Shown here: piece after piece, positions 1-20,336 of the stretch
Layout of the letters: each line of letters begins with the position of its first letter
Position numbering within the stretch: the stretch's first letter is position 1
Origin: a virus
IMG/VR virus record: IMGVR_UViG_3300017764_000155
Coordinates: 1 to 20,336 of that record
Reading direction: 5' to 3' (one strand)
Length of the DNA stretch: 20,336 nt
Translations under genes and position numbers: made by a program
Notes under the pieces: model-generated
The model's database searches: none
The model's input: the letters and a program-made list of their open reading frames with translations, nothing else
What the model was told of the DNA's origin: nothing

Positions 1-333
1 CCTGTTTTATGTACAGACTTTAACACAGCAGTCAATATTGCATCTAATAAGAATGAACAGCCAATTCTTAATGGAGATTCCCTTTTAAGGTCTGGGGAAA
101 CAACAATTCCTGCAAAGATTGTTGTTTCTTATAATAAAGAAAATAAAACTTTTACTATATTTGAATTTTATAATCCAAATTATGTTTGTTTACTTGCTTC
201 TGGAACTAATTTTTTTCCTATTGAAGAAGAGCAAAGAACATTTGAACCTACAGATAATAATACAAGAAATAAAGAAAAAGACATATTTGAAGAGCTGGGT
301 ATAATGCCTCCAAATAAGAAAGACTTTTTATAG
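1..333 (+). CDS. Unknown protein, C-terminal part (5' end outside window)
   Basis: Frame 1 is open from the first base to a TAG at 331-333 and gives 110 residues with no start in the window, so this is the 3' end of a longer gene. The visible part is mixed polar/hydrophobic, with strand-like stretches around residues 38-70 and a charged tail rich in Asn, Lys and Glu that ends in PPNKKDFL. I see no catalytic motif, signal peptide or membrane segment and do not recognise the family. It lies directly upstream of the tmRNA gene on the same strand. Codon use matches the neighbouring AT-rich phage genes. Function unknown. Confidence 0.7.
   Translation, partial: PVLCTDFNTAVNIASNKNEQPILNGDSLLRSGETTIPAKIVVSYNKENKTFTIFEFYNPNYVCLLASGTNFFPIEEEQRTFEPTDNNTRNKEKDIFEELGIMPPNKKDFL
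278..305 (+). promoter_or_regulatory. Weak candidate promoter for the tmRNA gene
   Basis: A perfect TATAAT at 300-305 has AAGACA (4 of 6 matches to TTGACA) 16 bases upstream at 278-283. It lies inside the end of the preceding gene and would start RNA near 312, ahead of the tmRNA acceptor piece. A TTGACA at 344-349 is closer but has no -10 at a suitable distance. Evidence is weak, and the tmRNA could instead be processed from a read-through transcript. Confidence 0.25.
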
Positions 334-349
334 AATTTGCTTGTTGACA

Positions 350-602
350 TGTGAATATATTTTTTAGGACGCCGGTGCAAATCCGGCCACCTCCACCAAG
401 ATTATATAGAAATGTATAATGTTGGGGGGGTGTATTAGGAATCGACTAAAGAAGAAAATAACAAAGAGAGCAAATAGGGTGATGACCAACATCATACTCA
501 TAATTGCAAATAATAGCGATTATACTTCTGCACAGGTTGCAATAGCAGCCTAATGTAGGTTGGGTTTGTGGCAAACCTAGAAACAGAATTGTCACACCAA
601 TT
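350..602 (+). ncRNA. ssrA: Circularly permuted (two-piece) tmRNA gene
   Basis: The acceptor piece comes first. It has a T-stem GCCGG/CCGGC (371-375, 383-387) around a 7-base loop TGCAAAT, an acceptor strand CACCTCC (388-394), A395 and an encoded CCA (396-398). A 27-base spacer follows, then the coding piece beginning GGGGGTG at 426-432. This pairs over 7 bp with 388-394 and includes the G3-U70 wobble that marks alanine acceptors. The D-region GGAATCGAC (438-446) resembles the usual tmRNA GGATTCGAC. CTAAAGAA (446-453) can pair with TTTTTTAG (360-367) as helix P2. The tag reading frame runs from GCA at 506 to TAA at 551-553 and encodes ANNSDYTSAQVAIAA. A hairpin at 562-578 (GGGTTTG/CAAACCT) follows the tag. 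The 3'-part-before-5'-part order is the permuted arrangement known from Alphaproteobacteria. The product would rescue stalled ribosomes together with SmpB. Outer ends are approximate. Confidence 0.93.
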
Positions 603-626
603 TTACTATTATGGAGAAATTGATTT

Positions 627-872
627 ATGCAATTAGAACTGAAAGGTTCGGTGGTTTTTAGACATGAAGCATATCCAGCATGTGAAAAATGTGAAGAAGG
701 TGCCGAGTTGATGCGTGAACGTGGTATCAGATTTGCAACAGTTACTTGTGATAAACAATTGTTTGGAGAGCTTATGTCACAAACAATGTCAATGGATGTT
801 CCACAATTTTTTGTGAAAGGAAAATATGTGGGTGGATTGGATGAATTGAAAACTCACTTAGAAAATTTATAA
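627..872 (+). CDS. Glutaredoxin-like thiol oxidoreductase
   Basis: This 81-residue thioredoxin-fold protein has a redox motif Cys19-Glu-Lys-Cys22 after the first strand, in the context YPACEKC. Near residue 58 there is a Val-Pro step (the cis-Pro loop, DVPQFF), then KGKYVGGLDEL, which corresponds to the glutathione-binding xGGxDDL segment of glutaredoxins. The length is normal for a phage or bacterial glutaredoxin. The CEKC centre differs from the common CPYC, so substrate preference is uncertain. GGAG at 613-616 precedes the ATG. The peroxiredoxin gene starts 11 bases downstream, so the two are probably co-translated, and this protein may recycle that enzyme. It could also reduce a phage ribonucleotide reductase outside the window. 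Confidence 0.85.
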   Translation: MQLELKGSVVFRHEAYPACEKCEEGAELMRERGIRFATVTCDKQLFGELMSQTMSMDVPQFFVKGKYVGGLDELKTHLENL

Positions 873-882
873 ATGGAGAAAA

Positions 883-1386
883 ATGATTGTACCAAATAAT
901 GAATTTAAAGTTAGGATTGGCCCAGATTGGCATGACGTAACAACAGATGATTATTTTAAAGATAAACGTGCTGTAGTAGTTTCATTGCCTGGAGCATTTA
1001 CACCAGTATGTAGTAGTAAACAACTTCCTGCATATGAAAAAATGTATAGTCAGTTTATTAGTCTAGGCTGTACAAATGTATATTGCATTTCAGTTAATGA
1101 TTCTTTTGTAATGAATGCATGGGCAGAAAGTCTTAATATTGAAAATGTAGAAATGATTCCAGATGGAACTGGAATGTTTACCAGAGACATGAATATGCTT
1201 GTTTACAAGCCACGTCAAGGATTTGGTTATCGTTCATGGAGATATGCAATGGTGGTAGACAATAAGAAAGTTGAGAAGATGTTTGTTGAGCCTGGACTCA
1301 ATAATCAAAGTTTAGATGATGACCCTTACATTGAATCTACACCAGACAAAGTTTTGGAATACTTAGAAAGCACTGTTAAAAACTAA
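883..1386 (+). CDS. Peroxiredoxin, Prx5-like AhpC/TSA family
   Basis: This 167-residue protein carries the Prx5 hallmark PGAFTPVCS at residues 36-44, with the peroxidatic cysteine at Cys43. The usual Prx5 features follow: a CISVND strand, a mid-chain NAWAESL helix, an MIPDGTGMFTRDM segment and a YAMVVDNKKVEKMFVEPG strand pair. Such enzymes reduce hydrogen peroxide and organic peroxides in the cytoplasm using glutathione/glutaredoxin or thioredoxin. Some bacteria carry Prx5 fused to glutaredoxin; here the two domains are separate neighbouring genes with glutaredoxin first. The ATG has GGAG at 875-878. It is likely an auxiliary gene that limits oxidative damage during infection. Confidence 0.9.
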   Translation: MIVPNNEFKVRIGPDWHDVTTDDYFKDKRAVVVSLPGAFTPVCSSKQLPAYEKMYSQFISLGCTNVYCISVNDSFVMNAWAESLNIENVEMIPDGTGMFTRDMNMLVYKPRQGFGYRSWRYAMVVDNKKVEKMFVEPGLNNQSLDDDPYIESTPDKVLEYLESTVKN

Positions 1387-1423
1387 GTATTTTTACACAC
1401 ACACAACACAAAGGAAAATTAAA

Positions 1424-1588
1424 ATGTCAAATTCAGAGCAAATTGCTGAAGCAAAATCATATTTTATGAGCGAATATAAAAATGATTGGGAATGGGCCTA
1501 TGGTTCATATCTTGAAAAAAAGTCCTCAGAAAAGAAAAATATTTTTAAAAGTATTTTTTCAATCTTTTTTCAACCCAACAAAGGATAA
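1424..1588 (+). CDS. Small unknown protein, 54 aa
   Basis: The ORF starts at an ATG with AAGGAAAA (1411-1418) at good spacing and ends at TAA 1586-1588, three bases before the next start. The N-terminal half is acidic and Trp/Tyr-rich (KNDWEWAYGSY). The C-terminal half is Lys-rich, followed by IFKSIFSIFF, which could be a short amphipathic or membrane-touching helix. I recognise no family. The good ribosome site and tight packing between the peroxiredoxin gene and the next gene argue that it is real. Confidence 0.6.
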   Translation: MSNSEQIAEAKSYFMSEYKNDWEWAYGSYLEKKSSEKKNIFKSIFSIFFQPNKG

Positions 1589-1591
1589 TGT

Positions 1592-1834
1592 ATGGCAGAA
1601 GTAAATAAAAATCCTTTTGAAATTCGATTGGAGACACTTAAAATGGCAAAAGAAATGTTGGATAAACAATTTGATATTGCTATTGAAACATCAAAGTCTT
1701 CAATGGAAATGTGGAAAGAAGCAGGAAAAAGTCAAGAACAATTTCTTTCTGAATATGTTCCTAAAATGTACCAACCTCAAGAGGTTGTAAAGACCGCAAA
1801 CGAATTTTATCAATTCATAACTGAAAAGAAATAA
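1592..1834 (+). CDS. Conserved T4-like marine phage protein, 80 aa
   Basis: This is an 80-residue, mainly helical, charged protein with no Cys and no membrane segment. The opening NPFEIRLETLKMAKEMLDKQF looks like a small protein I remember as common in T4-like cyanophages, where no function has been assigned; that is recollection, not a search. AAGG at 1581-1584, within the end of the upstream gene, serves as its ribosome site. It is the last gene before an 81-base intergenic region holding a pseudoknot. Confidence 0.7.
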   Translation: MAEVNKNPFEIRLETLKMAKEMLDKQFDIAIETSKSSMEMWKEAGKSQEQFLSEYVPKMYQPQEVVKTANEFYQFITEKK

Positions 1835-1843
1835 TTTGTTTGC

Positions 1844-1888
1844 GTAGCAGTTTGTGAGAGTTCTGCTACATACTAATCAAAAACTCTC
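1844..1888 (+). promoter_or_regulatory. Intergenic H-type RNA pseudoknot (candidate cis-regulatory RNA)
   Basis: Stem 1 pairs GTAGCAG (1844-1850) with CTGCTAC (1863-1869), 7 perfect bp. The loop of that hairpin contains GAGAGTT (1856-1862), which pairs with AACTCTC (1882-1888), another 7 perfect bp. The stems abut with no base between them; the connecting loops are 5 and 12 bases. This is an ideal H-type pseudoknot. It sits between the 80-aa gene and the phosphoribosyltransferase-like gene at 1916, which has no visible Shine-Dalgarno. No T-tract follows, so a simple intrinsic terminator is unlikely. A metabolite-sensing element, a translational operator or a 3'-end stabiliser are all possible. 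It does not match a riboswitch consensus I can recall. Confidence 0.6.
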
Positions 1889-1915
1889 CCCCCTCACTAA
1901 TAACTATATTTTAAA

Positions 1916-2296
1916 ATGGATTTATTTCAAAATGTTGACTTTATAAGTCACTCTGGTTTACATCTTACATGGAAAATAGAATGTGATGCAATCAGTGAAG
2001 AAGAATGGAAAACTTTTGCAAAAATTGTTAGAGAATATGAGTCTAGACCTTGGAGCGAAGTTTTAGGAATTCCAAGAGGAGGAGTAAAATTTGCAAATGC
2101 ATTAAATGAATATAGCACACATAATACAAATCATCCATTGTTAATTGCTGATGATGTTTATACTACTGGAAGAAGTTTTAGAGATTTTTCTAAAAATATT
2201 ACAGATAAGGAATTAATAAAATGGTGTGTTTTTGCAAGAAATCCAATAAAAGAATTAGATGTAAAAGCTTTGTTCACATTAACAGCAGGAAATTAA
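1916..2296 (+). CDS. Phosphoribosyltransferase-like protein (type I PRTase fold)
   Basis: In this 126-residue protein the segment LLIADDVYTTGRSF (about residues 75-88) fits the PRPP-binding motif of type I phosphoribosyltransferases: hydrophobic strand, two acids, then TTG. An earlier VLGIPRGGVKFA (49-60) matches the first PRTase strand and pyrophosphate-binding loop. It is shorter than typical cellular PRTases (170-220 residues) and lacks an obvious hood domain, so the accepted base cannot be named. With thyX, purC, a DHODH-like gene and purB in the same window, a role in nucleotide salvage or synthesis is a reasonable inference. No Shine-Dalgarno is visible before the ATG, and the upstream pseudoknot may govern it. 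Confidence 0.75.
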   Translation: MDLFQNVDFISHSGLHLTWKIECDAISEEEWKTFAKIVREYESRPWSEVLGIPRGGVKFANALNEYSTHNTNHPLLIADDVYTTGRSFRDFSKNITDKELIKWCVFARNPIKELDVKALFTLTAGN

Positions 2297-2299
2297 AAA

Positions 2300-2533
2300 A
2301 TGATGTTTGAAGAGTTACAAGTTATGAGCTCAAAAAAGTTTTCATATGAAATTGAAGAGTTTGTTAAAAAAACTGGTGTATCTTATCTTGATGCAGTTTT
2401 GGAATATTGCACCGAAAATAAAATAGAACCAGAAACAGTTGCAACACTTATTTCCAAGCCACTAAAAGAAAAGATTGAAGTAGATGCAATGAAACTAAAT
2501 CTAATTCCTAAAGTTTCTCAGCTTCCAATATAA
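2300..2533 (+). CDS. 33: Late-transcription coactivator, gp33-like
   Basis: A 77-residue helical protein with the pattern FSYEIEEFVKKTGVSYLDAVLEYC, then IEPETVATLI, LKEKIEVDAMKLN and a terminal QLPI. I associate this with the small protein annotated as T4-like late promoter transcription accessory protein (gp33) in marine phages. gp33 bridges the sigma-like gp55, the sliding clamp and RNA polymerase at late promoters. Immediately downstream is gp59, and gp32 lies close by; T4 also clusters 32, 59 and 33, which supports the call. T4-type late promoter motifs occur in this window. The start is ATG 2300; ATG 2303 is an alternative. Confidence 0.65.
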   Translation: MMFEELQVMSSKKFSYEIEEFVKKTGVSYLDAVLEYCTENKIEPETVATLISKPLKEKIEVDAMKLNLIPKVSQLPI

Positions 2534-2540
2534 AAAAAAC

Positions 2541-2569
2541 TTGACAGTCTATTCTAATTATAGTACAAT
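2541..2569 (+). promoter_or_regulatory. Strong sigma70-type promoter before gp59
   Basis: TTGACA (2541-2546), 17 bases, then TACAAT (2564-2569). An A-tract lies directly upstream (2533-2539). The start site should fall about 7 bases past the -10, at or next to the gp59 ATG at 2577. Confidence 0.85.
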
Positions 2570-2576
2570 ATTTAGA

Positions 2577-3161
2577 ATGAGTGAGGGATGGGATGCATAC
2601 AAGATTTATGTTGCATTCAAGGCTCATTTTAATTCAAATTATAATTTTCTTGAATATGGAGGAAAAACAAAAGCATCTCAAGAATCTTATGAGAAAAGAA
2701 AAGACAAGTCATTTTTTTATAAGATTCAAAAGAAATATGGTGAAGATACTTTGGGTTACCTCTTAGCTAATTTTATCAAATCACCAAAAGGATGGATTGG
2801 TGATTTCAATGAAATGAATTATTTAGAATGGAAAAAGACTAATCAGAGCCTGACTTATGTTTTTAGGTCAGAAATGGAAAATCTTATTTTTGAAGAAAAT
2901 TTAAATAATTCTAATTTTAATGCACTTTTTACTTGCAACTTTGGAAAACATCCGGTATTATTAAAGAGATTTCTTAGTGGAGACATTCATTTAGAAACAA
3001 TGGTTATATTGAATCAGATACTAAATTATGTTCCTCAGTTTGATAATGATATATCTGAAAATATTATATGGCCAGAGAGTAAAACTCTCATTCTTAAATA
3101 TAGTTTACTTTTGAAAATAGATTATTCAAAGTGTAAACAAATTTTAAAAACATTACTTTGA
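2577..3161 (+). CDS. 59: Loader of replicative helicase, gp59-like
   Basis: This 194-residue protein resembles T4 gp59, which loads gp41 helicase onto gp32-covered forked DNA. It has the N-terminal YKIYVAFKAHFNSNYNFLEYGG helix region, a SQESYEKRKDKSFFYKIQKKYG block (T4 has a closely similar YQKRRDKYFFQKL), the WIGD turn, and a C-terminal all-helical half. Length is close to T4 gp59 (217). An in-frame TTG at 2541 could extend the protein by 12 residues, but that TTG is the promoter's -35 box, so the ATG at 2577 is the start. No Shine-Dalgarno precedes it, and the promoter geometry implies a leaderless mRNA. Context: gp33 upstream, gp32 downstream. Confidence 0.88.
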   Translation: MSEGWDAYKIYVAFKAHFNSNYNFLEYGGKTKASQESYEKRKDKSFFYKIQKKYGEDTLGYLLANFIKSPKGWIGDFNEMNYLEWKKTNQSLTYVFRSEMENLIFEENLNNSNFNALFTCNFGKHPVLLKRFLSGDIHLETMVILNQILNYVPQFDNDISENIIWPESKTLILKYSLLLKIDYSKCKQILKTLL

Positions 3162-3170
3162 GAAAGTGAT

Positions 3171-3389
3171 ATGACACTTAAGCAGCAAGAAGAATTAGTT
3201 CGTGAACGTGATTTTCTAAAATCAAAAGTACAAGAATTAACTAATAGAGTTAAAACATTGGAATATGATTGTGCTGAATTGCAACGTAGAGAATCAGAAT
3301 TGAGTATTAGATTGAAAGAGGTTTCTAATTATCGCCCACCTCGCTACAATCCTAATTTTGTTAAAAAACCAGCATATAATAGAAGATGA
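3171..3389 (+). CDS. Coiled-coil protein, 72 aa, unknown
   Basis: The first 50 residues are an almost unbroken heptad-patterned helix (QQEELVRERDFLKSKVQEL, then NRVKTLEYDCAELQRR), predicted as a coiled coil. The last 20 residues are a basic, Pro/Tyr/Asn-rich tail (YRPPRYNPNFVKKPAYNRR). It starts 10 bases after gp59, and its TGA overlaps the thyX ATG (ATGA), so translation is coupled to thyX. The basic tail suggests nucleic-acid or gp32 binding, but this is inference. Family not recognised. Confidence 0.65.
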   Translation: MTLKQQEELVRERDFLKSKVQELTNRVKTLEYDCAELQRRESELSIRLKEVSNYRPPRYNPNFVKKPAYNRR

Positions 3390-4087
3390 GTAAAGTTAAA
3401 CTAATTTCTTATTCTGTTCCAACAGAAGAATATTCAAATCAAGGGTTAGAAGATGTCCAAGATCTCATTGCGTATTGTGCCCGTGTATCGAACCCAGCGA
3501 ACCAATACAACACTGAAACGTCCGAAAGGCTCATACGCTACCTTATCAAGCACTCCCACTGGAGCCCACTTGAGATGGCTAGTGCTTGCATAGAAATTGA
3601 AACTACCAGAGATATTGCTCATCAGATTGTGAGGCATAGAAGTTTTAGTTTTCAAGAGTTTAGTCAAAGATATGCAAATCCTCAAGATCAAGAAAATACA
3701 TTTGATGTAAGAGAATGTAGATTTCAAGACCCAAAGAATAGACAGAATTCTATTCCTTATCCAGATAAAAAAGACTATTGGGAAGTTGATGTTATTCATA
3801 AACAATGGATTGAAAAACAAAGAGAGGTAATCTATAAAACAAAAGAAGTTTATGACTGGGCAATTGATGTAGGAATTGCAAAAGAACAAGCTCGTGCTGT
3901 TCTTCCAGAAGGATTGACCAAATCAACATTAATGATGAATGGAACTATACGTTCATGGGTTCATTATATTGATTTACGGTCTGCAAACGGCACTCAGAAG
4001 GAGCATGCCGAGATTGCAAAAGAATGTGGAGTCTTGATTGCAAATATTTTTCCATTAATTTTGAATTTGCAAGAAAAAAAGACTTGA
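3386..4087 (+). CDS. thyX: Flavin-dependent thymidylate synthase
   Basis: The 233-residue protein contains the ThyX signature RHRxxSxxxxSxR exactly, as RHRSFSFQEFSQR (residues 83-95). It also has the conserved N-terminal CARVS segment (31-35), HWSPLE (58-63) and the C-terminal RSW...DLRSANGTQKEHAEIA block that contacts FAD and dUMP. It makes dTMP from dUMP using methylenetetrahydrofolate and reduced FAD, feeding phage DNA synthesis; length is normal. The ATG overlaps the stop of the 72-aa gene. The TGA (4085-4087) is embedded in the -35 box of the gp32 promoter. Two internal patches (about 3461-3580 and 3971-4010) are about half G+C, far above the surrounding gene. Confidence 0.96.
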   Translation: MSKVKLISYSVPTEEYSNQGLEDVQDLIAYCARVSNPANQYNTETSERLIRYLIKHSHWSPLEMASACIEIETTRDIAHQIVRHRSFSFQEFSQRYANPQDQENTFDVRECRFQDPKNRQNSIPYPDKKDYWEVDVIHKQWIEKQREVIYKTKEVYDWAIDVGIAKEQARAVLPEGLTKSTLMMNGTIRSWVHYIDLRSANGTQKEHAEIAKECGVLIANIFPLILNLQEKKT

Positions 4088-4117
4088 CAAAACATTTATT
4101 GTTTGATACAATAAATA
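4084..4117 (+). promoter_or_regulatory. gp32 promoter: early sigma70 type overlapping a late-type motif
   Basis: TTGACA (4084-4089), 17 bases, TACAAT (4107-4112). AATAAATA (4110-4117), 7 of 8 matches to the T4 late element TATAAATA, overlaps the -10 box. Both would start RNA near 4119-4124, giving the same approximately 55-base leader. A tract of seven A residues precedes the -35 box. The early promoter is strongly supported; the late element is less certain. Confidence 0.8.
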
Positions 4118-4145
4118 CTTTAAATTATGAATTTTGTGAAATACC

Positions 4146-4159
4146 TTAACATACGTTAA
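4146..4159 (+). promoter_or_regulatory. Leader hairpin upstream of gp32, possible translational operator
   Basis: TTAAC (4146-4150) and GTTAA (4155-4159) form a 5-bp stem with a 4-base loop just upstream of the AAGGAAA ribosome site (4167-4173). T4 gp32 represses its own translation by binding its mRNA leader, nucleating at a small structure. Position and size fit such an operator here, but the stem is weak and the role is inferred. Confidence 0.3.
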
Positions 4160-4177
4160 TTAATACAAGGAAATACA

Positions 4178-5086
4178 ATGTCTAATAAAATATCTGCTCT
4201 CCGAAAAAACAATTCTCTTGACAAGCTTCTTGCTCGTGTGGCAAAAGATGAAGCTCCTGCCGATAAAAAGTCTTTTGTTGATGATAGACTTTTTAAACCT
4301 CAAGTAGATAAAGCTGGAAATGGTTATGCGGTGATTCGTTTCCTTCCTGCTCCAGAAGGTGAAGAACTTCCTTGGGCAAGAGTTTGGAATCATGCATTTC
4401 AAGGCCCTACTGGATTATGGTATATTGAGAATTCTTTGACAACACTGAATCAAAAAGATCCAGTGAGTGAGCATAATACTCAGTTGTGGAATTCTGGTAT
4501 TGAGTCTGACAAAGAAATTGCAAGGAAGCAGAAACGCAAATTGCAATACTATAGTAACATTCTAGTGATTACTGATTCTTCCAATCCAGAAAATGAAGGT
4601 AAAGTCATGCTGTATAAGTATGGCAAGAAAATCTTTGACAAACTGATGGAAGCAATGCAACCAGCATTTGAAGATGAAGATCCTATTAATCCTTTTGACC
4701 CATTTGAGGGTGCAAACTTCAAGCTGAAGATTCGTAAAGTAGATGGTTACTGGAATTATGATAAATCAGAATTCAGTGCTCCATCACCAATTTTTGAATC
4801 TGATGATGAAATTGAAGAAGTGATTAATAAGCAACATCCTCTTTCTGAATTTAGTTCACCAGATAATTTTAAGAGTTATGATGAACTAAAAACACGTTTG
4901 AATAATGTGTTGAGTGGTAAGCAGTCTGCTGGACGTTCAATTGGTGAAACAATTGATGAGGATGAAAAAGAATATGCTCCTGCATATAAATCATCAGCTC
5001 CAAAGAAAATGGATACTGTACCATTTTCAAAAGAAGATGAAGATGAAGATGCAATGAGTTATTTTGAGAAACTTGCTAACGAGTAA
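4178..5086 (+). CDS. 32: Single-stranded DNA-binding protein, gp32-like
   Basis: At 302 residues it matches T4 gp32 (301). It has a basic N-terminal region (KISALRKNNSLDKLLARV) for cooperative binding, an OB-fold core that includes YAVIRFLPAPEGEELPWARVWNHAF and ARKQKRKLQYYSNILVI, and an acidic C-terminal tail (EDEDEDAMSYFEKLANE) that would recruit replication proteins. No cysteine occurs anywhere in the protein, so the structural zinc site of T4 gp32 (one His, three Cys) is absent; the corresponding stretch reads DPVSEHNTQLWNSG. The gene has its own strong promoter, leader hairpin and AAGGAAA site. It ends 10 bases from the convergent tape-measure gene. It coats ssDNA in replication, recombination and repair. 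Confidence 0.93.
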   Translation: MSNKISALRKNNSLDKLLARVAKDEAPADKKSFVDDRLFKPQVDKAGNGYAVIRFLPAPEGEELPWARVWNHAFQGPTGLWYIENSLTTLNQKDPVSEHNTQLWNSGIESDKEIARKQKRKLQYYSNILVITDSSNPENEGKVMLYKYGKKIFDKLMEAMQPAFEDEDPINPFDPFEGANFKLKIRKVDGYWNYDKSEFSAPSPIFESDDEIEEVINKQHPLSEFSSPDNFKSYDELKTRLNNVLSGKQSAGRSIGETIDEDEKEYAPAYKSSAPKKMDTVPFSKEDEDEDAMSYFEKLANE

Positions 5087-5096
5087 GTTTTATAAT

Positions 5097-8000
5097 TTAT
5101 CTCATAAAAGAGAATGCGTCACTGACTCCAGCTGAAAATCTAGATAATAAATCTTGATTTTCAGTTGTACCTGGCAGACTTGTTAGTAATTGCTGAACAT
5201 TTTCATTACTTACTACAGTGCTTCGGTCTATGTAAATAACTTGAGGTTGTAGTCCTGCTAATCCAGAAAATCCTTCCACTGATAGTGTACGCTGACCTAC
5301 TCCACTATTTACGGGCCCCATTCCTCCCATTCCGCCGGGGCTCATTCCAAATCTAGGTTTATTCAGCATATTAGTTCCCATTGCATCCATTATTGTAACA
5401 GGAATTGGTTCTCTTTTTGCTTTTTCTCCTATTTTATTAAGTTGCTCTGCAGCTTGTATATTTTCATTAGTATCATCATTAGAAAAAGGATTGAGTTTAT
5501 TAAATAATTCTCCTGATTTTTCTTTTACTACATCTACTGTATCATTAATTACATCCTTAGTGGCAGTAATTCCATCACCTATAACTTCAAGTGGTTTATT
5601 AAAGAATGCCAATTTATCAGCTATCCATTCTTGTATACCTTCAAAAAACTTTCTTATAGGTTCAAACACATCTATCATGTCTGGAATTTCTGCAAGTATT
5701 TCATCAATTGATGGTAATGGAATAGGTATTGTTTTTAAACTTGCAACAAATTCATCAAATTTACTTGTGGCCGCATTAAATACATCTTTTACTACATTTG
5801 ATGCTAAAGTTACTAAACTAAATGATGCTGTTAAATTATCAACTTCTGATTTTTTATCACTACCAAATCCAAAAAATGTACTAATATAATTCCATGCACT
5901 TGTTAATAAACCAACAATTAAACCTCCAATACCTTTTGTCTTTAACTCACTATCTGCTGTTGCTGTATCTGCTTTACTTGTGTCAAATCCAAATAATCCT
6001 TTTATGTAATTATAAGCACTTTCTACAAGAGTTGCAACTAAATTCCAAGGGAAAAAGAATACATTAATTAATGATGCAGCAGTATCTTCTGTTGATTTAC
6101 CGAAAACAAACAAACTCTTTAAATAATTGAACGCACCTTGCACTAAATTTCTTAATATTCCAGCTACACCATCAACAGGTTTCATAACATCAGCTAATTT
6201 TGTTGTATCAGCAGTAAACTGGAATAAACCTTTAAACCATCCCCATAGCCCTTCTGCTAATCCTTTTATAATTCCAACTACACCATCAACAGGTTTTATA
6301 GCATCTGCTGTGGTTATGATGTTTTCAGTAAATAAAAATAATCCTTTGAACCAAGACCACAATCCATCTGCTAATCCTTTTATTATGTCTACTACTCTAT
6401 CAGTTCCTTCTGGAAGAAAAGATGTTGTAAATTGGAATAAACCTTTAAACCATTTCCATGCACCTTCAACTAACCCCTGCAAAATAGCTAATACATTATC
6501 TGTTCCTGCTGGTAAGAAAGATGATGTAAATAAAAACAGTCCTTTGAACCATTTCCATGCACCTTCAAGTAATCCTTTTAAAATAGCTAATACATTATCA
6601 GTTCCAGCAGGAAGGAAGTTTAGTGTAAATTTAAATAGTCCAGTGAACCATCCCCATACTCCTTTTGCCAAATCAACAAGTAATGTTCCTATTCCACCAG
6701 TTGAAATTTCTCCACCAGCTTTTGTGGTATCATCTGTTTTAAATCCAAATAATCCTTTGAACCATCCCCACACACCTTTTACTAATGCAGTAATTATAGT
6801 AAGAGGTAATGTTATAAGACTTATTATAGACGCAAACCCTTTTTCTACTGTACTAAAATCAAATAGTCCACTAAACCACTTCCATGTTCCTGTTACTAAA
6901 TCTGTCAATAATGTTTTTGTTTTAGTTACAATATCACCAAATGTTACTTCTCCAGTGAATAATCCTTTGATTAAGTCAAAACCTCTTCTGATTAAATCTT
7001 TTACATAGTCCACAAATGCATTTATAGATTGCTCTACAGTAGCACCAAAATCAAATCCAAAATAGTTTGCAACTATGGCTATACCTGCACCTATCATTCT
7101 AAGAGGCATTCCAAATATACCATCAAATAAAGAAACTAGTCCTTCTTTAATTCCATTAGTTATCTTTTCTGCTGGTGTTCCTTCAATACTATAACCATCT
7201 ATGAACCCAGAAACAAAATCAAATATTCCCATTATTATGGAAATAGGTAAAAATATCTTACCAAGAACTGATCCTATAGTTGATGCAAATGTAAATATGG
7301 GCCCAAACAGTTTCATAAAAGAACCAGCAGTTGATGCCATTGTACCAACTGATTTAATTAAACTGAATATAAATCCTACAAATCTAAATACTCCACCGAT
7401 TAATTTAGTTATACCTCCTGTTACAAGTCCAATAGTGAATCCCATTGCTTTTACTAATCCACCAACAATAGTAAATCCACTTTTTATCACTTTAAAGGCT
7501 GCCATCACTAATTTTACACCAATACTAAATGCATCAGTTATAATAGCAACACCAAACATTACTATTGAGCCCATACTTTTAACTAAAGACCCAACAATAC
7601 TAAATATCCCTTTTATTGTTTTAAATGCAGTTGTTATTATTGCAACTGATAAAGAAAATGCATTAGTTATAAGTACAATACCAAATCTTACAATTCCACC
7701 AACAACTTTTAATAAATCACCAACTACAGTGAATATACCTTTTATTATGTCAAAAGATTTTACTACTACTCTAGAAGCAAAAGCAAATGCTTTAACTACT
7801 TTTTGGATTCCTCCACTAACTATGTCTGATATTACAGTAGCTAATGCACCAACTGATCTAAATGCAGCTTTTATAAAATCAAAAACTTTTTTTAATTTAG
7901 TTCCAGGCCCTGCTATATCATCAAAGAATCCTAAACTAGCTGTAACTCTTTTAAAGAAATTAAAAACAGACCTTATTTTATCAAATGTAATACTTGCTAA

Positions 8001-8774
8001 ATCTTTAACAAAATCTAGTTTGGATAAAAGAGATTTAATTGATGCAAATAAAGTTTTAACTCTATCAAAAAACTTTATTTCTGCTATTTCATCTATGAAT
8101 CCAAGACCTATACCCTTTAGAAAAGAAAATAAAGTTTTAAGTTTATCAAATATTTTTATATCTGATAGTGTATCAATAAATCCAAGACCTAAAGTTTTTA
8201 CCCATGCAAAAAAAGTTTTTAATTTTTGAAATGTTTTAAGTTCTGATAGTGTATCAATAAACCCTAACGGTATTCCCTTGAGAAAGGTAAATAAGGATTT
8301 TATTTTACTGAATATTTTTAAATCTTTTAATTCATCAACCCATCCTAATGTTAAACCTTTAAGAAAAGTAAAAAGATTTTTTATAGGTTTAAAAATTCCA
8401 CCTAATTTTTCAATGAGACCAGCAAAGAATTTAACTTCAACAGCTAATTGTTTAAAGAAACTTGCAAGAACAACAAGAGGAGCTAGAAGTAAACCAGCAA
8501 GAAGTCCAAGACCCATTAATGCAGGGTCAGTCAATTTCTTTAGTCCTTCAACTAAAGATTTTGTCATGTTACTTATTCCTGCAGCAATGTCTTGTAAAAG
8601 AGCAGTTCTTTCTTTCTCTCCTCTTTCTTGTGCATTTTGTGCTTCTTTGTCAGCTGCAGTAAACTTTTTGTCAACCATGTTGACTTCTAAAGGTTTATCT
8701 TGACCTTTAATTGTTATCTCAGCTGTTTTATTACTTTCAGAAAACTTTTGCAAAGTTTCATTAAAATTAGCCAT
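5097..8774 (-). CDS. Tape-measure-like tail protein with three repeat families
   Basis: This 1225-residue protein is the last gene of the minus-strand virion block, directly after the gp54, gp26 and frameshift-extension genes; tape measures usually follow their chaperone pair. A hydrophobic segment (residues 84-107) precedes five or six copies of a 27-residue repeat (about 130-283, LFxFLKGxxLGFIDxL). A glycine/hydrophobic helical region follows, with longer repeats around VGGLVKxMG and ITDAFSI (about 340-460). Then come ten copies of a 33-40 residue repeat centred on WxWFKGLFxF (629-970). The C-terminal 250 residues are more ordinary, with a Gly/Met-rich stretch. Length, helical repeats and position indicate the tail-length ruler, filling the role of T4 gp29 (590 residues) without evident sequence similarity. 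AAGGAAA lies 8 bases upstream of the ATG, inside the end of the previous gene. Confidence 0.75.
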   Translation of the reverse strand: MANFNETLQKFSESNKTAEITIKGQDKPLEVNMVDKKFTAADKEAQNAQERGEKERTALLQDIAAGISNMTKSLVEGLKKLTDPALMGLGLLAGLLLAPLVVLASFFKQLAVEVKFFAGLIEKLGGIFKPIKNLFTFLKGLTLGWVDELKDLKIFSKIKSLFTFLKGIPLGFIDTLSELKTFQKLKTFFAWVKTLGLGFIDTLSDIKIFDKLKTLFSFLKGIGLGFIDEIAEIKFFDRVKTLFASIKSLLSKLDFVKDLASITFDKIRSVFNFFKRVTASLGFFDDIAGPGTKLKKVFDFIKAAFRSVGALATVISDIVSGGIQKVVKAFAFASRVVVKSFDIIKGIFTVVGDLLKVVGGIVRFGIVLITNAFSLSVAIITTAFKTIKGIFSIVGSLVKSMGSIVMFGVAIITDAFSIGVKLVMAAFKVIKSGFTIVGGLVKAMGFTIGLVTGGITKLIGGVFRFVGFIFSLIKSVGTMASTAGSFMKLFGPIFTFASTIGSVLGKIFLPISIIMGIFDFVSGFIDGYSIEGTPAEKITNGIKEGLVSLFDGIFGMPLRMIGAGIAIVANYFGFDFGATVEQSINAFVDYVKDLIRRGFDLIKGLFTGEVTFGDIVTKTKTLLTDLVTGTWKWFSGLFDFSTVEKGFASIISLITLPLTIITALVKGVWGWFKGLFGFKTDDTTKAGGEISTGGIGTLLVDLAKGVWGWFTGLFKFTLNFLPAGTDNVLAILKGLLEGAWKWFKGLFLFTSSFLPAGTDNVLAILQGLVEGAWKWFKGLFQFTTSFLPEGTDRVVDIIKGLADGLWSWFKGLFLFTENIITTADAIKPVDGVVGIIKGLAEGLWGWFKGLFQFTADTTKLADVMKPVDGVAGILRNLVQGAFNYLKSLFVFGKSTEDTAASLINVFFFPWNLVATLVESAYNYIKGLFGFDTSKADTATADSELKTKGIGGLIVGLLTSAWNYISTFFGFGSDKKSEVDNLTASFSLVTLASNVVKDVFNAATSKFDEFVASLKTIPIPLPSIDEILAEIPDMIDVFEPIRKFFEGIQEWIADKLAFFNKPLEVIGDGITATKDVINDTVDVVKEKSGELFNKLNPFSNDDTNENIQAAEQLNKIGEKAKREPIPVTIMDAMGTNMLNKPRFGMSPGGMGGMGPVNSGVGQRTLSVEGFSGLAGLQPQVIYIDRSTVVSNENVQQLLTSLPGTTENQDLLSRFSAGVSDAFSFMR
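5865..6890 (-). repeat. Ten tandem coding repeats of WxWFKGLFxF type
   Basis: Within residues 629-970 of the tape-measure-like protein the motif [GS]-[ATVL]-[WFY]-x-[WY]-[FLI]-x-x-[LF]-F-x-F recurs ten times. Examples are GTWKWFSGLFDF, GVWGWFKGLFGF, GAWKWFKGLFLF, GLWSWFKGLFLF, GAFNYLKSLFVF and SAWNYISTFFGF. Spacing is 33 residues for the three best-conserved central copies and 38-40 for the others. The DNA is also repeated, for example around 6445-6600. Confidence 0.85.
7926..8387 (-). repeat. 27-residue coding repeats near the tape-measure N-terminus
   Basis: In residues 130-283, LFTFLKG-like motifs begin at residues 134, 161, 188, 215, 242 and about 270, a regular 27-residue (81-base) period. 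Most copies continue into an LGFIDxLSxIKxF segment. The last copies are degenerate. Confidence 0.8.
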
Positions 8775-8779
8775 CTATG

Positions 8780-9094
8780 TTATTTCCTTGACATGTATGC
8801 TTGAGCACCAAAGTAAAACCCAACAATTGATGCTTGACCTATGTAAAATAATCCAAGTAAATCTCCAAGAGCAGAAACTCTTGATTCTGGTACGATAGGT
8901 GTAAAAAGAAAAGCAGTAAAGATTACCATACTTGAAATTGAAACCCATGACATTCTTTTTTGAGCTTCTGCTTTTTCTTCTCTTAATTCTAATTCTAATA
9001 TTTCAGTTGCACGTTTCATTTCTTCATCTGTTATTGTACCATCATTATTTAAATCGTATTGTTTGATATAAGTTTGTAATGGTTTATTAGGCAT
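8780..9094 (-). CDS. EF-hand protein with two membrane segments
   Basis: This 104-residue protein has a canonical 12-residue EF-hand loop at Asp14-Glu25 (DLNNDGTITDEE: Asp1, Asn3, Asp5, Gly6, Ile8, Glu12), a charged helix (about 26-47), then two hydrophobic segments (about 50-68 and 76-101) and a short basic end. The ATG overlaps the stop of the frameshift ORF (TAATG). The gene ends just before the tape-measure gene. Two membrane helices with a soluble calcium-binding N-terminus suggest a holin-like or membrane-channel role. A virion protein acting at the host membrane during DNA entry is the other option given its place in the tail block. No family can be named with confidence. Confidence 0.75.
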   Translation of the reverse strand: MPNKPLQTYIKQYDLNNDGTITDEEMKRATEILELELREEKAEAQKRMSWVSISSMVIFTAFLFTPIVPESRVSALGDLLGLFYIGQASIVGFYFGAQAYMSRK

Positions 9095-9294
9095 TATTGA
9101 TGTTTCCTATTAGCCTCTTCGTGTTTGCGTTTCATCTCTTCTTCTTCAAGGTGTTGTAAGAGTAAACCAACGTAAATTTCTCTCTCCCAAGGCATCATTC
9201 TTTCAACATCATGAAGACTGTACTTATGATGTTGAATTAATGAAAATGTTAAACGATAATAATTTTCTAAATTATTATGAGAGAGACATACTAA
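9094..9294 (-). CDS. -1 frameshift extension of gp26 (gp51 position, tail-chaperone GT-like)
   Basis: This frame is open from the T-run at the end of gp26 through 66 codons to TAA (9096-9094). It has no ATG, GTG or TTG before MMPWEREIYVG, late in the frame. The product begins LVCLSHNNLENYYRLTF, then LIQHHKYSLHDVERMMPWEREIYVGLLLQHLEEEE and a charged tail. The N-terminal half looks too well-structured to be untranslated. It lies in the -1 frame relative to gp26 and is entered exactly at T_TTT_TTT. In T4 gene 51 follows gene 26, and in many tailed phages a G/GT frameshift chaperone precedes the tape measure. A 298-residue gp26 fusion is therefore predicted. Internal initiation at MMPW, giving about 42 residues, is the alternative. 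Confidence 0.75.
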   Translation of the reverse strand, partial: LVCLSHNNLENYYRLTFSLIQHHKYSLHDVERMMPWEREIYVGLLLQHLEEEEMKRKHEEANRKHQ

Positions 9295-9315
9295 AAAAAA
9301 TTTTGAAGTCCTTCT
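9256..9315 (-). promoter_or_regulatory. Programmed -1 ribosomal frameshift signal
   Basis: On the minus strand: an internal Shine-Dalgarno-like AGAAGGA (9315-9309), an 8-base gap, a run of eight T (9300-9293) that in the gp26 frame reads T_TTT_TTT followed by TAG, then 15 bases to a 10-bp A/T hairpin (ATAATAATTT / AAATTATTAT, loop AGA; 9278-9256). The slippery run plus upstream SD resembles the dnaX and lambda G/GT type of signal. The hairpin is A/T-only and its spacer is longer than usual, so its contribution is less certain. Confidence 0.7.
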
Positions 9316-9989
9316 ATTACTAAATCACTAGTAACTTTAGTTTTAGGGTTTTTAATTTTAGTTTTATATTGAACCTTTGGAGCTGTATCAAAAAACTCTT
9401 GAATTTTCATAAATTGATTATGAGACATAGAATTAACAAATTGGTCTAATTCTTTTGCTGATATATCATTTTTTTCATGAACATTCTCTTGGTCATAAAT
9501 TTTATCAATACATCCTTTAATAATTTCAAAAATGTTTTCTGTGTTTTCTGTAGTAACTTCTGCTACATTTGAAATCTTAGGATAATTCATGATAATACCA
9601 ACATCATCTGTTAACTGAATGTTGTTTGTGTGTTCTGGTTTTTTTACACATTCTACTTCATTCAAATCAATCTCAATGACAACTTCTGTTTTTCCGTCAT
9701 CTGGACATTTTACTTTAATTTCTGAAGTTTCTCCAATAGACTTTGAACGTAATTTAACAAACACATACTCCAAATCAAAAGTAGGCATCTTTTTTGCATC
9801 TACATTCTTAAAACAACATTCTTCAATAATTGTTTCTACAGCTTTAAGAACTTCTTTTTCGTCTTGTGATTCTTGTGCAAGAAGTAAAAGTTTTTCTTCT
9901 TTTACAAGAAATGGTCTGTATTCGATTGTTTCACCTGTTGATGGTAAAGTCAATTCATATTTCGGTGCTTCTAAAATTGGTAAAGACAT
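9291..9989 (-). CDS. 26: Baseplate hub/tail-chaperone protein, gp26-like
   Basis: A 232-residue protein beginning MSLPILEAPKYELTLPSTGETIEYRPFLVKEEKLLLLA. This opening is characteristic of the T4-like base plate protein family (gp26, 208 residues in T4). A central acidic domain and a helical C-terminal third (SAKELDQFVNSMSHNQFMKIQEFF) follow, and it ends GLQNFF at the slippery T-run. Four cysteines in ECCFKN, KCPDD and VECVK may be incidental. AAGGAG lies 6 bases before the ATG. Position upstream of a frame-shifted partner and of the tape measure suggests that it acts as an assembly chaperone for the tape measure as well as, or instead of, being a hub component. Confidence 0.8.
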   Translation of the reverse strand: MSLPILEAPKYELTLPSTGETIEYRPFLVKEEKLLLLAQESQDEKEVLKAVETIIEECCFKNVDAKKMPTFDLEYVFVKLRSKSIGETSEIKVKCPDDGKTEVVIEIDLNEVECVKKPEHTNNIQLTDDVGIIMNYPKISNVAEVTTENTENIFEIIKGCIDKIYDQENVHEKNDISAKELDQFVNSMSHNQFMKIQEFFDTAPKVQYKTKIKNPKTKVTSDLVIEGLQNFF

Positions 9990-10033
9990 TATTTTTTCTC
10001 CTTGTTATAATGTATAATTATCAAGTGAACGAT

Positions 10034-11179
10034 TCAATCAAATCGGTTCAATTCTTGATTTCTTCTTCTGGTTGCTGCAAGTTCAGTTGAACCTTGACCT
10101 TCTTCAAGAATTATATCTACACGGTCAACAACTGATCTACCAGTTTTGAGTTTTTCCTTATGTTCAGCTTCCATATCTGTTCTTAGAGAACGAGTTATGT
10201 GGTCAGCTCTATCTACTTCTACTTTCTGAACTCTCAAATCCTTTCTTAAAGATTTATCTATATGGTCAGCTCTATCTACTTGCTCTTTTACTATTCTTAT
10301 ATCATCTTTTAAGTAGCCACGTGTTCCTCCTCTGGAGAACATTGCACCATCTTTATTTCTCATTCCGGTTTTTACAGACCCAATATGATCTTCTAAATCT
10401 ATTTGCCTTTTTTCAAGTTTCATGTCTTCTGTTAAAGAAGAATCTATAGGGTCTATTCTACTCACTGGTTCTTTTTCAATTTTTAATTCTCCACTAATAG
10501 GATCTATTACATCTAAAGGTTTTGGAGTAGGATTAATTTGATTATTATTTTCTAAATCAACGGTAGTTTCTTTCCAAAATCTAAATGCAAAAGTTACATT
10601 CAATCTTGAAAATTCACTTCTTGCAGTATTACTTAAAGATATTGATTCTACACTACTTGGATAAACTTCAAAAACTTTACATGCATATACTGGATTATCT
10701 TGTTCATCTAATTGCCTAATAACCATGTCTCTAATATAGTTTTCATAAAAATTCATGTCAAAAAAATTGGTGCTTTGTATATTATCTTGCCATGCATCAA
10801 AGTATCTTTTAATAAACATTTGTCTGTCCAAAACAAATGATGCAGAAATTTGATTTGAATATGTTAATCCTTGTGGAATTTCATATTGTGGCCCGTATAT
10901 ATTTTCTTCAGCAACAGACCTAGTTGCTTTTCCTGGCAATTCTATTGATTCACATCGTATCGCAACTAATTCATCACCTTCATTTCCAGATTTATATGTA
11001 AACTTAGAGGGTCGAGTGCCGCTTAATCCAAAGGATGAAAAGGTTCTTGGATTATTCTCACTTTGCTGAGACACTGGATGTGAAATTTGAATGTCATATC
11101 TATTAGGCCGTGATAATCCATACTTTTGCATAGATGCTACAAAATCATTTTTATTTCTGCTTGCACTATAATAACTCAT
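10034..11179 (-). CDS. 54: Baseplate tail-tube initiator, gp54-like, with repeat extension
   Basis: The first 205 of 381 residues look like a tail-tube fold. They include RPNRYDIQIS (24-33), AIRCESIELPGKA (73-85), GLTYSNQISASFVLDRQMFIKRYFDAW (104-130) and a closing strand VTFAFRFWKE (195-204). This fits T4 gp54 (320 residues), which initiates tube polymerisation on the baseplate; the order around gp26 also fits T4's 26-51-27-28-29-48-54 block. Residues 239-360 are a degenerate 21-residue repeat, VDRADHIxxSLRxDLRxxK. The end is basic (RRRNQELNRFD). The ATG overlaps the stop of the preceding gene (ATGA). The tube protein gp19 shares this fold, but its position, length and extension favour gp54. 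Confidence 0.7.
   Translation of the reverse strand: MSYYSASRNKNDFVASMQKYGLSRPNRYDIQISHPVSQQSENNPRTFSSFGLSGTRPSKFTYKSGNEGDELVAIRCESIELPGKATRSVAEENIYGPQYEIPQGLTYSNQISASFVLDRQMFIKRYFDAWQDNIQSTNFFDMNFYENYIRDMVIRQLDEQDNPVYACKVFEVYPSSVESISLSNTARSEFSRLNVTFAFRFWKETTVDLENNNQINPTPKPLDVIDPISGELKIEKEPVSRIDPIDSSLTEDMKLEKRQIDLEDHIGSVKTGMRNKDGAMFSRGGTRGYLKDDIRIVKEQVDRADHIDKSLRKDLRVQKVEVDRADHITRSLRTDMEAEHKEKLKTGRSVVDRVDIILEEGQGSTELAATRRRNQELNRFD
10100..10465 (-). repeat. 21-residue (63-base) coding repeats in the gp54-like C-terminus
   Basis: The best copies start at residues 301 (VDRADHIDKSLRKDLRVQK) and 322 (VDRADHITRSLRTDMEAEH). Weaker copies start at 239 (VSRIDPIDSSLTEDMKLEK), 260 and about 281, with a partial copy at 351. 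In DNA, the string GGTCAGCTCTATCTACTT occurs twice, 63 bases apart. Confidence 0.8.
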
Positions 11180-11736
11180 ATGCTCATCATCCTTCTTGAA
11201 TCAGCATAAACTTTGTAAATAGACCTTTTTGAGAAACTTTGCACAGGTAATAAAATAGCTGTTAACATTTCATCTGGATTAATTTCTCTAAAAACAGACC
11301 TTACATGGTTTTTTAAATATTTTTTTACTACTGCATTTGATTCTTTAAAATTGTTTACTCTATCCCAACTAACTTTCATGATTTCATTTTCTCCTGTTCC
11401 TCTTCTGAATCTTTGCAATTTTTCTAATAGTTGTAATCTATATGGAATAGAAAGATAATGAAAGTTAAGACCTATAAAATATGCTTGTTCCACTTGTAAA
11501 GGAAGAATCAAGGGAAATTTATCATAATAAGGAAGAGTTTCTCTGTATTTAGGGTCATACACAAAAAAGTTCATTTTTCCTCTATACAAAGTTGTTGAAG
11601 CTTGCCCTTCATTTAAAAGTCTTTTTTGTGAAGGTATTCCAAATTCTCTTATTTTATTTTGATACCATCTTATAGACTTTTCTTGGCCTCCTCTTGAATT
11701 AAGAATATCTTGTATATAGTTGGTAGGTGTTTCCAT
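11176..11736 (-). CDS. Virion-type protein of T4-like phages, function unassigned
   Basis: A 186-residue protein with N-terminal SIRWYQNKIREFG, then GKMNFFVYDPKYRETLPYYDKFPLILPL and FIGLNFHYLSIPYRLQLLEKL. I recognise this YDPK...LPYYDxFPLxLP...GLNxHYLP pattern from proteins found in many T4-like marine phages, but I cannot name a function. It lies immediately after gp4 on the same strand. T4 has gene 2 (DNA-end protector) beside gene 4, so a head/DNA-end role is a positional guess only. A perfect late promoter motif ends 5 bases before the ATG, implying a leaderless message. The stop overlaps the gp54 start. Confidence 0.7.
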   Translation of the reverse strand: METPTNYIQDILNSRGGQEKSIRWYQNKIREFGIPSQKRLLNEGQASTTLYRGKMNFFVYDPKYRETLPYYDKFPLILPLQVEQAYFIGLNFHYLSIPYRLQLLEKLQRFRRGTGENEIMKVSWDRVNNFKESNAVVKKYLKNHVRSVFREINPDEMLTAILLPVQSFSKRSIYKVYADSRRMMSI

Positions 11737-11741
11737 AGTTA

Positions 11742-11749
11742 TATTTATA
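11742..11749 (-). promoter_or_regulatory. T4-type late promoter TATAAATA
   Basis: A perfect TATAAATA on the minus strand lies 5 bases upstream of the ATG at 11736. T4 late transcripts start about 5-7 bases after this element, so RNA would begin at or next to the start codon. It lies between the end of gp4 (11750) and the 186-aa gene. Confidence 0.6.
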
Positions 11750-12184
11750 CTAAATTTTCAATTCTTTTTCAGTAATAAGTTGAAAATCAAAACCTCTTTC
11801 AATACAATACTTTTTAGCTGCTTTCCATTTTGCCTCATTTATAGACCATGTGCGAACTTCTTGAAGGTATTGTTTTGTTTTTCTTTTAGGTATTTTTGGA
11901 GGTGAACATTGTTTTTTAGGTTTAACTTCAATAATAATATTTTTTATTGTATCATCCTTTTGTTTTACTTTAATAAAAAAGTCTGGAAAATAACGATGAA
12001 TTTTACCATCTAAAGGAGACAAGTAAGGTATCACAATTTCTTCAGAAGCCCATGCTATAATAGAAGAATTTGAATCGCAATAAACCATAAACTTACGTTC
12101 CCACAAAGAACGATATGTTATAGTTTGAGGATTTCCAATATATTTTTTGTAGTTTCTAAGAGTGTATCTTCCTTTATATGACAT
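11750..12184 (-). CDS. 4: Head completion nuclease-fold protein, gp4-like
   Basis: A 144-residue protein with a PD-(D/E)xK nuclease arrangement: Glu29 in YRSLWERKF, Pro67-Asp68 in YFPDFF, and Glu86-Val-Lys88 in IIEVKPK, followed by the conserved KKQCSPP. This matches my memory of gp4 (also called gp50/gp65) of T4-like phages, a 150-residue head-completion protein needed before tail joining. It resembles TnsA-type endonucleases. In T4 gene 4 is next to gene 53; here gp48 and gp53 lie just across a divergent promoter region. No Shine-Dalgarno is visible before the ATG. A late-type promoter (AATAAATA, 12221-12214) would give a leader of about 25 bases. Confidence 0.88.
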   Translation of the reverse strand: MSYKGRYTLRNYKKYIGNPQTITYRSLWERKFMVYCDSNSSIIAWASEEIVIPYLSPLDGKIHRYFPDFFIKVKQKDDTIKNIIIEVKPKKQCSPPKIPKRKTKQYLQEVRTWSINEAKWKAAKKYCIERGFDFQLITEKELKI

Positions 12185-12189
12185 AAATA
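12182..12189 (+). promoter_or_regulatory. Late-type promoter motif CATAAATA toward gp48
   Basis: CATAAATA matches the T4 late element TATAAATA at 7 of 8 bases. RNA would start near 12195, leaving a 28-base leader that contains AGGA (12210-12213) before the gp48 ATG at 12223. It overlaps the gp4 start codon on the other strand. Confidence 0.45.
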
Positions 12190-12213
12190 GTTAAAAAGTA
12201 AAGTGTTTTAGGA

Positions 12214-12221
12214 TATTTATT
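12214..12221 (-). promoter_or_regulatory. Late-type promoter motif AATAAATA toward gp4
   Basis: On the minus strand AATAAATA matches the T4 late element at 7 of 8 bases, directly beside the gp48 start codon. RNA would start near 12208, some 25 bases before the gp4 ATG. Together with the opposing motif at 12182-12189 it forms a face-to-face promoter pair within 40 bases. Confidence 0.45.
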
Positions 12222-12222
12222 C

Positions 12223-13191
12223 ATGCCCTCTCCATTAAAAGAATTAATTATAAAAGATGATAAAAGTGGGAAAAAAACTCCTCTTTTATATTTTCCTTCA
12301 AATTTAGGATCAAGTAATGTTGAACATTATATATTGTTTACTATAAAGCCCACAAAAGCATCAGACCTTGAACTTGATTTTATGACTGCAGCTGGAGAAG
12401 CAATGTCTAGAATTGAAACACAATCTAGTAATCAATTTGGTGGAATTGGCTCCAGCTCAGGAACAACCCTTTTTAAAGCTGGTGAAGTAGGGAAGGGTGG
12501 AAATATAACAAGACCAACTGGAAAAAAAGAATATATTGCTTTGTACCTTCCAACAGTAATCACTAATAATCAAAGTACAAAATATAATGATGTAGAAATG
12601 GGTAATATAGTTTCATTACTTTCTAAAGGATTAAGTACAAATAATATAGCAGATTTAGCAAAAAAGTTTGTTGCAAATAAAGCTAAACAGTCAGCAGGTG
12701 CAGAATTATCATCTCTTGCTGGTGCATATGAACTTAAAGCAGGTAAAGTAACCAATAATCAAATTGAAAGTGTTTTTGAAACAATTGATAGAAGAACATT
12801 TCAATTTGATTTCAGAATGATTCCTAGAAATGCAAGAGAGGCAACAGATATTCATGAAATAGTTAAAAGTTTTAGATCACATATGGCTCCTTCTATTCCT
12901 GACATTGGTGCATCCACTTTTATGGAAGTTCCTTCTTTGTTTGAAATTCAATTTATGTCGAGAGGTAGACGTAATAATACTCTTCCTAGAATACAAGAAT
13001 CTATTTGCACAACATGTAATGTTAATTATGGAGGAGAAAGAATATCTTTGTTTTCAAAATTAGCAACTGAAGATGGAGAATATCATCCAGTAGAAACAAC
13101 GATGACTTTAACTTTCCAAGAAATTCCTATTATTACAAAAGAAAGAATAATGAACGATCCAAATAATACAGATTATCCGGGCGGGTATTAA
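12223..13191 (+). CDS. 48: Baseplate tail-tube cap, gp48-like
   Basis: In this 322-residue protein the C-terminal half is most telling: RRTFQFDFRMIPRNAREATDIHEIVKSFRSHMAPSI, MEVPSLFEIQFMSRG, then ICTTCNVNYGGERISLF and VETTMTLTFQEIPIITKERI. This corresponds to the tube-like domain of gp48 in T4-like phages (364 residues in T4), which caps the baseplate hub and sits under gp54 at the tube base. The N-terminal half is Gly/Ser-rich and variable (FGGIGSSSGTT). It is the first gene of the second plus-strand block and is followed immediately by gp53. It probably physically contacts the gp54-like product encoded on the opposite strand. Confidence 0.8.
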   Translation: MPSPLKELIIKDDKSGKKTPLLYFPSNLGSSNVEHYILFTIKPTKASDLELDFMTAAGEAMSRIETQSSNQFGGIGSSSGTTLFKAGEVGKGGNITRPTGKKEYIALYLPTVITNNQSTKYNDVEMGNIVSLLSKGLSTNNIADLAKKFVANKAKQSAGAELSSLAGAYELKAGKVTNNQIESVFETIDRRTFQFDFRMIPRNAREATDIHEIVKSFRSHMAPSIPDIGASTFMEVPSLFEIQFMSRGRRNNTLPRIQESICTTCNVNYGGERISLFSKLATEDGEYHPVETTMTLTFQEIPIITKERIMNDPNNTDYPGGY

Positions 13192-13192
13192 C

Positions 13193-13711
13193 ATGTATTT
13201 TTCAATGTTTCCAAAAATGGACTACGATTTATTAGGTAATGGTACAACTAATACGTTTACAAATATTACTAAAAGAGCTTTTATATCAAATCATGTTCGT
13301 AAGAATATTGTAAACTTTGATTTTTATGATGTTGTTGATGGAGAATCACCAGAAATAATTGCAGACTTATATTATGAAAATATATATTTACATTGGATAG
13401 TTTTATTGTCTAATGATATTGTCAATGTTTATGACCAGTGGCCCAAGTCTTTGTCCTCTCTTGAAAACTATATAAATGATAAATATGATGACCCGTTTGG
13501 TGTGCATCATTATACAATAAATCAATCATCTGGTGATACATCAAAAAAGATTATCATTACAGATAATAAATTTTATCCTAATGCTGATGTAGTTTCAAAC
13601 TATCAATATGAATCAGATTTAAATGATGCAAAAAGAAGAATACGTTTGATTCAGCGTGAATATGTTGAACAAATAGTTTCAGAATTCCGTTATGCTGTAA
13701 GGGATAGCTAA
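13193..13711 (+). CDS. 53: Baseplate wedge protein, gp53-like
   Basis: A 172-residue protein with the T4 gp53 pattern: FSMFPKMDYDL at the start, TNITKRAFI, then SPEIIADLYYENIYLHWIVLLSNDIVNVYDQWPKS. The wedge protein has a LysM-like core preceded by this ADxxYxxxxxHWxxxxxNxIxDPxxxWP element. It ends REYVEQIVSEFRYAVRD. T4 gp53 is 196 residues and is the last wedge component added, triggering wedge joining into the hexagonal baseplate. The start follows the gp48 stop by one base; the stop overlaps the next ATG (TAATG). Confidence 0.88.
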   Translation: MYFSMFPKMDYDLLGNGTTNTFTNITKRAFISNHVRKNIVNFDFYDVVDGESPEIIADLYYENIYLHWIVLLSNDIVNVYDQWPKSLSSLENYINDKYDDPFGVHHYTINQSSGDTSKKIIITDNKFYPNADVVSNYQYESDLNDAKRRIRLIQREYVEQIVSEFRYAVRDS

Positions 13712-15168
13712 TGAGATATGCAGGAGACTATAAACTTGAGGAATTGAAGCTTCATACAACTTCAGGCCGCTCTTTTGACTTAACAGAAATATATGTTGCA
13801 ATTGATATTTATGAAGATATAATGTCAAATGCAATAACAGGAACACTTACGTTCAAAGATACTAATAATCTTATCTCCAATGCTCCAATCATTGGGCAGG
13901 AACAAATCTCTCTCAAAGTTAAAACTCCACAAAAAACTGAAACTAAAGAAGTTGTAATAGACTTTACTGAAAATTATTTGTATGTACATAAAATTTTAAA
14001 CACACAAAAAATAAATGATTATACTCAAGCAGTGACTATTTCTTTTACTACTTTTGATATTTTTACAAACAATCGTGTAAGAGTATCTAAAGTATATGAA
14101 GGAGAACCTTCAACAATTGTTAAAAAAATAATTCGTGATGATTTAAAGTCTAAAAAGAAATTATATTTTGAAGAAACTTTAAATAATATAAAAATGATTT
14201 TTCCAAATGTTAAACCATTTAATGCTATCTCTATGCTTTGTAAAAGAGCAGTAACATTCTCCCAATCTCCTACTTTTTTATTTTATGAGACATGTTTTGG
14301 TTACAATTTTAGAAGTTTAGATAGTATATATAAATTTGGTAAAATCTTAGGAAAATATAAGCAAAGTATGAGTAATCTAAAAAATAGAGATACTTCATTA
14401 GAAACTGAATTATTTAACATTAGAGATATTAGAATACTTCAATCAAAAGATAATTTAATAAATCTTATGGCTGGTTTATATTCATCCAATTTAATTACAT
14501 ATGATTGGTTTCAGAAAAAAATAAACAATAAAAATTTAAATCCAAAACAAATGGAATTTGATTATATTAAATATTATAAAAGTGGATATAATAAAACAGT
14601 AAATAGTTCAAGTGGAGGAGGAAGAAGTGGAGCAGTAAAAACTAATGGATTTCCATTAGTTTCTGATTCTATCGGATATGAAGGAAAAACATATACTGAA
14701 TTTTCAGATTCTGTTGTTTATTTAGAATCCGAAAATTCAGACCCATCAGATTCTTATACTAAAAGTTTTACAGATTTGAGTGGAAAAACACATATTAATT
14801 CAACATATGATAGAAAATATAATGAAGATTGGTTAATGCAAAGAAGGTCTAGATTGGGACTATTAGAGCAATCAGTAAAAATAGAATTAGAAGTAAATGG
14901 AACAACTAATTTAAGAGTAGGAGAATTAATTGAATTAGAGATACCCAACACAACAAATTTTAAAAATCAGCCAATAAATGATGTAAGATTGACAGGAAAA
15001 TATTTAATAACACAATTGCATCATACTTTTGGATTTGAAGAAGGAGGTCAGCAACAAAAACATTTAGCTAGAATGAAAGTAATTCGTGATGATTATTCAG
15101 ATGTACCATTGCCTAGCAAACCTACAAGGATTGATTTGGGAGGAGCAGGAGAAGAGATATTAAAATAA
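13711..15168 (+). CDS. 27: Baseplate hub protein, gp27-like
   Basis: A 485-residue protein. Residues 1-150 (KLEELKLHTTSGRSFDL, ITGTLTFKDTNNLISNAPIIGQEQISLKVKT, YVHKILNTQKI) look like the first beta domain of T4-like hub protein gp27, where a bilayer of strands forms a trimeric ring. A KPFNAISMLCKRA helix and a long Asn/Lys/Ser-rich middle follow. The C-terminal beta domain (SRLGLLEQSVKIELEVNGTTNLRVGELIELEIP, LTGKYLITQLHHTF) is typical of gp27/gpD-like hub proteins. T4 gp27 is 391 residues; the extra length lies mostly in the Ser/Gly linker around residues 295-350. It is translationally coupled to gp53. No lysozyme/needle gene (gp5) is visible next to it. Confidence 0.72.
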   Translation: MRYAGDYKLEELKLHTTSGRSFDLTEIYVAIDIYEDIMSNAITGTLTFKDTNNLISNAPIIGQEQISLKVKTPQKTETKEVVIDFTENYLYVHKILNTQKINDYTQAVTISFTTFDIFTNNRVRVSKVYEGEPSTIVKKIIRDDLKSKKKLYFEETLNNIKMIFPNVKPFNAISMLCKRAVTFSQSPTFLFYETCFGYNFRSLDSIYKFGKILGKYKQSMSNLKNRDTSLETELFNIRDIRILQSKDNLINLMAGLYSSNLITYDWFQKKINNKNLNPKQMEFDYIKYYKSGYNKTVNSSSGGGRSGAVKTNGFPLVSDSIGYEGKTYTEFSDSVVYLESENSDPSDSYTKSFTDLSGKTHINSTYDRKYNEDWLMQRRSRLGLLEQSVKIELEVNGTTNLRVGELIELEIPNTTNFKNQPINDVRLTGKYLITQLHHTFGFEEGGQQQKHLARMKVIRDDYSDVPLPSKPTRIDLGGAGEEILK

Positions 15169-15193
15169 ACAATTTATAACCCCAAGGAGAACC

Positions 15194-15355
15194 ATGGCTT
15201 CAACAAAAATTAAAACTAGAATGCGTAAAATGAATTTTCAAAGACAGAAGTTAAAGCCAGATTTTCAAACAGAGAATTCCTCAAAAATTGAGGAATATAA
15301 ATATTACCATAATTTATTCATAGATAAGGAACTTATAGCAGATGGAAAATTTTAA
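15194..15355 (+). CDS. Small basic unknown protein, 53 aa
   Basis: The ATG has a near-perfect AAGGAG (15184-15189). The 53 residues start very basic (MASTKIKTRMRKMNFQRQK) and then become mixed, with EEYKYYHNLFIDKELIADG. The stop overlaps the start of the kinase gene by 14 bases in another frame, suggesting coupled expression. A late promoter-like element lies within its coding sequence. Not recognised; the basic head suggests nucleic-acid or membrane-surface contact. Confidence 0.6.
   Translation: MASTKIKTRMRKMNFQRQKLKPDFQTENSSKIEEYKYYHNLFIDKELIADGKF
15296..15303 (+). promoter_or_regulatory. Late promoter motif TATAAATA before the kinase gene
   Basis: A perfect TATAAATA lies inside the 53-aa gene. 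RNA would start near 15309, about 33 bases ahead of the kinase ATG, and would include its AAGGAA ribosome site (15326-15331). In such AT-rich DNA an 8-base match can arise by chance within coding sequence (here codons for Tyr-Lys-Tyr). Confidence 0.4.
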
Positions 15356-16016
15356 ATCATTCTATGAATTGCAAGAAGGTGTTTATGATCCTAACATCTT
15401 TAAAGCAATCTTTTTGGCCGGTGGGCCTGGAAGTGGAAAATCCTATGTAGTAAAAAGAACCACTGGTGGCATGGGATTTAAAATTGTAAACAGTGATGAT
15501 GTATATGAAAAAATGTTAAAAGATGTTGGATTAGACACAACACCAGAAGACATTTTTTCAGACAAAGGTCAAGCAGTAAGAGTTAAAGCAAAAGCAACAA
15601 CAAAACGAATGCAAGGAAATTATCTTGCAGGACGTTTGGGTTTAGTTATTGATGGAACGGGAAAAGATTATAATAAAATTACTGATCAAGCCAAAAAGTT
15701 GCAACAACTAGGTTATGAAACTATGATGATTTTTGTGGATACAACTTTGGAAACTTCTTTAAATCAAAATAGAATGAGAAAAAGAACTCTTCCAGATGAT
15801 GAAGTAACAAAAATGTGGCAAGGTGTTCAAGTAAATAAAGACCGTTTTGCTGCATTTTTTGGAAGTGGATTTATTAGAGTAGAAAATAATATGGCTGGTG
15901 AAGATGTTTTTGCAAAAGTATGGAAAAAAATAAAAAGTATGGCTGGTAAAAAAGTTAATAATCCAATTGCAAAAGCTTGGATTGCAAATGAACTTGCAAA
16001 GAAAAAAAGACCTTGA
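15342..16016 (+). CDS. P-loop kinase, zeta-toxin/polynucleotide-kinase-like
   Basis: In this 224-residue protein FLAGGPGSGKS (residues 24-34) is a Walker A motif at the end of the first strand, followed by IVNSDDVYEKML (an acidic substrate-side motif as in zeta toxins and polynucleotide kinases), GLVIDGTGKDYNKI (Walker B-like strand) and MMIFVDTTLETSLNQNRMRKR, the usual Arg-rich lid. The C-terminal end is basic (ANELAKKKRP). Related proteins occur in marine T4-like phages without a proven substrate; a nucleotide, nucleic-acid end or UDP-sugar are the family options. AAGGAA precedes the start. The TGA is embedded in the -35 box of the next promoter. Confidence 0.78.
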   Translation: MENFKSFYELQEGVYDPNIFKAIFLAGGPGSGKSYVVKRTTGGMGFKIVNSDDVYEKMLKDVGLDTTPEDIFSDKGQAVRVKAKATTKRMQGNYLAGRLGLVIDGTGKDYNKITDQAKKLQQLGYETMMIFVDTTLETSLNQNRMRKRTLPDDEVTKMWQGVQVNKDRFAAFFGSGFIRVENNMAGEDVFAKVWKKIKSMAGKKVNNPIAKAWIANELAKKKRP

Positions 16017-16041
16017 CAATTATTTTTATCTGAGGTATGAT
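16013..16041 (+). promoter_or_regulatory. Strong sigma70-type promoter before the Cys-rich peptide
   Basis: TTGACA (16013-16018), 17 bases, TATGAT (16036-16041). The upstream kinase TGA (16014-16016) is inside the -35 box, and an A-tract precedes it. The start site should be near 16048, leaving a leader of about 19 bases with AAGGAAT as ribosome site for the 27-aa gene. Confidence 0.85.
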
Positions 16042-16066
16042 AACATTTTAAATAAGGAATAATCCT

Positions 16067-16150
16067 ATGTGTTCTAATCCAGATTGTGCTTGTGAGAATT
16101 GTTCTTGCGATGAGGAATCTTGTGATTGTGAATGCTGTAATAAAGAGTAG
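16067..16150 (+). CDS. 27-aa Cys-rich metallothionein-like peptide
   Basis: The peptide has 27 residues, 9 of them cysteine, at 2, 7, 9, 12, 14, 19, 21, 23 and 24. Spacing gives CxC, CxxC and CxC runs, with ten acidic or Asn/Asp-type residues between. CACENCSC (7-14) closely resembles the N-terminal CACEPCLC metal-binding segment I recall from bacterial metallothioneins of the SmtA type; those are about 55 residues, so this would be roughly half of one. A strong dedicated promoter, AAGGAAT (16054-16060) and tight coupling to the next gene (stop TAG directly followed by ATG) support expression. Metal binding (zinc, copper or cadmium) or redox buffering is inferred from the cysteine pattern. 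Confidence 0.72.
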   Translation: MCSNPDCACENCSCDEESCDCECCNKE

Positions 16151-16291
16151 ATGATGACTTTATGGAAGAAGCCGTATATTGATGTGACGTATACCGGAGA
16201 ATGGAAATTTGGAAAACAGAAATGGGAAGATACAGAAGTATACAAAGAATACTATATCGGCCCATTTCTTTTTCGTAAATTTTATACATGA
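16151..16291 (+). CDS. Small unknown protein, 46 aa
   Basis: It starts directly after the stop of the Cys-rich peptide gene and overlaps the next gene by ATGA. The product is Trp/Tyr/Lys-rich (MMTLWKKPYIDVTYTGEWKFGKQKW, then VYKEYYIGPFLFRKFYT), with alternating residues that suggest a small beta structure. There are no cysteines. The ribosome site is weak (GTAATAAAGAG), so it is probably translated by coupling. Family not recognised. Confidence 0.6.
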   Translation: MMTLWKKPYIDVTYTGEWKFGKQKWEDTEVYKEYYIGPFLFRKFYT

Positions 16292-16458
16292 ACTGGTTAA
16301 TGGTGGTTCTGGTCTTTGATTCTCATAATCGCCTTGAGGCCACAGTAGAACATAAATTTGACAATTATTTGGAAATGATGGATTATCGGACATTTCTGAT
16401 GGAGGAAGACCCAAATTATCCTCAAGAAAATTTTAAAATATTTTGCATGAAAGTATAA
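16288..16458 (+). CDS. Small unknown protein, 56 aa
   Basis: A 56-residue ORF coupled to the previous gene by an ATGA overlap. It opens with a hydrophobic stretch MNWLMVVLVF (about 10 residues, short for a membrane helix and more like a buried strand), followed by an acidic, Met-rich body (DNYLEMMDYRTFLMEEDPNYP) and FKIFCMKV. The A-tract after its stop leads into the next promoter. Not recognised. Confidence 0.55.
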   Translation: MNWLMVVLVFDSHNRLEATVEHKFDNYLEMMDYRTFLMEEDPNYPQENFKIFCMKV

Positions 16459-16466
16459 AAAAAACC

Positions 16467-16495
16467 TTGACAATCGAATATGGTTTTGATATACT
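16467..16495 (+). promoter_or_regulatory. Strong sigma70-type promoter before the 92-aa gene
   Basis: TTGACA (16467-16472), 17 bases, TATACT (16490-16495), preceded by an eight-A tract (16457-16464). The start site is expected near 16502, giving a leader of about 42 bases that contains GAGGTG (16535-16540) before the ATG at 16544. Confidence 0.85.
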
Positions 16496-16543
16496 ATAGT
16501 CTGTTGAGTTGATTGATTATTAATAATTTCCCGTGAGGTGAAA

Positions 16544-16822
16544 ATGCTTAGATTAAATCCCGTAGCTACAAATCAAACCGAACTCAAAATTACAAATCTT
16601 CAAGGAACCGGCTTAACCGTGTTCTTCTCCTATAAAACTCCTGTTGCATATCACATTACTGGAGAATATCCTGTTGTGACCAGCACCAAGCATTCCCAAA
16701 CAACATCCAAGCACATTAATCAGTGGTTGTCGAGGAATGGGTTCTCCAAAGAGAGTATTGTTGAAGCTCATCAGCAAGATATTGAATCATCAGTTGATGA
16801 GTTGGGGATAGGAGGGATTTAA
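16544..16822 (+). CDS. Conserved small phage protein, 92 aa
   Basis: The start at ATG 16544 is chosen because GTGAGGTG directly upstream is its ribosome site; a GTG at 16538 would lie inside that site. The protein has a beta-rich N-terminal half (LKITNLQGTGLTVFFSYKTPVAYHITGEY) and TSKHINQWL. This 'SYKTPVAYH ... TSKHINxWL' pattern I recall from small proteins of T4-like marine phages, with no known function. It leads a string of four tightly packed small genes running into purC, all probably driven by the promoter at 16467. Confidence 0.72.
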   Translation: MLRLNPVATNQTELKITNLQGTGLTVFFSYKTPVAYHITGEYPVVTSTKHSQTTSKHINQWLSRNGFSKESIVEAHQQDIESSVDELGIGGI

Positions 16823-16823
16823 C

Positions 16824-16982
16824 GTGGAATGGCATATTAATGATGCCGGAGTAATCGTTGCTGAATGGGGTGGTCATGTTGGATTTTTTGACCACTTCTG
16901 GCAGGCAGAGCAGTGGCAAGAAGCAATCAATTCTTACTATGAAAGTAAAGAATTATCAGACAATGAAAAAAATGAGGATTAG
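16824..16982 (+). CDS. Small unknown protein, 52 aa (GTG start)
   Basis: GGAGGG (16811-16816) stands 7 bases before GTG 16824, which I take as the start; no ATG in this frame gives a comparable fit. The product is Trp-rich and acidic: EWHINDAGVIVAEWGGHVGFFDHFWQAEQWQEAI, then a charged tail. The stop overlaps the next ATG (TAGATG context). There is no Cys and no membrane segment. Not recognised. Confidence 0.6.
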   Translation: MEWHINDAGVIVAEWGGHVGFFDHFWQAEQWQEAINSYYESKELSDNEKNED

Positions 16983-17063
16983 ATGGAACATCATATAATT
17001 TCACTGTGTGGGTTTATATTATTTACATCTGTATTTGCACTTGCAATCACTGGAGGTTTATAA
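16983..17063 (+). CDS. 26-aa single-span membrane peptide
   Basis: Its ATG follows the preceding TAG by no bases and its TAA overlaps the next ATG (TAATG). The peptide is MEHH followed by about 22 hydrophobic residues (IISLCGFILFTSVFALAITGGL), one transmembrane helix. Its last codons (CTGGAGG) form the ribosome site of the next gene, so it may also act as a translational lead-in. The overlap architecture is the main support; function unknown. Confidence 0.5.
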   Translation: MEHHIISLCGFILFTSVFALAITGGL

Positions 17064-17275
17064 TGTATCGTGTGACATATGCTAGAGATTCTTTAGATAA
17101 CAATCCAACAGTTAAAGAGTTTGATTTTTATGATGAAGCTAGTGATTGGTTACATGAAGAAGTTTCAAGAAGAATTGCATTTGCTGTTGAACATAGCCCT
17201 TATACCGTTTCTGAAGAAGAATACAATCAAATGGAAGAAGTAGAATATACTTTAGTTAAAATGGAAGAAATATGA
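17063..17275 (+). CDS. Conserved small acidic phage protein, 70 aa
   Basis: The ATG at 17063 is preferred over an upstream GTG (17006) because TGGAGG sits 8 bases before it and MYRVTYARDS is a natural opening. The protein continues FDFYDEASDWLHEEVSRRIAFAVEHSPYTVSEEEYNQMEEVEYTLVKMEEI, a pattern I remember from small proteins of unknown function in T4-like marine phages. It is strongly acidic and compact alpha/beta. The stop overlaps the purC ATG (ATGA), so it is coupled to purC. Confidence 0.72.
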   Translation: MYRVTYARDSLDNNPTVKEFDFYDEASDWLHEEVSRRIAFAVEHSPYTVSEEEYNQMEEVEYTLVKMEEI

Positions 17276-18336
17276 CTCAATTAAAACAAGGAATAAAACT
17301 AGGAACTAATGTTGTTGAAGGTAAAACTAAAAAAGTAACTGATTGTTCTTTAACTATGGATATAGTGCATTCTGGTGAGCCTGAAGGAAAACTTATTTCT
17401 GAAGTAGATGGTTATGTATTGATTGAAACAAAAAATGTTTTAACTGCAAATGATGCAGCAAAAAAGTCTGATGCAAATGTTGCAAAAGAGAAAACAAAAC
17501 AGAATTGTGTAATTATGAAACATTTAGATGCACATCATATACCAGTTGCATTTGTTTCTCAAGTAGATGATACTTCTTTTATTTCAAAAAAATGTGAGAT
17601 GATACCATATGAATGTGTAATTAGAAGAAGAGCAACAGGAAGTTTTTTGAAACGTAATGTGCAGATGATAGAAGGATTTAAATTTGGTGGAGAATTTCAA
17701 GGCCAAAAAGGATTACCAATATATGAATTCTTTTATAAGCCTGCATTTGTTGTCAGTCCAGAAATAGGTCTAGGCTCAAGATTTATGAGTGAAGATGAGG
17801 CGAGAGAAAAATATATGGTAGACGGTAAATGGATAACAGAAGTTTATACAGACCCATATGCTGTATTCAGTTGGGCTGATTGGAGATTAAATGGTGCAGA
17901 CCCAGATAATGCAGAAGGATTTAAATTAAATGTATATAATGCAAAAGTTCCTCCAAATATGCATTCTAAATTAGATTCAATTCCTAGTTTAATTACGCCA
18001 AAAGAATATCAATATGTAATAAAAATAATGGGACAATGTTTTGTGCTACTTGAAGATTGTTGGGAAGATTTTGATGTAGAATTAATTGATATGAAAATTG
18101 AATTTGGAAGAACTGCTGAGGATGGTAAACTAGTAATTGCTGATGTAATTGATAACGATAGTTGGAGAATTTGGCCTCAAGGCGATTCATCTAAACAACT
18201 AGATAAACAATCATTCCGTGATGGAGAAGAACTAAATACTGTTGAAGAAAAATATAGAATTGTTACTGAGTATGTAGAAAAATTTGAAATCAAGAAAAAT
18301 CGTGTTTTTAATATAAATGAAGAATACATACAGTAG
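17272..18336 (+). CDS. purC: SAICAR synthetase (PurC), long form
   Basis: PurC ligates aspartate to CAIR using ATP, step 7 or 8 of purine synthesis. Family motifs are in order: VVEGKTKKV (14-22), NVLTANDAAK (55-64), IPYECVIRRRATGSFLKR (111-128), LIDMKIEFG (271-279), ADVIDNDSWRIWP (290-302) and DKQSFRDG (311-318). At 354 residues it is much longer than the 237-residue E. coli enzyme; the extra length is mainly a 100-residue stretch (about 140-245) carrying YEFFYKPAF, VYTDPYAVFSWADWRLNGADP and PPNMHSKLDSIPS. The key motifs are intact, so activity is likely. It is coupled to the 70-aa gene and followed by the DHODH-like gene and purB, the enzyme acting next on its product. Confidence 0.93.
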   Translation: MTQLKQGIKLGTNVVEGKTKKVTDCSLTMDIVHSGEPEGKLISEVDGYVLIETKNVLTANDAAKKSDANVAKEKTKQNCVIMKHLDAHHIPVAFVSQVDDTSFISKKCEMIPYECVIRRRATGSFLKRNVQMIEGFKFGGEFQGQKGLPIYEFFYKPAFVVSPEIGLGSRFMSEDEAREKYMVDGKWITEVYTDPYAVFSWADWRLNGADPDNAEGFKLNVYNAKVPPNMHSKLDSIPSLITPKEYQYVIKIMGQCFVLLEDCWEDFDVELIDMKIEFGRTAEDGKLVIADVIDNDSWRIWPQGDSSKQLDKQSFRDGEELNTVEEKYRIVTEYVEKFEIKKNRVFNINEEYIQ

Positions 18337-18352
18337 AATAACTTGGAAAAAT

Positions 18353-19081
18353 ATGAGCATTTACATTGCAGCTCCTTTTGGGAATTATTTGTTTACTAGA
18401 AAAACTAGAAGTGTTCTAGGGACATACACTATAGAAAAAAGACCCGGCCTCCTAAAACAATTAATAAAAACTTTACGTTATAAGAATGGTGCATGGTATA
18501 ATTCTTTGGGATTAAGAAATCCAGGCATTGACTTTGGTATTCGTAGATACAATAAAAAAAGAGGAGATTTATTATCAATCGCAGCAATTAAACAGGGTGA
18601 TTGGAAATTATTAAGTGAAAAAATACCAGATGATTTTGATGTTGAATTGAATTTAAGTTGTCCAAATATAGAACATTTTGAAAATTATTATGAAGGTATA
18701 TCTTCTTTTCTTAATGACAAAAGAAAAGTTATTGTAAAACTTTCTCCTTTAACTACCAGTACAATGGTGCAATCATTTATTAGTTTAGGATTTAATAGCT
18801 TCCATTGTTGCAATACTCTTCCATCAAAAGATGGTGGAATGAGTGGTAAAGGTCTTGAAAAATATGTAGACAGGTTAATTAAAATTATAAAACATTTTAA
18901 GGGGGATGCAGAAATTATTGCTGGTGGAGGAATTCAGAGTTTAGAAGATATTGAGAGATATAAAGAATTAGGAGCTAATTCATTTTCTCTTGGTACAGTT
19001 TGTTTTAACATTGGAAATTTTTATAAGATTATACATGCACGAAAGATATATAGACAAGGAAATGGCTCAAATTTGGAGTGA
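18353..19081 (+). CDS. Dihydroorotate dehydrogenase-like FMN protein, short
   Basis: A 242-residue TIM-barrel protein of the DHODH family. It has YNSLGLRNPGIDF (class 1A enzymes have INSMGLPNLGFD), VELNLSCPN with Cys103 at the class 1 catalytic-cysteine position, VIVKLSPLTT, NTLPSKDGGMSGKG, and the FMN-phosphate loop IIAGGGIQS plus SLGT. The true enzyme oxidises dihydroorotate in pyrimidine synthesis. It is 60-70 residues shorter than class 1A PyrD. Against my memory of the lactococcal enzyme, the segment with the conserved flavin/orotate lysine (TKSST) is missing in LGTYTIEKRPG, so activity or substrate may differ. The start is ATG 18353 (GGAAA upstream); an earlier ATG at 18317 overlaps purC. 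Its end overlaps purB by 47 bases. Confidence 0.8.
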   Translation: MSIYIAAPFGNYLFTRKTRSVLGTYTIEKRPGLLKQLIKTLRYKNGAWYNSLGLRNPGIDFGIRRYNKKRGDLLSIAAIKQGDWKLLSEKIPDDFDVELNLSCPNIEHFENYYEGISSFLNDKRKVIVKLSPLTTSTMVQSFISLGFNSFHCCNTLPSKDGGMSGKGLEKYVDRLIKIIKHFKGDAEIIAGGGIQSLEDIERYKELGANSFSLGTVCFNIGNFYKIIHARKIYRQGNGSNLE

Positions 19082-20336
19082 AGAAAACAAATTTGAGAAA
19101 TGGTTTGAAGTAGAATTAAATGTTTGTAAAATACAAAGTGAGTTAGGAAATATACCTTATGATGTTCCTAAAACAATGGAAACATTAAAAGAATCATGTT
19201 TTTTACCAAACTTTGTTGAAAAAATTAACGAAATAGAAAAAACCACAAAACATGATATTATTGCTTTTTTGACACATTTATCTAATGTAATAGGTGAGCC
19301 TGCCAAATACATACACTATGGTATGACTAGTCAAGACTTAATTGACACATCTCAAGCTATTTTAATTAAAGAATCTATTTTTTTAATTAAAAAACGCCTT
19401 TTATCAATCTGTAACAAATTAAAAGAAAAGTCGATTGAGCATAAGTTTACTTATTGTATTGGTAGAACTCATGGAATTCATGCAGAGCCAATGACATTTG
19501 GGTTAAAGATGTTGTCTCATTTTGCAGCATTTCAAAGATGTTTTCAAGCATTAGATATGGATATTGATGAAATAGTTAGAATAAAATGTAGTGGAGCAGT
19601 TGGTAATTTTAGCATGATAAATCCCATTATAGAAGAAAATCTTAGTGCAAAATTAAGAATTCCTACTGAAGATATATCAACTCAAGTTATTCCAAGAGAA
19701 AGACTTGCACTTCTATTTTCACACTTATCAATTATAGCTGGTTGCATTGAAAGATTTGCAATAGAAATTAGACATCTTCAAAGAACAGAAGTTGGTGAAG
19801 TAATAGAATCCTTTACTAAAGGGCAAAAGGGTTCAAGTGCAATGCCACATAAAAAGAATCCTATTTTATCTGAAAATTTAACAGGTCTTGCACGGCTTGT
19901 AAGAATGGCACTAATTCCTGCTATGGAAAATATTGCATTGTGGCATGAAAGAGATATTTCTCATTCAAGTGTGGAGCGTGTAATATTACCAGATACATTT
20001 ACACATTTAAGTTTTGCACTTAAAAGAATGGAAAGCATTTTAGATAATATGGTTGTTGATATTGATAAAATGCAGCATAATCTAGATTTAACAAAGGGCT
20101 CAATTTATTCACAAAAAGTATTATTATATTTAATTAATACTAAGAAATTTAGCCGTGAATATGCATACGAACTTGTACAAAGAATAGTACAACAAGGTGT
20201 ATCTTACTCAAGATGTAATTTATTTTATGGATTAGTAGAAGAAAGTGTTCTCACTGAATCAGAATTAAAAAAGATTATGCGATTAGATGGATTTAATAAT
20301 AACATAGAATACATTTATAAAAAGGTATTAACATGA
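19035..20336 (+). CDS. purB: Adenylosuccinate lyase (PurB)
   Basis: The 433-residue enzyme belongs to the fumarase/aspartase superfamily. It converts SAICAR to AICAR and adenylosuccinate to AMP, releasing fumarate. Start 19035 gives MHERYIDKEMAQIWSEENKFEKWFEVEL, aligning with the usual PurB opening (ERYxxxEMxxIWSEENKF); the further upstream in-frame ATG would add unrelated residues. Conserved blocks are YGMTSQDLIDT (about 95-105), GRTHGIHAEPMTFG (about 142-155) with the catalytic His region, and the signature GSSAMPHKKNP (about 265-275) on the mobile catalytic loop, then WHERDISHSSVER. Length is normal and the gene is complete, ending at the last base of the window. It acts directly after PurC. 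Confidence 0.95.
   Translation: MHERYIDKEMAQIWSEENKFEKWFEVELNVCKIQSELGNIPYDVPKTMETLKESCFLPNFVEKINEIEKTTKHDIIAFLTHLSNVIGEPAKYIHYGMTSQDLIDTSQAILIKESIFLIKKRLLSICNKLKEKSIEHKFTYCIGRTHGIHAEPMTFGLKMLSHFAAFQRCFQALDMDIDEIVRIKCSGAVGNFSMINPIIEENLSAKLRIPTEDISTQVIPRERLALLFSHLSIIAGCIERFAIEIRHLQRTEVGEVIESFTKGQKGSSAMPHKKNPILSENLTGLARLVRMALIPAMENIALWHERDISHSSVERVILPDTFTHLSFALKRMESILDNMVVDIDKMQHNLDLTKGSIYSQKVLLYLINTKKFSREYAYELVQRIVQQGVSYSRCNLFYGLVEESVLTESELKKIMRLDGFNNNIEYIYKKVLT

Follow-up and report, generated by a model that had tools for sequence, protein, structure and literature searches.

A circularly permuted tmRNA gene beside the gp33 gene in T4-like marine phages of the pelagimyophage branch

Identification of the permuted tmRNA gene

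The analyzed window, i.e., the whole 20,336-nt stretch of the virus record IMGVR_UViG_3300017764_000155, carries on its plus strand, between position 335 and approximately 600, a circularly permuted (two-piece) tmRNA gene with all parts present. This is very probably a functional phage ssrA acting in trans-translation with the SmpB protein of the host, and an old, vertically inherited gene of the pelagimyophage branch. tmRNA releases ribosomes that have become stuck and adds a tag to the incomplete protein.

The Rfam model RF04321 (tmRNA_permuted) matched positions 336-553 with 98.4 bits (E 2.1e-18; cut-off 47 bits). The RF01849 (alpha_tmRNA) model matched positions 284-598 with 56.9 bits, over its cut-off of 50 bits, whereas RF01850 (beta) gave 53.6 bits, under its cut-off of 84 bits, which suggests that the RNA is of the alphaproteobacterial type. 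A permuted tmRNA was also called by ARAGORN over positions 306-644, with tRNA-like domains at 360-398 and 426-453 and a tag frame at 506-553 encoding ANNSDYTSAQVAIAA followed by a stop. The proposal of an earlier note on this DNA, that a T4-like phage genome carries a two-piece permuted tmRNA, is thereby borne out. The unconstrained fold of positions 334-604 reached -87.7 kcal/mol (z -6.6; 0 of 200 shuffles were as good) and recovered the acceptor stem (P1), P2, and the T arm.

The record, 20 kb in length, covers part of the genome of a T4-like phage that is nearest to pelagimyophages. T4-type genes of the window include gp33, gp59, thyX, gp32, and those for the baseplate hub, tail tube, gp2, and gp4, and proteins of the gp48 and gp53 types are encoded as well. 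The best match of its gp32 in the phage collection was that of Melnitz (67.7%), followed by those of Mosig, HTVC008M, and cyanophages (mostly ~56-62%). Gene content and gp32 matches together place the genome among T4-like marine phages, on the pelagimyophage side of Kyanoviridae. That the contig is host DNA rather than phage, as its metabolic genes (purC, purB, thyX, and a dihydroorotate dehydrogenase-like gene) might suggest, is exceedingly improbable, since the window is full of T4-type gp33, gp59, gp32, gp2, gp4, tail tube, and baseplate genes, and isolated phages share a similar gene order around the tmRNA.

Structure of the two RNA pieces

The gene starts with the acceptor half (335-398), continues with an intervening sequence (IVS, 399-425), and ends with the coding half (from 426). 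The acceptor piece (335-398, plus strand), recognized from the sequence, Rfam, ARAGORN, and the fold, comprises the 3' strands of P2, the T arm, the 3' strand of the acceptor stem, and an encoded CCA. The fold also paired positions 335-342 with 468-475, which extends P2 across the two pieces, and similarity of the window to its close relatives starts at about 333, the DNA upstream being different. The 5' limit of this piece would thus lie at about 333-336. The coordinates in the earlier note were right apart from this limit, which had been put at 350 and is nearer 335.

The T arm GCCGG-UGCAAAU-CCGGC occupies positions 371-387 (371-375/383-387, plus strand), and is followed at 388-398 (plus strand; sequence and ARAGORN) by the acceptor strand CACCUCC (388-394), A395, and CCA (396-398). 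CACCUCC forms 7 bp with the acceptor 5' strand GGGGGUG (426-432), the third pair being G428-U392. Both the CCA and this equivalent of the G3-U70 pair were present in 61/61 distinct gp33-linked copies, the window included. The IVS (399-425, plus strand), which in the fold of the precursor forms a hairpin that lengthens the acceptor stem, would be removed on maturation, by analogy with known two-piece tmRNAs; its length among the relatives ranges from 16 to 166 nt.

The coding piece (426-600, plus strand), delimited with Rfam and ARAGORN, comprises the 5' tRNA-like half, the tag frame, and a putative 3' pseudoknot; its 3' end is approximate, the RF01849 match stopping at 598. The 5' strand of P2 (446-453, plus strand; ARAGORN and fold) has its partner, 360-367, on the acceptor piece. 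The acceptor stem (7 bp, third pair G-U), the CCA, P2, and the 15-codon tag were all found at the positions described earlier. Alignment with close relatives revealed, 5' of the tag, a hairpin at 480-494 (480-484/490-494, plus strand), in which the pairs 481-493 and 482-492 show double changes (G-C to A-U and A-U to G-C). A putative H-type pseudoknot at 563-595 (563-567/573-577 and 568-572/591-595, plus strand) was read from the sequence and alignment; its pair G571-U592 becomes G-C in the copies L094, L099, and L105, and it does not appear in the nested fold prediction of 334-604.

Tag frame

The tag frame (506-553, plus strand) encodes ANNSDYTSAQVAIAA in 15 codons followed by a stop, with GCA as the resume codon (GCA AAT AAT AGC GAT TAT ACT TCT GCA CAG GTT GCA ATA GCA GCC TAA). 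As the earlier note had read it, the frame ends in -AA and a stop, and it has the hydrophobic tail of the -AA type. All 61 distinct gp33-linked copies have tags ending in AA. Of the 11 tag codons that differ between the window and L094, 9 are synonymous (P 8e-5 in a binomial test, a rough value, as codon changes were treated as single steps), and, judged from these codon changes, the tag frame is under purifying selection. The tag of the window clade, ANNSDY[TS]SAQVA[IL]AA, is unusual, most relatives having ANDNFA-type tags.

Conservation of the tmRNA gene upstream of gp33

The conserved neighbor of the tmRNA gene is the gene for the late-transcription coactivator gp33, located in the window at 2300-2533 (plus strand; phrog_254, E 6.7e-24). 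Between the two lie a glutaredoxin-like gene directly 3' of the tmRNA (627-872, plus strand; PF00462, E 2.6e-6), a peroxiredoxin gene, and two further ORFs.

Two isolates, the Methylophilales phage Melnitz, which infects OM43, and the Pelagibacter phage Mosig, which infects SAR11, have an annotated SsrA gene in the same place as the window, after a PD-(D/E)XK nuclease gene and ahead of gp33. The Melnitz gene (MZ577097, PMC9004378) resembles that of the window in being permuted, of the alpha type, on the same strand, and at the nuclease-gp33 site, but differs in the IVS (142 nt versus 27 nt), in the tag ANDNYVPVDYALAA, and in the glutamine riboswitch that follows it, for which a search of window positions 1-2400 gave no hit. 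The Mosig tmRNA (MT647606) is likewise permuted and upstream of gp33, but has the tag GEDNFALAA and no genes between tmRNA and gp33. We also found an unannotated permuted tmRNA in the same region of HTVC008M, a Pelagibacter phage and isolated pelagimyophage (KC465899.1, 145120-145461, i.e., L090:2121-2462), which overlaps the end of the hypothetical gene AGE60528.1 and which differs from the window in its tag (ANFNEYALAA) and in having UUUGAC for UUCGAC in the D region.

Scanning viral contigs with a sequence pattern yielded 86 further stretches, of which 30 included gp33 in the DNA retrieved, and a gp33-based search kept 80 loci. With ARAGORN and Rfam, a tmRNA was found in 58/58 gp33 loci having at least 1,250 nt upstream, a figure that describes this clade and not all T4-like phages, as the loci were picked by their tmRNA or by near gp33 sequences. 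The 14 loci without a tmRNA all end too near gp33. Both genes lie on the same strand in 85/85 loci, 81 of which have them within ~1.1 kb. Permuted tmRNAs were previously reported in 17/47 related contigs (PMC9004378); different sampling, fragmented contigs, and copies missed by ARAGORN may account for the difference.

No permuted tmRNA was found in the records of cyanophages P-SSM2, S-ShM2, and S-CREM1, in which the nuclease gene overlaps gp33. The simplest reading would be a single insertion between these two genes in the pelagimyophage branch. At the DNA level, the tmRNA had just two weak matches in the phage collection, as expected from its divergence.

Covariation and vertical inheritance

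Among 33 distinct phage copies, 89% of the cells of the named structure were paired and 14/20 pairs had double changes. The covariation score was 0.476, compared with 0.162 for shuffles and at most 0.172 for slid structures. The acceptor stem and the T arm were 100% paired, with 4/5 T-arm pairs covarying and the G-U third pair invariant. In P2 (360-367/446-453), all 8 pairs had double changes, yet some pairs were poorly conserved over the wider set (73% of the cells paired). Distances between tmRNAs correlated with those between the gp33, gp59, and gp32 sequences (Mantel rho 0.47, 0.60, and 0.46, respectively; 0/2000 permutations each). Covariation, selection on the tag, the double changes in the hairpin, and the congruent distances argue for long vertical descent and function.

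The earlier note had suggested that the gene was captured from the host. A recent capture does not agree with the orthologues at the same site in isolated phages, the presence of the tmRNA in all testable gp33 loci, and the congruent distances, which point to an old phage gene. It is very improbable that the gene is a piece of host DNA acquired recently or a pseudogene in decay: although ssrA fragments are known in prophage genomes (PMC9004378) and the window tmRNA is highly divergent from its relatives (0.21 from the nearest copy), its domains are complete, its changes compensatory, its tag constrained, its synteny shared, and its distances congruent with those of other phage genes.

An ultimate host origin is plausible, as Candidatus Pelagibacter ubique has a permuted tmRNA, the gene of which lies beside thyX (PMC2704228). 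The two-piece tmRNAs of Caulobacter and Ca. P. ubique (PMC2704228) share with the window the permuted form, the tRNA-like domain, and the families RF01849/RF04321, but they are encoded by chromosomal bacterial genes. Pattern scans of genome contigs for matching host tmRNAs gave no match, the patterns being possibly too strict (e.g., a single base instead of two separates AGG from TCGAC in many alpha tmRNAs). Assignment of a donor lineage is based on the Rfam subtype scores and on the published tree, in which the Melnitz gene was placed with alphaproteobacterial tmRNAs (PMC9004378). Gene thyX, directly adjacent to the tmRNA gene in P. ubique, is also near it in many of these phages (window 3386-4087; L017 and L051), which may be due to chance or may be a trace of joint capture.

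Presumed function during infection

In the proposed mechanism, tRNA-processing enzymes of the host would cut the precursor after the CCA (position 398) and on the 5' side of G426, and the two resulting RNA pieces would stay joined through the long helix P2 and the acceptor stem. Charging of the tmRNA with alanine at the G-U pair, as with G3-U70, would presumably be done by the AlaRS of the host. Together with host SmpB and EF-Tu, the tmRNA would then enter ribosomes stalled on broken messages, arising, e.g., from degradation of host nucleic acids, and translation would switch to the tag ANNSDYTSAQVAIAA and its stop, so that the ribosome would be freed and the fragment marked for proteolysis. 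The benefit for the phage might be that extra tmRNA returns ribosomes from broken messages to phage translation.

No gene for SmpB turned up in eight records of related phages, of which three are complete genomes of isolates and all have the tmRNA, in a search that was positive in 10/14 control genomes; we infer that host SmpB is used. The need to share the host SmpB would also suit a decoy or interfering tmRNA, which would occupy host SmpB or AlaRS and replace host tagging without adding rescue capacity, so that phage proteins are spared or the choice of degraded proteins is changed. Such a role would agree with a window tag unlike the ANDNFA-type tags of most relatives and with the inhibition of endogenous tmRNA in E. 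coli by a phage tmRNA form without a CDS (DS6A; PMC11915505). We regard it, however, as unlikely, because a mere decoy would not need a constrained tag frame, and here the frame is intact, under purifying selection, and ends in AA in every distinct copy.

Furthermore, in close relatives of the window the GGAC that precedes the T arm is replaced by GCAC or ACAC, which, together with the unusual tag of the window clade, suggests that function could be altered. The divergent tmRNA of this clade, with altered GGAC and D region in the nearest relatives, might have been retuned into a takeover device that assumes host ribosome rescue by means of a tag with a different proteolytic fate, instead of providing spare capacity; this seems to us quite unlikely.

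The earlier note had also envisaged phage control of rescue late in infection. This was not supported: the late-type motif TATAAAT occurs 14 times in the window, with 13.9 occurrences expected, and never upstream of the tmRNA gene. Promoter-like (sigma-70-like) sites near the gene are at chance level (TATAAT, 5 found and 4.3 expected in shuffles), one TATAAT match being located at 300-305.

It should be stressed that the phage permuted tmRNA is already known and explained in kind (PMC9004378). In 2022, the two-piece tmRNA of Melnitz was reported and that of Mosig noted, 53 two-piece tmRNAs (50 marine or aquatic) were counted among phage genomes, and two roles were discussed, namely keeping up the machinery taken over from the host, or marking host proteins so that they are recycled (PMC9004378). 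A list of 79 phage tmRNAs and the RF04321 model were also given (PMC11915505). This work adds the strict synteny, the covariation, the selection on the tag, and the HTVC008M copy. The window gene is a further well-supported example of a marine T4-like branch keeping its own ribosome-rescue RNA, near-constantly, beside the gene for the late-transcription coactivator, which suggests that rescue of ribosomes is persistently needed when marine bacteria with small genomes are infected.

Other tmRNA groups and minor observations

A glutamine riboswitch (RF01739) that begins ~0-10 nt 3' of the alpha_tmRNA match, still upstream of gp33, was observed at L088:4399-4447, L153:4962-5016, L164:5247-5295, and L170:378-432. 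Being downstream of the tmRNA, it is more likely to control the gene that follows than ssrA itself, which differs from how PMC9004378 words it. In Mosig, a manA RNA motif (RF01745) lies between the rubrerythrin gene and a hypothetical gene (L089:2665-2872, minus strand).

A second set of viral contigs (L004, L011, L012, L018, L020, L035, L069, L074, and others) has short alpha-type permuted tmRNAs with a T arm like CCGGGGCGGTACCGG and tags like ANDNFAPSGFALAA. No gp33 is present in the fetched stretches, and several of these genes are 1-2 kb from thyX. ARAGORN misses or mis-tags them, and Rfam finds those tested. A missing tag frame was suspected in L004, L007, L011, L012, and others missed by ARAGORN, but ordinary tags like ANDNFAPSGFALAA were read there. 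Permuted tmRNAs of L003, L005, L008, L009, and others have long tags like ANAFKPEVTVPMSVFADQELVAA, of which ARAGORN sometimes appears to give only the final part (ADAELVAA). The hits at L026, L038, and L066 appear to have arisen by chance within coding DNA rich in GC.

Within the window, positions 17272-20336 hold a row of purine/pyrimidine genes, i.e., those of SAICAR synthetase (purC), a dihydroorotate dehydrogenase-like protein, and an adenylosuccinate lyase-like protein (purB), the last extending to the window end. Among the tail/baseplate genes, positions 5097-8774 (minus strand) encode a 1225-aa protein with repeated WxWFKGLF-type segments and without a Pfam match, which is possibly a tail or tape-measure-like protein.

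Follow-up and report, generated by a model that had tools for sequence, protein, structure and literature searches.

A conserved T TTT TTY heptamer predicts −1 frameshifting between gp26 and a gp51 domain in the tail-assembly chaperone of an uncultured T4-like phage

The window, as we call the whole 20,336-base virus record analysed here, carries T4-type tail genes (gp48/gp53-like, tail tube, gp2, gp26 and tape measure), and the putative frameshift lies on its minus strand. Gene 26 (9989-9291, −) encodes the short form of a tail-assembly chaperone (TAC-N) of 232 aa, matching PF12322 with an E of 1.7e-66 and phrog_150 with an E of 8.6e-73. The 3' end of the gene reads CTT CAA AAT TTT TTT TAG, such that a run of eight T (9300-9293) contains the slippery heptamer T TTT TTT (9300-9294, −), with the zero-frame stop TAG (9293-9291, −) directly 3' of it. 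The first-pass annotation had described exactly this ending, T_TTT_TTT TAG within eight T, and its reading is borne out at 9300-9291 (−). The −1 frame entered at this point is open for 66 codons (9294-9097, −) and encodes a gp51/TAC-C domain, identified by conservation and a profile match. It closes with a TAA (9096-9094, −) that overlaps the ATG of the next ORF (TAATG). This ORF (9094-8780, −) encodes a 104-aa EF-hand-like protein (EF-hand_5 at E 3.1e-5, which is below Pfam's cut-off; phrog_27150 at E 2.1e-7), and is the one small ORF between the chaperone region and the adjoining tape measure gene (8774-5097, −; phrog_58, tail length tape measure, E 5.2e-19), the product of which is the expected chaperone client. 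Melnitz has a relative of the tape measure at the same place, two genes downstream of the chaperone, and an ORF with DTNGDGKVSDEE at the position matching the EF-hand-like ORF of the window.

The window also contains, at 284-644 on the plus strand, a permuted tmRNA gene of the alphaproteobacterial type (Rfam RF04321, 98.4 bits), for which ARAGORN predicts the tag ANNSDYTSAQVAIAA. The Melnitz report (PMC9004378) describes a two-piece tmRNA similar to that of the window, and the window virus may therefore belong to the SAR11/OM43 group of Melnitz.

The −1 frame opens with TTA GTA TGT and does not reach an ATG until codon 33, with no earlier GTG or TTG; the earlier description of a 66-codon frame that is startless for most of its length thus holds. 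The encoded domain matches phrog_634 (baseplate hub assembly catalyst) with an E of 2.1e-26, and the predicted product of gp26 plus its −1 extension would be 298 aa. A tblastn search with the −1 domain found 581 phage records at E <= 1, and among the matches listed (60 tblastn rows) the alignment starts at the first query residue, which corresponds to the heptamer. In deposited relatives, this second part is either annotated as a short separate gene 51 or left unannotated. No stop codon occurs in the −1 frame across 80 sequences of 48 codons, compared to 427 and 347 in the other two frames. Substitutions in the −1 frame, counted in the 76 sequences with an ungapped PWER anchor (four were dropped), favour third positions (52%), and the median dN/dS is 0.13 for the 116 of 400 sampled pairs with a usable dS.

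To follow the junction across relatives, we assembled 80 viral contigs from a gp26 protein search together with S-RSM4, Melnitz-3 and the window, using search patterns drawn from the gp26 body and not from the junction. The resulting 83 loci, which are mutually related and not independent, provided 81 distinct junctions after two duplicates were dropped; one locus (L024) runs off its contig. A canonical X XXY YYZ heptamer of the form T TTT TTY, positioned in the overlap before the zero-frame stop, is present at all 81 distinct junctions. The preceding codon always ends in T (AGT, TCT, GAT, AAT, GCT or GGT, encoding S, D, N, A or G). The first Phe of the junction is TTT in every case, compared to a pooled TTT use of 0.744, while the second is TTC in 72 junctions and TTT in nine. 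Other Phe-Phe pairs inside gp26 take the form T TTT TTY in only 1 of 85 cases. A log10 probability of −24.8 calculated for the junction pattern presupposes independent loci and is given no weight here. Conservation of the T-run and of the −1 frame among related phages had been proposed as a check on the frameshift, and both are seen. Hence, the programmed −1 frameshift put forward in the first-pass annotation appears well supported by comparative sequence, and we assign a probability of roughly 0.9 to the reading that gene 26 yields a short chaperone and, by a −1 slip at T TTT TTT, a 298-aa long form.

The same junctions bear on other explanations of the overlap. Were gp51 a separate small protein initiated at an internal ATG, the overlap would reflect translational coupling only. 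Separate short gp51 genes are indeed annotated in S-RSM4 (g51, 135 nt), Melnitz-3 (144 nt), Mosig (135 nt) and DLP6 (183 nt), and the first ATG is found at the fourth or fifth −1 codon in 32 of the 81 junctions. However, the window offers no start until codon 33 of 66, 31 of the 81 junctions lack any ATG, GTG or TTG within the first 15 −1 codons, and the conserved block starts at the heptamer, which is itself invariant. Furthermore, in T4-type phages the gp51 domain is known only as part of a longer protein, and we consider independent initiation improbable. A shade less probable still is transcriptional realignment, in which slippage of RNA polymerase on the eight T would produce an altered mRNA that encodes the fusion. 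The T8 of the window could permit such slippage, but the 72 junctions that read T TTT TTC contain six T only and keep the same frame relation; the selected pattern is the heptamer and not the run length. A run of six T is too short for much polymerase slippage. We give next to no credence to a homopolymer read error within what is really one uninterrupted gene 26-51 ORF: eight-T runs are error-prone and the window is an IMG/VR virus contig, but six T are enough in most relatives, where the −1 relation holds in independent contigs and in the isolates S-RSM4, Mosig, DLP6, nt-1 and Aeh1, which refutes read error as a family-wide explanation and, by the same token, speaks against transcriptional slippage.

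Two elements had been noted on either side of the heptamer. The SD-like AGAAGGA (9315-9309, −) is indeed present 8 nt upstream, and in 69 of the 81 junctions an SD-like purine stretch precedes the heptamer by 11-13 nt. The mean anti-SD energy of the 81 junctions is −6.55, compared to −5.46 for synonymous shuffles and −2.75 for the gp26 body. As the junction is only somewhat better than its synonymous shuffles, most of the signal follows from the encoded residues, and an SD-like element beyond codon constraint is modestly supported across the relatives by these comparisons. In the window itself the signal is weak (−5.4 versus −5.04 for synonymous shuffles), and AGAAGGA is a possible stimulator. 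The 10-bp AU-rich hairpin (9278-9256, −), which begins ~15 nt past the heptamer, also exists as described, but it is probably not functional. Its folding energy including the outer stem is −4.2 kcal/mol (z −1.70), 14 of 200 shuffles fold equally well, and pairing in 8 close relatives is not above chance (67.8% of cells paired, shuffled mean 68.3%). With the pairing neither conserved nor covarying, a stimulatory role for this hairpin in the window was rejected. Downstream folding energy is lower in 64 of the 81 junctions when raw values are taken, base composition not being controlled, and an Rfam scan of the window revealed no element at the junction.

We next consider the relation to T4 gp26 and gp51, which the first-pass annotation suggested to be the split equivalent of G and GT. 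T4 gp51 (249 aa) covers positions 13-280 of the 282 in the phrog_150 (gp26 family) profile with an E of 2.6e-84 and includes a gp26-like part (PF12322, E 3.9e-52). The downstream domain is located at residues 200-244 of T4-type gp51, while T4 gp26 consists of the N domain only. In profile alignments, window gp26 corresponds to residues 14-182 of the long gp51 and the −1 domain to residues 200-244. The slippery site and its invariance, the coding −1 frame and its collinearity with the naturally fused T4-type gp51 are observed. Given that T4 gp51 has both domains and gp26 the N domain only, these profile matches indicate that T4 possesses a short copy and a long copy, i.e. duplicated genes and not two halves of one; the earlier suggestion is partly correct, but the notion of a split does not hold. 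The link between T4 gp51 and window gp26 rests on Pfam, PHROGs and hhalign; BLASTP between the two gives only an E of 0.08, and an N-domain HMM built here did not find T4 gp51 itself. The two T4 genes are divergent, on opposite strands, and no slippery site is present at a T4 gp26/gp51 junction.

Of 14 reference records read, five have two genes, and in the other nine a single gp26 gene leads into an open −1 frame. T TTT TTY stands at the junction in seven of the nine single-gene records (S-RSM4, Melnitz-3, Mosig, DLP6, Yut2, nt-1 and Aeh1), and is absent from Salmonella phage Matapan and Vibrio phage D492. An HMM of the −1 domain (E <= 0.1) likewise recovered seven of the nine, missing Yut2 and D492, whose −1 ORFs resemble the gp51 domain by eye only. 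The two-gene records (T4, Aeromonas 31, a Krischvirus, an Acinetobacter phage and RB43) each encode a long gp51 with an in-frame C domain plus a short gp26. In an N-domain tree of 29 rows, all long forms fall in one group (99/98) and the frameshift forms all lie on one side of a branch (98/98); T4-type gp26 does not form a single clean group, and three terminal branches are long. The tree is consistent with a single duplication, albeit with some long branches. In RB43 (L101, 3001-4294), the genes for long gp51 and short gp26 share a strand, where they overlap in tandem; this arrangement contrasts with the divergent T4 order and looks like a relic of tandem duplication. In one genome of the T-even type (L094, 4001-4746), the gp51 frame is broken mid-gene, by read error or for real.

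A different junction is seen in Ackermannviridae, where gp26 ends in GAR ATT TTC ATT TAA at all 12 viral-contig loci among the matches listed (18 found). The canonical heptamer is absent from the gp26 end of these 12 listed loci of 18, and their −1 frame is open through a conserved gp51-like C domain. A similar-looking site occurs in Vibrio phage D492 (TCA CTT TTC AAG TAA), again with a C domain open in −1. The Ackermannviridae and D492 gp26 loci that combine a −1 C domain with a non-canonical site are L188-L205, L096 and L098, and in the Matapan record the −1 extension of gp26 is unannotated. The pattern suggests that the Ackermannviridae chaperone might be produced by a single-tRNA −1 slip, with the P-site Phe moving from TTC to TTT, or by another recoding route. 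We tentatively propose, at somewhat less than even odds, that frameshifted chaperones extend beyond canonical sites and, together with the duplication in the T4 lineage, represent three solutions within one homologous gene family.

AlphaFold2 models of a T4-type long gp51 (pLDDT 87.5) and of window gp26 (pLDDT 85.8) display much the same order of elements, with gp51 adding three C-terminal helices. For the window gp26 model, the best VIA-align match is the HK97 tail assembly chaperone (2ob9) with a Z of 7.8, a value under 8 and within the range reachable by unrelated models; 83 residues are aligned between gp26 residues 1-85 and the 107-residue chain, at an rmsd of 3.8 and 7% identity. The next rows are YqbN (3klu) with a Z of 7.0, followed by a Z of 3.0. 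YqbN belongs to a chaperone family and is encoded by a Bacillus subtilis prophage. Foldseek alone gave an E of 3.2 for the gp26 model. These models are suggestive of a chaperone fold shared by the gp26 N domain with the HK97 protein and YqbN. Sequence searches against solved structures returned nothing convincing for window gp26 (one match, E 0.6), no match for T4 gp51, and three matches for the gp26 profile (best E 0.11), none convincing. The long gp51 model had 0 of 148 Foldseek matches to the PDB at E <= 0.001, and its best VIA-align Z was 5.0, with no chaperone among the matches listed. Against predicted viral structures it produced 26 matches at E <= 0.001, the named ones being mostly T4-type baseplate hub proteins.

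The lambda G/GT system resembles what is proposed for the window in making short and long forms by a −1 shift late in the first ORF, and in placing the second ORF shortly before the tape measure gene. It differs in its slippery site (GGGAAAG versus T TTT TTY in the window family) and in that the EF-hand-like ORF intervenes in the window. Using single lambda sequences, and hence weak profiles, hhalign gave no alignment of note between lambda G or T and gp26/gp51; a scan for lambda T relatives gave 80 near-identical loci, which were set aside. The HK97 chaperone, whose fold match covers gp26 residues 1-85, lacks a counterpart to the ~145 further residues of gp26. T4 gp26 and gp51 are homologous to the short and long forms of the window, respectively, but occur as two divergent genes without a slippery junction. 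The G/GT-like role originally suggested for this locus finds good support in sequence comparison and gene order, to which the fold adds a suggestive similarity.

A recoding review (PMC5009743) describes G-T frameshifting as widely conserved except in T4. T4-like phages with one short and one longer fused gene were reported by Vladimirov et al. 2022, as cited by PRFect (PMC10274946), and the Adele paper (PMC12846349) refers to that study for −1 signals of the poly-T kind in T4-like TAC genes. As quoted there, the T4-like TAC genes of the 2022 study have short and long forms and a poly-T −1 signal, as in the window, with some phages using separate short and long genes; the window virus is another, uncultured member. 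Since the arrangement is already in print for T4-like phages, the window chaperone is a strongly supported new example of a described system and not a new phenomenon.

Taken together, we propose that gene 26 of this T4-like marine phage would be translated mainly into the short form of the chaperone, while at T TTT TTT, immediately ahead of the stop codon, a minority of ribosomes would move back by one base, with tRNA-Phe re-pairing in both the P and A sites. Slipped ribosomes would read through the gp51 domain to give the 298-aa long form. By analogy with lambda G/GT, the tape measure protein, whose gene is the second one downstream, would be coated by the short form, and subunits of the tail tube or hub would be recruited through the gp51 domain of the long form. 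Slippage itself, its rate and the binding partners are what we infer from the locus.

The gp26/gp51 family would thus reach the same two-protein output by recoding in one branch and by gene duplication in another. If the proposal for Ackermannviridae is true, a non-canonical slip, a canonical frameshift and the T4 duplication that replaced frameshifting would all lead to the same two proteins. With two routes to the same output, the ratio of short to long form that is required should be testable in laboratory T4.

Follow-up and report, generated by a model that had tools for sequence, protein, structure and literature searches.

A 27-residue cysteine-rich phage peptide, predicted to be a mini-metallothionein, and its family of short peptides in phages and bacteria

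The window analysed here, a 20,336-bp IMG/VR record, encodes a 27-residue cysteine-rich peptide that is best read as a phage-encoded mini-metallothionein buffering Cu(I)/Zn(II) inside the host cell during infection. We place the probability of this reading at roughly 0.7; that the peptide is expressed, that it binds metal, which metal it binds and that it benefits the phage are predictions. Peptides of the same family, of a metal-binding type and apparently not described before, are widespread in ocean phages and also occur in bacteria. The phages related to the window include T4-like Kyanoviridae, for example Methylophilales phage Melnitz, and the window and its relatives are presumably marine, judging by cultured relatives rather than sample data. 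ORFs this short escape the gene callers and profile libraries that are used to catalogue phage auxiliary genes.

The peptide gene and its close ortholog

The peptide gene lies in the following arrangement.

16067..16150 (+): 27-aa Cys-rich peptide MCSNPDCACENCSCDEESCDCECCNKE with 9 Cys, a predicted mini-metallothionein on the evidence of the ORF, its ortholog, selection and the family
16013..16041 (+): sigma-70-type promoter, TTGACA-17-TATGAT, 11/12 consensus positions
16054..16059 (+): ribosome-binding site, Shine-Dalgarno (SD)-like AAGGAA, read from the sequence
16151..16291 (+): 46-aa conserved protein, function not assigned, whose start directly abuts the peptide stop (TAGATGATG)
16288..16458 (+): 56-aa protein, function not assigned, whose start overlaps the stop of the 46-aa gene (ATGA)

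An earlier note on this DNA had pointed to a 27-aa ORF with nine Cys, and the ORF was recovered exactly. The Cys occupy positions 2, 7, 9, 12, 14, 19, 21, 23 and 24 in CxC/CxxC spacing. The peptide contains no F, W, Y or H and resembles metallothioneins in the broad chemical sense in its small size, its Cys content and spacing and its lack of aromatic residues; its computed net charge is about -8 and its pI about 4, and the absence of a signal sequence indicates a cytosolic location. At 84 nt the ORF is, as had been remarked, shorter than the usual gene-calling limit of 90 nt. The strong promoter ascribed to it was also confirmed: on both strands of the entire window only five sites are this good, and it is one of them. 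The ribosome site may pair with the bases before the start codon in a weak 4-bp hairpin (AGGA-AUAA-UCCU, 16055-16066).

At least one close ortholog was found, in the record IMGVR_UViG_3300025890_003387 (L154). Its syntenic 29-aa peptide, MSCSNPKCKCENCSCDEEYCNCECCNKKD, keeps 9/9 Cys and is 81% identical to the window peptide, and the conservation extends to the C-terminal half (the four Cys at positions 19-24 with an acidic linker), which lies outside the pattern used to search for the family. Both records have the gene order baseplate, 53-aa gene, promoter, Cys peptide, 46-aa gene, 56-aa gene and PurC, and the kinase gene that in the window follows the 53-aa gene, ahead of the peptide, is missing from L154. 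The promoter of L154 stands in the same slot (TTGACT-17-TATAAT) and is likewise followed by a ribosome site (AAAGGAGA).

Comparison of the two peptide genes gave 11.5 synonymous changes per 11.0 sites, which is saturated, and 9.5 non-synonymous changes per 67 sites, a dN of about 0.16. PurC is 46% identical between the two records and the 46-aa neighbour 70%, indicating that the peptide is constrained at least as much as its surroundings; on these substitution counts it is under purifying selection. The earlier note had named conservation of the Cys pattern in relatives and a departure from neutral substitution as the tests of its proposal, and both came out in its favour, the pattern being kept in L154 and in the wider family and dN being far below dS. 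Additionally, ORFs of at least 15 aa in which 7 or more residues, and no less than 25%, are Cys numbered 0 in 300 first-order Markov versions of the window, as against 1 in the real window. The ORF is therefore of coding type, a real selected gene and not a product of chance.

A family of short peptides in phages and bacteria

A scan of IMG/VR with a DNA pattern for NPxCxC[DE]xCxC matched at least 119 contigs, as against 6 for the reversed pattern that served as control. Conservation inside the pattern is ascertained by the search and was left out as evidence, and the matches listed are not a random sample. Of the 120 listed viral matches, counting the window itself, 107 fall in ORFs no longer than 60 aa; 97 of these short ORFs have an at least weak SD and 75 a good one, with start codons picked by SD and closeness, a procedure that favours finding SDs. 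Outside the search pattern, a Cys two residues before NP occurs in 75 of the 77 unique viral peptides among the matches listed, and 40 of the 77 have exactly nine Cys in total. Two motif positions covary in the listed viral peptides in a way that the search pattern did not impose, E being followed by N in 25 and by P in 0, and D by N in 4 and by P in 37 (p = 2e-14). Residues other than Cys outside the motif vary widely among the family peptides listed. The window peptide contains the core motif and the Cys two before NP (CSNPDCACENCSC), and it is a standalone short ORF with an SD in a tailed-phage genome, features by which it falls within the family.

The genes beside the listed viral copies match tail assembly chaperone, PhoH, terminase, portal, head closure and helicase families in PHROGs, and T4 neck and prohead protease in Pfam. 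Since these are phage hallmark genes, the carriers are tailed phages. The listed viral loci form 38 groups by immediate-neighbour similarity, whereas a looser three-neighbour linking joins most of them (54) into one set, so that it is uncertain how often the gene was gained independently. One viral record holds two copies (L093 and L169). At two further loci (L143 and L155) CxNPxCxCDPCTC lies within a phage protein of 198-199 aa that has a basic C-terminal part, and the part tested had no Pfam match.

The same pattern was found in at least 115 stretches of GTDB genomes, and about 79 of the matches listed are clear short peptides. The listed carriers include Mycolicibacterium, Tsukamurella, Alphaproteobacteria, Gastranaerophilales, Bacteroidota and SAR202, among others. 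The distribution of the motif in bacteria is patchy: it occurs in 14/201 genomes of the family of the Mycolicibacterium carrier and in 1/301 genomes of the phylum of the SAR202 carrier (the centre itself), with 0 for the control pattern in each case. Among 108 neighbour proteins of the listed bacterial matches, 17 match PF02583 (the CsoR/RcnR metal-sensing repressors), 4 are cation efflux proteins and 3 are NicO proteins. A CsoR-type repressor gene lies at most two genes away in 19 of the 79 listed loci, always on the same strand, an association contributed mainly by two lineages among the matches listed, the gut Alphaproteobacteria and the Gastranaerophilales. The repressors beside the peptides carry Cys, then His-x3-Cys (C-H-C), the established copper fingerprint of CsoR. 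The motif is also fused to metal-related domains, namely HMA (L220), Trns_repr_metal (L210) and Penicillinase_R (L211) as tested with Pfam, and HMA (L311) and Penicillinase_R (L294 and L315) as judged by similarity, Penicillinase_R being the BlaI/CopY family. For bacteria, then, the family suggests that an unnamed peptide linked to copper lies next to CsoR. In L220 and L311 the CxNPxCxC motif forms the C-terminal tail of an HMA copper-chaperone-type domain, and L321 is a 491-aa bacterial ORF with 56 Cys in repeats of the type CGNPNCTCDPCxCEPGDCC.

The bacterial CxNPxC peptides that lie beside CsoR, HMA and BlaI/CopY domains or are fused to them share with the phage peptide the CxNPxCxC[DE]xCxC core and the EN/DP covariation. 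Unlike it, many of them reach greater lengths, with CGDNC-type repeats (about 65 aa at most, 17-19 Cys), and they are chromosomal and have metal-gene neighbours. No metal gene adjoins the window's peptide or recurs next to the listed phage copies, so the link to metal genes that is seen for the listed bacterial copies was not seen for the phage copies listed, and the phage role rests on the motif that the two have in common. Whether the short peptides of phages and bacteria are homologous or convergent cannot be proved by sequence.

The motif and the selection data fit equally well a peptide that acts as a metal thief or donor, taking Zn from host proteins or feeding phage zinc enzymes or zinc-finger proteins, and which would thereby aid replication when metal is low instead of guarding against a surplus. 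Open-ocean water is zinc-poor, and the listed phage copies are repeatedly found next to genes of replication type (PhoH, helicases and clamp loader). The copper-type CsoR repressors and efflux genes at the bacterial copies, however, fit the handling of excess and not the supply of metal, and we consider a thief or donor unlikely, though more probable than the other alternatives. Redox or thiol buffering, in which the Cys would mainly scavenge oxidants alongside phage glutaredoxin and peroxiredoxin, is improbable. The window does encode Grx (627-872) and a redoxin (883-1386), to which the earlier note had tied the peptide, and one neighbour of a phage copy elsewhere is a glutaredoxin; that tie found no specific support, as the two genes lie 15 kb from the peptide and the genes that recur next to the copies in other phages are ordinary ones. 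Moreover, the fixed CxC/CxxC spacing, the EN/DP covariation and the metal-domain fusions point to metal sites, whereas a pure oxidant scavenger would have no need of fixed spacing.

Relation to known metallothioneins and a proposed role

The earlier note had described the peptide as resembling half a metallothionein, comparing its CACENCSC (residues 7-14, near the N-terminus) with the bacterial metallothionein segment CACEPCLC. A metallothionein-like peptide is still the best reading, but a piece of SmtA/BmtA is not supported: CxCxxCxC is all that the two have in common, there is no Pfam metallothionein match, and the peptide belongs instead to a family of its own, CxNPxCxC[DE]xCxC, whose members occur in both phages and bacteria. 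The SmtA/BmtA proteins of cyanobacteria and Pseudomonas resemble it in being small and Cys-rich, in lacking a signal sequence and in having an acidic middle residue within CxCxxCxC (CACEPCLC). They are about 55 aa long as against 27 aa, however, and the CxNP element that precedes the motif in the peptide distinguishes it from them. A zinc-finger fold has been reported for SmtA (PMC10612145); the peptide is too short to accommodate one and contains neither His nor aromatic residues. Judged from its sequence, with CxCxxCxC as the sole common element, it may function as metallothioneins do while standing outside the SmtA/BmtA group.

The CxNPxCxC peptides of Mycolicibacterium and Tsukamurella are presumably distinct from the mycobacterial peptide MymT. 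MymT, a copper metallothionein tied to copper detoxification (PMC7387436), is like the phage peptide a small Cys-rich thiolate peptide. The beta domain of mammalian metallothionein has nine Cys, as does the phage peptide, but the Cys spacing and the neighbouring residues differ.

For the window peptide and its phage relatives there was no metallothionein match in Pfam or NCBIfam up to E = 10, and one of 27 bacterial relatives gave a weak match to Metallothio_5 (E 0.56), HMMER being weak on such short queries in both cases. PHROGs did not recognise the peptide family, and a profile search of the PDB returned no match. The open-access full-text literature contained no account of phage metallothioneins or of the motif strings.

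We propose that the peptide would be the first gene product of a small operon under the sigma-70-type promoter. In the reducing cytosol its nine thiolates would enclose soft metal ions, with Cu(I) and/or Zn(II) the likeliest, in one small metal-thiolate cluster; an M(II)3Cys9 cluster uses nine Cys, a number that the peptide would fit. It could then buffer the free metal or the thiol-reactive stress of host takeover, and this buffering would benefit phage yield. For a cytosolic, acidic and Cys-spaced peptide whose family keeps company with metal genes, a Cu(I)/Zn(II) thiolate cluster is the simplest reading. The computed charge of about -8 would also suit an inhibitor that binds a host protein, perhaps via a structural zinc site, and small acidic proteins of T4-like phages often inhibit host proteins. 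The presence of the same motif in bacterial metal loci and the high variability of the non-Cys positions outside the motif speak against inhibition, which we rate as slightly less probable again than redox buffering.

If the peptides do bind metal, phages would supply some of the smallest natural metallothioneins, and control of trace metals would rank with photosynthesis and the supply of phosphate and nucleotides among the processes that marine phages repeatedly target. It is possible, at a little under even odds, that a large class of micro-metallothioneins of about 16-60 aa, controlling copper or zinc in the infected cell, has been overlooked in ocean tailed phages; trace-metal handling would then be a widespread element of marine phage infection that had escaped notice. 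The family also offers natural variants with 7, 8 or 9 Cys for testing the minimum number of residues required for a metal cluster.

The gene slot and its leader region

The 46-aa gene adjoins the peptide gene in L154 as well and is probably co-transcribed with it; the identity of its product is 70% and 54% in L154 and L001, A1. L154 also has an ORF similar to the 56-aa gene in the corresponding position. When the kinase, the 46-aa gene and PurC were used to look for other records with this slot, L154 was the only one among those retrieved to carry the peptide. The Cys peptide was not found in L001, L002, L205 or L206, where the promoter slot and the 46-aa gene are kept, with TTGACA promoters in the equivalent slot of L001, L205 and L206. 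The pattern search of nine cultured phages was at chance level (1 forward match, in P-SSM2, vs 3 control matches), and a stricter back-translated pattern gave no match. A tblastn search of cultured phages, with the peptide and two longer relatives as queries, likewise gave no match but is uninformative, since the low-complexity filter of BLAST may mask such queries. The peptide-free relatives show that the gene is accessory and optional in its slot.

An inverted repeat, GGTAGAGTATTT...AAATACTCTACC, stands right after the promoter in the peptide-free L205 (about 2890-2960), L206 and L001 (about 5790-5840) and is possibly a regulatory hairpin. Such a leader hairpin in relatives that lack the ORF, together with a 115-nt stretch that folds somewhat better than its shuffles (z -2.2), would be in keeping with an ORF that arose by chance in a leader RNA, the RNA and not the peptide being functional. 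That the amino acids are kept while synonymous sites are saturated argues against this, as do the lack of comparable ORFs in the simulated windows and the large family with SDs. A chance ORF or RNA-only function is largely ruled out by the substitution pattern and the simulations, and is by far the least credible of the alternatives to a mini-metallothionein.

The kinase gene of the window (15342-16016) encodes an AAA_33/zeta-toxin-like P-loop kinase that is absent from L154, has 125 IMG/VR relatives and is a hypothetical protein in Melnitz phages. Farther downstream, 17272-20336 holds a nucleotide synthesis cluster of PurC (SAICAR synthetase, by Pfam), a dihydroorotate-dehydrogenase-like protein and, by eye, an adenylosuccinate-lyase-like ORF; L154 likewise carries PurC and more purine- and pyrimidine-like genes.
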